Below, piece by piece: positions 1 through 64,000 of a stretch of DNA of 64,000 nt. Made by a program: the position numbers and the translations under genes. The notes beneath the pieces are model-generated. The model did not search any database and was not told the DNA's origin. It saw only the letters and a list, made by a program, of their open reading frames with translations. Source of the stretch: Sorex araneus (taxonomy: Eukaryota > Chordata > Mammalia > Eulipotyphla > Soricidae); contig NC_073302.1 of the NCBI RefSeq assembly GCF_027595985.1, positions 171,666,034 through 171,730,033 of the forward strand, written 5' to 3'. The stretch's first letter is position 1. Each line of letters starts with the position of its first letter.

Positions 1-214
1 CAGAGAGAGATTAGGAATATGACCCTAAGAAAAGAAATTATTGGTATGGGTTATCAACAAGTGTATGCCTAGGCTCAATCTGGTAACCTAGATGAATAAT
101 CTAGATGACCGGGCACCATAAAGTAAACATCTCAACATCCTTATTGTTTTACCGGCTCATCTCCTTAAACGCAATACAGAAATGCTCACCATGCCTACTT
201 GTGAACAATGTTTA

Positions 215-360
215 CGGGAGAGATAGGGCAGAGAGCGCAGCACATGGGGTACTTGCCGTGCACGGGGCTGACAGTTTATGGAATGCCACCAGGAGTAATC
301 CCTGAGCACAAAGTCAGGAGAAAACCCTGAGCACAGCCAGGTGTGACACCAAAACAAAAT
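215..360 (+). repeat. Family A SINE, diverged
   Basis: Old copy in head-to-tail order: degraded tRNA-like head (GGGAGAGATAG), then the 'accaggagtaatccctgagcac' type body and a 'caggtgtgacacc' end with a short A-rich tail. It lies directly upstream of a younger copy of the same family. Confidence 0.6.
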
Positions 361-380
361 CAAGCACAGTTTTTAAAGTG

Positions 381-544
381 GGGGCTGGAGCGGTAGTACA
401 GCAGGTAGGGCCTTTGCCTTGCACGTGACCGACCCGGGTTCGATTCCCAGCATACCATATGGTCTTCCGAGCATGGCCAGGAGTGCAAAGCCAGGAGTAA
501 CCCCTGTGTATCAACGGGTGTGACCCAAAAAGCAGGAAAAAAAA
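381..544 (+). repeat. Family A SINE (tRNA-headed, poly(A)-tailed)
   Basis: Complete copy. The head GGGGCTGGAGCGGTAG carries a box A-like stretch, and box B-like GGTTCGATTCC follows about 35 bases later, as in tRNA-derived Pol III promoters. The body runs through CATATGG and ends in TGTGACCCAAAAAGC plus A-rich sequence. Recognised from memory as the abundant shrew SINE. Confidence 0.85.
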
Positions 545-849
545 GTTATTAAAGGGGGAAAGGTTTCTGCCTTTCTCAGGAATCCATAACCTGGGAGCTT
601 CCCTGTTCCCTTCCCTTAAATAAAAATCAATTTTCTGAATTGGGTCTCCAGTCCCTCCTTGAGGACAAGAACCTGAGCACCCAGGTTTGCTTTAACGTTT
701 GCAAACAGCGTTCTTGCACCTGACTTCCAGACGAATCTCAAGAACTATTTCTTTAAGGCCAGTTTCTGGAAGTGGAGTCCCTGGGTGCCCGTAGAATTTG
801 AATACGTGCGTAGGGCTATAAGCTAGTTTTTAAAAATAAACTGACATCA
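545..849. other. Single-copy sequence upstream of the CpG island
   Basis: No ORF, repeat or obvious motif cluster was recognised. It precedes the presumed RFESD promoter and may hold part of it. Confidence 0.4.
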
Positions 850-899
850 GCGGCGTCTCTCTAGAACGCGGAGAACCAGCGTGCAGGTGCAGGCCGGTG

Positions 900-1080
900 G
901 GGGACGGGGGCGGACCGGTCGGGGGGGCGGGGCGGCGGCGAGCGAGGCGGGCCTTCGGGGGCGGGACAATCGGGGGCGTGGCCTGTCGGGGCGGGGCAGA
1001 CCTGTCGGGGACGGGGCCGGTCGGGGGCGGGGCGGGGCTGTCGAGGGCGGGGCCGGTCGGGGGGGCGGGGCCGGTTGGAG
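900..1080 (+). repeat. Tandem GC-box array within the CpG island
   Basis: Roughly 20-25-bp degenerate units of the form (G)TCGGGGGCGGGGCCG are repeated about seven times. Each carries an Sp1/KLF-type GC box, so the array is both a minisatellite and a cluster of candidate promoter sites. Confidence 0.65.
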
Positions 1081-1145
1081 GTTGGGGGCAGGGCTGGCCG
1101 GTGAGTAGGCGGGCCGGGCGAGGGTCGGGCGGGGCGGGGCCGGAT

Positions 1146-1151
1146 CACGTG
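1146..1151. promoter_or_regulatory. E-box CACGTG in the CpG island
   Basis: Palindromic CACGTG in TCACGTGGG context, about 100 bases upstream of the exon 1 donor. Fits USF/MYC-type bHLH-ZIP binding; function is inferred from the motif only. Confidence 0.4.
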
Positions 1152-1248
1152 GGCCTCTCGGCCCCGCCCCCGGCTCGCGGTGGTTCCGGCGAGGTGGCGC
1201 CGCGGGCTGGCTCGCAGTTGGCGGCGGCGGCGCGGGGCTCGGAGGACG
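1150..1248 (+). other. RFESD: RFESD presumed non-coding exon 1 (5' end undefined)
   Basis: The 3' boundary is set by a near-perfect donor, CGGAGGACG|GTGAGTGCGG, at 1248/1249 inside the CpG island. The start given is arbitrary because no TSS signal can be read. No ATG in this stretch opens a frame into the downstream RFESD coding sequence, so it is taken as 5' UTR. A GCGGCGGCGGCG run lies just before the donor. Confidence 0.5.
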
Positions 1249-1429
1249 GTGAGTGCGGCTCCCATGGCTTCCGCCCGCCCGGGGAGGGCTTCCGGTGGCG
1301 GGATGCGCGGGCGCTGACCGCGGGGCTCTTCGGGCAGCCCGACCCTCCCGGCGCCGGCCAGCCGCAAGCGGAGCTGCCGAGGCGCGTTTCCCGCGACCCC
1401 CTTTCCCCGAGAGCTCTCCGCCGGGTGGG

Positions 1430-1955
1430 TGAGCGTCTCCACCCGACCCTGCCGGGCGCTGACCCGGGCCACCCCACTGCTACCGAGCACTGATCCCCCG
1501 AGTCCACCCCACCCCGCCCTCTGCCGAGCGCTGACCCCGCGTCCACCCCACCGTCTGCCGATCTCAGACCCGAGTCCACTCCACCTCTGCCTCTGCCCAT
1601 TGCTGCCCCGAATCCACCCCACCCAGCCCTCTGCCGAGCCCAGACCCGAGTCCAGCCCAGCGCCTGCAGAGCGCAGACCCCGAGTCCACCCACCGTCTGT
1701 CGAGCACGGATTCCCCGAGTTCACCACACCGTCTGTCAAGCGCAGACCTGAGTCCACCCCACCATCTGCCGAGCACTGATTCCCCCAGGCCACCCCAGCG
1801 CCTGCTGGGTGCAGACCCCGAGACCACCCCAGCGACTGCAGGGCGCAAGCCTGAGTCCACCCCACCGCCTGCCGAGCACTGATCCCCGAGTCCACCCCAC
1901 CGTATGTAGAGCGCTGACTCCGAGGCCACCCCAGCCAGCCGTCTGCCTTCTCTGC
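1430..1955. repeat. Degenerate minisatellite, 33-36-bp unit, about 14 copies
   Basis: Units follow the pattern GAGTCCACCCCACCGTCTGC then CGAGCACTGATCCCC, with substitutions and 1-4-bp length changes. It begins about 180 bp inside presumed RFESD intron 1. Stop codons are rare on either strand, which creates long spurious ORFs on both strands. Confidence 0.85.
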
Positions 1956-2958
1956 CGCGTTCCTCTGCTCCCCGCTTCCCTGTGGCCCCTCCGGACCGCG
2001 CTGTCCGTGGTGCCCGAGCTGCCCGCAGCCACCTTGGTCACCGAGCTAGAAACGCCTGCCGCGGGCTGCGATCTGAGTCCCAGAACCAGGGACCTGAGAG
2101 GGGGCAGCCCCTCCGAGTGTTCCCAGGGACACTGGTCACGCAGGGGCAGGTTCCCTGGCCCCGCTCCACGTGGTGCCGCGCAGCCTTCAATTAAGTGCTC
2201 CCCAGTCACCTCCCTGGTCACCGGGTCGCACTCCAGGCAGTGTGTGTGTGCAGCTTGCTAGCGTCCACACGACTTGATAGGGCCACAGGGGACAGCGTCA
2301 GCCCTACCGCCTGGGAACGCGAGCACTGCTCCTTTGCACTCCTGGGCTTAATTAAATCAGGGCCTGGGACATGGCCCTAGTTCCAGGGAATATGCCTTGC
2401 CTGAACAAGGTCTGGGTTCCCCCAATCCCCTCTGCACCCCCCCAACTTGAGCTCCGTTGGGAACAGCAAAACAAAAAACGTAATCAGAACCATGGTAATA
2501 TATATCCAGGGGAGAGGTCTTACTGTTATTTGGTGCTGGATACTCGCGTTTCTTTCATTTTTGCTGGAAAAAGAAAAGCCCTCTCTATCTTCAAGGTAAT
2601 TTACTAGCAGTCCATATGGTTTTATAAGTATGATGCTTCTTGTGTGAAATATTAGGATCTATACATCAGCGTTCTTTAAATTTAGTCTCATGAGGTCTGG
2701 GATTGATTCTTCGTGAGTTTGGAGAAACTGTTTAGAAAGATTCTTTACCCATAAATATTCTCATCTGAAATAGAAGTATGATAATCTACTCAAGGGTTTT
2801 TGTGGAGACTGGATGAGATAAATATGTAAGAATTCAAGCTGTAGGTACTACTGAAGAATAGCTAATAGATCTTTGCTGTTTAAAAAAGAGGGAAGTTCTC
2901 TTTGCTGACTCTGAAAGAGTCTTACCCTTAAACTACTATGCACTCTGATCGTTTCTAG
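1956..2958. other. RFESD intron 1, no recognised feature
   Basis: GC content falls gradually away from the minisatellite. No SINE, LINE or exon is recognised. The sequence just before 2959 forms the acceptor CTGATCGTTTCTAG. Confidence 0.5.
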
Positions 2959-3019
2959 GCTGAGTGCCCAGACAGTGAATGAAAGTACCTGCCATGGTCA
3001 GTGCTCAAGAGGACAGCAA
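2959..3019 (+). CDS. RFESD: RFESD exon 2, with in-frame upstream start codons
   Basis: A 61-bp exon bounded by acceptor GTTTCTAG and donor CAA|GTAAGT. It contains ATG at 2979 and ATG at 2994; both are in frame with each other and, after splicing to 10340, with the annotated RFESD ATG at 10341. A TGA directly precedes the 2979 ATG. The second ATG has a full Kozak context (CCTGCCATGG). Splicing would give MVSAQEDSN before MDVDGS. Exon status is inferred from splice sites and frame. Whether the extension is translated, or the exon is only 5' UTR, cannot be settled here. Confidence 0.6.
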
Positions 3020-3191
3020 GTAAGTCCCTCTCATTTCACTTCTCTGACTCCAGTCTTATAAATGCTTAAATAAGGTGTGCATATATGTATACATATTTTT
3101 TAAAATTCAGTTTGAGTGTGTTCTTTATGATGCAGTGGATAGGAGTGGATGCTGAGGGTAGAGACTAAGGACTTCTCTAATTTGTAATTTT

Positions 3192-3360
3192 TTTTTTGGG
3201 GGGGGTCATACCTGGTGATGCACAGGGGTTACTCCTGGCTCATGCACTCAGGAATCACTCCTCGCAGTGCTCAGGGGACCATATGGGATGCTGGGAATCG
3301 AACTCGGGTCAACCGCGTGCAAGGCAAACACCTTACCTGCTGTGCTATCGCTCCAGCCCC
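3192..3360 (-). repeat. Family A SINE
   Basis: Complete - strand copy, poly(T) at its left and CGCTCCAGCCCC at its right. It is flanked by a perfect 16-bp target-site duplication TCTAATTTGTAATTTT at 3176-3191 and 3361-3376. It lies in RFESD intron 2. Confidence 0.9.
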
Positions 3361-3689
3361 TCTAATTTGTAATTTTATCTGCAGTTAGAACCTAGAAATT
3401 TCAGCTGCTAGATTATTTTAGGCACCGACCAAAAGTTATTTCTTGGAAAGAACTTCAGAACAAAGACAACTAAACTTTTCAGAAGGAAATTTTCTTCATC
3501 TAGTCTCCAAACTGGGTATAGAAGTAATTTTTCTTTAATGTTCTTTGTATGTTTAAGATTCTACTCTCTTAAATACAGACTCACAATAAGAGGAGATGGG
3601 TGGGAGCACGTGACTGAGAAACAGTAATTAAGGTGAATACATCAACTTCGTTGAGAGTAGACAGCGATATTCACAATATTTAAGAATAA

Positions 3690-3899
3690 TATGGGTGTAA
3701 TAATGCCCCAAAGTGGGGAGAGAGAGATGGAGACAGAGACAGAAAGAGACAGGGGAGGGAACCGGGGACATTGGTGGTGGGAAGTGTGCCCTGGTGTAGG
3801 GATGGGTGTTGGGACAGTCTGACTGAAACCCGACCGTGATCAGCTTTGTAACTGTGTATCTCATGGTGACTCAATAAAAAAGTTTTTAAATTTTTAAAA
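3690..3899 (+). repeat. L1 3'-end fragment
   Basis: Shows the local L1 3' UTR signature: purine-rich GAGAGAGA stretch, 'ggtggtgggaagtg', 'ctggtgtagggatgggtg', then 'catggtgactcaataaaaaag' and an A-rich tail. Heavily 5'-truncated. Confidence 0.7.
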
Positions 3900-4004
3900 A
3901 GAATATATGGGTATTAGCCAGATAGAAGTTATACCACTTAGGATAGAGTGGAAACAGTTATGAAGTATGAGTTAATAGTTTTCTAAGCAAAGTAGAGTCT
4001 CTAG

Positions 4005-4180
4005 GGGGCTGGAGCGATAGCACAGCGGGTAGGGCGTTTGCCTTGCACGCGGCCAACCTGGGTTCGATCCCTGCCATCCCATATGGTCCCCCAAGCACCA
4101 CCAGGTGTAATTCCTGAGTGCAGAGCCAAGAGTAACCCCTGAGCATTGCAGGGTGTGACCCAAAAAGAAAAAAAAAAAAG
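4005..4180 (+). repeat. Family A SINE
   Basis: Complete copy with an A-rich tail containing a G. Imperfect target duplication AAGTAGAGTCT / AAGTACGAGTCT on the two sides. Confidence 0.85.
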
Positions 4181-5197
4181 AAGTACGAGTCTGTAACCAT
4201 AGTTCTTTGAAACCTCTATCTCATGCCCCCAGCTTTCCTGCTTATTTCTTATCAGCTCCTGCCGAATTCAAGTGCTCTGCCCATCAGCACACATGCACAT
4301 GCTGACTCTGGCCTTTCCCGGCACGGGGGGTTGGGAGCCCAGACTCACCAGATCCTGACGCCCACTGTCTGTCTGTGAGTTACCCTCTCCCAGTAGTGGC
4401 CTATGACTTGCTCTTTTCTCAGCTCATTCTTCACTTACTCAGATTTTATTTTTAAATATTCCTTTCTCTATAAACATTTTTTAACTGAGCCTTACTTTTT
4501 CCCTTTAGCATATTCAAAATTCCAATCTGGTGCACAGGATTAAATTAGTATTTAGAAAAGTTATTAGCAAAATTCCCTGGAGAAGCCCCAGAAGTTCTTG
4601 GTTCTACTGTATTAATAAATGTTCCCCCTGGTGGAGACAGTATCAGTCTATCACTTGTAACCTTTCTAGGCTAGGAACAAAGTCCTAGTTTCCCTTTTAC
4701 AGGTTTAATATATGTTAGCATGTAGATCGGTAACCTGTGTGGTGAGTTAAAATAAGTTCCTGTTGTCAAGGCAAGATACATTATCATTCTATGTAATTTT
4801 ATATGAAATGCATCAGTGTTACAGCTTATGAAGAGAATGTGGATTGGATAGATCATCTTAAAATTAGAATATTTTGAAGTTGACATGTGATTTGTAACTT
4901 AATTAAGTATCTTACCTTGTAGACAATGTTTCATGGCTGGCTTCCTGATGTTCCCTAGCAACCGGGTCCCTACAGTTAGTGTGGGTGATGCTTTAATTAT
5001 ATTCTTTTTCCTTTTCCATATGGAATTCCTGACCCATAGCTATAAAGCAGGGTTGGATCCTTCTTATGTTGCCTGGACCTTTCTGTAGTTTTTATAATAC
5101 CCATAAAATGATGAGATTATTTAAATAAAACTGAACTCAAGAATATTTGAATAAACCTAACTAATCACAATCTCTAGAATTGTTACTAATAGAAAAT
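4181..5197. other. RFESD intron 2, single-copy
   Basis: No repeat or exon recognised in about 1 kb of moderately AT-rich sequence. Confidence 0.4.
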
Positions 5198-5199
5198 AC

Positions 5200-5238
<39 letters not shown>

Positions 5239-5250
5239 TACATACATATA
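5198..5250. repeat. Microsatellite (TA)n(CA)n
   Basis: TA dinucleotides followed by CA and ATAC repeats, directly abutting the 5' edge of a family C element. Confidence 0.9.
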
Positions 5251-5834
5251 AGACCTCCGGAACCCAGCCACAGCCTTGCTCAAGGTGACTCTCCACACAC
5301 TCGAACGGGCCTCACGCATGAAGAAACTGGCAGAGGAACCCAGGTATGTGGGACCCAGGGTTGAGATCTCCAAGCCTGCTTGGATACGAACTGGGCCTCC
5401 TTCACCCAGATCTCCCCTTTTCCAGTAGCTAGGCAGTCACACCCACAAACTGCCCCTGGTGCCATGTAATCCCATCAACGGCCAAAATAGATCCAGAGAC
5501 TATAAAACAAAGCTCCCAGTAGTGCACAGCCGCATTCATGGCTGAGCAACCTCTTATAGCTTAGTTCTCCCTCTCGGAGAACCTGGCAAGGTACCGAGAG
5601 CATCCTGCCCACATGGCAGAGCCTGGCTAGCTCCCCTTGGCATATTCGATATGCCAAAAACAGTAATAATGATGGGTCTCATTCCCCTGACCCTGAAAGA
5701 GCCTCCAATGCAGCACTATTGGAAGGATGAGTAAAGAAAGGCTGCTAAAATCTTAGGGCTAAGACGAATGGAGACATTACTGGTACCTGCTCGAACAAAT
5801 CAATGAACAATGGGATGACAGTGATACAGTGATA
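5251..5834 (+). repeat. Family C element (RTE-tailed, about 585 bp)
   Basis: Starts at AGACCTCCGGAACCC with no tRNA-like head. It then contains blocks shared with the copies at 42.9 and 47.8 kb: 'ctccacacactcg', 'gggctcattcccctgaccctg'-like, 'gcctccaatgcagcac', and 'catattcgatatgccaaaaac', which is also in family B. It ends 'gctcgaacaaatcaatgaac', then GGGATGACAGTGATACAGTGAT. There is no poly(A). Confidence 0.75.
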
Positions 5835-5926
5835 TATATATTTAAGTTGCTTATATGTTTAAATATCAAAGAATGTCTCTTAAATGTTACACAAGAGTGT
5901 ATCTGAATCATTATTAGATTCAGTGA

Positions 5927-6072
5927 CTGGGTCAGGAGAGATAGTGTAGCAGGTAGAGCACTTGCTCTGCACACAGCCCACCCAGGTTCAATCCCCAATA
6001 TTCTGAGTACAGCCGGGGGAGGTCCTAGGAGTAAGTCCTAAGCATAGCTGGGTGTGGTCCCCAAACAAAAAC
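5927..6072 (+). repeat. Family A SINE, diverged
   Basis: Old copy: GTCAGGAGAGATAGTGTAGC head, box B-like GGTTCAATCCCC, end GGTGTGGTCCCCAAAC. Confidence 0.65.
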
Positions 6073-6584
6073 ATGCAAAGGATTGCATCAGACTTATATA
6101 CTGTTGACCCTTCAGCTATTCCCTATGGACAATATTGAGAAGCTTCTTAGTCTTGATTTCCCCCATTTCTTATTTTATATATTTGGTCAAAAGGATATTT
6201 GAGGGTGAAACCCAACTCCCACTTTAGAAATATGGGAGAAGAAGAGCAGTCGTAATCATACTCTGGATGGAAACCCACAAGCAACATTTAATTTCTAGGA
6301 AAGTAAAATGACAGCAAGAACTGGGCCAAGCTGGGGAGGCCAAGATCTTTATGAAATGACCATTTTGGGATAGTTTCCTAGAAAGCTCTTGGTTTAGTCA
6401 TGAATCATTTATTGTTGAATACATGAAGGCATTCAATATCAGAGGTGGCTTTATCTCCTTGCTTGCCTTTTATGTAGAGTTACAACTTATTTGCAGGTCA
6501 AGGGGAATGTGCAAATAGGAGCAAGTGAGGGGATGTCAGATGATTAGCAGTAGGTTGACCTCAACCAGCCCAGTCTTGCTTCTT

Positions 6585-6758
6585 CTTTTTTTTTTCTTTT
6601 TGGGTCACACCCAGTGATGCTCGGGGGTTACTCTTGGTTCTGTGCTCAGGAATTACTCCTGGCGGTGCTGGGGAGACCATATGGGATGCCGGGGATTGAA
6701 CCTGGGTCGGCCGCATGCAAGGCAAATGCCCTACCCGTTGTGCTATTGCTCCGGCCCC
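6585..6758 (-). repeat. Family A SINE
   Basis: Full-length - strand copy with target duplication CAGTCTTGCTTCTT at 6571-6584 and 6759-6772. Confidence 0.88.
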
Positions 6759-6774
6759 CAGTCTTGCTTCTTTT

Positions 6775-6810
6775 GAGCCTCTTTTCTACCTGACTTCAAA
6801 AACTCTGGTA
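6775..6810 (+). repeat. 36-bp segment duplicated at 7626-7661
   Basis: This 36-bp single-copy segment (begins GAGCCTCTTTTCTACC, ends AACTCTGGTA) recurs without change 850 bp downstream inside a SINE. It looks like the source copy because it lies in non-repetitive DNA. Confidence 0.9.
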
Positions 6811-7275
6811 TAGTTTTGAAATCGTATTAGATCCTCTTCCCTGTACTCCCTTTTCAAATCATTCCATTGAATTTGATGGCTTAAAAACTCTCAAATTTGT
6901 CTCTGATGATTCTCAACTCTGTTCTTGACTTGATGTCCCCATTTAATGCCTGATACCTCAGAATCAATATGTGCATAATGTAGCTAGTTCTAGATTTTCC
7001 AGGCCTTTTTTTCTTAGTTTTTAATCCATCAGAATCATAACTCATGATTCATAACTCATAATCTAGCTACAAAACTTAAAACCTAGGAATTACCCAGTTT
7101 CTTTTTCTATAGTTTCTTTGCTTCATTCATTCAGCCCAACTTCTCTGTGTCTCATTCTGCTTCCTCACAATAAAATTTAAATACCTTCTTTGTAGTAATA
7201 TAGTTGGAAGGTTAAATGAATGAAATGTTTGGTCTCAGAACTGCCTGACACGAAGCTAGTAAAAAGTTATTGTAC

Positions 7276-7440
7276 GGGGCTGGAGCGATAGCACAGTGGG
7301 TAGGGCGTTTGCCTTGCACGCAGCTGACCCAGGTTCTAATCCCAGCATCCCATATGGTCCCCTGAGCACCGCCAGAAGTAATTCCTGAGTGAAGAGCCAG
7401 GAGTAACCCCTGTGCATTGCCGGATGTGACCCCCCCAAAA
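7276..7440 (+). repeat. Family A SINE
   Basis: Complete copy with a short tail and a C-run (CCCCCCC). Flanked by TTATTGTA / TTATTGTAG duplication. Confidence 0.85.
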
Positions 7441-7607
7441 AAATGTTATTGTAGTTACGGCCAGAAGTCTGTCAGTATTGGGATTACTTTCCCGCCCCCA
7501 GAGTCCTCTCTTTTCAACATCACCATCTTTTCTGCCACAAACAATAGCAGTAACCTTCTTGTTTGTTTCCACTTTTTGCGGGTTGGGAATGGTGGTGTTG
7601 AGGAGCT

Positions 7608-7780
7608 GGGGGGCCACACCTGGCAGAGCCTCTTTTCTACCTGACTTCAAAAACTCTGGTACTGTGCTCAAGGATCACTTTTGGAGGTGCTCAGGGGAGC
7701 ATATGGGGTGCCAGGATCAAACCCAGGTCGGCCATATGCAAGCCAAATGCCCGCCTACTATGCGATTGCTTCAGCTCCCA
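7608..7780 (-). repeat. Family A SINE interrupted by a 36-bp patch
   Basis: Diverged - strand copy. After GGCCACACCTGGCA the expected body is replaced by the 36-bp block at 7626-7661, then SINE sequence resumes at 'ctgtgctcaaggatcac' and runs to a degraded head ('gattgcttcagctccc'). Confidence 0.75.
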
Positions 7781-9529
7781 TGATTTGCTTCCACTCTTAT
7801 TTTGCCACAGTCCAGCCTTCACACAGACAGGGCATTCCTTCAGAATTCCACGATGGCCCATTTCCTGCTTTGCAGGGTTTAGTGCCTGCCCTTTGCACTT
7901 TGGATGCCCGCGCAGGGCCCTGCTACTTGGCTATGTGTGTCTTAACAAGCTTGCTTACGATACTCTAGTCTCCCTTCTGTTCTTCAGGGAAATCAAGTCT
8001 TTTTTTCTTTCCTTCAGGCTTTGTATTTGCTGTTCCCTCAGCCTGGAGCTCTCTTCCCCCAGCTGTGACTGTGTCCAGTTTTTTTAAATTTTTCCGGCTT
8101 TAGTTCAACAGTCATCTCAAAGTCACTTTCACAGCTCCTTCTTTGCAAAATGACCTTCCCATTTCGTGCTTCTTATCCAGTTTGTCTCCTTCCTGGTTCT
8201 TATTCTAATTTGTATCTAACTTGTATATTTGTTTACTTATTTATGTAACCAATCATAATATCATTTCTAGGTGGGCAGAGGCCTTATCTACTTCCTGAAG
8301 TGCCGCTCCTATTGAGGGTATTTAGAAAATATGTCTGAAATGAATGGTCATCTCTAGTCAGAAGCGAGAACTATTAGGAGAATCTGAAGACCTATTGCCG
8401 AAAGTTTTCTTATTTATAATTCTTCTGGGTTAAAGATTGCCAGTAATCACTTTTTTTGATAGTCACTTTTTCAAGTGACTTGACCTGCTCGCTTCTCCAT
8501 ATATTCCTTCTTAAATACACCACATCAAAATCTACCCATCAGTCCCCCCAAATAACAGTAGCTTGTGACTAGATATTACCATTCGCCCTTAATTCCTCTC
8601 CGTGGAAAGGCATTGACGGAGCCCCACTCTGAGAGAGTGCCTGCCTGTACCCTCCTGAGCCTGCCTGGTCAGCAGTTGAGCTGGGCAGTGTCCAGAGAGT
8701 CAGACTCCTGTTCTCCAGCAGGGGGCAGAGTTGGTGCAGGGAGAGCCAAGCATGGGATTCAGAAAGAAAGGAAAGAGCAAAGTCCTCGGGGTGGTCCTGG
8801 TTTCTTATCAATTTTTATTTCATTGATTGCAAAGATTCAAAATATGTTCTTACCCGTCTTAGAAGATTATTCACCTTCTCTATTCTTTATGCATTTTGAA
8901 AATTATAGCCAAAATAACCATAACTGAGATAGGGAAGTAAAACAAATGTTTCCCAAAAATTTGCGATAATAAAAAGAAGTAAGAATAATGATGGATTTGG
9001 GATTAGGACCAGAGAAATAATACAGACATTTTTGGCAGAACCGTATATATAATTTAACTCACACATTTATATAGGGGCAAATAAAACCTTAACTGTTCCC
9101 ATTTCCTCAGTATACTCACATGGGGCCCGAAAACCCTTACACTGATGTATAAATGCTTACTTTTTATTTGGAACTCGCATACATGACTAAGTGTAGAAGC
9201 TTAAGTAGGCTGAGTATGCCCTGGAAAATGCTGTATTTAGATTACCTGCAGATTCTCTACTATGATTTGCCTCTGGATGTGGAAGGAGGCCCAGGGACAG
9301 TGGTGCCTGCCTCACTTGTGTGCATTCTCATAAGCCCCCCACTTTTCCAGGTTTGACCCCTGGTTGACACCACAACCAAGTATGCAACCCCAGCTCCTCA
9401 ACAAATGCACCCAACACAGCAACAACCAACAACTAGAAGTACAGTTAATATTCTTCTGTGTATCAACTAAAGATAAATGACAGTTTCTTTCTTTCTTTGC
9501 CTCTTCCTTTCTTTTTTTCTTTCCCTTTC
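7781..9529. other. RFESD intron 2, mostly single-copy
   Basis: About 1.7 kb without a clear repeat. A CT-rich stretch lies at 9484-9540 next to the following SINE. ORFs here are short, lack splice context and look incidental. Confidence 0.4.
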
Positions 9530-9672
9530 TTTCTTTTTTTGGGTCATGCCCAGAAATATTCAGGGATTACACCTGGTTCTGTACTCAGGAACCACTCCTG
9601 GTAGTGCTCAGGAACCATATGGGATGCCAGGGATTGAACCTGGGTCGGGTGCATGCATATTACCTGCTGTAG
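9530..9672 (-). repeat. Family A SINE, head end lost
   Basis: Long CT-rich tail complement, then body through 'ggatgccagggattgaacctgg'; the tRNA-like head is replaced by unrelated sequence after ~9655. Confidence 0.7.
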
Positions 9673-9699
9673 TAGCTTTCAAACACAAGAAAAAAACAA

Positions 9700-9843
9700 T
9701 TTTTGTTTTTGTTTTGGAACCATACCAGGGAGTACTCAGGACTTATTCATGGCTCTGCACTCTGGGATCACTCCTGGCAGGCTCCGGGGACTCTGGGCAC
9801 TAGGGATTGAACCCAGGTCAGCCATGTCAAGACAAATGCCCTA
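9700..9843 (-). repeat. Family A SINE, diverged
   Basis: Second - strand copy immediately to the right of the previous one; 'accaggg...actcaggac' body and 'agggattgaacccaggtcagcc' box B region, head truncated. Confidence 0.65.
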
Positions 9844-10289
9844 TGGCAATTTCTATCTCAGAAAATGATAGATATCTACTCATTCCTTGCTACCTGCTAG
9901 AGTAGCTAACTGGTTCATCTCAAAGTTAGTTACCTTCTCCAGGGAGAAAACAAGCAGTAGTCTGAAAACAACACGATAATATCTGGGTATTATTTGGCAC
10001 TGAATTTTATAGGGAATAAAATTTACTATGACGACAGTGAAACTTTTAATCTCTGTGTTTTAAACAAACTGATTTTTATCTTGTGCCTTGGAGAGAATTT
10101 ATTGTGAATCTTGTCTCAGAGTGAGGAGTCTTTCCTACTTTTGGCAGGCTAACTTAAGAGTCTAACTCAAAGTCAGGGCGAATTATAACCCAGTATTTAT
10201 GTATTACCCAGTATTTTGTAGTGTTATAAAACAGATGCCTTCATCAGTCTTAGATCCAGACTTACGATTATCTAAACCCAAACTAGTGA

Positions 10290-10628
<339 letters not shown>

Positions 10629-10672
10629 TGAGTTTTTTTAGTGACTAAATGTAATGTTCAATTCCCTTTTAG

Positions 10673-10707
10673 ACTCAGGAGGACCTTTACATTTGGGAGA
10701 AATAGAG
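10673..10707 (+). CDS. RFESD: RFESD coding exon 4 (35 bp)
   Basis: Acceptor CCCTTTTAG, donor GAG|GTATGT. A micro-exon of 35 bp that completes H59 and encodes SGGPLHLGEIE, the cluster-binding loop between the two ligand pairs; the SGGPL stretch is typical of Rieske loop 1. Only 157 bp of intron separates it from exon 3. The frame is preserved into exon 5. Confidence 0.95.
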
Positions 10708-10892
10708 GTATGTAAAATCAAATCTATTCTCAACAAATGTACTTTTTTCTGTTAATATCTTATTTTATTTTCTACTCAAAAATCAGGCTTGGTTCTGAAC
10801 CATACTATTCATGAACCAAATTCATGCTTTGATCAGAATTGCTAAAGTTGCAGAATTCCCAATATTGTTATACAAAGGAAAACATTTTGATA

Positions 10893-11072
10893 GGGCTGGA
10901 GAGATAGTACTCTGAGCAGGGTGCTTACCTTGTTTTGGCCCACCCAAGTTTGGTATCCAGTATCCCATATGATCCCATATGGTCCCTCGTGGACTGCCAG
11001 GAGTAATTCCTGAGTGCAGAACCAGGAATAGTTCCTGAGGATCACTGGCACCAGGTATGGCCTAAAAACAAA
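10893..11072 (+). repeat. Family A SINE, diverged
   Basis: Head AGGGCTGGAGAGATAG, end 'accaggtatggcc' plus A-rich tail. A short internal duplication repeats ATCCCATATG around 10960-10982. Confidence 0.75.
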
Positions 11073-11237
11073 ATGAAAGAAAAAAAGAAAAAAGGAAAAG
11101 AAAATAATTTCACAAACAGGAGAAATGCATGTTAATTGTTAGATGTCTATCAATTATATATATACAAATATAATTGCACAAATGTTAAATATTAGTACTT
11201 GTTTAAAGTTTCCTTATAGTAGTATTTGTTATAAATC

Positions 11238-11451
11238 ACTGTATCACTGTCATCCCGTTGCTTATCGATTTTCTTGAGTGGGCACCAATAATGTCTCCAT
11301 TGTGAGACTTGTTGTTACTGTTTTTGGCATATCGAATATGCCTCAGGTAACTTGCCAGGCTCTGCCGTGCGGGAGGGATACTCTCGGTAGCTTGCCGGGC
11401 TCTCTGAGAGGGACAGAGGAATCAAACCTGGATCGGCCACGTGCAAGGCAA
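11238..11451 (-). repeat. Family B SINE (RTE-tailed), head-truncated
   Basis: Begins with the tail complement CACTGTATCACTGTCATCCC, then CGTTGCTTATCGATTTTC and the 'gtttttggcatatcgaatatgcc' body block, and ends at 'gatcggccacgtgcaaggca', where the tRNA-like head should continue. An (AAT)n run replaces it. Confidence 0.85.
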
Positions 11452-11473
11452 ATAAATAATAATAATAATAATT
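11452..11473 (+). repeat. (AAT)n microsatellite
   Basis: About seven AAT units at the junction between a family B and a family A element. Confidence 0.85.
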
Positions 11474-11477
11474 GGTA

Positions 11478-11622
11478 GGAGCCAGAGAGATAATACAGTG
11501 GGTAAGGCATCTGTCTTTTATGTGGCCAGCCAGAGTTTGATTCCTGGCTCCCCATATGTTCCTCAAATCCAGGAGAGATCCCTGAGGACTACCAGGTGTG
11601 GCCAAAAAATAGGAAACAAAAA
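11478..11622 (+). repeat. Family A SINE, diverged
   Basis: GAGCCAGAGAGATAATACAG head, 'gccagccagagtttgattcc' box B region, 'accaggtgtggccaaaaaat' end. Confidence 0.7.
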
Positions 11623-11834
11623 AGATCACCTCCAAAATTGTAGACAACCTAAGTATATTTTTAAATCAATTATTTGGCTTTATTTAATGATATCTTTCAC
11701 ATACATAATTAAAATGTTTTAACAATTAAAAATAGTTTAAATAATTAGCAGCCACTCTATGGAATACTATACAGCCTCTAATGCAGCAGATCTATATTTT
11801 TATATGAAGGAATATATACAGTATATATATATAT

Positions 11835-11971
11835 TTTTTTGTTATTTTTCTTACATTTTCTTTTTTTTTATTTTTAAATTTATTTATTTTTAATTAGAGA
11901 ATCACCGTGAGGGTACAGTTACAGATTTATACACTTTTGTGCTTATACTTCCCTCATACAAAGTTCGGGAA
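11835..11971 (-). repeat. L1 3'-end fragment
   Basis: T-rich left end, then GAATCACCGTGAGGGTACAG, the complement of the local L1 3' terminus, ending after 'tcatacaaagttcggga'. 5'-truncated. Flanked by an imperfect ATATACAGTATAT duplication. Confidence 0.75.
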
Positions 11972-12092
11972 CCAATATACAGTATATTTTTGAGTGTTCA
12001 TGAAATATGAGTTCTGATAAAATCCTATTTTCAGTAAGACATCAGATTTTACTTTTTGCACTTTTGCATGGTCTGAATTTTTATGACATTAG

Positions 12093-12264
12093 TGATAGCA
12101 CATCAGGTAGGGCATTTGCCGTGCACACAGCCGATCCAGGTTTAATCCCCGGCATCCCATATGGTCCCCGAGCACTGCCAGGAGTAATTCCTGAGTGCAG
12201 AGCCAGGAGTAACCCCTGGGCATCGCCAGGTGTGACCCCCAAAAAAAAGCAAAAAAAAAAAAAA
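12093..12264 (+). repeat. Family A SINE, slightly head-truncated
   Basis: Starts at GTGATAGCACATCAGG; otherwise full body and poly(A) tail interrupted once by GC. Confidence 0.8.
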
Positions 12265-13623
<1,359 letters not shown>

Positions 13624-13940
13624 CAATGTATAATGACTCTTGATAATTTATATGGTAATTATAAGTGTCACGTGTATATTTAAAATATTTTTAGACTGAC
13701 TTTTAATATCAAACATTACTTTTCCAAGATAGACATATTGTCTATAAAAACCATATAAATCTGAGAGGTTAAAAAGCACATTGACTTGCAATAAGTATTA
13801 TATTCAAAATGTATCAGCTATGTTTTATTCAGGCTTTGGGTTGATTGGTACCTGAAGATTATCAGTTTGAAACATCAAACCAGTTTAAGGAAGATAAAAG
13901 TAAAGTAACCAATATGAGGAAAGGGTAAAAATATCTAGTA

Positions 13941-13946
13941 ATAAAA
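13941..13946 (+). promoter_or_regulatory. RFESD: Candidate RFESD polyadenylation signal
   Basis: AATAAA 318 bp after the stop, followed by a T/GT-rich stretch (GTTATCTTTTTTTGTGG). Another possible signal (GAATAAAAATTT) lies near 14570. Usage unknown. Confidence 0.45.
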
Positions 13947-14587
13947 TTTGTTATCTTTTTTTGTGGTCTGGGAAAGAAGTCCCTATTGAAGTTGTACAGT
14001 ATTTGTTCTTCAGCCTTTTTATCTGTGTATGAACCCTATTCTGCAAACCTGGCCGGCAGCTGTAACCAAGGCAGTAGGCCAGTGCTTTCAGCCTGTCCAC
14101 ACCTGCAGGCCAGTGCCAGTCATGTGGATAAAGCCACTGATGTGACCAAAGTTTTAACATACACAAAGTAAGTCTATAGTGTAGTGAACTCCCATCACCA
14201 GACTGCAACAGATAGCATTCTAACAGTCTTTTTCATTGATAACCTCCATGCATTCTTCATCTTGCCTATTTTTTTTAAACTTACATTGTAAAAATATATT
14301 TTAAATACATTGAAATGCTTGAAGTTTAGCTCCTACATACTTCCAAATCTATAAAAAGCTTTTTACATTTAAAAAAAGCCTTCTAAATGGGATCTATTTA
14401 TTTAAAAAAAAAACAAAAAACTTACTACAATGCTCACCATTGAAACCAAGCAAATCAGGGCTCATATTTTTGTGCAGGCTGACACAGAAGCTGTTGCTAA
14501 CCCCAGGCAAGGTGCATGAAGTCTCTTATGCTTGAGTCCAAGCACTTTGAATGCCGATGTAAAAGTTTTGAATAAAAATTTCATTTT
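13947..14587. other. RFESD 3' flank, single-copy
   Basis: No repeat recognised; may include longer 3' UTR. Confidence 0.35.
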
Positions 14588-14706
14588 GTTTGTTTTTGTA
14601 TCTGGATCTGCACTCAAAAGTTACTCCTGTTTGTGTTTGGGGGACCACATGAACCTGGGTTGGCCACATAAAGGCAAGTGCCCTATCTGCTGCATTCTCT
14701 CCAGCA
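14588..14706 (-). repeat. Family A SINE fragment, diverged
   Basis: 'gatctgcactcaaaagttactcctg' then 'gaacctgggttggccac' and 'gccctatctgctgc...ctctccagc'; internally deleted. A short (AC)n run follows at 14724-14742. Confidence 0.6.
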
Positions 14707-15279
14707 CATATACACTCATATACAGAAACACACACACACACAAACCTTAAAAAAAATAAACTGCACATGTGTGCACAACTGTGTCTAACATATTTATATA
14801 ACATAGATATCTATTTGTGTGTATAACATCGAAATGTTAGAGAAGAGAAATGGGGGTGTTGTTCCCCAGAGTCCATTCTGCTGCGCTCTCGGGGTTGATG
14901 TCCTGTCGGTGTACTCTGCCTTTGCAACCTGCTGCTGACCTGTGACTGGCACTGTTGGTTGCCTGGGTCCACAGGGTTCTAGTTGTTAACTACAGTTATA
15001 CCCTGGGTAAACATGCAAAATTTGGCAGCACACTGGAGAATATAAGAGTAAATCAGAGATTAAAGAAACTCGCATGAACAAATTATGAATTTGGAGTGCC
15101 GAGTCAAGATTGAAACAGTCTCAAACACGGTCATTTTAGTGGCATAGAATTGGATTAAGGCAGAGTCAGAACCCTAAGGGGGCCACTGTGCTCCTTTTCC
15201 CCAGCTTAATTAAAATCAAAGTAAATGAAGTATGTCTAAATCCCTGCTTACAGAGATCTTTGCTATACACTATTCCCTT
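14707..15279. other. Intergenic, no recognised feature
   Basis: No ORF with splice context and no recognised repeat. Confidence 0.35.
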
Positions 15280-15430
15280 TTTGTTGTTCTTGGGGTCACA
15301 CCTGTCTGTGATCAGGGCTTACTCCTGGTTCTGTGTTTAGGGGACCATATATGGTATCAGGGATTCAAACCAGGGTCTGCCACATGCAAGGTACATGCAG
15401 GCCTTAATCTCTGTATTATCTCTCCAGCCT
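15280..15430 (-). repeat. Family A SINE, diverged
   Basis: 'cttggggtcacacctg' start, 'gggaccatatatgg', box B complement 'ggattcaaaccagg', end 'tctctccagcctg'. Confidence 0.7.
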
Positions 15431-15699
15431 GTTAACATTATTTCAGTTCCTTTCCTGTTGTAATCTGGATGGCAGGAAGCAATCTAAATAGCACTTGGTA
15501 CTCATTGTTCAGATTACCAAGCTGTGAATTTTTAATAAATACTGTTTACCACCGCAGCTACTCACCAGATCCAGAAAAATCTCCTCAGTAGGTACATCTC
15601 AGCCTATGAGAGCAGGTACTTAAGCTCCAATAAAGTCTGGCCTTAATAGATGTCCAGAATTTGCATGCCAGTGGGGAGGCAGAAAAATTGAAATGTAAA

Positions 15700-15958
15700 T
15701 GTGTATGGCTCAATGAATTAGGATGCATACTGGACAGGTCCAAGGTCTCAGATTCAAATGCTGGGGCCAGTACTGCCTGTCGATGCCGAGGCAGTCCTGG
15801 CAGCTAGCTATTAGGGGTTCCCTGCCAGAAAGGGCATGAAAGATGGTCTTGCCTTGCCCACCACAGACGTGGGGTAGGTCCCCAACTCTATATAAGGTCC
15901 TTCAAGTCACCAGGAGTGATGCCTGAGCACTGTCTGGTGTCCCCTCAAAAAACAAGTT
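15700..15958 (+). repeat. Possible old tRNA-related SINE or composite
   Basis: ATGGCTCAATGAATTAGGATGCA and 'ggtctcagattcaaatgc' resemble box A and box B spacing. The 3' part 'accaggagtgatgcctgagcac...gtctggtgtcccc' matches family A. The middle is unassigned. Confidence 0.4.
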
Positions 15959-16094
15959 TTGTTTTTTTACAAAAGCAATCTGTCTTAGCATCTGGAATGA
16001 GTAAATTATAAGTACTTGATCTAGAAAATTTTTTATTTCATATGACACCTTATCCTCACATATGGTAATTCTTTCAATCAGATTCATAGTTGAT

Positions 16095-16241
16095 TTTTTA
16101 TTTGCTTTTGGGCCACACCCAGACTTGTTTAGGTTTTGCTCTCGGTGGTGCTCAGAGGACCATATGGGTTGCTGAGGATCGAGCCATGGTCAACTGCATG
16201 CAAGGCAAATATCCTACCTACTGTTCTGTTGCTCCAGCCCC
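16095..16241 (-). repeat. Family A SINE, diverged
   Basis: 'tttgggccacacccagac', 'ggaccatatgggttgctgagg', end GTTGCTCCAGCCCCC. Confidence 0.75.
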
Positions 16242-16275
16242 CTTAATTTTCATTTTCTTTCTTACCCATACATAT

Positions 16276-16508
16276 GGACTGGAGCGATATCACAGCGGGT
16301 AGGGCCTTTGCCTTGCACGAGACCGACCTGGGCTCAATTCCTCTGTCCCTCAGCCCGGCAAGCTACCGAGAGTATCCCGCTTGCATGGCAGAGCCTGGCA
16401 AGCTACCCATGGCGTATTCAATATGCCAAAAACAGTAACAAGTCTCACTATGGAGACGTTACTGGTGCCCACTCGAGCAAATCAGTGAACACCGGGAGGA
16501 CAGTGCTA
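16276..16508 (+). repeat. Family B SINE, complete
   Basis: tRNA-like head ACTGGAGCGATATCACAGCGGG, box B-like 'gctcaattcctctg', then body 'cggcaagctaccgagagtat', 'gcgtattcaatatgccaaaa', 'gtctcactatggagac', and the end GGGAGGACAGTGCTACC. Target duplication TACCCATACATAT on both sides. No poly(A). Confidence 0.85.
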
Positions 16509-16804
16509 CCCATACATATAGATGAATAAAGCTAAACTCCTGAAAACATAATTATAAATCAATAAGTTGATAAAACATTTTTCCAAAAACTATAATTCTC
16601 TTTTTATAAGTATATTCATTTAAAAACTAATAATATAGATGATTCTATGCAAATACATTTTAAAATATATCAATTCTACAACTATACAGTTTAATAAGAA
16701 TGAGAGGAGAATTGTGAAAAAAAAGTTCAAGTAGACCTATAAAGGCAAACTGAATTTTGTCTTTATGTTACAAAACATTATAGTGCTAAAGTATCTGTAT
16801 TAGA

Positions 16805-17205
16805 AAACCCAGTTCAAGGGAACCGGGAATGAGTGACCTTCACTCATGACCCCCTATGTTTCCAGGAACTTGGCAGTCACACCTCTGGCTGGCACCAGAT
16901 AATGTCATCAATAGCCACGATCCGAGACTCCTTGTCCTCTCGAAAGAGCATAACACGGCACGACCATAGCCATGCTGCCAGACCACACACCAGGCTGTGT
17001 CATTAGGGGCTCCCCAAAGTGGGGTGGGTGAGGCCCCTGCCTACCCCAAGTACCCAGCCCCGGCAGCTGAAAACCTCCAGAACTCAACTGCTGCCATGCT
17101 CAGGGCCGCTCTCCACACGCTTGGGCAGAGCCTCACCCATGTGTAAACCTGTCCCTGGACATCTCATACCTCACACCACTCATACGGCACCCAACCAATC
17201 TTAGA
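16805..17205 (+). repeat. Family C-related fragment lacking the RTE tail
   Basis: Shares 'cagctgaaaacctccag', 'cagggccgctctccacacgc', 'agcctcacccatg' with the 42.9-kb family C element, and extends further 5' than the 5.25-kb copy. It stops before the 'gaacaaat...gatgac' end. Confidence 0.5.
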
Positions 17206-17275
17206 GGGAAATATATTTTTACATATATAGAGAGAGATACATATCTCTCTCTATATGCACATAAGGTTAAACCCT
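17206..17275. repeat. Near-palindromic AG/CT simple repeat
   Basis: AGAGAGAGATACATATCTCT and its continuation form an almost perfect inverted repeat in AT-rich DNA at 17229-17253. Confidence 0.5.
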
Positions 17276-17429
17276 TAAAAACATATTAGTAATCTCTTAT
17301 AGAAGGGCTTAATGGCCTGGGTGAGATACAACAATCTTCACACTCCTCTAAGGAAAGTTTTTCAGAGCATTTTCAGCGGATTATTCATAACAAACAATAC
17401 AAAATAAATTATTTCAGTTCTGCTTTGGA

Positions 17430-17565
17430 GCAGGGGTTTGGGTTCAGGATGGAAACATCCAGAATATGGTGATGGAAAGTTGTAAAGGTGGTGGGATTGC
17501 TGTTTAAATATTAAATATAATCAAATATTGTGAACTACTTTTATAAAAATAAAGTTAAAAAAATT
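17430..17565 (+). repeat. Retroelement 3' end (L1-like), diverged
   Basis: 'ggaaagttgtaaaggtggtgg' leading to 'gtgaactacttttataaaaat' and an A-rich end. It resembles the fragment at 47.6 kb. Confidence 0.4.
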
Positions 17566-17725
17566 TTTTTCTTTTTGGGTCACACTCAGCAATGCACAGG
17601 GGTCACTCCTGGCTCTGCACTCAGGAATCACACCTGGCGATGCTCAGGGGACCATATGGGATGCTGGGAATCGGACCTGGGTTGTCCGCTTGCAAGGTAA
17701 ACGCCCTACCCGCTCCAGCTCCTAA
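17566..17725 (-). repeat. Family A SINE
   Basis: Full body; the head has lost a few bases ('cctacccgctccagctcct'). Confidence 0.8.
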
Positions 17726-17778
17726 AGTAAAAATTTTTTTAAAGTATCTGCATTAGTAATAGCTTCTAATAAAAAACC

Positions 17779-17848
17779 TATAGATATCTATATATATCTA
17801 TATATAGATACCTATATATAGATATATAGATATGTAGATAGATATAAA
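17779..17848. repeat. (TATAGA/TATC)n microsatellite
   Basis: About 70 bp of ATAGATATCTATATATATCT-type repeats. Confidence 0.85.
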
Positions 17849-17883
17849 TGTGACAATCATCTGAAAGACATAGAAAATTAAAT

Positions 17884-17898
17884 ATAAATACAACTTTA
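17884..17898 (+). repeat. Left target-site duplication of the inverted L1
   Basis: ATAAATACAACTTTA, repeated at 19621-19635. It marks the 3' side of the L1 insertion. Confidence 0.75.
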
Positions 17899-19505
17899 TT
17901 ATTATTTTTTTAATTTTTAATTAGTGAATCACCGTGAGGGTACAGTTACAGATTTACACATTATTGTGCTCATGTTTCCCCCATACAAAGTTCGAGAACC
18001 CATCCCTTCACCAGTGCCCATTCTCCACCACCAGTAAACCCAGCGTCCCTCCCACCCTCCCCAGTCCTATCTCCCCCCATCCCAAACTGCCACTATGGCA
18101 GGGTATTCCCTTTCGTTCTCTCTCTCTGATTAGGTGTTGTGGTTTGCAATAAAGGTGTTGAGCAGCCATTGTGTTCAGTCTCTAGTCTACATTCGGCAAG
18201 CGTCACCCCTCCCCCGCATGATCTCCGACCACATTTTACTTGGTGTTCCCTTCTCTGAGTTGCCCAGAATGAGAGACCAGCCTCCAAGCCATGGAGTCAA
18301 CCTCCTAGTACTTATTTCTACTATTCTTGGGTATTAGACTCCTAGTCTATTATTCTATATTCCACAGATGAGTGCAGTCTTTCTATGTCTGTCTCTTTCT
18401 TTCTGACTCATTTCACTTAGCATGGTACTTTCCATGCTGATCCACTTATATGCAAACTTCATGACTTCTTTTTTTCTAACAGCTGCATAGTATTCCATTG
18501 TATAGATGTACCAAAGTTTCTTCAACCAGTCATCTGTTCTAGGGCACTTGGGTTTTTTCCAGATTCTGGCTATTGTAAACAGTGCTGCAATGAACATATA
18601 AGTGCAGATGTCATTTCGACTATACTTTTTTTCTCCTCTGGGATATATTTCCAGCAGTGGTATTGCTGGGTCAAATGGGAGCTCAACCTCTAGTTTTTTG
18701 AGAATCGTCCATATTGTTTTCCAAAAAGGCTGAACTAGTCGGCATTCCCACCAGCAGTGTAGAAGGGTCCCTTTCTCCCCACATCCTCTCCAACAGCGGT
18801 TGCTTTTGTTCTTTGGATGTGTGCTAGTCTCTGTGGTGTGAGGTGGTATCTCAAAGTTGTTTTGATCTGCATCTCTCTGATGATTAGTGATGTAGAGCAC
18901 TTTTTCACGTGCCTTTTGGCCATTCGTATCTCTTCCTTGGGAAAGTTTCTGTTCATTTCTTCGCACCATTTTTTGATGGGGTTGGATGTTTTCTTCTTAT
19001 AGAGTTCAACCAGTGCTTTATATACCATTGATATCAACCCCTTATCTGATGGGTATTGTGTAAATATCCTTTCCCATTCTGTAGATATTCTTTGTATTTT
19101 GGTCACTGTATCTTTTGCGGTGCAGAAGCTTTTTAGTTTAATGTAGTCCCATTTGTTGATCTCTGTTTCTACTAGATTGCTTAGTACCGTGTCATCTTTG
19201 AAGATACCTTTATCTTCAATATCGTGGAGGGTTTTGCTGACCTTGTCTTCAATGTACCTTATGGTTTGTGGTCTAATGTTGAGGTCTTTAATCCATTTTG
19301 ATCTGACTTTTGTGCATGGTGTCAGGTCAAGGTCTAAGCCCATTCTTTTACATGTGGTTGTCCAGTTGTGCCAGCACCATTTGGTAAAGAGGGTTTCCTT
19401 GCTCCACTTCACATCTCTTGCTCCCTTATCAAAGATTAGATGATCATACATTTGAGGTTGTGTGTAGGGATATTCCACCCTGTTCCGTTGGTCTTCAGCT
19501 CTGCC
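17899..19505 (-). mobile_element. L1 retrotransposon, 3' part (ORF2 C-terminus and 3' UTR), 5'-inverted
   Basis: The - strand encodes the ORF2 C-terminal region. The first part (19478 down to about 18800) contains [44 protein letters not shown] and [15 protein letters not shown]. The reading then moves by one frame near 18800-18835 and continues [30 protein letters not shown] and YTMEYYAAVRKKE to a stop at 18355. The 3' UTR runs down to 17899 and ends GGTGATTCACTAATTAAAAA. One frameshift and 5' truncation make it non-functional. The reverse transcriptase catalytic region is absent. Confidence 0.92.
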
Positions 19506-19620
19506 TTACGCCCATGGATAGCTAAAACAATTCTTGGGAAAAAGATGATGGGAGGCATCACCCTCCCCAACCTTAAACTCTACTACAAAGAGGTAACAAT
19601 TAAAACAGCATGGTACTGGA
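19506..19620 (+). mobile_element. Inverted 5' piece of the same L1
   Basis: On the + strand this reads [18 protein letters not shown] and [19 protein letters not shown], the ORF2 sequence directly upstream of the part encoded on the - strand. Opposite orientation plus adjacency in ORF2 is the mark of twin-primed insertion. Confidence 0.85.
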
Positions 19621-19638
19621 ATAAATACAACTTTAATT

Positions 19639-19856
19639 GGCTGGAGCGATAGCACAGCAGTTGGGCTTTCACCTTTCATGTGGCCAACCCGTGTTCGATT
19701 CTTCTGCCCCTCGGAGAGCCCGGCAAGCCCGCACTGCAGAGCCTGGCAAGCTACCCGTGTGTATTGGATATGCCAAAAACAGTGACAATAAGTCTCTCAA
19801 TGAGAGACATCACTGGTGCCCGCTCGAACAAATCGATGAGCAACGGGATGACAGTG
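19639..19856 (+). repeat. Family B SINE, young
   Basis: GGCTGGAGCGATAGCACAGC head, 'gttcgattcttctgcccctc', the GTCTCTCAATGAGAGAC hairpin and the end GCAACGGGATGACAGTG. Target duplication ACAACTTTAATT at 19627-19638 and 19857-19868. It sits in the right-hand L1 target duplication. Confidence 0.9.
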
Positions 19857-19868
19857 ACAACTTTAATT

Positions 19869-20249
19869 TACTATTTAAAAAGTGCAAACGTTCTTAGCAA
19901 ACTAGTAATAAACAGACCTTTTTTTAATCTAGTGGAGGGCAGCCATCAGCTCCGTGAATGAACATCATACTCATTGGCAAAATGCTGAGGTCTGTTTCGT
20001 CTTTTAAAGAAGCTCCCTTACCGAGTCTTGCAAAACTGGTTTTAAGGCTATGAATTTCCTAAACTTTAGCCTGTCCATGAAGCTTTGAACTATTCCTTCA
20101 AATTTAAATGATAATCTAGGAGGTTAGGCTATTCCTGGTAAAGTGTGCATTTCTCTTTAAATCTGTATCGCTCCAGGCCCTTCTGGCTGAGTGTTTCTAA
20201 TTTGATAGTTCTGTGCACTTTACTGGCTTTCCTTTGTATGTAAATTTCT
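19869..20249. other. Intergenic, single-copy
   Basis: No repeat recognised except ordinary AT-rich DNA. Confidence 0.35.
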
Positions 20250-20428
20250 GGGGGGTGGGGCGGGGGAGGGCTGGGTCATATCCTATGCTCAGAGCTTACT
20301 CTATTCGTGACTCTGCACTCAGGGATCACTTCTGGAAGGGGTAAGGGGACTAAATGTGGTGCCAGGAATCAAACCCAAGTTGGCTGCAGGCAAGGTAAGC
20401 ACCTTACTATCCTCTCTCTGCAGCCCTT
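20250..20428 (-). repeat. Family A SINE, diverged
   Basis: G-rich start, 'gactctgcactcagggatcac', 'ccaggaatcaaacccaagttgg', end 'tctctctgcagccc'. Confidence 0.65.
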
Positions 20429-20429
20429 G

Positions 20430-21170
20430 TAAATTCCTGCTTTGATCTTGCGCTTTGGGTATTCTGTCTCAGTCTTTGTTATTCTGATTGTAATGTGTCT
20501 TGAGTTTTTCGGTCCGGGCTTACTTTTGCTGGGAATCCTCAAGCCCCTGTATGTCAGCTCTGAGAAATTTTTGTTTTGTTCTTGAGCCACACCCAGCAAT
20601 GCACAGGGCTTATTCCCTGTCTGTGCTCAGAGATCACTCCTTGGGGAGGCGGGGCGACCCTATGGGGCGCTGCGGATGGAACCCAGGTTGACCACGTGCC
20701 AGGCAAGTGCCCTACCTACCGCAATTCTGGGAAAGGCTTATCTGTGATTTCAACTAGCTGTTCTTCCTCGAATTTGCCTTTCTGTTCTTTAGGAACTCCC
20801 GTATTCTTACATTGTTGCTCTTGAACTCATTCCCTGGTTCTCTGATATGCTGCTTATTTCCTTTCCACCCATTCTCCACCTTCTGTCATTTTCTAGAGTT
20901 TCCTCCATCGCGTCTTAGAGCTCCTCATTATTTTTCTCAGTTGTGGTTGTTCTGCTGCTCAGATCTACTGAGGTTTTTATATTACTTATCATATTCTTCA
21001 TTTCTGCGCTTAGTTTTCTCATTTCTGCTCTAATTTCTTGTGCCTTGCTCACTACCAGTGGCACCATTTCTTTGAGCTCACTACTGGTAGCACTTCTGTG
21101 CTACTTTCAGTCACTGAGCTTGGTGGGCTTCTGTGTATCTTACCCTTGGTTTGTTGTGTCCTGCTAGGCT
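20430..21170 (-). mobile_element. L1 ORF1 remnant, interrupted by a SINE
   Basis: Reading the - strand gives a coiled-coil-like stretch (AQEIRAEMRKLSAEMKN), then NNVRIREFLKNRKANS. After the SINE interruption it gives NFSELTYRGLRIPSKSKPGP and KNSRHITIRITKTE. The order and the RHI-x-IR-x-TK motif match the RRM/C-terminal part of L1 ORF1p (nucleic-acid-binding protein of L1 RNPs). Several stops break it. The C-terminal third is missing. Confidence 0.6.
20566..20727 (-). repeat. Family A SINE inside the L1 ORF1 remnant
   Basis: 'cttgagccacacccagcaatgc', 'ctatggggcgctgcggatgg', 'gcaagtgccctacctacc'; head end lost. Confidence 0.75.
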
Positions 21171-21198
21171 TCGGGTGAAGCCTTACACCTATCCCCCG

Positions 21199-21617
21199 GG
21201 GCCTCTCTGAGGGATCAGGCTAAGTACTCTCCTTATGTATCCCCTGGAAGTCTCTGAGGGATCAGGCTAGGTGCTCTCCTTATGTATCCCCTGGGAGTCT
21301 CTGAGGGATCAGGCTAGGTGCTCTCCTTATGTATCCCCCTGGGAGTCTCTGAGGGATCAGGCTAGGTGCTCTCCTTATGTATCCCCCTGGGAGTCTCTGA
21401 GGGATCAGGCTAGGTGCTCTCCTTATGTATCCCCCTGGGAGTCTCTGAGGGATCAGGCTAGGTGCTCTCCTTATGTATCCCCCTGGGAGTCTCTGAGGGA
21501 TCAGGCTAGGTGCTCTCCTTATGTATCCCCCTGGGAGTCTCTGAGGGATCAGGCTAGGTGCTCTCCTTATGTATCCCCCTGGGAGTCTCTGAGGGATCAG
21601 GCTAGGTGCTCTCCTTC
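21199..21617 (-). repeat. 48-bp minisatellite, about 8.7 copies
   Basis: Unit begins GGGAGTCTCTGAGGGATCAG and ends CTCCTTATGTATCCCCCT. Copies from 21293 on are 48 bp and identical by eye; the first two are 47 bp with substitutions. The last copy breaks off at 'gctctccttccctg'. Because 48 is a multiple of 3, both strands stay open and give artefact ORFs. It lies upstream of an L1 ORF1 remnant in that element's orientation. Confidence 0.95.
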
Positions 21618-21920
21618 CCTGTCTGTCTTCACGCAGTGACAGGAAGTACAAGTGTGAGCTGGTTTAGAAAATGTGGAGGTGGTCTGCCGAGAAGATGGTC
21701 AGGAGTGGAGGCTGCCCGGACCCAGCTAGAAGGGATGGGAATCTGCTTCCAGTCCCCAAAAGGCCCCTGGACATCAGCCTGGAGGTTAACCTCTCCTCAG
21801 GAGCTGGAGGAACAAACAGCGGTCAGGAGATGTGTGGTCCTGCAGAAACGGGAGAGGGCAGGTGTGGAGACTGATATTTTATTTTCTGAGTGTACGCCAT
21901 GTATGAATTATAGGTCCTGC
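21618..21920 (-). mobile_element. Possible L1 5' UTR sequence
   Basis: GC-richer sequence continuous with the 48-bp array, on the side where a - strand L1 would have its 5' UTR. It ends where AT-rich DNA resumes. The assignment rests on position only. Confidence 0.35.
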
Positions 21921-22024
21921 ATAATTTTAAACATGAGGTATAAAAGATAGGATAACTGCAAGACTAAACCATATAGATGAGAAAAATCTACATTCTTTTA
22001 TTGTCTCTGAAAAACATGGAACAT

Positions 22025-22487
22025 TTTTAAAAAATTTTTTATTTTTAAATGAATCACCGTGAGGTACAGTTACAGACTTACACACTTTTGTGCTTTCGTT
22101 TCACTTATACAATGATTGAGTACCCAACCAGTGCCCATTCTCCACCACCAGTGATCCCAGTATACCTCCTTCCACCCCCCCTACCCTCCCCACCCCACCC
22201 CGCCTCTGTAGCAGGGCATTCACTTTTGCTCTCTCTCCTTTTGGGTGTTGTGATTTGCAATAGAGGTATTCAGTGGCCATCATGTTCGGTCTATAGTCTA
22301 CTTTCAGCACGCATCTCCCATCCCGAGTGGGCCCTCTTTGCACCCTTTACTTGGTATTCCCTTCTCCATCTGAGCTGTCTTTTCCTCCCCACATGCGAGG
22401 CCGGCTTCCAAGCCGTGGAGCAATCCTCCTGGTATACATCTCTATTATTCTTGGGTGTAAGTCTCCCATTCTGTTACTTTATATGAA
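22025..22487 (-). repeat. L1 3' UTR fragment
   Basis: T-rich left end, GAATCACCGTGAGGTACAG, 'gtgcccattctccaccaccag', 'gggtgttgtgatttgcaata', 'ctattattcttgggtgtaag'. Matches 17.9-18.35 kb; 5'-truncated. Confidence 0.85.
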
Positions 22488-22559
22488 AATATAGAGCATT
22501 TTAATAGTTTTTCCTACTCTCAGATACATTATTGAATAAAGTCTTTATTAAAAACATAT

Positions 22560-23600
22560 TATAGATCTTGCCACAGCCTACAGTGAAGAATCCGGGCCTT
22601 TCCGGCAGGCACCACAAGCTGGAGAATGTTCCAGACCCCAGATTGGGCCAACAACACCGGGGTGCCAGACGGAGAAGGTACAGCCAGCACGCCTTCTCCA
22701 GATGGAGCCCCGGCGACATTGAACTTCTACTAACACGGCTCCAGTATTCGAGACTGGGACATCTCCAAATTGTGCGGCCATGGCTGCGCAATCTTTCCTG
22801 ATATACAAAAAATATGCTCAGGAATGGCTCTGCCACCCCTGAGCGTCCATTATCCCAGAGGCACAGAAACCAATCTCAGAACACAGCAGCTGCTGGCAGA
22901 TATATTCCTGGACTCTGAACTAAGCCCTGGCCTTGTGCAGCCCGGGGAGGGAAAGGGTTTCTGTCCCTTGGCCTTTTCTCCCCAGACAGCATAGCGACTG
23001 CCACAGTTCAGAACCAATTGGACAGAGAGGTAGGAGTTTGCAGTGATGGGATGGGATGCATGGGGAATCTTGCGATGAAGGAGGCAGAACCGGCCCTACC
23101 TCCTGCCCAAATGAGACCCCGAGCGGTCGCCCATGAACAGCTCCTCAGCTCCTGAACACCCATGATCCCAGTGCCACAGAAACCAATCTCAGAATGCAGC
23201 GGCTGCTAGCAGAAATACCTTTGGACTTAATACCAGAATTCCAAAACTGGGCAGCCGCTTTCGAGACTATGCAACATCATATGCTCTCTGTTACCAACAA
23301 TAGAAAACATACAATCTAATGAAGCCATTCCAATAGGTCTGACTGTTGGAGCAAAAATTCCAAATAATGATAGTGAGTTTCCTGTCGAAAATTGAATGTA
23401 ATCAAAGTAAGGAAAGAGCAAAGTGAAAATCATCTGCCACACAGGCAGAAGGGGAGTGGGAGGGGGGAGTATGCTGGGGTTTTTGGTGGTGGAAATGTGC
23501 ACTGGTGAAGGGATGGGTGTTTGAGCATAGTATGAGACTCGATCCTAAAAGCCCTGTAACTGTTCTCACGGTGACTCAATTAAAAAATAAATTTAAAAAA
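22560..23600 (+). mobile_element. Composite L1-tailed element, copy 1
   Basis: About 1 kb. It contains CTGGACTCTGAACTAAGCCC, 'gggaaagggtttctgtccc', 'ctgctggcagatatattcc', 'ttccaaataatgatagtgag', 'gaaaattgaatgtaatcaaag', then the L1-like end 'tggtggaaatgtgcactggt', 'ggtgactcaattaaaaaata'. Related copies are at 46.1 and 54.4 kb. No ORF of note. It ends about 280 bp downstream of the SPATA9 stop, on the opposite strand. Confidence 0.6.
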
Positions 23601-23717
23601 TACATATTATAAATACATCAGCTTATAAACTATGTTATAGAGCCTAAGCTATAAGAGAGACAATATTCTCATTCATTAAAATATCATACATCATCATATA
23701 TTACACATCATGGTTCT

Positions 23718-23723
23718 TTTTAT
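23718..23723 (-). promoter_or_regulatory. SPATA9: Candidate SPATA9 polyadenylation signal
   Basis: AATAAA on the - strand, 155 bp past the stop codon. It is the nearest such hexamer seen, and others are possible. Confidence 0.4.
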
Positions 23724-23877
23724 TTTCTTTATCATAAATATGAAGGACTAGAGAATGACATTTTAATTCTATCAGTAGTAAGTACATCCTCTCCTTTTAA
23801 ACATAACAGTCAGAATATGAAAACTACTCTCCCAGTTTGATAAGATGAAATGTCATTAGATAACTCTTAAGCCCTGC

Positions 23878-24162
23878 TCATTCATTCAGTTCAGTTGATT
23901 GGTCAAACACAGAATGTAAAACCTGGATGTTATCACACATGTTAATGACAGGAAGTTTGGGCTGAGTTGAAATATTTTCTGGCTTCTCCGGTAAGGATCT
24001 GTAAGATTTCGCTTTGATTTCTTCATCAGGAAACATAGGTTCGGAGAGCACAGGTTCAGAAAAGGCTTTTCTAGGTTTTTCACTTTCTCTGTTTTGCCTT
24101 ATGGACTCTTCTTCTTGGAATATTTTCTTTACTTTCACCAGCACAGCGTTAACACAAACTGT
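23878..24162 (-). CDS. SPATA9: SPATA9 last coding exon
   Basis: Acceptor TTTTTCATTAG|ACAGTTTGTG at 24163; stop at 23878. Encodes about 94 residues: [51 protein letters not shown] and the end [18 protein letters not shown] recognise mammalian SPATA9, a testis-expressed, probably single-pass membrane protein linked to spermatogenesis; its molecular activity is unknown. The first residues finish the hydrophobic segment started in the previous exon, so this exon encodes the tail following the membrane segment. The phase-0 junction joins cleanly. Confidence 0.92.
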
Positions 24163-24677
24163 CTAATGAAAAACATTGTTTGGTAAAGTTTCTTTATAAG
24201 CCACAAAATTTATAGGTTAAAAAATGACCAATAAAATGTTTACCATTTCATCTATGGAATTCAACGTTTTCTAATGAAGCACTTCCTTTCAGGACTACCC
24301 AGCACATGACAGGTATCAAGTGATAGCTTTTGTGTTCTAAATATATCACAATAATCTACAAAGAAATTTGAAGTCTAGCACGCTTCAGTAAAGATATGTT
24401 ACATTTGTTCTGATGCCTTGTTTTACCTCTTCATTCTGATTTGATTGAAATAGTTTTATTCCCCTGATTTAGTCAAATGAAGCATTTTATGAATTTTTCC
24501 CAACATATATTAATAAAGTAGGGTTTTTTTTGGTTTATATGCTTCCCAACTTTGCTCACAGCTATGTGTAGGGCATATACATCTCAGTAAAATATTAGTG
24601 AACTAGTAGATGAAACTGATGATTCGTAGCAAACTGGTGATTTCTAAGCAAATATGATTTTTTATTTCAAGAATGCC
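24163..24677. other. SPATA9 intron, single-copy part
   Basis: Nothing recognised between the last exon and the next SINE. Confidence 0.35.
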
Positions 24678-24812
24678 ACTAAGGGCCAGCGGCATAGGAC
24701 TGCAGATAGGGTGCTTGCTTTGTGTGCGGCTGGCCCAGGTTCAATGCCCAGTACCCCATATGGTGGCCTGAGCACTGGTGTGCCACCGCTCCCCTGCCTC
24801 AAAAAAGAAAAA
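24678..24812 (+). repeat. Family A SINE, diverged and internally deleted
   Basis: 'gggccagcggcataggactgc', 'gttcaatgcccagtacccc', CATATGG then an abrupt change before the A-rich end. Confidence 0.65.
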
Positions 24813-24892
24813 AATGCTATTCAGTATCATAAGGAGTACTAAAACAAAACAGAGAAAAATAATAGGAAACTGGGAAATCACTAAGACCTGTA

Positions 24893-24898
<6 letters not shown>

Positions 24899-24940
<42 letters not shown>

Positions 24941-25101
24941 TTTTGGGTCACACCTGGCGATGCACAGGGGTTACTCCTGGCTCTGCACTCAGGAATTACC
25001 CCTGGCCCTGCTCAGAGGACCATATGGGATGCTGGGATTTGAACCCGGGTCGGCCGCGTGCAAGGCAAACGCCCTACCCGCTGTGCTATCTCTCCAGCCC
25101 C
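24899..25101 (-). repeat. Family A SINE, young, with about 40-nt poly(T)
   Basis: An unbroken T run of about 40 bases, full body, ATCTCTCCAGCCCC head complement and box B variant GGATTTGAACCC. Perfect 15-bp target duplication AGACCTGTATACTTT at 24884-24898 and 25102-25116. A recent insertion in a SPATA9 intron. Confidence 0.95.
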
Positions 25102-25267
25102 AGACCTGTATACTTTAAAGTTATTCTGAAAGTTTACTAAATATGAACATGATTGTAATACCAAATACATCAGGAAAGCAACAAGAATAATCCATGAAAT
25201 ATGAGAACACTGAAACTAATTTATTTTTCCAAATATGGAAAATTATTATTTTCTCAGGGAAATATAA

Positions 25268-25358
25268 TAGGCTTATATGGGGGGTGCTTGGGATGGAACC
25301 TGAGCCAGCTGCATGCAAAGCAAGCAACCTGCCTGCTGTACTATTGCTCTAGGTCTAA
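25268..25358 (-). repeat. Family A SINE fragment
   Basis: Only the head-proximal half: 'ggtgcttgggatggaacctg', 'agctgcatgcaaagcaagc', 'gtactattgctctagg'. Confidence 0.6.
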
Positions 25359-25732
25359 GAGACATTTTTGAATGTCAATACTTGTGCTTCAAAATATACT
25401 AGTATTTGTGTTCCCCAAGCCATACACCTGAATTATGGAATACTGAGTTAACCATGGTACAAAGATTGGAACAAAAGGATAGTTTAATAAAAACAAAACT
25501 AAAATGTGCTATCCAAAATACTCAGATTGTAATAAGCTTTATAAAAATAAAATGACATTAGTTAAGCAAATTAGGCTTTGGTGTGTTGACTTTGCTTTTC
25601 CTCAGAAAAATACATTGAGATAAAATTATCTTGTGGAGTAAGAGTATAGCACCCTGATTTGTGGATTTACAAAGCATCTTATTACATAAACTAAATACAT
25701 TTATTTCTATATTTAAATATTTGAGTACTTAC
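25359..25732. other. SPATA9 intron, single-copy
   Basis: No repeat recognised between the SINE fragment and the 96-bp exon. Confidence 0.35.
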
Positions 25733-25828
25733 CAAGTAAATTAGCATTGCATATGAAGCACACATTATACTAGTTAAGGCAGTCTTTGCTGGAAAGGAGA
25801 TTATTTCCAACAAAGAACCTTTTCTGAC
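25733..25828 (-). CDS. SPATA9: SPATA9 96-bp coding exon (membrane segment)
   Basis: Acceptor TTTTTTTCAG and donor TTG|GTAAGTACTC on the - strand, phase 0 at both ends, 32 codons. Encodes [20 protein letters not shown] then [12 protein letters not shown]. The second half, with the start of the next exon (TVCVNAVLV), forms one hydrophobic stretch of about 20 residues preceded by basic residues, consistent with the single transmembrane helix expected for SPATA9. Skipping this exon would keep the frame and remove half of the helix. Confidence 0.93.
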
Positions 25829-28800
25829 CTGAAAAAAACAGAAAACAGTTTTCTTACAGAAGTTTTTTTCTGTCAAAACATTGTTTTATTATGTTGTAAA
25901 ATGAGAAATATTTCTAAATAAAATTATCTACTTTAGATCTGCTTGTTTTTTCATCTGAAACATATACAAACGCAAAAAGAAAATTTGCATTTTCAAAATC
26001 CAAATTATTTTTTTGTATTCCCAAGGGTCCTCACTAGGGGGTGCTGCTGTGCACATGAGAAAAACAAGCTTTGAATTCATTCATTATTCATTACTAAATT
26101 ATTCACCTCCTTCAATTAAGCAAACAGCAATCAAAATCCTGAGCATTTCCTGGAGATTAATGACCTGCTTGGAAATATTAATCATGAGCCTGCTTAGGGC
26201 CAGCATTACCCGTAGATAATCATTAAACTTTGGGAAATGCTGTGTTCATATATAGCACTATTTTTCAAAAGGTAGTGTTTTACATTAATAATCTTTCAGA
26301 TGGCTCGAATTTCTGGTAACCAAGAGCTCCCGGCCTCAAACACATTAATAAGATAGATTCCATTAAGAGAATCATTTTTTTTTTTTAAGGTAACAAAGGT
26401 AGTCTGAAACAAACCACCTTTGTTGCCTTAAGCAGGAAAGGAAATGAGGGCATTAAGAAAAACATTCCCTTCTCTTCAGCAGGGAAGAAGCCCTTAACTA
26501 TGCTGCTCACAAACACCCTGGTGGCTTCAGAGAGTGCTCCAAAGGTAGACTGCAACTAATAACACCAGGTCCATGCCCAGGAAGCGTGCACATAAACTAC
26601 AAACAGTTCGCAGTGTTCACGGAAGAGTTAAAACACAGGAAACCAAATCAATGATCACAACACGAGATAGTATTGCATAGTATGTTGCAGTGTTTCTAAA
26701 GTGCCTCTGCACAAAGTATGATAACCTTTTATTGAATACTGATTGGCACTGTATCACTGTCCTGCTGTATGTACTTGTAGGATACTGCATTGTTGGCTGC
26801 TGCCACTATAAAGAACAAATGTGCTCATCATAATTTTCCTTTCTCAGGAGAATTCTGAAACCAAAAATACTAATGTAGCCTGTTAAAGGAGGTCTGGGAA
26901 ATGGGGAAGTGCCTCTTTAGTCCTTACTTTTCCAACCATACCAACTCCTACATACAGGGACATGTAGGTCCAGTTGTGGCTGATTCTCTTCATAAGTCAG
27001 CCTGGAAAATTTCCCAGAGTCCTGGCTTCTGGAAAGAGTTTCCAGGAAATGAAGCAGCTGTTGCTTTTTCCCTCTTGCTAGAGGAACAAAAATGATAGTG
27101 TTTGATTGCAGTGAATCTTACGATTAGACTACAAGGCAACAAACACACGAACAGATGTTAGGAAAAAAGCAGATACGTTCTAACAAAACGTCTCCTGGCA
27201 GAATGGGGGATTCATGGTTCTGGGGATGTATGAATGCACACTGGGAGGTCCATGTTGAGGAACTGGCACCACAGCTGATAAAAATAAGCTGTGTCTGCAT
27301 GAATGCAGAATTACCCTATTTCCTTGCATCTTCCTTTTTCAGATTTTCCCCTTCTCCTGAAAGTCACTATGACAGATTCATTTTAAAGTAAATTATGTAT
27401 TTGATATACTAGACTTCTGAAAAATAATTATATGTGTTGCCTAAGGATTACTTTAAGAAAAAATCAATAAATTTCTTCTACTCCTGTAGCAAAGCATCTC
27501 TGTAGAAAGCATATTTCCTCGAACATTTATGTGGCCACTGGCAAGTCACTGTTTTTCAATTTTATAACTCACTTGCAATACATGTTTTTCACATTATAAG
27601 CCAGTTTGTTTAATTTATGGCTTGCTATGAACAGAACTAGTGTATGGTTGAAAACTAAGGCATATAAACAGAAATTTGGTGAATCAGAGGATTTATTTCA
27701 ATTATTTTGACTCATCTAAAAAATTTAGCTTAATTTATTGTTACATTAATTTCATTTTATTTGTATCTTTAAATCTAAAGAATCCTGTATTCAGTATTTG
27801 GCTCATTTATTTTTTTAACTTTGGTATCATTACTATGTAATGTATAGATATTTGGAGAGTAAAAGATATTTTAGTTTTTAAACAACCACTAATTTTGACT
27901 GCCTCATCTCACTAAAATACCTTTTTTTTAATCTTATTTTCATTAATAATTCATTCACCAAAAAGGCAAAGTCTAATTAGTTTAGAAAATCAAGACCCAC
28001 TGAGAGATGATTAGCTGCAGTGGGGATATAAATCCACTTCTCCAGAAGGGTGCAGAATCACCTGCTCAGCTTAGCTCATGTCACTCAAGATCAATGATGG
28101 AAACCCGAGGAGTTACAGGGGAAACTAGTTTCTGTGACTAGTCCCAGAAACTGTGTAGGTACAGGGCCATGTCTGTGCTTGGCAACCCTCCATACTCAAG
28201 AGCAAAGGAAATAGCATCCAGAGTCAAGAGAGCTATTTGGCTGTTTGTTCCAGTGATAAATCTCGTGGGACTTGTTCTTGAGTAAGCTCTCTGTCATTTG
28301 GACCTGGAAACGCTTAGAGACCTGAGACTCTTGGTCAGTCTGGAGAAGTATGTCTTTAAGAGTCCGGTGGCTCTACTTTCTAGAAATTGTCCCCTTTCCC
28401 TAAGCTCTAAACTTAGATCACCCAAAATAGCCTGACAGCAGGCCGGACAAGGACCTGATATATTACTTCCTGCTATCTGTAAGGTTTCCGGTGCAAACGC
28501 CAAGCCAGTGCCCAGCTGGAAAACTTAAGAGGGGTGGGAGGGAGAGAGAAACTTTGTTTCAGTCTCAAACCTTGGTCCTAAAATAAGGAACCACAAGTTT
28601 GCTGCAGGCATTTCAAAGGCCGAATCTTTTCTTCACTCTTGCCCATCTTTTGCCTTTAGCACTCCAATAGTACAAACAGTCCTCTCTAAGGCCATTATAA
28701 GGAGGATCCTGTCACAGAAGAACTCTAGGTCCCCTGCTCTGCCTGCCAAAGTCAACAACTCTGTCTGGGGCTTGATGCGTCTTGGCTGAAGTCAGCACGA

Positions 28801-29076
28801 AGCTGATTATCTAGGTCACTGCCGCCCGGGGCAGCTTAGAGGCTCAGGAGTGGCACTATTCTGTAAATCCTGCTGCTGGGGATGCTAAAATCCCCAGCAC
28901 AAAAGTTTTTCATTCCTGGGGTCCCTTGTTTATAAAGCTTGCAATTTATCACTGCAATCTCAGCAGTGTTGATCTAGATAAATATGAGCAGCACATGACT
29001 TAGGATAGATGCAAAGGAAGTTTCTTCTCCCACCCCCCTCCTTCTTTCTCCTCTCCCTCTCAATTCCCCACCCCAT
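25829..29076. other. Repeat-poor intron stretch of SPATA9
   Basis: About 3.2 kb without any recognisable family A, B or C copy, in a window where these occur roughly every kilobase. It includes homeodomain-like ATTAAT/TAATTA patches (26090-26230, 27970-28010) and an inverted repeat at 26385-26431. Part may be constrained non-coding DNA. No exon is supported. Confidence 0.5.
26385..26431. promoter_or_regulatory. Inverted repeat with two SOX/TCF-like sites
   Basis: TTAAGGTAACAAAGGT (26385-26400) faces ACCTTTGTTGCCTTAA (26416-26431) across 15 bases. The arms are complementary except for one T/G position, which would be a wobble pair in RNA. Each arm carries AACAAAGG, a SOX/TCF-LEF-type core. 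Confidence 0.45.
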
Positions 29077-29236
29077 TTTGACCACACCTTTTCGTGGTGC
29101 TTAAGGGTCATTTTTTGGTTCTGTTCTCTGGGATCACTCCTGGCAGTACTTAAGGGACCATAAGAGATTGCCATGGATTCTAACTAGGATCTGCTTTATC
29201 CAAGTGCCTTTAACCTCTGTCCTCTCTCTCCAGCCC
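29077..29236 (-). repeat. Family A SINE, diverged
   Basis: 'ttttgaccacacctttt', 'tctgggatcactcctggcag', 'ctctctctccagccc'. Confidence 0.65.
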
Positions 29237-29445
29237 AAGGAAGGCTCTTTTAATAAGACGGCCAATTGGAAGGGCCTGAACTCAGATATCCCTGTTCACA
29301 ATGGAAATCATTGGCATCTACTTAGGTCCCTTACATCATTTGGGTCTTCAATATACTCATGCTTGGCACAATAAATATCTCAGTGCGCTAATATACACAG
29401 GACATGCATAGAGCTAGGCATCCCATCAGAAAGGCTGGCTAGGCT

Positions 29446-29631
29446 GTTTTTTTTTTTTTTTTTTTTGGCTTTTTGGGTCACACCTGGCGATGCACAGGGG
29501 TTACTCCTGGCTCTGCACTCAGGAATTACCCCTGACCGTGCTCAGGGGACCATATGGGATGCTGGGATTTGAACCCGGGTCGGCCGTGTTCAAGGCAAAC
29601 GTCCTACACGCTGTGCTATCTCTCCAGCCCC
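29446..29631 (-). repeat. Family A SINE, young
   Basis: T run of about 23, full body, box B variant GGATTTGAACCC and ATCTCTCCAGCCCC end, as in the copy at 24.9 kb. Target duplication TGGCTAGGCTGTT on both sides. Confidence 0.93.
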
Positions 29632-30349
29632 TGGCTAGGCTGTTAACTCTGTGTACATAGCACACTCCCTAACTCCTAAGAGCAGACCATTCTTTCCTGC
29701 TTCATTCAGATCACAGCAGAGAGCTGGAACTGCCATAGTCCCAGTGTGTTCTAATGAATCTGCTCCTTCCTGTGATTTTGAAGGGAGTGATCCTAGCTAC
29801 AGAAAAACTGAAGAGTTATGCAAGAAATATGTAAGGCTCTAGATAACGATGACTCTTTCCATTCTTCATCATAATCAGAGCAGTGATGAAACAGTACGTG
29901 AAGATCTTTGACACTTGCCTTCCAATGGCTAAGCAGGCCACTCACTTCCCTACGGCCAAGTCTCCCCTGTGATGCCCTCCCGGCATTCAAGTAGCACGTC
30001 CTCTGACAGCGTTCCCCCTTTCACATCTGCACATTGACTGACAGGCAGCCTGACGATGTTAGATGAAGCCAGGCTGAATCCCACTGGGTAAAAGCATGTT
30101 GTCCGTGTGGAACAGCAGCCCAGGAGCGCAGCTGCTCCATGCTGACAGATCTCAGCACAGTCTAGTACCATGGCACTCCCCTGTCTTCCAACCCCTGACC
30201 ATTACCACACCTCGTACACGGCTCTCTGTTCCTTTCATTGCCCAGGCCATTGCCTTCACTCGTATTTCTATATCTGTTGCCACAGAATCTTGTGGGCATT
30301 ATAAATTCTCTTTTTTTCCCTCGCTGCAACTTAGTTTCTTCTACCTGGC
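29632..30349. other. SPATA9 intron, single-copy
   Basis: No repeat or exon recognised. Confidence 0.35.
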
Positions 30350-30518
30350 ATCTTTTGGGGGGAGGGAACACTTAGGGGTGCTCAGTGCTTAGTCCTAGCT
30401 CTATACTCGGGGGTCACTCCTGGTGGGGCTTGAGCGACCATATATGGTACTGGGGATCAAACATGGGTTGGCCGCAAACGAGACAAGAACTTTATCGGCT
30501 GTACTATTGTTCCTGTCC
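30350..30518 (-). repeat. Family A SINE, diverged
   Basis: 'gctctatactcgggggtcac', 'accatatatggtactggg', 'gtactattgttcctg'. Confidence 0.65.
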
Positions 30519-30541
30519 TACTTGGCAATTCTGATTGGCAG

Positions 30542-30595
30542 CTTGGTACCGTGCATTAGCTCTTGGTAATTCTTGGTACGGCACATTAGCTCTTG
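30542..30595. repeat. 30-bp imperfect tandem duplication
   Basis: CTTGGTACCGTGCATTAGCT and onward repeats at 30572 as CTTGGTACGGCACATTAGCT; ordinary slippage-type duplication. Confidence 0.8.
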
Positions 30596-31069
30596 AAACC
30601 TGTTCTGGAACTGTTCCCACTTATCTCATTCCAGCTACATAGAGCGGCAAATATTCCCTAAGTAAGACAGGCTCTCTTGCCTGCACACCTCAGTAGACTG
30701 TTCTGTTCCTGGACTGAGATCTCCCATTTCTTCACCTGAAAATTTCTTCCTCTTACTATTCTGGGCTGCGGTATTGTCGCTCCAAACTTATGCCAACACT
30801 CTGGAACTCCGTGTCCCTTTCTGATGCTTCCACATTGCCCGGCACGCTTTGATCTTGTACTTGCTATACTATGCTGCCATTACTCTCTTACTTGCCTGTC
30901 ATTCTCCACAGTCCAAAACGCAAGGGGAGAACATTTATGAATCACTATAACTAAACGGTGGTTTTATATGTCAGCTTTTCAATAAATATTCATTGAATGA
31001 ATGAACAATTGAAATTATACTTCCTTGCTTCCAAATGTAACCATATTATATTAAAAGTTATTAAGAAGT
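30596..31069. other. SPATA9 intron, single-copy
   Basis: Nothing recognised. Confidence 0.3.
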
Positions 31070-31230
31070 AAGCCAGAGAGAGAGTGCAGTAGGTAAGGCA
31101 TTTGTCTTGTGTACACCTGACACTGTTTTGATCACCAGCAACAAACATGGTCCCCTAAATCCCACCAGGAGTGATCCCTGCGCACAGAACCCTGAGCATC
31201 ACTGGATGTAGCCCCAAACATACAAAATGT
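31070..31230 (+). repeat. Family A SINE, old
   Basis: 'agccagagagagagtgcag', 'gttttgatcaccagcaac', 'accaggagtgatccctgcgc', 'catcactggatgtagcccc'. Confidence 0.6.
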
Positions 31231-31359
31231 AGTAAACTTGAGGGACATATGGTTTAGGAATATGGCAGAGAAACTAATGTTGAGTCTACTTCCATACAAA
31301 ACCCTAGAAATTGTATATAATATTAAGCTCCAAATTTAATCAGAGATAATTTACAGCAA

Positions 31360-31635
31360 ATGAAGAAAGAAGGAAAGGAAGAAAGGAGGAAAAGAGGAAA
31401 GGAGGAAGGAAGGAAGGAAGGAAGGAAGGAAGGAAGGAAGGAAGGAAGGAAGGAAGGAAGGAAGGAAGGAAGGAAGGGAGGGAGGGAGGGAGGGAGGGAG
31501 GGAGGGAGGGAGGGAGGGAGGAAGGAGGAAGGAATGAAGGAAGGAAGGAAGGAAGGAAGGAAGGAAGGAAGGAAGGAAGGAAGGAAGGGAGGGAGGGAGG
31601 GAGGGAGGGAGGGAGGAAGGAGGAAGGAAGGAGTC
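31360..31635 (+). repeat. Compound (GGAA)n(GGGA)n microsatellite in two blocks
   Basis: Block 1 (about 31400-31535) is GGAA units then GGGA units, then the interruption GAGGAAGGAGGAAGGAA. Block 2 (about 31536-31635) repeats the same order and nearly the same interruption. Pure purine on the + strand, so it may adopt triplex or G-rich structures and offers arrays of ETS-core GGAA. Confidence 0.95.
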
Positions 31636-31639
31636 CTCT

Positions 31640-32528
31640 ATTCTCCTCCTAAGACTGAAAAGGGAACTTAAAGACAGAGCCTAGCATGTCAACTTATGTC
31701 CCTGAAGCTCTCGAGATGTTGCTGGAGCAATAAAATGACAGTGAGTCTTGGTTGGGAGCTTGTGCTTTAACAAGGAGGGTAGAGCTGAAACTTGGTACAC
31801 TTGAGGTAGGAATCCTAGCTCGGTTTCCATGGAAATGAGAATGGCTGGACTGCGCACTGGGTCCAGTGAAAGGCGAGAAGTGAGTTTCCACGTGGGGCTG
31901 GAATTCCCTCAGGAGAAACCAAGCCCTAGACTGGCACCACATAAAAGGGGGCTGGATTTACCCGACAACTGTAGTGCAGAAAAATCCACGTTGAACAATG
32001 AACTAACATAAAGATGTTTATTTTTAAAAATCGCCCTTGAGTAGCAACTTTCCATTAAGCCCTCCCCACTCAAATAAGAAAGAAAATTATCTACTAAAAA
32101 TGAGACATTACAGTTCAAAAGAGAAAAGTGGCATTCTAGAAATATATTTAAAAATCACTTTCAAAAAGACTATAAATGTGTGTTCAAAATGGCTAACGAA
32201 TTTGTTTTCATTTAAAAAAAAAGTCTGTAAAAACAAACAAAAAAACCAGAAATCGAGTTACACAATCAAAATGGGAAAAAGTAAAGATTGGGAGAAGGGA
32301 GGGGGGTGGATGATAAACACCAGAATCTAGAATGATAGGCCCCTTTTGGGGATGTTGGGTGGTGGGGCACACCAAACTTTCCAGGAATGATAAATCGTAT
32401 TCGGAAATTTTAAAATATATGGAGTTAAGTAAAGAGCATATTATGTTGCTCTGGAAATAACAGATGGAAATAACTGGTTGATTAGAAAATTGATTGGAGA
32501 AAATGATTCACAATGCATCAGAAAGATT
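31640..32528. other. SPATA9 intron, single-copy
   Basis: No repeat recognised; short ORFs lack splice context. Confidence 0.35.
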
Positions 32529-32765
32529 AAGGAAGGGTCTGGGATTGGCTCAGTGGCAAAAGCACCGACCATGTGAATCTGAGGCTGTGAGTCTGACCCT
32601 GCAGGACTGCCAGCAGGAGCCCGAAGAGTCCCTGCAGCTCTGCAGTTTGGGAACCCTGTGCTGCAGCAGGTTTGGAAGATCCAGCCTCTCGCCAGCCTCT
32701 CGGGGGGGACGGGGTAGTGCAGGTGAGCACAGAGACTTAAGCTTTAGCACCTGCTGCCCCCTCCC
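32529..32765 (+). repeat. Possible older tRNA-derived SINE of another type
   Basis: GGGATTGGCTCAGTGGCAAAAGC looks like a tRNA 5' half with box A, and 'gaggctgtgagtctgacc' sits where box B would be. The body differs from families A-C. It may continue at 32945-33190, beyond the inserted family A copy. Confidence 0.4.
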
Positions 32766-32779
32766 TCAAAGTGTGCATG

Positions 32780-32947
32780 CAGGGACTGAAGCAATAGCAC
32801 AGCGGGTAGGGTGTTTGCCTTGCACATGGCTGACCCGAGTTCAATTCCCAGCATCCCACATGAGCACCGCCAGGGGTAATTCCTGAGTACAGAGCCAGGA
32901 GTGACCCCTGTACATAGCCAGGTGTGACCCAAAAAGAAAAAAAAAAG
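32780..32947 (+). repeat. Family A SINE
   Basis: Complete but lacking the TATGGTCCCCTG piece of the body. AGTG(TG)CATGCAG is repeated on both sides, so it interrupts an older sequence. Confidence 0.82.
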
Positions 32948-33217
32948 TGCATGCAGCAGGACACCTGGACAGTGAGTGCCACGGATCACCCGTGTGAGTC
33001 CGGAAAGCAAGTGTGCGAGGCTGCAGCTAACGTGGGACTCTGGCAGGCAGGGGCCAACCATGACCAAGGGAGTGCACAGCCTCGGGCACTGCACAGCACC
33101 GCAGCAGCCAGCTTGGAGGGGAGGAGGCTCATCACTTCAGAGATCAAAGAAATGGCCAGGAAGGTCAAGAAAGTAGAAACCTTGGAAAGGCCCAAAGGAT
33201 GTTTGAATTTAGTTACT

Positions 33218-33683
33218 TATTTTTAATTGAATCGCTGTGAGAGCCAAGGTTACAAAGTTGTTCATGGTTCACTTTAAGTCATGCAATGTCCCACTCATAT
33301 TTCCACCAGTGTATGTTTCCCACCACCAGTGTTTGCAGTTTCCCTCCCACCCATCCACTGCCTTCCTCTATGACAGATGGCAGACACTTTTCCTTTCTGT
33401 CTCTCTGTCTCTCTGTCTCTCTCCCCTTCTCTCCCCCTCCTTTCTTCTGGGCATTATGGTTTTTAATATTCTAATAAAAGGGTATCATGCTTACAACTTT
33501 CCTTCCTTTCAGCACTCAGTTTTTGTTCAGAGTTATCATTTCCAGCTCTCGCTGTCATACTGGTTCCTTCTCTGTCTTAACCACACTATCCCCCCTACCA
33601 TTTGTGTGGCAAGCCTCCTACCATGGATTGGAATTTTGGGCCCTCGTTTCTACTGTCTTTGGGTAGTATTCTCATCAAGGTAT
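33218..33683 (-). repeat. L1 3' UTR fragment, diverged
   Basis: 'tttttaattgaatcgctgtgag', 'ttcccaccaccagtgtttgc', CTGTCTCT repeats, 'gggcattatggtttttaata'. Older subfamily than the copy at 17.9 kb. Confidence 0.75.
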
Positions 33684-33732
33684 AGACTGGAAAAAATAAG
33701 AAAGAGTTACAGACTGGAAAAAATAAGAAATT
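33684..33732. repeat. 27-bp tandem duplication
   Basis: AGACTGGAAAAAATAAGAAA occurs at 33684 and again at 33711. Confidence 0.85.
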
Positions 33733-34005
33733 TGAAGAAATAATAGGTAAGAATTTTCCATATTCAGGAAGCACAGTAATTCCCAAGAAAATGAACCTGT
33801 TCTGGAGAGTCTGACAAGAGCAAACAGAACTCTAGGTATGCATCTCTAATGGCCAGCAAGCCCTGGCCTTGATGTGTACCTGGGAAATGTCTCAGACACA
33901 CAAGAATGCATGAACAAGAGAGCTCACATGTTTGAAAGAAAATAGTTCATCTTTACAGTCACAGATAAAATGCAGATTATTTTTTCTTATAATGTAATAC
34001 CATAC
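33733..34005. other. SPATA9 intron, single-copy
   Basis: Nothing recognised between the L1 fragment and the RTE LINE. Confidence 0.3.
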
Positions 34006-35045
34006 TTGTATCACTTGTATCACTTGTCATCCCGTTGATCTTCAATTTGCTCTAGCGGGGGCCAGTAACATCTCCAATCGTCCCTGTCTCGTGCTAGTGT
34101 AGCCCAATGGTATTTGCTAGCTCCAGGAATATGAAGAGTCTCAAACCATTTGTTCAGGGTTTTGATGAAGAAGTCTGACCATCTCGTAAGTGGGCGGCCA
34201 TGTGGTCTTTTGACATCTTGTGGAATCCAGTCAGTAACAGCTCTAGTCTAGCAGTCATCTCTAAATTGCATTACATGTCCGGCCCATCTGATTTTTGATG
34301 CTTTGGCAAACGAGACAGCATCCCTGATTCTTGATCATTGACGGAGATTGGAACTCTGGATTCCTTCTGTCACTTGACTGAAACATGATACTTCAAGCAT
34401 AGCTCTTTCAATTCCTCTTTGGGATACCTGAATAGCATTCTCATCCTGTTTTCATAGGGCCCAGATCTCTGAGGCATATGTTAGTGCAGGAAGAACAATG
34501 GAGTCGAAAAGATGTACCCAGAGCCAGAGGTTCTTCATCCTCTTATCCACTTCTTCGATGCTCTTGAAGGCGTTCCACGTTGCTCTCTTCCTCCTGCGCA
34601 GTTCTGGCACCAAGTCGTTCCTCATGTTGAGTTTTCGACCCAGGTATACATAGCTGCTGCATTCGGAGATATTTGTTCCATTGAGAGCAAATGGAACATC
34701 AGGAACTAGTTCGTTTTTCATGAACATTGTTTTGGTGAGATTCAGCTGCAGTCCGACCTTTCCACACTCGAAATTGAAGTCAGCCAGCATTTGTGTCCCT
34801 TGGCTAATGTTTGTATTTGGTGTTACTAGAACGATCAGTGAAGTGAAGTGGAGGTGGTGTAGTTGCCAACCATCTTCTCTTCACTCCCATTCCTTTCCAT
34901 TTCAGTCATCGCATGACGTTCTCGAGGATGGCACCGAAGAGTTTCGGTGAAATGGTATCACCCTGCCAACCCCCTCTCTTTATGCTTATGATCACTTCCT
35001 TGTAGAATGGGAAAACCTGTAAAGGTGATTGGAGGCCACCCTAAA
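34006..35045 (-). mobile_element. RTE-clade LINE, 3' part of the reverse transcriptase ORF
   Basis: The - strand encodes the RT palm onwards: FYKEVIISIKRGGWQGDTIS, PKLFGAILENVMR, then MLADFNFECGKVGLQLNLTK, NGTNISECSSYVYLGRKLN, LPALTYASEIWAL, SKIRWAGHVMQF, HGRPLTRWSDFFIKTLNKWF, HWATLARDRDDWRCYWPPLE and QIEDQRDDK, with TGA at 34020-34022. At least four in-frame stops and a disrupted stretch where the catalytic FADD box should lie make it dead. There is no 3' UTR beyond a 9-bp repeat tail (ACAAGTGAT complement). The clade call rests on the RQGDTISPKLF-like and SYVYLG(R) motifs and on the missing 3' UTR. Confidence 0.85.
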
Positions 35046-35165
35046 AGCTTCCATCCCTCTCAGAGAGCCCAGCAAGCTACTGAGAGTACCCACCTGCACG
35101 GCAGAGCCTAACATACTATCCATGGCATATTCAATATGCCAAAAACAGTAACAGTAACAGTAACA
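35046..35165 (+). repeat. Family B fragment (middle only)
   Basis: 'cctctcagagagcccagcaag', 'ctaacatactatccatggca', 'tattcaatatgccaaaaaca', then (GTAACA)n. Both the tRNA-like head and the RTE tail are missing. Confidence 0.75.
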
Positions 35166-35299
35166 CCACACAGAAGTTCAAATAACAAATCATAACTTCA
35201 TGTATCAATAATAATTGAATGAAAAAGCAAGTTTCGTAAGGATAAGTACACTACACTATTACATATATGTGTTTAAAATGCACATGAGTTAATAGAAGT

Positions 35300-35643
35300 A
35301 TTATCATCCTCATCATCATCCCGTTGATAGTCGAATTTCTCGAGCGGTCTCAGTAACGTCTCCATTTGTCCTAGCCCTGAGATTTTAGAAGCCTCCCTCT
35401 AATTGTCCTTCCCAATGATGCCGCATTGGAGGCTCTTTCAGGGCCAGGGGAATAAGCCCCAGGTTGTTACTGGTGTTTGCATATGAATACACCATGGGGA
35501 GTTTTCGAGGTTCTCCCATGTGGTAGCTTGCCAGTTTCTCCCAGAGGGAGAAGTAGGCTATAAGATATTGCGTGGCCACCTTAAGGCTGCGCCTTCCAGA
35601 AGCTTGTTTTAAGTCTCTGGATTTTGGCCGTTGGTGGGATTAA
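35300..35643 (-). repeat. Family C element, 5'-truncated
   Basis: Tail complement ATCATCATCCCGTTGATAGTC at the left, then 'aacgtctccatttgtcctag', 'gagattttagaagcctccct', 'gccgcattggaggctctttc', 'ttggccgttggtgggattaa'. Same block order as the 47.8-kb copy, on the opposite strand. Confidence 0.8.
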
Positions 35644-35692
35644 ATAAAAGTATACTAATGGAAATAATAAAGTATGCATGAAAATTCTGGCA

Positions 35693-35868
35693 TTGGGGCA
35701 AAGAGAGAGTGTAGTGGGCAGGGTGTTTGTCTTACATAAGGCTGTCCTGGGTTCAATTCCCAGAATTCCTTATGGTCTTCTGAGCATCACCAATAATGGT
35801 TCCTGAGACAGAGCCAGGAATAAGTGCTATGCACCACCAGGTGTGGCTCAAAATTTAAAAAAAAACAA
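35693..35868 (+). repeat. Family A SINE, diverged
   Basis: 'ggggcaaagagagagtgtag', 'gggttcaattcccagaattcc', 'ccaccaggtgtggctcaaaa', A tail. Confidence 0.7.
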
Positions 35869-35944
35869 TCTGGCATCAAATTATGGCTAATGACCTCTGG
35901 GAGGGAAGAAAAGGGAATGGATTAGGCCATGATTCCTTGCTCTT

Positions 35945-36117
35945 CTTCTGTTTGTTCTTGGGCCCCACCTGGCCATGCTGAGGACTTACTCCTAGCTCTG
36001 TGCTCAGGGATCATTCCTGGTGGGATTTGAGGGACCAGAAGAAATGCTAGGGATCAAACCTGGGCCAGCAGTGGACAAGCAAGCACCCTTCCCACAGTAC
36101 TATGTCTCCAGCCCCAC
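35945..36117 (-). repeat. Family A SINE, diverged
   Basis: 'cttgggccccacctggccatg', 'gctctgtgctcagggatcat', 'actatgtctccagcccc'. Confidence 0.7.
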
Positions 36118-36235
36118 CTGCCTTTGTCTTTAGAGAGGAGATATCTGAAGTCAACGTGACAAATATTGCTACAATTATGAATCTGGGTGGAGTTTCTGAT
36201 GTTTAAATATCTCACTGATAAGAGTTTTGAAAACT

Positions 36236-36421
36236 AGGGACTGGAGCGATAGTACAGCGGGTAGGGTGTTTGCCTTTCATGAAGCCGACCTGGGTTTGAT
36301 TCCCAGCATCCCATATGGTCCCCTGAGCACCGCCAGGGGTAATTCCTGAGTGCAGAGCCAGAAGTAATCCCTGTGCATTGCCAGATGTGACCCAGAAAAA
36401 ATAGCAAAAAAATAAATAAAA
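36236..36421 (+). repeat. Family A SINE
   Basis: Complete; the A-rich tail has diverged to AAATAAATAAA. Confidence 0.88.
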
Positions 36422-36464
36422 GGAGGCCCTGTGCATTCAACCACCCATCTTGGGTGGGTGGCAG

Positions 36465-36502
36465 TGTGTGTATGTGTGTGTGTGTGTGTGTGTGCGTGTG
36501 TA
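36465..36502 (+). repeat. (TG)n microsatellite
   Basis: About 18 TG units with two interruptions. Confidence 0.9.
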
Positions 36503-36990
36503 AAAAGAAAGAGCTTTGAAAACTAAAGCTATTAGAAGAGCAAAGGAGAAGAGGTGTTACAATCGCTTTATGTTGATGTCATAAGAAAAGGCCAGTCAGC
36601 ACCGGGCCTTAATCCCTAAACTGTTTCTTTCATCTCAGATTCCTGGAATAAGTAATGACAACTCAACTCAGTGCTTCCCAGTGAATCTTAATGTCATGGG
36701 AAGAAGGACAGTGTATTTTGTTTTCATTCCAAATCAGATAGAAAAATAGACTTTTTCTGCCACTGAATATTCATGAGTTTTGGAAGACAGTTCTCCGTGG
36801 AGGACTCTCATTTGCATATGGAGTGAGTCTTCTGAGCAAAAGGCATGGAGAGCATCGGGTATGGCTGGGGAGTAGGCAAGTGCCCTCCTCCGGGCCCTCT
36901 AGACATGGGCCCCAAATATGGCAGTGCATGAGGATAAAGTCCCCTCCTTCCCCCCTCAGAGACTCTGAGTCCAGGATCCCAGCGTAATAA
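36503..36990. other. SPATA9 intron, single-copy
   Basis: Nothing recognised. Confidence 0.3.
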
Positions 36991-37120
36991 TGCTTCTCTC
37001 TCTGTGTCTTTGTCTCTCTAGCCTCTGTGTCTCTGTGTCCCTCCTGGTCTCTGTATCTCTTGGCTTCTATCTCTGTCTCTGCCTTTTGTCTCTCTGTGTC
37101 TCTGTCTCTCTCAGCCTCCG
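36991..37120 (+). repeat. Degenerate CTCTGT-rich simple repeat
   Basis: CTCTCTGTGTCTTTGTCTCT and variants, low complexity. Confidence 0.75.
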
Positions 37121-37317
37121 TCATTCTGGTTCTCTGTCACTCCGGTAAACAAGTGCACCAGACACCTTACACAAAGCTGAGTTTCCAGATCTCAGTCAGG
37201 ACAGCGCCTGTCTGGCACATCACAGGGTTCTGTGGGACCCGAGGCACCAGCTACTGACACAGCAGTTGCTGTTTTTGTTGTGAATAAGAAAGAGTGCACT
37301 TGATTCAATGATCTTGT

Positions 37318-37319
37318 GC

Positions 37320-37351
<32 letters not shown>

Positions 37352-37362
37352 TATGTGTGTGT

Positions 37363-37408
<46 letters not shown>
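37318..37408 (+). repeat. (TG)n...(AG)n compound microsatellite
   Basis: About 15 TG units, a short spacer, then about 21 AG units. A similar (TG)n(AG)n compound occurs at 41.04 kb. Confidence 0.95.
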
Positions 37409-37413
<5 letters not shown>

Positions 37414-37633
37414 TAACTTTGGAAACTTGTTTTTAAATATTATAAAAATCTCATTTCCTTCCCAAATTTTAGCAGGGGAGCAAAAAGACTCTGAATAACA
37501 AAACAGACAAGTCTTTCATGAAGGATACAGAAATTGTCAGAGAAGGAAAATTTTTATATCAACTTCTATAAAATGTAAGGAACCTAATATACAGAAAATA
37601 AAAGTAGGTAAAATGTTAAGATCCAGAGAGATG

Positions 37634-37827
37634 GGTTTTTTGTTTGTTTGTTTGTTTTGCTTTTTGAGTCACACCCTGCGATGCTCAGGGGTTACTCCTG
37701 GCTCTGCACTCAGGAATTACCCCTGGGGGTAATATGCTCGGGGGACCATACGGGATGCTGGGACTCGAACCCGGGTCGACCATGTGAAAGGCAAGCGCCC
37801 AACCTGTTGTGCTATTACTCCAGCCCC
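37634..37827 (-). repeat. Family A SINE
   Basis: (TTTG)n tail complement, full body with a small insertion GGGGTAATATGC, and CCAGAGAGATG duplicated on the two sides. Confidence 0.85.
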
Positions 37828-38339
37828 CAGAGAGATGTTTTAATGGGAACTTCAGATTATACCATTCATCTGTATTTTTGATTATTTAAAATACAAGAAC
37901 AAGGTGAGAGAATCCAGCATTCACAGATGAATCTAAAAAAACAATTTCAGTCACCAGGTGTTATCAGGAGACGTTAATGAATGATATTCTCAGGCAATTA
38001 GAAGTTGAAAAAGCTTTCATTGGAGGTACAGGCTTGCTCTGGTCTCCTGTACTCTGGCACAGAAACCAGAACTGAGCCTTGGAGTCTTAGGCTAGTAGCA
38101 GCCAGACAGGTTCTGTGTCGTCCCGCTACACTGGGGACTAGTACAGAGGCAGAGACAGGGCAGCCGCTAAGGGTAGAACTAGGGGACTAGAGAGGTCACT
38201 GAGACCAAGGACGGGCATGGATTTCTCCCTCTGGCTTTCTGCGAACCCCATGGAGCAATGCTGGAATCAGTGGAGTTCCTGATCTCATTGTCATTGTCAC
38301 CCCATCTGCTCCTTGCTACACCAAAGGAAAATTCCAACA
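37828..38339. other. SPATA9 intron, possibly the start of the old L1
   Basis: A-rich + strand sequence leading into the ORF1-like region; not firmly assignable. Confidence 0.3.
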
Positions 38340-39410
38340 CTAAAGTCACAGAGCCACCTAGGGAATTTTTTTAAGAAGCTAACCCAGGTGCATTAGCAGA
38401 AAAATTCTGCAAGCAAAAGCTGTAAAAATTAATATGAAATTCTTCAAAGAAAATAGGTCTCCAGAGGGCAAACAAGGACACAGATTTAGAGGAGATAACC
38501 AAGAATGAAGAAGAAGTAGCATAACAAAACTTAATGAACGTAGAGAATCTCAAGGAATAAAGAACGTCTAGGATATTGGGAAATTGCTACAAGAGCACAA
38601 GGAGTACTTAACCAAGGACATTGAAAATATCTACAAATTTCAAACAGATTCTGGGTATGAAGAGTCAAAAGAAAATTCAGTCTAATATGGAAAGCATAAC
38701 AAGTAGTTGATCTCAGAGAAGAAATGTTAGAAATTTAATATAAAGCAATAGTGTTACATGTAGAAGAACTAAAACTAAAGGAGGGAAATGAAAGTCTACA
38801 AAAGCTTTATGTACATTAGAAAGTTGAACATCAGAGTTACAGAAGGTAGAGAGAAGGGGGTGAAGGTAATATTCAAAGAAATAATGGCTGGAAGTTCCCA
38901 AACTTAAGGGTAGAATTAACCATATATACTCAGAAACCTGAGAGAAAACTCAATATTTTCATCAGAAATAACCTACACCAAGATATATTGTCACTAAATT
39001 ATAAGTCAATAATGAAGAAAACATCAAAGACTTATAGAGAAAAAAAGAAAAAGTAACACATACAGGCATCTCTACCAGGTTTTCATCAGACTTCTCAGAA
39101 AAATAAATCTATAGGTTAAAAGAGAGTCTGTTATACTACCAAAACACAAAAACTTATCAGCCAGACAAAATTACTTTACTTGGGGAAAATGTCCAGTTAA
39201 AACCAACAGTCGACCTGCTCTGTAGGGGATGTTGAAAAGAGTTCTACATAAAAATAAAAAACAAAAGATGGTAGAATCTTGAGTAAGAGAAGAAACAGTA
39301 ATATAGTACAAACAACAAAAACAGTAATTTGAGACAACAACAAAAAGAAAAAGGGGGAAGGAAAAAAGGACAGAACTATTACAGTAAAATGATGACAAGG
39401 TGATAACAGG
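38340..39410 (+). mobile_element. Old L1: ORF1 region (HAL1-like), decayed
   Basis: A-rich strand with landmarks in the order of an old L1 ORF1: 'ataatggctggaagttccca', 'aagatatattgtcactaaat', 'tttcatcagacttctcagaa', 'gccagacaaaattactttac', 'gtaggggatgttgaaaagag'. No open frame remains. Confidence 0.65.
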
Positions 39411-39576
39411 GAACAAAATTTGTTTTTTTAGATATAGATGTATGATATAACCCTGATCCCTAATAACTACAAAACAAAAAATTCAAGCAAACACATTTAG
39501 AAGAAAAAATAGGGGTTGAGGTTGGGAGAAACACCAGGATAAACCATTCATATTTTTAAAAAAAAGAAGAAGAAGA

Positions 39577-39749
39577 TGGGACCAGAGCGATAGCATAGTG
39601 GTTAGAGCTCTTGCCTTGCACACCACTGACCAGGATTTGATCCCCGCATCCCATATGGTCCCCTGAGTACCACCAAGAGTAAATCCTGAGTGCAGAGCTA
39701 GGAGTCACTCTCTGAGCATCACCCAGTGTAACCCAAAAAGAAAAAAAAT
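39577..39749 (+). repeat. Family A SINE inside the old L1
   Basis: 'gggaccagagcgatagcata', 'gatttgatccccgcatccc', 'cccagtgtaacccaaaaaga'. Confidence 0.82.
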
Positions 39750-39904
39750 CACAAATACATAAGAGAAAAATAGAAAACAAAAATATAAACAAGACCAAAG
39801 ATAAAATAGCAAGTTAATGTGCACAATATGTCAATAATCACTCTAAACACAAATAGTCTATACGCTGTGATAAAAAGACACAGAATGACTAGGTGGATAA
39901 AAAG

Positions 39905-40025
39905 AGAAGGATCTGAGGCTGGGGAGATAGCTCAAAAGGGCTGAAGCCATACTTTGCATAAGTGAGGTCCCACAGTGCAACAGCCAGGAGCATCCCTAAG
40001 CATGGAGCTTAGTCTCTGAAAACAT
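39905..40025 (+). repeat. SINE-like insertion, diverged
   Basis: 'gaggctggggagatagctca', 'cagccaggagcatccctaag', 'gcatggagcttagtctctga'; probably an old family A relative. Confidence 0.45.
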
Positions 40026-41038
40026 GAATTCCCCCTGCAAATTTCTGGATCCATCTACACCTATTATTTATTCTATACCTATAAATATCTCACTAAGGCA
40101 TAAGGTCAAATGTAAACTTATAGTGAAAGGTGTTCATAGCCAATGATGCAAAAAAAAAAAGGTGGAAGAATTACTATTCCCATATATGGTAAAAAGACTT
40201 TCAACTTAGAATAGATATTGAGAGATAAAGATGGATATTATATATTAATCAAAGGGTCAATCCAGCAGTAAGATAAATCTGTCATCAATATATATGACGC
40301 AGCAGAGAGGCTCTCAAATTATTAACACTCTTCATGGGATACACTGACAGCAACATGATTATAGGGAATCTCAATACACATATACCAACAGACACATCAT
40401 CCAGACAAAAAAATGTTAATAATTAATGGAATTAAGTGAAACTTCTGAAGAGATGGCTTATTATACAGCAATTTCAATTTCAAACGAAATGAAATCACCT
40501 TCTCAAGTGCTCATGTAATATTCTCAAGGATAGATCACATGTTGGTTGGAACACAAAAGGAGCTTTAATAAATATGTGAACATTAAAGTAATACCAAGAA
40601 ACTTTCCTGAATGTTATCATATGAGAAATCAACAACAAAAAGAAAACAAAAAGAATATCATGTGCTTCTGAATTAATTCTTGGGTCAATGAGGGAAAAAA
40701 TTAAGGAGAAATTTAAAAATTACCTGAATAATAATGAAAACAAACTGGTGAGTTATCTGTCTTTATGGCACAGGGCAAAAGCAGTATTAAGATGAAATAA
40801 TTGTATTATTGAGAAACTTTCATTCACCACTAAATAGGTTTACATCAAACAAGAAAAGCTCATGTAAACAATTTAATTTTACATACAAAAGAACTAGAAA
40901 AGGAGAATGAAGTGAAAAATAGAAAGAAAAACAGCAGAAATAAAATAACAGGAAAACAAAATGCAATGCAAAAATCAATGAAACAGAGAGTTGGTTCTCT
41001 AAAAGGATAAATAAAATTGATAACCTTCTTGCTAGGCC

Positions 41039-41042
41039 TACT

Positions 41043-41100
<58 letters not shown>

Positions 41101-41168
41101 GACAGAGAGAGACAGAGACAGAGAGACAGAGACAGAGACAGAGACACAGAGAGACAGAGACAGAGAGA
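41039..41168 (+). repeat. (TG)n(AG)n plus degenerate (GACAGA)n
   Basis: TG run, AG run, then GACAGAGAGACAGAGACAGA type repeats embedded in old L1 ORF2. Confidence 0.9.
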
Positions 41169-41377
41169 AAACTAGAAAGAACAGGGATAAAGTTATAACT
41201 GATATTATAGCTATATAAAGTATCATGAGACTGCTATGAATAGCTATGTAAAACTGGACAACCTAGAAGAAATGAACACATTTTGTTTTAGAAACAAAGC
41301 CTTCCCAGACTGAACCAAGAAGAAACTAAAAACTTGAACAGACTATAAACAAGTACATAAAAAAATGTTTAAATATA

Positions 41378-41548
41378 AGGGCTGGAGCAATAGTACAGTG
41401 CGTGGGGCCTTTGCCTTGCATGCTGCCAGCCTGGGTTCAATCCCGAGAATCCATATGGTCCCCTGAGTACTTCCAGCAGTAATCCCTGAGTGCAGACCAA
41501 GAGTAAGCCCCCAGCACCACTGATGTGGCCTCTAAACCAAAGAAAAAA
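41378..41548 (+). repeat. Family A SINE, diverged
   Basis: AGGGCTGGAGCAATAGTACAG head, 'gggttcaatcccgagaatcc', 'ctgatgtggcctctaaacc' end. Confidence 0.78.
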
Positions 41549-41872
41549 TGTAACCAAAAGTCTCCCTAAGAACAAAGGCCCAGAACAAGAGGACTTCATC
41601 AGCAAATTCTACAAGATTTTCAAAGAAGAACTAATAAACATCCTGATCATACTCTTCAATAAAATTGAAGGAGTTAACACTCCCAAACATATTTTATGAG
41701 GCAAATACCCAGACAAAAGCACATACACAAAATAAAACAATAGACACTGATTAACATAGTGCAAAACCCTCAACAATATCTTGGTATATCAAATTCAGCA
41801 ATGTCTAGAAAATAATTTGCCATGAACTTTTTAACTTTTAAAAATTTTAACTTTTTAAATTGGGGGCTTTTG

Positions 41873-41934
41873 TTTTGTTTTTTGTTTTGGCCACACTCAG
41901 CTTTGCTCAGGGCTTACTCCTGATTATGCACTAT
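41873..41934 (-). repeat. Family A SINE fragment
   Basis: Tail-side part only (GTTTTGTTTTTTGTTTTGGCC, 'gggcttactcctgattatg'), cut off where the next SINE begins. Confidence 0.65.
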
Positions 41935-42353
41935 TTTTTTTTTCTTTTTGGGTCACACCCGGCGATGCACAGGAGAAACTCCTAGCTCTGTACTCAGGAA
42001 TTACTCCTGGCAGTCTTTGGGCTGGAGCAATAGCACAGCAGTTGGGCTCTTGCCTTTCACTTGGCCAACACATGTTCGATTCCTCTGCCCCTCTCGGAGA
42101 GCCCGGCAAGCTACCGAGAGTATCGAGCCCGCACACCAGAGCCTGGCAAGCTACCCGTGCATATTGGATATGCCCAAAACAGTAACAATAAGTCTCTCAA
42201 TGAGAGACGTTACTGGTGCCCACTCGAACAAATCGATGAGCAACGGGATGACAGTGACAGTGTTCAGGGGACCGTATGGGATGCTGGGAATCGAACCCAG
42301 GTTGGCTGCGTGCAAGGCAAACGCCCTACCTGCTGTGCTATTGCTCCAGCCCC
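41935..42353 (-). repeat. Family A SINE split by a family B SINE
   Basis: The tail half lies at 41935-42008 and the head half at 42262-42353, together making one complete copy. ATGCACTA is repeated at the two outer edges. Confidence 0.85.
42009..42261 (+). repeat. Family B SINE nested in a family A SINE
   Basis: GGGCTGGAGCAATAGCACAGC head, CTCTCGGAGAGCCCGGCAAG, GTCTCTCAATGAGAGAC hairpin at 42192-42208, end GGGATGACAGTGACAGTG. Same young subtype as the copy at 19.6 kb. Confidence 0.9.
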
Positions 42354-42594
42354 CATGCACTAAAATTTTTAAAATATTTAGAGGAATTTATATCAGGACT
42401 GCAAGGATGGTTCAACATATGCAACTCAATTAATGTAATACACATCAATAAAAGAAAGGATAAAAATGACATGACCATATTAATAAATGCTGAAAAAGTC
42501 CTTGACAATATTCAGCAACCATTTATGTTTCACAGTAAATTGGAATAGACCTTATGTTGGAACATACTTAAACAAAATAGTGCCCATATATGGG

Positions 42595-42825
42595 ACTGGG
42601 CAAATAGCTCAAGTACAGAGCCATGACTAGCATGTGTGAGGCCCTGATACCATGAAAAGTATGGTAATTACCCGAGGGAGAGAAGGGAAGGTGGGAGGAA
42701 TAGGCAGAGGGGCAGAGTGGTGGTGTAATGGGGGTGGGAGTGGGGTCAGTAACACACATGAAGGGTGGGAAACTAAAATCCTGAAATTCTGTAGTATCAA
42801 TGATGAATCAATTAAAAAAATTAAA
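42595..42825 (+). repeat. SINE-like piece followed by an L1-type 3' end
   Basis: 'gactgggcaaatagctcaag' and 'gtgtgaggccctgatacc' look tRNA-derived. It is followed by a purine-rich stretch and 'atgatgaatcaattaaaaaa', as in L1 3' termini. Confidence 0.45.
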
Positions 42826-42881
42826 AGCAACCAAAAATCAATACACTAAATATATGATATAGTTAAATATACCTAAGACAT

Positions 42882-43446
42882 TTATATCTCCTCATTGGCA
42901 CCCTCCAGAACTTACGGCTGCTTCTCCCGAAGGGAGCATAAAATGAGGTCCCCATAACCAAGCCACAGGACTCCACACCAGGGTTTGCCCCAGAGAGGGG
43001 TGGGTGAGAGCCCTCCCCGCCCCAAGGGACCCAGCCTCGGCAGCTGACCTCCACTACCCCACCACCGCCACGTTCCAGGCCGCTTTCCACAGGCTCGGGC
43101 CGAGCCTCACGCATGAGTGAACATATTCCTGGACTGCACGGCAGCAGAGTGGCTGCGCGAGACATCATCACATAAATATATACATATGCCTCTTGGAGCA
43201 CCCGGCAAGCTACCAAGAGTATCCCATCCGCAAGGCAGAGACTGGAAAGTTCCCTGTGGAGTATTCGATATGCCAGAAATAGTAACAATAACAGGTCTCA
43301 TTCCCCTGACCCTGAAAGAGCTTCTAATCGTTGGGAAAGACGAGTAAGGAGAGGCTTCTAAAATCTCAGGGCTGGAATGAATGCAGCGTTACTGGTGCCC
43401 ACTCAAGTAAATTGATGAACAACAGGATGACAGTGATACATTTATA
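42882..43446 (+). repeat. Family C element, about 565 bp
   Basis: 'cctccagaacttacggctgc', 'caggccgctttccacaggct', 'gagcctcacgcatgagtgaa', then the family B block 'gtattcgatatgccagaaat', then 'ctcattcccctgaccctgaa' and the end 'caacaggatgacagtgatac'. No poly(A). Confidence 0.78.
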
Positions 43447-43717
43447 TATAAACAAAACAGAAAAACAAATCTATATGGACTTTTCCCTACCTACTAGAAA
43501 CTTAACTGTATGAAACTTTCAATTTCAAATGGTTCAATGTAAAACTATGCATACAGTTTTACAATTTACCATGTGCATCAACTAGAAAAAGGTATAAGCA
43601 ATAGAAAAACTTAACAAGTCTTAAAAGTGAATGTTTTCGTCTCCCCCAAATCTTGTATGCAAGGCAATCTTTGTCAAATACCCCTTTGTGTACTTAACAC
43701 AAATACAATCTTTGTTA

Positions 43718-43871
43718 AACAGCAGGTAGGGCCTGTGCCTTGCAGGAGGCAGGGCTCAGTCCCTGGCATCCCATATAGTCCCCTGAGCACCGCCAGGAGT
43801 AATTCCTGAGTGCAAAGCCAGGAATAAGCCCTGAGCATCACCGGGTGTGACCCAAAAAGAAAAAAAAAACT
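43718..43871 (+). repeat. Family A SINE, head-truncated
   Basis: Starts in box A (ACAGCAGGTAGGGCC); complete body and A tail. Confidence 0.8.
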
Positions 43872-43987
43872 TACCCAACTATTTTTATTCAGCACAGAGG
43901 ACAAGCAACGTGCTACATTTTCATATTTTAAATCTTGCAGTTTCAAAAATAGGGCTCATATTTTGTCTGAATGCAATATTCACTTAC

Positions 43988-44215
43988 TTGCACATTATAT
44001 AAGGGTTGTTTTGGCGCATTAACTTCCCTCAGCAGACGCCGAGATAATTCCATCAACTCAGAAACTCTACAGGCAAGCTGAGGTTTCAGAAGTTTGGCCA
44101 CTGATTTGGAAGATCTGGATATGCTGCTCAATCCTTGAATTAAGGTTCCTCTGTTGATCTTGGCTAACACGACTGACATTTTTACATTCGGCGGTTGTTG
44201 GATGGTGTCTCTTCT
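43988..44215 (-). CDS. SPATA9: SPATA9 228-bp coding exon
   Basis: Acceptor TTATTTTCCAG|AGAAGAGAC and donor GTGCAA|GTAAGTG on the - strand, phase 0 at both ends, 76 codons. Encodes [54 protein letters not shown] and [18 protein letters not shown]. This is the basic, serine-rich N-terminal half of SPATA9, before the membrane segment. The internal ATG (MSVV) is not the start, because the frame runs through from the exon at 50.2 kb. An 18-kb intron follows it. Confidence 0.93.
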
Positions 44216-44828
44216 CTGGAAAATAAATCTTTGGAAAGTGACTGATGCATTGCTTCTCCAATGTGCTATTGTTACTGTTATTCAGGCCAATACAGAGTAC
44301 CTTGTAACTGTCATGCCTGATCCCACACATATGATTAGTCAGTGCCCAAAAAATATTTTTCCTACTGCACAGGCACTTAAATCCTTATATGAATATTTTA
44401 TTTTTCCTGAGGACAAATATTCAGAATCTATAGTACAAGCCTAAGGAGATATATTTTTTCATTTTTACCTCTGGGTGCTTTTTTGGCATTTATTTTAAGG
44501 AGCTTCTCCCAAAATAAACAGTTCTTGTTCACAAATAATTTGTGTCAGTTGGGGATATAACCCATTGTCAGAGTATATTCCTCATGTATAAGGACTTGGT
44601 ATTTGGTCCTTGGCATGCACACATATACACAGACACACAAAAACCCCATAATGTTAGATTTATCCAGAGTAATTTTTAGAAGTTATATATATTGTTTACT
44701 TCAAAAAATTTAAATAATAAAACACAGAAGACATGCATAATATATACATAATGCATTATACAATTAAACAATAACCAGAAGATTAACAAGTTTAAGCAAT
44801 TATTAGTTCTAAAACCTTCAAAATTTCA
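44216..44828. other. SPATA9 intron, mostly single-copy
   Basis: A weak old SINE-like piece at about 44550-44640 ('tcagttggggatataaccc', 'ggtccttggcatgcacac'); otherwise nothing recognised. Confidence 0.35.
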
Positions 44829-44985
44829 AAGAGAGAGCCAGGGTGATAGTACAATGGGTACAGGACTTGCAATGCCTGGCAGCCCATATGGCCCCGAGTA
44901 GGCCGGAAGTAATGTCTGACTGCAGAGCCAGGAGTAAGCCTGAGCACCACCGACTATGGCCTTAAAACCAAAAACCAAAACAACC
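44829..44985 (+). repeat. Family A SINE, diverged
   Basis: 'gagccagggtgatagtaca', internal deletion around box B, 'accaccgactatggcc' end. AAATTTCAAAGA duplicated at both sides. Confidence 0.75.
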
Positions 44986-45252
44986 GCCCCCTCCCCCCGT
45001 AAATTTCAAAGAAGCATTTTGGTGGGAAGAAAATCATAGCATTACCCAAGCACACAGGAGTGTGAATTTCTCTCTGTGCTCTGCTAGAAGGTGAACAAAC
45101 CCCAGGGAAATCACTTGTAATGTGCTTGGATTAAGTGCATTCCAGGGAACAGAAAATCACAGTTCCTGTTATTCATTTAAGTAAGTTTATGTAATATTCT
45201 AGGTTTTTAGTACATAATATGAGGGAAAATATTGGTTAAGAACACCAATTAT

Positions 45253-45905
45253 CTTTTTTTTATTATTTTTTATTAATCACTGGGCTGGAGCGACAGCACA
45301 GAGGTTGGGGGTTGGCCTTTCACGCGGCTGACCCAGGTTCGATTCCTCCGCCCCTCTTGGAGAGCCAGGTGAGCTACCAAGAGTATCGAGCCTGCACGGC
45401 AGAGCCTGGCAAGCTACCCGTGGCGTACTGGATATGCCAAAAACAGTAACAATAAGTCTCTCAATGAGAGATGTTACTGGTGCCCACTCGAACAAATTGA
45501 TGGGCAACAGGATGACAGTGATTGAATCACTGTGAGATAGTTACAAGCTTTCATGTCTGGGTTACAATCTCACAATGATCAAACACCCATCCCTCCACCA
45601 GTGCACATTCCCCACCACCGATATCCCCCCTTTCCCACCCTCCTCCTGCCTCCATGGCAGACAATATTACTCATACTCTCTCTCTACTTTTGGGCATTAT
45701 GGTTTGCAACACAGACACTGAGAGGTCATCATGCTTGTTCATTATGTACTTTCGGCACACATCTCCCATCCCAATGGGTTCCTCCAGCCATTATTTTCTT
45801 AGTGATCCCTCCTCTCTTCCATCTGCCTTCTCCCCTCATGAAGCAGTCTTCCAGCTAAGGGGCAATCCTCCTGGCCCTTGTATCTACTGTCCTTGTGAAG
45901 AACAC
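45253..45905 (-). repeat. L1 3' UTR fragment, split by a family B SINE
   Basis: Left part 45253-45281 (T-rich, 'attaatcactg'); right part from 'ttgaatcactgtgagatag', with 'ccaccagtgcacattcccca' and 'gggcattatggtttgcaaca'. Confidence 0.8.
45282..45523 (+). repeat. Family B SINE nested in an L1 fragment
   Basis: Complete head, body, hairpin at 45456-45472 (one mismatch) and end GGGCAACAGGATGACAGTGA. AATCACTG duplicated. Confidence 0.9.
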
Positions 45906-46109
45906 CAATATTCTTAAATCTCCGAATATTTCATCACTGACTTCTTTTGGGATTCTGACGACTAACCTTCCCTCCCTTTTTTCCTCTATCCTTTGCTTTA
46001 CAAATTACATCTACTCTCCTGCTGAACCTTTTAAACACTGAAATTGAGGCAGACTTTATCCTATGCCCTCATATTACTACAGTCTTATATACCATAAGAT
46101 GGAAAAAGC
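45906..46109. other. SPATA9 intron, single-copy
   Basis: Nothing recognised. Confidence 0.3.
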
Positions 46110-47190
46110 CACCACAAATGGGAAGTAAAAGCTTGTAGTGATGCAATTTCTGGCAGAGTTTTCCCTGGACTTTATACAGAAATCCAAAACCTAATATCTC
46201 TTAATTGTCAACAATGTGAAACAGTTCCTTTTTAGCAGGTCTGACTTGGGGGGGAAACTCCAAACAATAATAGTGAGTTTTTTGTTGAAATATTGAAGGT
46301 AATCAAAGTAGCAGCCATTTCTCTAGACTGTGAACTAAGCCATAGTCCCACGCCGGCCGAGGAGAGGAAATATCCTTCTTTCTCGGTTCTTTTCCGTTTT
46401 CGGGGAGAAACGCTGTGTGGCATCAGCCATATTATGAGGTCTATTAAGCAGGCATGAACTTGGTGGCATGGGAAGGGGAAAAAAGAAAAAAAAATATTAT
46501 GTACTTGGAACAGCGGGACACTTGGACAGTCTCGGGCACGCAACGCCGAGATTCCACCCGGGTGGGCACACTTTTGTGTGGCCGCTTTACTGCTGATCTA
46601 CAAGAATCTGGAGGCCAACTAGACAACATTTGGTTCCAGAAACTGCTTGCAGCCATGTCTCTAGACTGTGAACTAAGCCAGAGCCCCACGCTGGCCGAGG
46701 ACAGGTAATATCCCTCTTTCTGTTTTTTTTTCCTTTGTTGGGCGTCGTGGCGTCAGCCATATTATGAGGATTATTAAGCAGGCACGAACTTGGTGGCGTA
46801 GGGAATGAGGGAAAAATAGTTATGTACTTGGAACAGTGGGACTTCATAGCTCTTCATTTTCAGCAATGGAAAAGTAATGATCAAATGCTTCCTTGTCAGT
46901 AGGGCTGTTTTTTTTGGGGGGAGGGGAACCTCCAACAACAATAGTGAGTTTTGTGTTGAAATATGGAATGTAATCAAGGTAAAGAGAAAATGAAGTGAAA
47001 TTTATCAGTTACGCAGGCGGGGGTGAGGGGTTGGGGGCGGGGGCTGGGAGGTATACTGGAGTTTTTGGTGGTGGAATATGGGCACTGGTGAAGGGATGGG
47101 TGTTTGAGTATTGTATAACTGAGACAAAAGCCTGAGAACTTTGTAACGTTCCACATGGTGATTCAATAAAATAAAATTTTTTAAAAAATT
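46110..47190 (+). mobile_element. Composite L1-tailed element, copy 2, with internal duplication
   Basis: Same landmarks as copy 1: 'tagactgtgaactaagcc', 'caacaatagtgagttttgtg', 'gaatgtaatcaag', 'tgggcactggtgaagggatg', 'catggtgattcaataaaata'. The block TCTCTAGACTGTGAACTAAG to 'tgtacttggaacag' occurs twice, near 46318 and near 46660. Confidence 0.65.
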
Positions 47191-47374
47191 AATGAAATAC
47201 AGTTTAGATTCCAGAGTTGAATGTAATAATAAACATTTTATTATGTTGTATTAAGGGGTTTTATTTTCCTCATTTACATAGGTTAAAATCATACAGCAAT
47301 CACAAATTGACTCTTACTGATGTATTTTCTGATCATTCTGTTTGCCGTTTCTTTTGCTGTTTTTGTTTCTGTTT

Positions 47375-47523
47375 TTGTTTTTTGCTTTTTGGGTCACTCC
47401 TGGCTCTGCATTCAGGAATTATGTCTGGCGGTGCTCAGGGGACCATATGGGATGCTGGGAATCGAACCCGGGTTGGCTGTGTGCAAGGCAAATGCCCTAC
47501 CTGCTGTGCTATCACTCCAGCCC
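47375..47523 (-). repeat. Family A SINE
   Basis: Tail-side deletion (GGGTCACTCCTGGCTC joins directly); head complete. Confidence 0.85.
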
Positions 47524-47581
47524 ATTTGCAATTTCTTAAAGTTTTGTTGGAACAAATAAATGTAAAATAAATTTGTTATGT

Positions 47582-47737
47582 GCCTAAAAGGGGCAGGTTG
47601 GGAATGGGAAGGAAAATGGGGACTTTGGTGGAGGGAAAGTGATACTTGTGGTGTTGGAACACCAAATGCCCCAAACAACTGTATAATGAACAACTTTGTA
47701 AGTCATGGTGTTTTTAATAAAAACAATTTTTTAAAAT
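47582..47737 (+). repeat. L1-like 3' end fragment
   Basis: 'gggcaggttgggaatgggaa', 'caactttgtaagtcatggtg', 'ttttaataaaaacaatttt'. Confidence 0.5.
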
Positions 47738-47739
47738 TT

Positions 47740-48345
47740 GGCCTTGAGGTGCGGGGGAGGGGGTGGGATGGGACCAGAGATCTTATCCAGTTTTCTTGTA
47801 TATAAAGCACGTAATTTACGCAGAGAGTCTCTTGCCTGAGCGCTTGGCTGTCTTCCCCGGGACCCTTCGGAAGGGATGGGCTCCAGCTTCCCTCCCCGCC
47901 CTGAGCAGAGCTCCTGGAGGCCAAAGACCTCCAGAATCTAGCCACAGCCATGCTCAAGGCCCTTCTCCACACGTTCGGACAAGCCTCAGGCATGAATGTA
48001 CCGGCAGAGGAACCCAGGTGTGTGTAATCCCATCAACGGCCAACATCCAGAGACTTAAAAGCAAGCTCCCAGAAGATATCTTATAACCTACTTCTCCCTC
48101 TGGGAGAAACTGGCAAGCTACTGAGAGTTTCCTGCCCACATGGGAAAGCCTCGCAAGCTTCCCATGGTGTATTCATATGCCAAAGCCAGTAACAAGGTGG
48201 GTCTCATTCCCCTGGCCCTGAAAAAGCCTCCAATGCAGCATTGTTGGGAAGGCTGAGTACAGAGAGGCTTCTAAAATCTCAGGGATAGGACGTTACTGAG
48301 ACCGCTCGATAAATTCGATGATTAACGGGATGATGGTGATGAATT
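47740..48345 (+). repeat. Family C element, about 600 bp
   Basis: 'accagagatcttatccagtt', 'ctccacacgttcggacaagc', 'atgaatgtaccggcagagga', 'ctccaatgcagcattgttgg', 'aggcttctaaaatctcaggg', end 'aacgggatgatggtgatgaa'. It is the longest and best-preserved copy in the window. Confidence 0.8.
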
Positions 48346-49102
48346 TACCACTGAACCACATGAGCTAGACAACGATATCCATTTTCTGACTTGTGCTTAC
48401 ATTTTCCAATCTAATTAATTCCTGCCTCAACTCTTTCATGCTATTCGTTCAAATTTACTTAACAGTCTGGGAACATACTCTGCTACTTAATACTACTTTG
48501 GCCTGATACGGTTTCTCTTGGAATATTCGTTCCTGTCCCTATCTACTTTATTTATTCCTTCTTCATCTTGAAAACTACTATTCATTCTTTTAGACCCAAT
48601 TTAATCAACCTTCCATTATCCATGAAGGCCTTTCTGACCATCCTAAACAGAACCACTCGTTCTTCAATATTGGATATAGCTTTGATCATATTCCAATGCA
48701 ATTATGCTTACAACTCTGTTTTCACTGAGTGAGTGTTTAAATGAAAGGGGTCCTGTTCACTCATCTCTGTATCCCCTCTCTCCAGCACAGAGCAATAGGA
48801 AAGCATTGACTACGCCTCATATGTCTAGTTGTCTGAACACATCGTTAAGGGTAACTATAGGCGTTGTGATTACTATGTTACACAGAGTGCTTTTTTGTTT
48901 ACCTACAGGTTTTAGTTCACATTTGGCATTTTCAGAAGTCTGTTTTCTGGGTGGCAGGTTGTTACTCTTCTATGTAATTTTACAACCTCACAACACAACT
49001 CTCAGCTGTAGTCAAAAAGACTGAAATATTTTTCCATTAACAGCTGTATATTTCTGAGTAAGATAGGTTCTATGACTGACCCAATGAAGGTGTTACTGTT
49101 TT
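48346..49102. other. SPATA9 intron, single-copy
   Basis: No repeat recognised in about 750 bp. Confidence 0.35.
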
Positions 49103-49500
49103 TTCTTTTCTTTTTTTAAAAAAATTTTTATTAGTGAATCACCATGAGGTACAGTTACAGACTTACAAACGTTCGTGCTTACATTTCAGTCATACCGTGG
49201 TTGAGTGCCCATTCCTCTACCAGTGCCCATTTTCCACCACCAATGGTCGAAGCATCCCTACCACTACCCCGCACCCTGACCTCCCCCTACCCCACCCCGC
49301 CTCTGTGGCAGGGCATTCCGTTTTGCTCTCTCTCTCCTTTTGGGTGTTGTGGGTTGCAGTAGAGGTATTAAGTGACCATCATGTTCGGTCTATAATCTAC
49401 TTTCAGCCCGCATCTCCCATCTTGAACATGCCCTCCTAGCACCCTTTACTTGGTGGTCACTTCTCTATCTGAGCTGCCTTTTCCTCCAGCATTCAAGGTG
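49103..49500 (-). repeat. L1 3' UTR fragment
   Basis: 'tttattagtgaatcaccatgag', 'gtgcccattttccaccacca', 'gggtgttgtgggttgcagta'. Close to the copy at 22.0 kb. Confidence 0.85.
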
Positions 49501-49606
49501 TCATTTTTTCCTGGAAATATATTGCTTCACAATTTTCTATCTATACTCTCTTTCACCCTCAAAATTTCATCTGTCAAACCCTTTCAGAATCTGAGTTTTA
49601 ATATAC

Positions 49607-49800
49607 CCCGTCCCTCTCGGAGAGCCTGGCAAGCTACCAAGAGTATCCTTCCCGCATGGCAGAGCCTTGTAAGCTACCTGTGGCATATTCAGTATACCAA
49701 ATATAGTAACAACAAGTCTCACAATGAAGACGTTACTGGTGCCTGCTTGAGCAAATCGATGAACAACAGGATGACAGTGCTAACAGTGCTAACATGTGCT
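49607..49800 (+). repeat. Family B SINE, 5'-truncated (no tRNA head)
   Basis: Starts at CCCCGTCCCTCTCGGAGAGCC. It keeps the rest of the body and ends GGATGACAGTGCTAACAGTG, with tail unit ACAGTGCTA. Loss of the 5' end only fits target-primed reverse transcription from the 3' tail. Confidence 0.85.
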
Positions 49801-50225
49801 TACGGTGATATCACCATTTCTTTCCACCATTAAAAGAGACCCATATGCTTTATAGCTTTTATACTTGTATAATTTACATCATTTATATTTTAGCATATAC
49901 CTTAAATTAGGGTTACATGATTTTCAGATTTAACATTAGACAAATCTTAATATACTGTATAGTAATTATGACCATAAAAGAGTTCCAGATTTCTAATGAC
50001 ATAGTGATCATCTTTAAAGTTCATCTATCCATCTATTTCCTTGTCCATAATCTCTGCTTTTCATGGAGTCCCTTCCAATGAGTAATATTTGAAATTAGTC
50101 TGAGATTAAATGAATATTTTCCTAAGATTTAAGTCCTTGTCTCAAAATCAAGCATTTTAACATAGTTGGTATATTAAAAATGTACTTGCAGCAATTATTT
50201 TCAAAGGTATGAAATCACCTCTTAC
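49801..50225. other. SPATA9 intron, single-copy
   Basis: AT-rich, nothing recognised. Confidence 0.3.
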
Positions 50226-50314
50226 CTTATTACTCTGTGATACTCTTAGAATGGTAGGGAATTCATCTTTAAACTCATCTATCAGGTCGATGATGACTCT
50301 CTGGATCCCTCTGA
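50226..50314 (-). CDS. SPATA9: SPATA9 89-bp coding exon
   Basis: Acceptor ATGTTTGTTTCAG|TCAGAGG and donor AATAAG|GTAAGAGG on the - strand. It starts with 2 nt of a split codon and then encodes [29 protein letters not shown], joining in frame to RRDTIQQ of the next exon. It is amphipathic and helix-like. About 20 residues must be encoded by an upstream exon (higher coordinates); I searched for the expected MP-x-KPVGWICGQ-type start and did not find it, so that exon is divergent or outside the window. Confidence 0.88.
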
Positions 50315-50782
50315 CTGAAACAAACATAGAAGTTAGTCGGGGAGGGAAATGCTTAACTTAAAATATCCTTTCACCAAAATTCAGAAAATAGAACTCTAGG
50401 TCTGACACCAAGAGTTTTATTCCCAATAATTCCCCACAACAATATGCCCTTTAAAACAAGATGATGTATACTTCTTCCAGAAACGCTCATCAACACCTGC
50501 CCACATATCCACCCAATAGGCCTGGCTGACATGAAGAAATGATGCTTGGGTTCCTAGTGCTTGGCCAGCTTGCAATGCTGATCCCGCCCTGCCATTAGTG
50601 AGGGCAGTCTTCCTCTCCAGAAAGCAGACAAGCAGAGAACCTGCTGCCCCGGCTGGAATTCTTTGTTACTGCACAATGGGCCTCTGAGAACTTGTTACAG
50701 AATCTTCTGAAATCATTCCAGCAATGGCAACAAGAAGAGGAAGCGTGAGTTCAGGGGCATAGGATAAGAAAAAATATGTTTT
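50315..50782. other. SPATA9 5' intron, single-copy
   Basis: Nothing recognised. Confidence 0.3.
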
Positions 50783-50951
50783 TTTGTTTTCTGGGGTCAC
50801 ACCTGGCGATGCACAGGGGTCACTTTCTGGCTCTGCACTCAGGAATTACTCCTGGCGGTGCTCAGGGGACCATATGGGATGCTGGGATTTGAACCCGGGT
50901 CGCCTGCGTGCAAGGCAAACGCCCTACCCACTGTGCTATCGCTCCAGCCCC
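50783..50951 (-). repeat. Family A SINE
   Basis: Full body, with the box B variant GGATTTGAACCC but the older GCTATCGCTCC head, so it is intermediate between the young and standard types. Confidence 0.88.
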
Positions 50952-51270
50952 GGAAAAAAATACTTTTAAATGAATCACAATATGAAATTCTGCAATATAA
51001 GCTGGTTATGTCACATTTTCTGTAGTGATAAATTAATGGGCCACCTGAGAATAAATCTCCCCTTGCAGTGGGTTAGTATATGTTTTAATGCTTCACATTG
51101 ATGCTAAGTAAAAAGGACACATAAGGAAATAGAGACTTATGAACAGACTGATTTTCCTTCATGAATCAGTAGTCAAACTCAGACCAAAAATGTGCATTCT
51201 TTATTTGTGTTTCCTTATTTGGTAGTAGTACTGCGGATCAATGCAGATACTACCACTGATCCACATTGTG
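50952..51270. other. SPATA9 5' region, single-copy
   Basis: Nothing recognised. Confidence 0.3.
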
Positions 51271-51301
51271 TGTGTGTGTGTGTCTGTGTGTGTGTGTCTG
51301 T
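51271..51301 (+). repeat. (TG)n microsatellite
   Basis: TG units interrupted by two TC. Confidence 0.85.
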
Positions 51302-51366
51302 ATACAAGCATTGTATGTGATGTTGGCAATGAAACCTACTGTTTGTCTTCTTTTAACTTTGAGTTT

Positions 51367-51525
51367 TGGAGCCAGAGAAAGAATACAGGGGCCTTGGGAG
51401 CTTGCCTTGCTTGCTGCAAACCCAAGGTCAATAGTTATAGTTAGTACGACCAGGAGTGATCCCTGAGCACAGAGCCAGGATTAAATGGCCTGCATATTAC
51501 TAGGTATAACTCAAAGATTAAAAAA
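51367..51525 (+). repeat. Family A SINE, old
   Basis: 'ggagccagagaaagaataca', 'accaggagtgatccctgagc', 'ctaggtataactcaaag'. Confidence 0.6.
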
Positions 51526-51764
51526 AATTAAAGAAATTAATTTTTCCCTGTTTTATCTTTCATTCCCTTCCCTTTCTCCAAGTACCCAGTATTATCCATC
51601 TTCAGATGAACCAGTATTTCTCCCTTATCAAGTCAGGGAAGAATTTCACAGACTTGATTCATTGCCTGGCTCTAGTGTAGTATGATTGAATGAATTATGT
51701 CCCACACTGACTTATGTTCCACTTTAATTTGAAATCTTTACATAAAATTGTAGTTAGATCATTT
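51526..51764. other. SPATA9 5' region, single-copy
   Basis: Nothing recognised. Confidence 0.3.
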
Positions 51765-51949
51765 CTTCTTTTTCTTCTTCTTTTTTAAATTTTGGCCCAC
51801 ACCTGGAGACACTCAGGGGTTACTCCTGGCTCTGTGCTCAGGAGTCACTTCTGGTGATGCTCAGGGGACCATATGGAATGCCAGGGACTGAACCTGGCTT
51901 GGCCACATGCAAGGCAGGAGACTTACCCACTATCCCATCTCTCTAGCCC
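51765..51949 (-). repeat. Family A SINE
   Basis: CTT-rich tail complement, 'ttggcccacacctggagac', 'catctctctagccc'. TTAGATCATTT duplicated at both ends. Confidence 0.82.
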
Positions 51950-52629
51950 TTAGATCATTTTCTTCAATAATCATAGAGCAGTGGCCACTTGAGTTCTATT
52001 CATGAGCATTGTTTGGGAAAGAGGATTTGCTCGAAACTTTCACCTGGAGCCTGTCTTAATTAGACATAGATGAACAGACAATCTATAAGATGGTGGGGTC
52101 TGTATCTGTCAATAAGACACTAAGTTATTAGAATTATACCTCAGCGGAAAAACCTCATAACACCATCTCTGTTGTTCTTCTCTGTTCTCTCCCATTTTAT
52201 CCCCTGATTCTTATTATCCATATGCTCACCCCAGCATCTCAGTGTCCTAGTTCCCAATTGGTTTCATCCACTTTTCTTCTCTTTCATCACTCTTCTTGTA
52301 GACATCCTATAAAATGAACAGAGCTCTAAGAAGAATGTAACTAAGGCTAATATTTCCCACATTATTGCATAACCAACTACATATGTTATGCTTTAAAAAG
52401 TTATTTTTTCTTCATCCCAATCCTAGAAAAAATATTCCAGTTCAGCCTTCATGAAAAACAGTAAGAAAAACTCAAAAAATTAAAAACTGAGTTTCCATAT
52501 GCAGATATTTCACTTCATGGGTCTATAGAAAGAGCCAAAAAATAATATGAAAAGCTATTTTACTCCATATTGACCAGCATGCCTGGGAAGAGGCCCAGGT
52601 TCCTTAGAGCCAGCTGCGGGTCCTCACCC
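51950..52629. other. SPATA9 5' region, single-copy
   Basis: Nothing firmly recognised; 52560-52625 is GC-richer. Confidence 0.3.
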
Positions 52630-52960
52630 CACAAAAATAAACATTTGCACTCTTATGTTCCTTGCAGTACTATTCACAATAGCCAAGATAAAAACAACCC
52701 AGGTGTTCAAAAACCAGATGAATATTAGAACTATATGTGATGTATATATGCACAGTGGAATGCTAAGAAATAATATTAAGACTATTAAGGAAGGATGAAG
52801 TACTACAGTTTTCTGCCATCTGGATAGAACTGGAAGTAATAGTACTAGAAGGCAAAATGAGTTTAAAAGAAAAAATAAGAGAATGACAAATACTGAATGA
52901 TCTCAGGTGGAAAATAAAGTTAGTGAGAGAATGTAAAAAGTGTTGGTAAAAAATTATCAT
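52630..52960 (+). mobile_element. L1 ORF2 C-terminal fragment, decayed
   Basis: 'acatttgcactcttatgttc', 'ctattcacaatagccaagat', 'gtatatatgcacagtggaat', 'actgaatgatctcagg' are the classic L1 ORF2 3' landmarks; no open frame. Confidence 0.8.
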
Positions 52961-52962
52961 TA

Positions 52963-53137
52963 TGGGGCTGGAGTGATAGCACAGTGAGTAGGGCATTTGC
53001 CTGGCATGCGGCCGACCCAGGTTCGATTCCCAGCATCCCATATGGTCCCCCGAACACTGCCAGGAGTAATTCCTGACTGCATGAACCAGGAATAACTCCT
53101 GTGCATCGCTGGGTGTTACCCAAAAAGAAAAAAATTA
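52963..53137 (+). repeat. Family A SINE
   Basis: Complete; target duplication AAAAATTATCATTA on both sides. Confidence 0.9.
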
Positions 53138-53724
53138 TCATTAAAGGCTACTCCAATAATAACAGGGAGGGGACACTTTCATATACTTAAGCACTTATTG
53201 AGCTCTACTTCTCATCACCAATTCCAGTCCTGAGGATAAATTAATGAACAAAACAGATACAACTTCTTGCTCTACTGGAACTTCCAGTGGAATATCCAGC
53301 AGGAGATAATAAAATTATTTGCTATTTTCTCTGAACCTAGAAGTCCCATTTAAAACCCATTTTCATTAGAAACTTGCTAAGATTTTGAGGTGAATGTTTA
53401 ATGCCCATATTTTCTATAATACTTGAAAAATTAATTCTACATTTATAAACTAATCCTCTGATTAAAAGTTGTATGTTATTTTTAGCATTAGAAAAATGTA
53501 TGGTTTATGAATGTTTTGAGCTAAGAATTTTCTTATCTCTCATTCATCACCTCTGTCATCATCATTGTATAATAAACACTTTGAAGCACTGATAGATTGT
53601 TCTGATAGACTCCAACTTGGAAAAAGGTAATATATAATGGAAACATTTCAAAAAAAAGCAAGTAAATACATGTTAAATGCATTTAAATATTTGCAACCAC
53701 TCTCCACCCACCTCATATTATGTG
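53138..53724. other. SPATA9 5' region, single-copy
   Basis: Nothing recognised. Confidence 0.3.
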
Positions 53725-54040
53725 TATTTGGGATGAGGGGGCAGGGGGGCTCCCAAGTGGTTCTCAGGAGGCCCGGGGCCTTTAGTTGTGATTCTTGGCC
53801 AAATAAGCTATGGTTCAACACCAGGGCCTGAGGATAGAGTGCTGGTCAGGCTCTGTCATGCTGGGGATCACCCGGGCCACCCCAGTGGGTCTTGAGGGAC
53901 CCCCAGGGTAACACATTATGGTGTTCAAGGACACCGATGGCTGCATCCAGGAATGATGGGGGATCATGTGGTGCTGGAAGTCAAAACCAGTGTGAGCATG
54001 TGTGGCATGCGCCTTGCCTGCTGTGCTATCTCCTGCTCCC
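53725..54040 (-). repeat. Longer SINE variant, about 315 bp
   Basis: The right end is a family A/B-like head ('gccttgcctgctgtgctatc' complement). The body (CCACCCCAGTGGGTCTTGAG, 'ctgcatccaggaatgatggg') matches neither A nor B. It may be a rare third body or an old composite. Confidence 0.45.
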
Positions 54041-54399
54041 AAACTCCATATTTGGTTAAAAGTCTTACATTTATCTACTTCTGCTGTGATCTCTATACTT
54101 TTCCAGCTTAATCAATGGCTGAATAAATAGCAGTACTTCTTCATTATAAAAAAGAAAAAAAATAAAATAAAATAGAGATTTTCTATTTTTGGTCCCTTCA
54201 CTCAACTTAATTGCCTCGGCCAGTGGTCTCCAAAGTGGACAATATCTGTGCCATATATGCTCACTAATGGCCATGATCCAGAAACTGACATAAATCTCTC
54301 GGAAGACAGCAACCTAGGACTATACAGATCGTAGAGATGCCTTCAGACCCATTATCACCATCTAGTTAAAAAAAAATAAAACCTAAATTAAAAACAACA
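54041..54399. other. SPATA9 5' region, single-copy or edge of the next element
   Basis: Nothing recognised. Confidence 0.3.
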
Positions 54400-54985
54400 A
54401 CAGTGGCCCAGACGAGAACCGGAGTGGCCACACACACGAAACGGCTCCTCTGCTCCTTAAAGGCTATGATCCTGGAGGGCTACTAATCACTTTTGGCACC
54501 CAGCAGCTTCTTACAGAAATGCATCTAGACTGTGAACTGAGGTACAACCCCAGGCCGCCCGGGGAGGGGAAAGGTTTTCTCTCTCGGCCTTGTCTTTCGG
54601 TGACTTCTGGCAGACATCTCTCTGGACTTAATTACTAAAATATCAGAAATCCCAAACCATTCTTCACTCTCAAGCAATGGAAAACAAATTATCAAATGGT
54701 GCCTTTTCAGCTGGTTTGATTGTTGGGGGAAAATTCTAAATAATAATAGTGAGTTCTGTGTTGAAATATTGAATGTACTCAAAGTATTGAGAGAGTTTAG
54801 TGAAGATCATTAGCCACTCATGTGGGGGAGGGTGTGGGAGGGAGTATATCGGGGTTCTTGGTGGTGGAACGTGTGCACTGGTGAAGGGATGGGGGTTTGA
54901 TCATTATATGACTGAGACTTAAACCTGAAAACTTTGTAACTTTTTTCACGGTGATTCAATAAAATAAATTTTTTTTTTAAAAAAG
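54400..54985 (+). mobile_element. Composite L1-tailed element, copy 3
   Basis: 'tagactgtgaactgaggtac', 'ctctcggccttgtctttcgg', 'cagacatctctctggactta', 'aataataatagtgagttctg', 'tgcactggtgaagggatggg', 'cacggtgattcaataaaata'. Lacks the duplication seen in copy 2. Confidence 0.65.
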
Positions 54986-55442
54986 AAAAAAATGAAGAAA
55001 AACAGCAGCAACAACAACAGCAGCAAAGTGAGCAATACACAAAGTGGGCAGTGTATACAGTGGGCAATATAGAGGGCACGGGTGGCAGAGGAGTAATCCA
55101 AGAGAGCAGTTGTGGTGTCATGTACAGGTTAGAGGTGATTTCTGTGTGTTTGTTTAAAGGAGGTAGATTTCTGGGGAGAGACTGCTGAGTTGGGTTTTTT
55201 GTTTTTGTTTTTTCTGCAAAAGAGGCGGTAGGCCAATTTGGAACCTCTGACCTAGATATTTAAGAAGATGTCCTTGGTCAGATCAATTATTCTCAAACAC
55301 AGTATAAAAGAAAGTTGGTTAGTCCTTGTAATTCTATTTAATTATTAAAAAAACAAAATGTTTACTAAGCAGCATTAAAACTGAAAACATTAAAGGATTT
55401 TTGGTTTATTTTTGTTTTCTTTTTGACCACTCCTTTTGACCT
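54986..55442. other. Single-copy and A/CAG-rich sequence
   Basis: An (AAC/AGC)n-rich stretch at 55000-55025 forms the elongated tail of the preceding element; otherwise nothing recognised. Confidence 0.4.
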
Positions 55443-55496
55443 AACATGTTGAAAGTAAACTGATGAAAGTAACATGTTGAAAGTAAACTGATGACA
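55443..55496. repeat. 28-bp tandem duplication
   Basis: AACATGTTGAAAGTAAACTG occurs at 55443 and 55471. Confidence 0.9.
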
Positions 55497-55514
55497 TCAT
55501 TTCCAAGTGGAACT

Positions 55515-55687
55515 TGCTGGGGCTGGAGCAGTGTACAGTGGGGAGGGCGCCTGCCTTGCCTGTGCTTGGCTCAGGTTCCATCCACAGCATATGGTCCTCC
55601 GAGCCTGCCAGGAGAGATCCCTGAGAGCAGAGCCAGAAGTAGCCCTGTCTACAACTGGGTGTGGCCCCAAAACCAAATAAATAAAGT
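55515..55687 (+). repeat. Family A SINE, diverged
   Basis: GGGGCTGGAGCAGTGTACAG head, 'ctgggtgtggccccaaaacc' end. Confidence 0.78.
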
Positions 55688-55808
55688 GGAATTCATGAAG
55701 ACATAATGCATTATGCACTAATCTATAAAATGTGATTGCATTTCTTTTGAGACAATAAAAACCTCCTAGGTACTTCTAAGTTACTTTGTATAAAAAAAAT
55801 TCTTAGAT

Positions 55809-55965
55809 TAGAGCTAGAGAGACAGTACAGGGGTGAAGTCACTTGCCTTGCATGCGACTGACCCCGTTATGATCCCCAGTACCTTCAAGCATTGCCAGCA
55901 GTAGTCCCAGAGCACAGAGACAGGTAAATGCTGTGTACCACTGGGTGTGGCCCAAGAAGGCATGA
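55809..55965 (+). repeat. Family A SINE, diverged
   Basis: 'gagctagagagacagtacag', 'gttatgatccccagtacc', 'ccactgggtgtggccc'. Confidence 0.7.
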
Positions 55966-56220
55966 ATAAGTCAATAATTCTTAAAATAACAGTAATTTTT
56001 ACATGTTAAAAGTGTAATGAATTGTTTAGTCATAAATTGTGAAGTCTTCAACTAACTTTTTCAACATAATAAAATACTTTAAGAAAATTATGTTTTCCTG
56101 ATCAACAGTTTGTTGAGGCTTATTTTTTTCTTCCTAGTACTATATATCTCTGCTGAGATCACCTTGATTTATAACACTCAATTTTAGTGCAGTTGCATGC
56201 CTCTTCAAATGTATCTTATG
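55966..56220. other. Single-copy AT-rich sequence
   Basis: Nothing recognised. Confidence 0.3.
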
Positions 56221-56470
56221 CGGGGGAAGGGTGATGTGTGCCGAATGTAGACTAGAGACTGAACACAATGGCTGCTCAACACCTTTATTGCAAACCACAA
56301 CACCTAATCAGAGAGAGAGAACAAAATACCCTGCCATAGTGGCAGTGTGGGGTTGGGGGGGAGACGGGACTGGGGAGGGTGGGAGAGATGCTGGGTTTAC
56401 TGGTGGTAGAGAATGGGCACTGGTGAAGGAATGGGTTCTCGAACTTTGTATGGGGGAAACATGAGCACAA
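56221..56470 (+). repeat. L1 3' UTR fragment, close to the 17.9-kb L1
   Basis: Near-identical to the complement of 17.95-18.22 kb: 'gaatgtagactagagactga', 'ggctgctcaacacctttatt', 'aatgggcactggtgaagg', 'tatgggggaaacatgagcac'. Same young L1 subfamily. Confidence 0.88.
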
Positions 56471-56721
56471 TAATGTATAATTCATTTCAATTTTTAATGT
56501 AATTTTATTAGATCAATAAAGTCCAGATGGAAAAAAAAATGTATCTGATGAACAATTTAAATTGTAACTGCCTAATTTGGGTTTCTTTAGTATTTTTCCA
56601 ATACTACAGATATTTTATAATGGTTCTCTAAGAGACTTGGGAAACCAAAAGCTTGTTTTTCTTTAAAGGGGTGGTAGTAAAACCGCTCATCTCATTTCCT
56701 CACCCTCTGTTCTATTTAAAG
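56471..56721. other. Single-copy sequence
   Basis: Nothing recognised. Confidence 0.3.
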
Positions 56722-56872
56722 ACAGGAAGCACTGGAGATATTGTACAGTGGTTAAGGCACTTGCCTAGCAACTGGCTGCTCCCGGGGCACTGGTTTGAAT
56801 CCAAAAACACATATAGCCCAGCCAGGTGTGGCTCTTGCACACAGAGCCAGATGTGGCTCCCCCAAAGCGTGT
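56722..56872 (+). repeat. Family A SINE, old
   Basis: 'cactggagatattgtacagt', 'gcacttgcctagcaac', 'ccagccaggtgtggctc'. Confidence 0.55.
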
Positions 56873-57037
56873 AAAACAGTTATGTTGGCCATACATATTT
56901 GTATCTCTAAGTATAAAGGAGGAACCAGGCTCTGAGGGATTTAGAATGTGATTCCCCTTAACCCTTACCCCAATGATCTGTCAGAACAAGATCTCTTGTC
57001 TAGATGCTCTTCTCATAAACATTTCAAAAAGCATCTT

Positions 57038-57228
57038 TGGGGCTGCAGCGATAGTACAGGGCTAGGGTGCTTGCCTTGCCCAAGGCTGACTGGGATCTGG
57101 TCCCTGGCATCCCAGATGGTCTCCTGAGCACCACCAAGAGTGATCCCTGAGTGCAGAGCCAGGAGTAACCCCTGAGCATTGCCGGGTATGGCTCCCAAAT
57201 CAAAAACTGAAAAATAAATAAATGAAAA
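57038..57228 (+). repeat. Family A SINE
   Basis: TTGGGGCTGCAGCGATAG head, full body, AAATAAATAAATG tail. Confidence 0.82.
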
Positions 57229-57710
57229 CCCTCTCAAGTTGCCTCTCTTGGATGGCATTAGCAGTTTTTAAGATCGCATATAAAATTGAGACAATAGGAT
57301 AAACACTATTTAAACTCCCCTAAAACTTTAGAATGGTACAAATTAGCAGAAAAATTGCTATTGTTGGCCTTTAACCTTTCCATCAAAATCTGCATATCCA
57401 TTATATGTCAAGCTTTGGGGGACAAAAATTAACAAAAGTTTCTAGACCTAGATAAAGGTTTGTAAGTCAGGATTACAGGCCACTGCAATGAAAAACAAAA
57501 TTAAAAGACTTACATAGGATGTCACCTAGGCAACCAAGAGAAGAAGTGCCAAGGCTGCAGAGGAGTGAGAAACAAAATCAGAACATGTTAGACATTGCAT
57601 GAGAAACTGCTTTAGTGGAACTTGCATTAGAGGGAGGAGAGAGCAAATAAACGAGGCCATTGCATGTAATAGTCAATGCAATAATAGAACTGAAAAAGAA
57701 CAATGTGTGG
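57229..57710. other. Single-copy sequence
   Basis: Nothing recognised in about 480 bp. Confidence 0.3.
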
Positions 57711-57887
57711 ATGCACCGGAGCAATAGTACAGAGGGTAAGGCACTTGTCTTGCATGCGGCCAACCCAGGATCAATCTCTGACATCCCAGATGGGGCCCTG
57801 AGCCTGCCAGGAGTGATTCCTGAGAGCAGTCAGGAGTAAGTACTGAGCATCTCGGGGTGTGACCACATAAAAAAACAAAACAAAACA
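57711..57887 (+). repeat. Family A SINE
   Basis: 'caccggagcaatagtacaga', 'ggatcaatctctgacatccc', 'ctcggggtgtgacc' plus (AAAAC)n tail. Confidence 0.8.
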
Positions 57888-57929
57888 CGGAGAATCCTGA
57901 CTGCTGCTGTAAACTACAGCATCAAGAAC

Positions 57930-57958
57930 CACCCCCCCCCCCCCCCACACACACACCA
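57930..57958 (+). repeat. Poly(C) plus (AC)n
   Basis: An unbroken C run of about 17 followed by ACACACAC. Confidence 0.9.
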
Positions 57959-58041
57959 GATAATAAAGAGGGACCTGAGGAAATGGCGATGTGAGTGGCA
58001 CCCTGTTGTTACGACTTGGAGCATGATCAGTACATTCTTTT

Positions 58042-58217
58042 TATTATTATTATTTTTTTAAGCATCCACCCTCAACGATGCTCAGGGGTTACTCTTGGCT
58101 CTGCACCCAGGGATCACTCCTGCGGTGCTCCGGGGACCCTATGGGATGCGGAGGATGGAACTCTGGTCTAGCGCGTGCAAGGCAAGCATCCTGCCCGCTG
58201 TACTATCTCTCCAGCCC
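58042..58217 (-). repeat. Family A SINE, diverged
   Basis: (TTA)n-T tail complement, 'gatgctcaggggttactctt', 'gtactatctctccagccc'. Confidence 0.78.
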
Positions 58218-58554
58218 TCCATCAATTACAAAGCCAAGCACAGTTTATTCTACATAGAGTGGGTTTCCGGCTTGTAGTGCACTTTCATCCTAGCTCAAAA
58301 TCTCTGATGCAATCTCTTTTCCCAGTTTAAACCCAAAGATGAAATGTTTGAGTCCCTTTCTATTCAATAGACATCTGCTATGGTTAGGGCTAGGGACGTG
58401 GAGGGTTTGGGTGGAAAGTCAGACGAATATTCCCACATAAAATGGGAAGTGAAGCATTTTGCGATTGTTAGGTGGGGGCTAGTGGGTAAGTCTGTGCCTC
58501 TTGTGGGGTCCAGTATGTTTAAAATATGGCAAGATTTGTGATGTGCCCTTCTCC

Positions 58555-58790
58555 CCTCCACCAGACCCCGCGCAGTGAGGCTTGGGTGAGGCTACAGGGC
58601 CGCTGCGCAGGTGCAGAAGCAAGTGGTGGGACAAAGCGCCAAGGCAGCGCGACGTGGTTACATGGGCACCCCGCAGGGGCGGGGGATGGGCTAGGACTGA
58701 CGCTGTCCCAGGCAGGGGAGGCGCCCGAAGTGCTGCAGCTGGACCCGGAGGTGGCCCTGGCTTGGGGTTGGGGGTGCTGTCCTGGTTTCT
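58555..58790. promoter_or_regulatory. GC-rich patch, possible promoter or first exon
   Basis: The only CpG-enriched segment outside the RFESD island (CCGCGCAG, GCCGCTGCGCAG, CAGCGCGAC, GGGGCGGGGG). It lies upstream of the SPATA9 exons in that gene's orientation. No SPATA9 N-terminal codons or clear donor were found, so a SPATA9 promoter is only a possibility. Confidence 0.3.
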
Positions 58791-58867
58791 CGCCAACTCA
58801 TCCCACCTACTTTAGACTCCTCGAGCCCTCGTCCTTAGATTTTGCTTCTTCAGAATTTTGTTCTTGT

Positions 58868-58968
58868 TGCTGTTTTTTGTCTTTGGAGGTCACACCTGGC
58901 AGTACGTGGGGCTCACTTTGACAGTGCTCAGGGCTCACTCCTGACAGTGCTCACGGATCAGTCCAAAT
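58868..58968 (-). repeat. Family A SINE fragment
   Basis: Tail half only, with GACAGTGCTCA/GGGCTCACT duplicated internally. Confidence 0.6.
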
Positions 58969-59189
58969 GGCCTTGCCTCTGTTCTTCAGCGCTGCCCCAG
59001 GGAGCTGCTTTCCTGTCTGAAACCGGAGCCTGCCTGCTCACAGGCTTTGCCCGCGGAGCAGAAAGGTGCAGAAAGCTCTGGTTCACCGTGGCTGCAACAG
59101 GCCGGGCACCACTTTCAAGACAATGAAGGTTTTACAAGACACGCTCAATGGGGTCAGAAAGCAGATTTAATTTGAAAAGTTGTACCTGT

Positions 59190-59367
59190 TTTTTGCTTTT
59201 ATTATTGGGAAGCTCACCTTGTGGTGCTCTGGGCTTACTCCTGGCTCTGTGCTCAGGCGTCATTTCTGACAGGGCTCAGAGGACCATTATGGGGTGCCCG
59301 GGGTCAAAATCAGGTCAAGGGCATGCAAGGCAAGCGCCCTACCCATTGCACTATCACTCAGGCCCTA
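59190..59367 (-). repeat. Family A SINE, diverged
   Basis: 'gctctgtgctcaggcgtcat', 'accattatggggtgcccgg', 'gcactatcactcaggccc'. Confidence 0.72.
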
Positions 59368-59744
59368 CCTCTGTTTTTTTTTTCCAACCCAGTTTATCTT
59401 TTATATTTCAGAGGTTTCTTCTGCCCCAGCCCCAGAATTGTTTCTCCTACATCACAGCACTGACAATTGATAATTTTGGGAAATTGCTTAACAGTCATGT
59501 AATGTTAGGGGACTTGAGAGGGAGGGGGTGGAAGGAAAAAGGAGCCCTGGAGATTTTTTTTTTTTTTAGTGGTTGGTTTGGCATTGCGATATTACTGCTA
59601 AAATTAAATATCAAATAAATTTCTTGGCTCAGTTTACTCATTAGTGAAGTGATGGAATTAAGAGACCTCTAAAACTTTGTCTGACCTTAGCAGCTGTCCT
59701 ACATTATGGCAGATAGTTATTGCACATTTCCATCATTGCAATTT
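59368..59744. other. Single-copy sequence
   Basis: Nothing recognised. Confidence 0.3.
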
Positions 59745-59802
59745 TCCCAGATCAGCTGTATGCAAGGAAAGTGCCCTATCTTCTGTACATCTCTTCAGCC
59801 CC
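59745..59802 (-). repeat. Family A SINE head fragment
   Basis: 'agatcagctgtatgcaagg' to 'acatctcttcagcccc' only. Confidence 0.55.
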
Positions 59803-59994
59803 TACTATCCTGTACCTTGAATGGGTCTTATACCACAGATTCCCTATCATCATGCATAGTACTAGTTCTCGAATTAGGTGGTTCTTCCTCTGATATACTG
59901 CATTATATATCTGCCACCTCTTCCCTTCTCCCCCAAACTCCCAATCCCAAACTTTATTAGTATAATCATAAAAGGCCCCAAATTTTAATAAGCT

Positions 59995-60300
59995 GCTGTA
60001 TCTGTTATTGCTTAGCAAATTACCTCGGAGTTAGCAACTTAAAACTAGACTTTATTATAATGCTCTGTAGGTCAGGAAACCCGGAGAGGCTTAGCTGGGT
60101 CATTCTAGCTCAGTCTTTCAAGAGGTTGTAGTCAAGCTGTTGCCCTGGCTAGAGTCATCTTAAGGCTCAACTGAGAGAAAGAGGCCACGGTAACTTTATA
60201 ACCTAATCTGAATATAACAGTATTATTGCTACCAATTTCTAATCACCTGCAGTGGAACAGCCCACAATCAAGGGCCGGGGAATTAAGCCCCAGCTTTTAG
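59995..60300. repeat. Ancient mammalian interspersed repeat, class not determined
   Basis: 'gctgctgtatctgttattgc', 'agcaacttaaaactagac', 'gcttagctgggtcattctag' and 'gttgtagtcaagctgttgcc' are phrases I know from an old repeat shared across placental mammals. I cannot name it with confidence. Confidence 0.5.
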
Positions 60301-60772
60301 GGAATCTATGCCAAAGGATGAGAACTCCTCATATCTGTAAAACAGTCCAAGTTGTTAAGCTCATGATGCTGGATGCAAGTTATGCCAATCTTTGATTTCT
60401 TCTTACAGTCTCAAATTTGTCATTGGAAATAAGAACTGTCAGTCATTTTCATTGAAATGGCAGATTGCTTCTTTCATTTTTGAAAAAAATTGTCTGCTAA
60501 ACACTCAACTCTGTTAAATTATAGTTTCTCTGGCAGTCATTTTCTCACGTCTAAATAATATTCCTTAAAAAGAAGTAGGTAATTCAAGCTCATAGCTCAT
60601 ACAGGGATACTGTTAATTTTTTTTTTTTTGACAATCAAGTACTTCAGTATGTGGGAGAGGGCTCTTGGCCATCTCCTAAGAAATCACATAGAACATGACA
60701 AGCACCCTACTTGCTTTCCCCAAATTCGAAGCATGACCTGCAACCCTTTGAGCCTTTCCCCAGACCTATAAC
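60301..60772. other. Single-copy sequence
   Basis: A faint SINE-like piece at 60620-60720; otherwise nothing recognised. Confidence 0.3.
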
Positions 60773-60946
60773 TATTTTTTTTTCTTTTGGGGTCACACCC
60801 GGCAATGCACAGGGATTACTCCTGGCTCTGCACTCAGGAATTACCCCTGGCGGTGCTCAGGGGACTATAAGGGATACTGGGAATCGAACCCAGGTGGGCC
60901 GCATGCAAGGCAAGCGCCCTACCCACTGTGCTATCGCTCCAGCCCC
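60773..60946 (-). repeat. Family A SINE
   Basis: Complete; CCTATAACTATTTTT / CCTATAAACTGTTTTT flanks are an imperfect target duplication. Confidence 0.9.
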
Positions 60947-61351
60947 TATAAACTGTTTTTTAAAGAGGCCACACCCAGCAGTGCGCCAGACCCATGTGCT
61001 GCTCGGTGTCAGACGCAAGGTTTTGTATGTGCTGGGCTCCACCACTTCAACTCTCCTTGTGAATATTTTTACATTAAATTCTAACCACTTACAGTTTATA
61101 AATAGTGATTTCAATATAGCCATTTCATAGTAAATGTCCATCTTTTAAAACACTTTGTAATAATTGCAAATGTATATGAAGTTGCAAAAATAGAAAAGAG
61201 GTCCCAGTTATTTGCCCCAATTTCCCCCAATAACTACATTTTACATTAGTAGAGGATTAGAGAAAATCAGAATATGAAAATCAGAAAGTTGACATCGGTA
61301 TAATCTACTGACTTTATCCTTATTTCGCCAGTTAAAATTTTCTTTTTCATT
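60947..61351. other. Single-copy sequence
   Basis: Starts with a short SINE-like piece ('gaggccacacccagcagtgc', 60965-60985); otherwise nothing recognised. Confidence 0.3.
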
Positions 61352-61519
61352 TTTTGTTTTGTTTTGTTTTGTTTTGGGAGGCTCAGGGTTTACTCCTGGC
61401 TCTACACGCAGCAATCATTCCCAGTAGTTCTCGGGGTATCATATGGGGCACTGGGGACTGAACTTAGATTGGACACATGCAAGGCAAACCCTACCCGATG
61501 TGCTATTGCTCTGGCCCCT
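61352..61519 (-). repeat. Family A SINE
   Basis: (GTTTT)n tail complement, internal tail-side deletion, 'gctattgctctggcccc' end. Confidence 0.8.
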
Positions 61520-61663
61520 TACTTTGTATATGATTCTAAACCATTTAATCACATAGGTTAATATTATATCTAATCCTTAATTTTTTGTTTTAATTTTTCT
61601 TCATCATGTGAAGAAGCAATATCACAGAATTTTTAAAAGTCTTTTTCTGAGCTGGAGGGAGAG

Positions 61664-61702
61664 GAATATACATATATATGTATATGTATACATATATAAG
61701 AA
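61664..61702. repeat. (TA)/(TATG) microsatellite
   Basis: ATATACATATATATGTATAT and onward. Confidence 0.85.
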
Positions 61703-61775
61703 ATATGTTAAATAGAACTATGTTAATGTTAAATAGAATATTTAAAATGTTAAGTATGTTCAATAGAACTGTTAA

Positions 61776-62027
61776 ATGGGATGGAATGATAGCATAGCCA
61801 GTAGGGCATTTGCCTTGCACACGGCCGACCCGGGTTTGATTCCTCCATCACTCTTGGAGAGCCTGGCAAGCTACCGAGAATATCCTGCCCACATGGCAGA
61901 ACCTGGCAAGCTACCCATGGCGTATTCCATATGCCAAAAAACAGTAACAACAAGTCTCATAATGGAGACGTTATTGTTACCTGCTCAAGCAAATTGATGA
62001 ACAACAGGATGATAGTGCTACAGTGCT
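61776..62027 (+). repeat. Family B SINE, complete
   Basis: Head GGGATGGAATGATAGCATAG, 'gggtttgattcctccatcac', 'gcgtattccatatgccaaaa', GTCTCATAATGGAGAC stem, end GGATGATAGTGCTACAGTGC. AGAACTGTTAAA duplicated. Tail unit ACAGTGCT. Confidence 0.88.
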
Positions 62028-62278
62028 ACAGAACTGTTAAAATAGAATTTTACTCAATCGCCATTGTCTAATTTCTACATCATTCACTGTTGTCTAACTT
62101 CTGTGTCAGTAGAGTATGTTTTATGATTTCTAAAATTCAATTTCGTCTTGCACTGTTATAATTCTAGAATTCATAGTCCTAAGTCAGTTGTTCTTTCAAT
62201 ATTAAGCAGGAACTTATAGTTGCTGCTTTAGTTTTTATGAGTCAGGGTCAGTCTCTTGCCTTATCAAGCCGGTGGGGT

Positions 62279-62503
62279 ACAATTAATCACTGTCTTGGGG
62301 CTGGAGAGATAGCACAGCGGGTAGGGCGTTTGCCTTGCACGCGGCCGACCCGGGTTCAAATCCCAGCATCCCATATGGTACCCTGAGCATGGCCAGGGGT
62401 AATTCCTGAGTGCAGAGCCAAGAGTAACCCCTGTGCATTGCCAGGTGTGACCCAAAAAGCAAAAAAAAAAAAAAAAAAAAAAAAAACAATTAATCACTGT
62501 CTT
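62279..62503 (+). repeat. Family A SINE, young, with target duplication
   Basis: Perfect 18-bp target duplication ACAATTAATCACTGTCTT at 62279-62296 and 62486-62503. A tail of about 27 unbroken bases; GGCTGGAGAGATAGC head and GGTTCAAATCCC box B, as in the copies at 24.9 and 29.4 kb. Confidence 0.96.
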
Positions 62504-62637
62504 ATCATAGTAAACAACACTCTAAAAGCTTGAAAGTTTAAACCTAACTTTCACAAGTGGCTGATGCTTCAAAAGGGCTTGTCCAGCTTATATAATGGAA
62601 GAATAATCATTGTTCTAACAAACTACCTGTACTTTTA

Positions 62638-62812
62638 TTTATTTATTCATTTTTTGGGTCACACCCAGCAATGCTCAGGGGTTACTCCTGGGTTTGCACT
62701 CAGGAATTACTCCTGGTGGTGCTTGGGGGACCATATGGGATGCTGGGGATCGAACCCGGGTCGGCCGTGTGCAAGGCAAACGCCCTACCCGCTGTGCTAT
62801 CGCTCCGGCCCC
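62638..62812 (-). repeat. Family A SINE
   Basis: Complete; CTACCTGTACTTTTA duplicated on both sides; tail is (TTTA)n. Confidence 0.92.
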
Positions 62813-63150
62813 TCTACCTGTACTTTTAATGAAAAGATCTGTTATCTTAAATAACAATGTAACTTAAACATTATAGTTATTTCTGTTTTAGCATCATACA
62901 GCATATTAACATTGAACTTCAATCCTCCTTAGTGAAATCAAGATTTGTGTAACTCTAACCTGAACTAGACAATGAAGAAGCTTCCTTCTACTTAGAGAGA
63001 AAATATTGTTAGGCCACTTGCCAAGAAAATTAGTAGTATGAACGGGATCCCATCACCACCAAAGATATGTAATTCAATTTAATGAAAACAGTAAAAGTTT
63101 TTGTGCTTGGGAAAAGTGTTAGTAAAAAATTCTTGTAAGATTGCCATTTA
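62813..63150. other. Single-copy sequence
   Basis: Nothing recognised. Confidence 0.3.
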
Positions 63151-63334
63151 AGGGGCTGGAGCAATAGTAGAGCGGGTAAGGTGTTTGCCTTGCATGCAGC
63201 TGACCCAGGTTCGATTCCCAGCATCCCATATGGTCTCCTGAGCACCACTAGGGGTAATTCCTGAGTGCAGAGTCAGGAGTAATCCCTGTGCATTGCCGAG
63301 TGTGACCCAAAAAGCAGAAAAATAAAAAAAATCA
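63151..63334 (+). repeat. Family A SINE
   Basis: Complete, AAGGGGCTGGAGCAATAG head; CCATTTAA flanks repeated. Confidence 0.9.
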
Positions 63335-64000
63335 CCATTTAAGTAAATATTTGCAGAATCTACAAAATGTCGACTTCATGTAATATTCACATTTCAGAGG
63401 TAGACCGACTTCAGACTTCCTATGTTCACATACTGAAGACAATACACACCAATATGTTAAGTTAGATTTCTAATTTCGTAATGTTTGGTGGGGAAAGTAC
63501 ATTTTGATGTTACTTTTACTGAACTAAAGTTACTGGAATGTCTTTGAACCCTAGAGGACTGTTCTGTAGTTTATTTCAAACTGTACAAGTCGTTCCTTTT
63601 TCATGAATCAATGATTCTCTCAAGGGAAAACTTAAGAACACAATGCACTTGGTCTCAGTCCATAAACTTGATAGAGGAGGAAAAAAAAACATTCTAATGA
63701 ATATAAAACATAACAAAACAAAACCCAGGTGTTTAAAACTAATTATGGTTCAGTTGAGAGATAGTACAGGACTTAAGACATTTGCTTTCCATGCTGTATT
63801 CAGGTCCTGACAACTGAATGAATCAAATAAGTCAGAACTTAAGTTTGTTCTCCTGATTTTTTTCTTTGAGTCAGTTAGAAAACAAAGAATAGTAATTATA
63901 GATTTGAACATGTCAAAGTGCTGATAATAAAGAACAGTTGAGAGTTAAGCGCTGAAGACATGGGAGAAGAAAGGGAAACTAGAATTCCTTCAATGTCAGA
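63335..64000. other. Single-copy sequence to the window end
   Basis: Only a head-like SINE fragment at 63745-63800 ('gttgagagatagtacaggac'). No exon recognised. Confidence 0.35.

Follow-up and report, generated by a model that had tools for sequence, protein, structure and literature searches.

A SINE family of Sorex araneus joins a resident tRNA-like head to both ends of an RTE-type LINE

Bipartite SINEs and the anatomy of family B

In ruminants, SINEs have been re-tooled by the LINE Bov-B in a manner similar to that considered here. Gogolevsky (2008) reportedly described Bov-tA, AfroSINE, Mar-1 and Ped-1/2 as elements in which a tRNA-, 5S- or SINE-derived head is joined to two pieces of Bov-B and which depend on the Bov-B machinery, and the head of Ped-2 is said in that work to have been taken from the ID SINE. 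We take Bov-B to be an RTE lineage different from the LINE analysed below. The SOR SINE of shrews was reportedly described by Borodulina and Kramerov in 2001, and the SOR-type copies in our sequence are presumably SOR. SINEs driven by RTEs have been described as typically bipartite in their tails (PMC4844689, PMC7245038). Like the shrew SINE family reported here (B), the AviRTE SINEs (ManaSINE1, GymnSINE and others) combine a promoter-bearing head with a bipartite 5' UTR/3' UTR tail of one RTE, and AviRTE is described as horizontally transferred between birds and nematodes (PMC4844689). The AviRTE SINEs differ in their bird hosts and in their tRNA-Glu, 5S, 28S and GC-rich heads (PMC4844689), whereas B has the head of a resident SINE and a shared 3' end that includes the last ORF codons. 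The hagfish elements SINE1-1_EBu and SINE2-9_EBu, with RTE-2 and RTE-4, are described as following the birth path that we propose for B, from a deleted bipartite RTE to a chimera with a SINE head, but their heads are 7SL or tRNA/UCON3 and the duplications of SINE1-1_EBu measure ~17 bp, compared with 10-13 bp for B (PMC7245038). The SOR SINE is known from shrews (PMC11240701). The SOR-type copies here have a 66-nt head in common with B, but a different body and, in an uncounted set of copies inspected, A-rich tails. Our searches of the open literature found no description of B; Repbase, Dfam, SINEBase and most subscription papers lay outside their scope, so the family may already be catalogued. 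We thus regard B as a new example of a known arrangement, the bipartite RTE-driven SINE, of which the nematode link discussed below is the unproven part.

We analysed a window of 64,000 nucleotides of the Sorex araneus genome, and found that the B consensus (~250 nt) consists of three parts (nt 1-66, nt 67-175 and nt 183-253). The first part is the tRNA-like head of a SOR-type SINE, with up to 94% identity to SOR-type heads in the window, eight of which were called tRNA-Ala by ARAGORN. Both Pol III boxes are kept in this head (A box, TAGCACAGCGGG at 13; B box, GGTTCGATTCC at 56 of the consensus), which is therefore predicted to act as an internal Pol III promoter. The second part is LINE 5' UTR: 102 of its 109 positions are identical to the LINE copy L030, with a score of 183 against at most 27 in shuffles, and 100 agree with a LINE 5' UTR consensus built from 10 rows, some with foreign flank. 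The third part is the LINE 3' end with its tail repeats. Aligned with the B consensus, the LINE 3' consensus scored 100 over 72 columns, against 31 for the best of 500 dinucleotide-preserving shuffles; the LINE copy of the window, aligned with one individual B copy (61778), scored 56 (shuffle maximum 26), and B 183-252 matched 34007-34076 at 87% with a provisional B consensus. Both tails are built of GTGATACA-type units that differ in their last base, and an A-run of at least 8 within 60 nt was found at none of the 13 B ends checked. The tail of B is therefore bipartite, with both of its pieces, 5' UTR and 3' end, coming from one RTE-type LINE.

The first-pass annotation of this DNA had claimed that the LINE and B share their 3' end and that B copies have no poly(A), and our results bear out both claims, the former on the consensus sequences of sampled copies and the latter at 13/13 ends. 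The sharing is nevertheless wider than had been described, since two LINE pieces, including the 109 nt of 5' UTR, are involved rather than one. A search of the window for the B and LINE strings quoted there, allowing up to 4 errors, also showed the quoted B strings to be composites, as the six copies for which they were given contain no exact instance of any of them; an exact match was found for the third alone, at 11239-11258 (- strand). A further match at 26749 (-) was rejected as a chance 20-mer, as the surrounding sequence gave no further B or LINE match.

The window contains seven B copies (five headed and two 5'-truncated), together with four long forms that lack a head and a single copy of the LINE. 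The six B copies previously named are all present on the + strand. Five of them carry the tRNA-like head that had been ascribed to all six: 16276..16509 (target duplication TACCCATACATAT), 19639..19857 (target duplication ACAACTTTAAT), 42019..42262 (GTCTCTCAATGAGAGAC hairpin), 45282..45522 (8-bp candidate duplication AATCACTG, under our 9-bp cut) and 61778..62031 (target duplication AGAACTGTTAAA), the second, third and fourth belonging to a hairpin subfamily, B2. The sixth, at 49.6 kb (49610..49791, +), is 5'-truncated (B 70-250) and headless, starting at B position 70. The earlier inventory had overlooked a seventh copy on the - strand (11235..11453; 5'-truncated, B 31-249) and the four headless long forms. 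The window also holds an array of a 48-bp unit (21190-21616; 8.9 copies, 97% alike) and a GAAG tetranucleotide array (31365-31632; 67.5 copies).

The LINE family and its headless derivatives

The LINE copy of the window (34006..35019, - strand) represents the 3' part of an RTE-type element, including the end of the reverse-transcriptase ORF in a decayed reading frame, with tail repeats at 34006-34035. It aligned with the copies L020, L028 and L018 at 83-84% over ~1.0 kb. The three LINE strings quoted in the first-pass annotation are exact on the - strand (34056-34075, 34036-34055 and 34016-34035), and the 3' end had been seen correctly, but the 5' UTR of the same copy beyond it had been missed. 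This piece (~35007..35153, + strand) is inverted relative to the rest of the LINE, as in an insertion of the 5'-inversion type, and matches the B body; it scored 184 against the L030 5' UTR and 133 against B 67-171 (shuffle maxima 28 and 29, respectively). A 5' inversion is also present in L028. The insertion is framed by a 12-bp candidate target duplication (33994..34005 on the 3' side and 35160..35171 on the 5' side; 10/12 match), which is suggestive only, an equally good match being found at 132 of 5000 random places.

We searched the genome containing the window (2.4 Gb, 65 contigs) with the end of the window LINE; of 4078 candidates, 40 were scored and all of these matched, the 39 apart from the window copy at 89-92%, and 20 matches were taken with 5.5 kb upstream. 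About 3.0 kb is common to L020 and L028, and L040, from a random sample, contains 2.5 kb of the LINE ORF. The reverse transcriptase was recognised by Pfam (PF00078, E = 1.1e-17), and its nearest solved structures in the PDB are R2 and L1 ORF2. The ORF starts with an endonuclease-like stretch, for which L034 gave weak matches below the Pfam cut-offs (Exo_endo_phos_2, E = 5e-4; Exo_endo_phos, E = 3e-3) and the L020 piece gave no Pfam endonuclease match; at an E threshold of 0.001, Pfam recognised nothing in two of the LINE protein pieces, and a viral-contig scan for the reverse transcriptase returned no match. The translated copies are decayed, and the open stretch of L028 terminates in WRYYWCPLEQIEDQRDDK, directly before the tail repeats. 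This anatomy, with an endonuclease-like stretch, a reverse transcriptase and simple repeats right after the last codons, would fit an RTE-type LINE.

The stretch matching the B body is continuous with the ORF in L030, L032, L034, L035 and, with a gap, L033, and leads into it in L020 with a SOR-type SINE inserted, while L031 and L036 have only its last part before the ORF, the upstream sequence being cut or replaced. Because it continues into the ORF in these copies, the stretch is LINE sequence and not a neighbouring SINE, and the inverted piece in the window agrees with this. The 5' flank of L020 (~2215-2269) additionally contains two inverted copies of a short sequence (CCCATCAAATATGGTGCAAAA .. 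TTTTGCACCATATTTGATGGG), which may represent a 5' end folded back on itself.

The LINE ORF presumably resembles the RTE proteins of strongylids. The LINE is probably RTE1_Sar, an identification made from the published description of that element. RTE1_Sar has been described as an RTE abundant in Sorex araneus, and an exchange with strongylid nematodes has been reported for it (PMC6542046); the word SINE does not occur in the main text of that paper. Should the LINE be an older, vertically inherited RTE instead, the nematode connection would not apply to B. We consider this unlikely, as RTE1_Sar is abundant in Sorex araneus but was not found in the reads of hedgehog, solenodon and star-nosed mole (PMC6542046), and as the window is rich in SOR-type SINEs, SOR being a SINE of shrews (PMC11240701).

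Three types of headless derivative, named SIDE-1, SIDE-2 and SIDE-3 in this analysis, consist of LINE 5' UTR joined to LINE 3' end. The window holds two SIDE-2 copies (5493..5834, 5' limit approximate, and 43189..43446; both +) and two SIDE-1 copies (35310..35620, -, 5' limit approximate, with a tail of GAT-like repeats, and 48047..48340, +). SIDE-1, whose tail consists of GAT-like repeats, further includes L039, with L009 and L025 assigned by body similarity; SIDE-2, which has a B-type end, includes L026, L027, L036, L045, L048 and L051; and SIDE-3, which retains the last ~130 bp of the LINE, comprises L064, L065 and L068-L072. In the SIDE-3 copies inspected, a T-rich part precedes the RTE 5' UTR. 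The 3' end of B is closest to SIDE-2 (54/57 identical), followed by the LINE consensus (52/57) and SIDE-1 (44/50), and the B body is about equally close to the LINE 5' UTR (91.7%) and SIDE-2 (91.3%) and less so to SIDE-1 (83.2%).

LINE subtypes were compared by distances on trimmed sequence. Two types of LINE end occur, GAAGATCAA..AAGTGATACAA as in the window copy and a GATGAACAA-like end; B and SIDE-2 carry GATGARCAA..CAGTGATACAG. Among the nine further loci taken with a query of the B-type end (the query itself excluded), L059 is a 309 bp LINE with the B-type tail and GATGAATAA, differing at one position from the diagnostic GATGARCAA; L058, L062 and L063 have the GATGARCAA codons but another tail; L060, L061 and L066 have the window-type LINE end; and the remaining two, L064 and L065, are SIDE-3 derivatives. 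Judged by its slightly different end, the subfamily of the window LINE did not itself supply the B end. A nearly complete B-type end on the LINE copy L059, and a partial one on L058, L062 and L063, point to a sister of that subfamily as the probable source.

Mobilisation of B

We consider, with a probability of roughly 0.92, that B owes its mobility as a SINE to the family of RTE-type LINEs that includes 34006-35019. That an RTE LINE supplied the machinery for B had already been proposed in the first-pass annotation, and the shared end, the 5' UTR piece, the duplications and the overlapping ages support it. In the order of steps that we infer, the LINE would have given rise to internally deleted headless derivatives, with 5' UTR joined to 3' end, of the SIDE-1, -2 and -3 kinds, and a headless form close to SIDE-2 would then have acquired the 66-nt tRNA-like head of a resident SOR-type SINE, which with its A and B boxes would have been the source of the internal Pol III promoter. 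The resulting B RNA would be made by Pol III and terminate in the LINE 3' end and GTGATACA-type repeats; the LINE endonuclease/reverse transcriptase would recognise this end and copy the RNA at a nicked target, leaving duplications of 10-13 bp and no poly(A). Copying of B RNA by the LINE protein is suggested here by sequence features.

Divergence was calculated for sampled copies as CpG-free K2P distance from the consensus. The B copies had a median of 6.9% (range 2.5-12.8, 26 copies), and the last 715 bp of the LINE a median of 6.1% (range 3.4-12.4), the latter being biased low because most of the 28 pieces were chosen by similarity (two from random regions gave 9.1% and 10.2%). These 28 pieces do not equal 28 copies, as several pieces come from each of L022, L025 and L027, and L013 and L022 4544-4677 among them are internally deleted forms. 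The divergence ranges of B and the LINE overlap. Median divergence was 10.7% for SIDE-2 (8 copies) and 8.6% for SIDE-1 (5 copies); the 5' UTR value (median 0.265) was set aside, since foreign flanks of truncated copies are mixed into it.

In a 124-kb sample composed of the window and 20 random 3-kb regions, we counted 14 B copies, 8 headless forms and 3 LINEs, the partial end L053 being excluded. Scaled genome-wide, these counts correspond to ~272,000 B copies (Poisson 149,000-456,000), 155,000 headless forms and 58,000 LINEs. Allowing up to 2 mismatches, the 32-mer across the 5' UTR/3' end junction of B had 89,993 genome-wide matches and the 30-mer across the head/body boundary had 50,324, with no match to either reversed pattern; these counts are lower bounds, because the head/body pattern detects, within this limit, no more than 2 of the 13 headed copies sampled locally.

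We further compared the insertion signatures of B and its RTE-type relatives with those of SOR copies. Among 14 B copies with both head and end, the flanks were long enough for analysis in 13; target duplications above the 99% null were seen in 8 of the 13, compared with 32 of 67 SOR copies. At a cut of 9 bp, a match at least that long was present at 15 of 60 RTE-type ends, of which 13 were kept, L017 (too distant from the break) and L019 (a tail repeat) being dropped; the kept rows include L035, a divergent B copy classed as LINE, and L051 (-), which is headless. The RTE-type duplications were shorter than those of SOR (median 11 bp in 13 rows vs 14 bp in 20 rows, p = 0.0015), and the 12 of 32 SOR duplications that were dropped, as they start too close to the edge of the 30-nt flank, shorten the SOR median and thus work against the reported difference. 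They were also less A-rich at +2..+4 (9/39 vs 36/60, p = 4e-4), the SOR-type duplications being 10-18 bp long and often starting with A. A T-stretch ahead of Bov-B insertion sites has been described in PMC13295347, the RTE-type signature being such a stretch ~10 nt ahead of the cut together with TA at the cut itself. The upstream T-stretch gave 39% vs 28% in our comparison, a trend that is not significant (p = 0.06). The same head with a different tail and a different insertion pattern is therefore what a change of machinery between SOR and B predicts.

These signatures bear on the alternative that B is driven by L1, as the head-sharing SOR SINE is, with the RTE-like body and tail as a passenger. 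The 66-nt head common to both SINEs would suit such a scenario, as would T|A at the insertion start, which is seen in both with no sharp separation (9/13 RTE-type vs 8/20 SOR). However, B-type duplications are shorter and contain fewer A, none of the 13 ends carries an A-run of 8, the tail is made of the LINE's own kind of repeat unit, and headless relatives with the B tail but no SOR part have also spread, so that we regard L1 as a very improbable driver. A coincidental 3' similarity, a third sequence as the source of both ends, or capture of the end by the LINE from B is scarcely credible: nothing but the shortness of the shared end speaks for it, whereas the alignment score far exceeds that of the shuffles, a second LINE region of 109 nt is also in B, and transfer from LINE to B is the natural direction because the shared end is formed by the last codons of the LINE ORF, the open stretch of L028 ending in WRYYWCPLEQIEDQRDDK.

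The junction hairpin and a possible nematode origin

Returning to B as an RTE-mobilised SINE, a broader reading would combine its origin with its structure. It supposes that the LINE is RTE1_Sar and reached the shrew from parasitic nematodes, that it hijacked the SOR head to form B (~150,000-450,000 copies, with ~70% of their length originating from a nematode element), and that hairpin arms supplied by both LINE pieces rebuild an RNA structure recognised by the LINE protein, which would account for the retention of both LINE ends in RTE SINEs. We offer this combination tentatively, as possible but on balance not favoured. Should the LINE indeed be RTE1_Sar, its passage from parasite to mammal would not only have added a LINE but also re-tooled a resident SINE into a common genome repeat, and AviRTE in birds would provide a parallel. 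B also offers a mammalian case for the question of why RTE-driven SINEs carry both LINE ends, and its densely spaced insertions could serve as presence/absence markers in shrew phylogeny.

At the joint of its two LINE pieces, B folds into a hairpin to which each piece contributes one arm (CAGTAAC..GTCTC and GAGAC..GTTACTG). Its folding energy is -11.9 kcal/mol, compared with -3.3 +/- 2.0 for mononucleotide shuffles, none of 300 of which was as low, while the 3' part of B taken in full folds with an unremarkable energy (38/300 shuffles as low). Pairing between the 5' UTR and the 3' end in the LINE RNA itself was tried and rejected (duplex -32.2 kcal/mol, with 274/300 shuffles at least as strong). 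Among the 18 single copies in which the hairpin was matched, values ranged from -3.0 to -15.0, and in subfamily B2 (19639, 42019 and 45282) the stem is lengthened to GTCTCTC AAT GAGAGAC, at -15.0 kcal/mol. A B copy at L025 4147-4181 carries a paired double change in the outer stem (CAGTCAC / GTGACTG). The longer B2 stem and this one double change make thin evidence of covariation, because copies are neutral after insertion, and that the hairpin matters for B is a guess. A B2 fragment with a partly lengthened stem also lies at L021 ~4713-4912 (-), where it lies almost precisely against the 5' break of a LINE copy.
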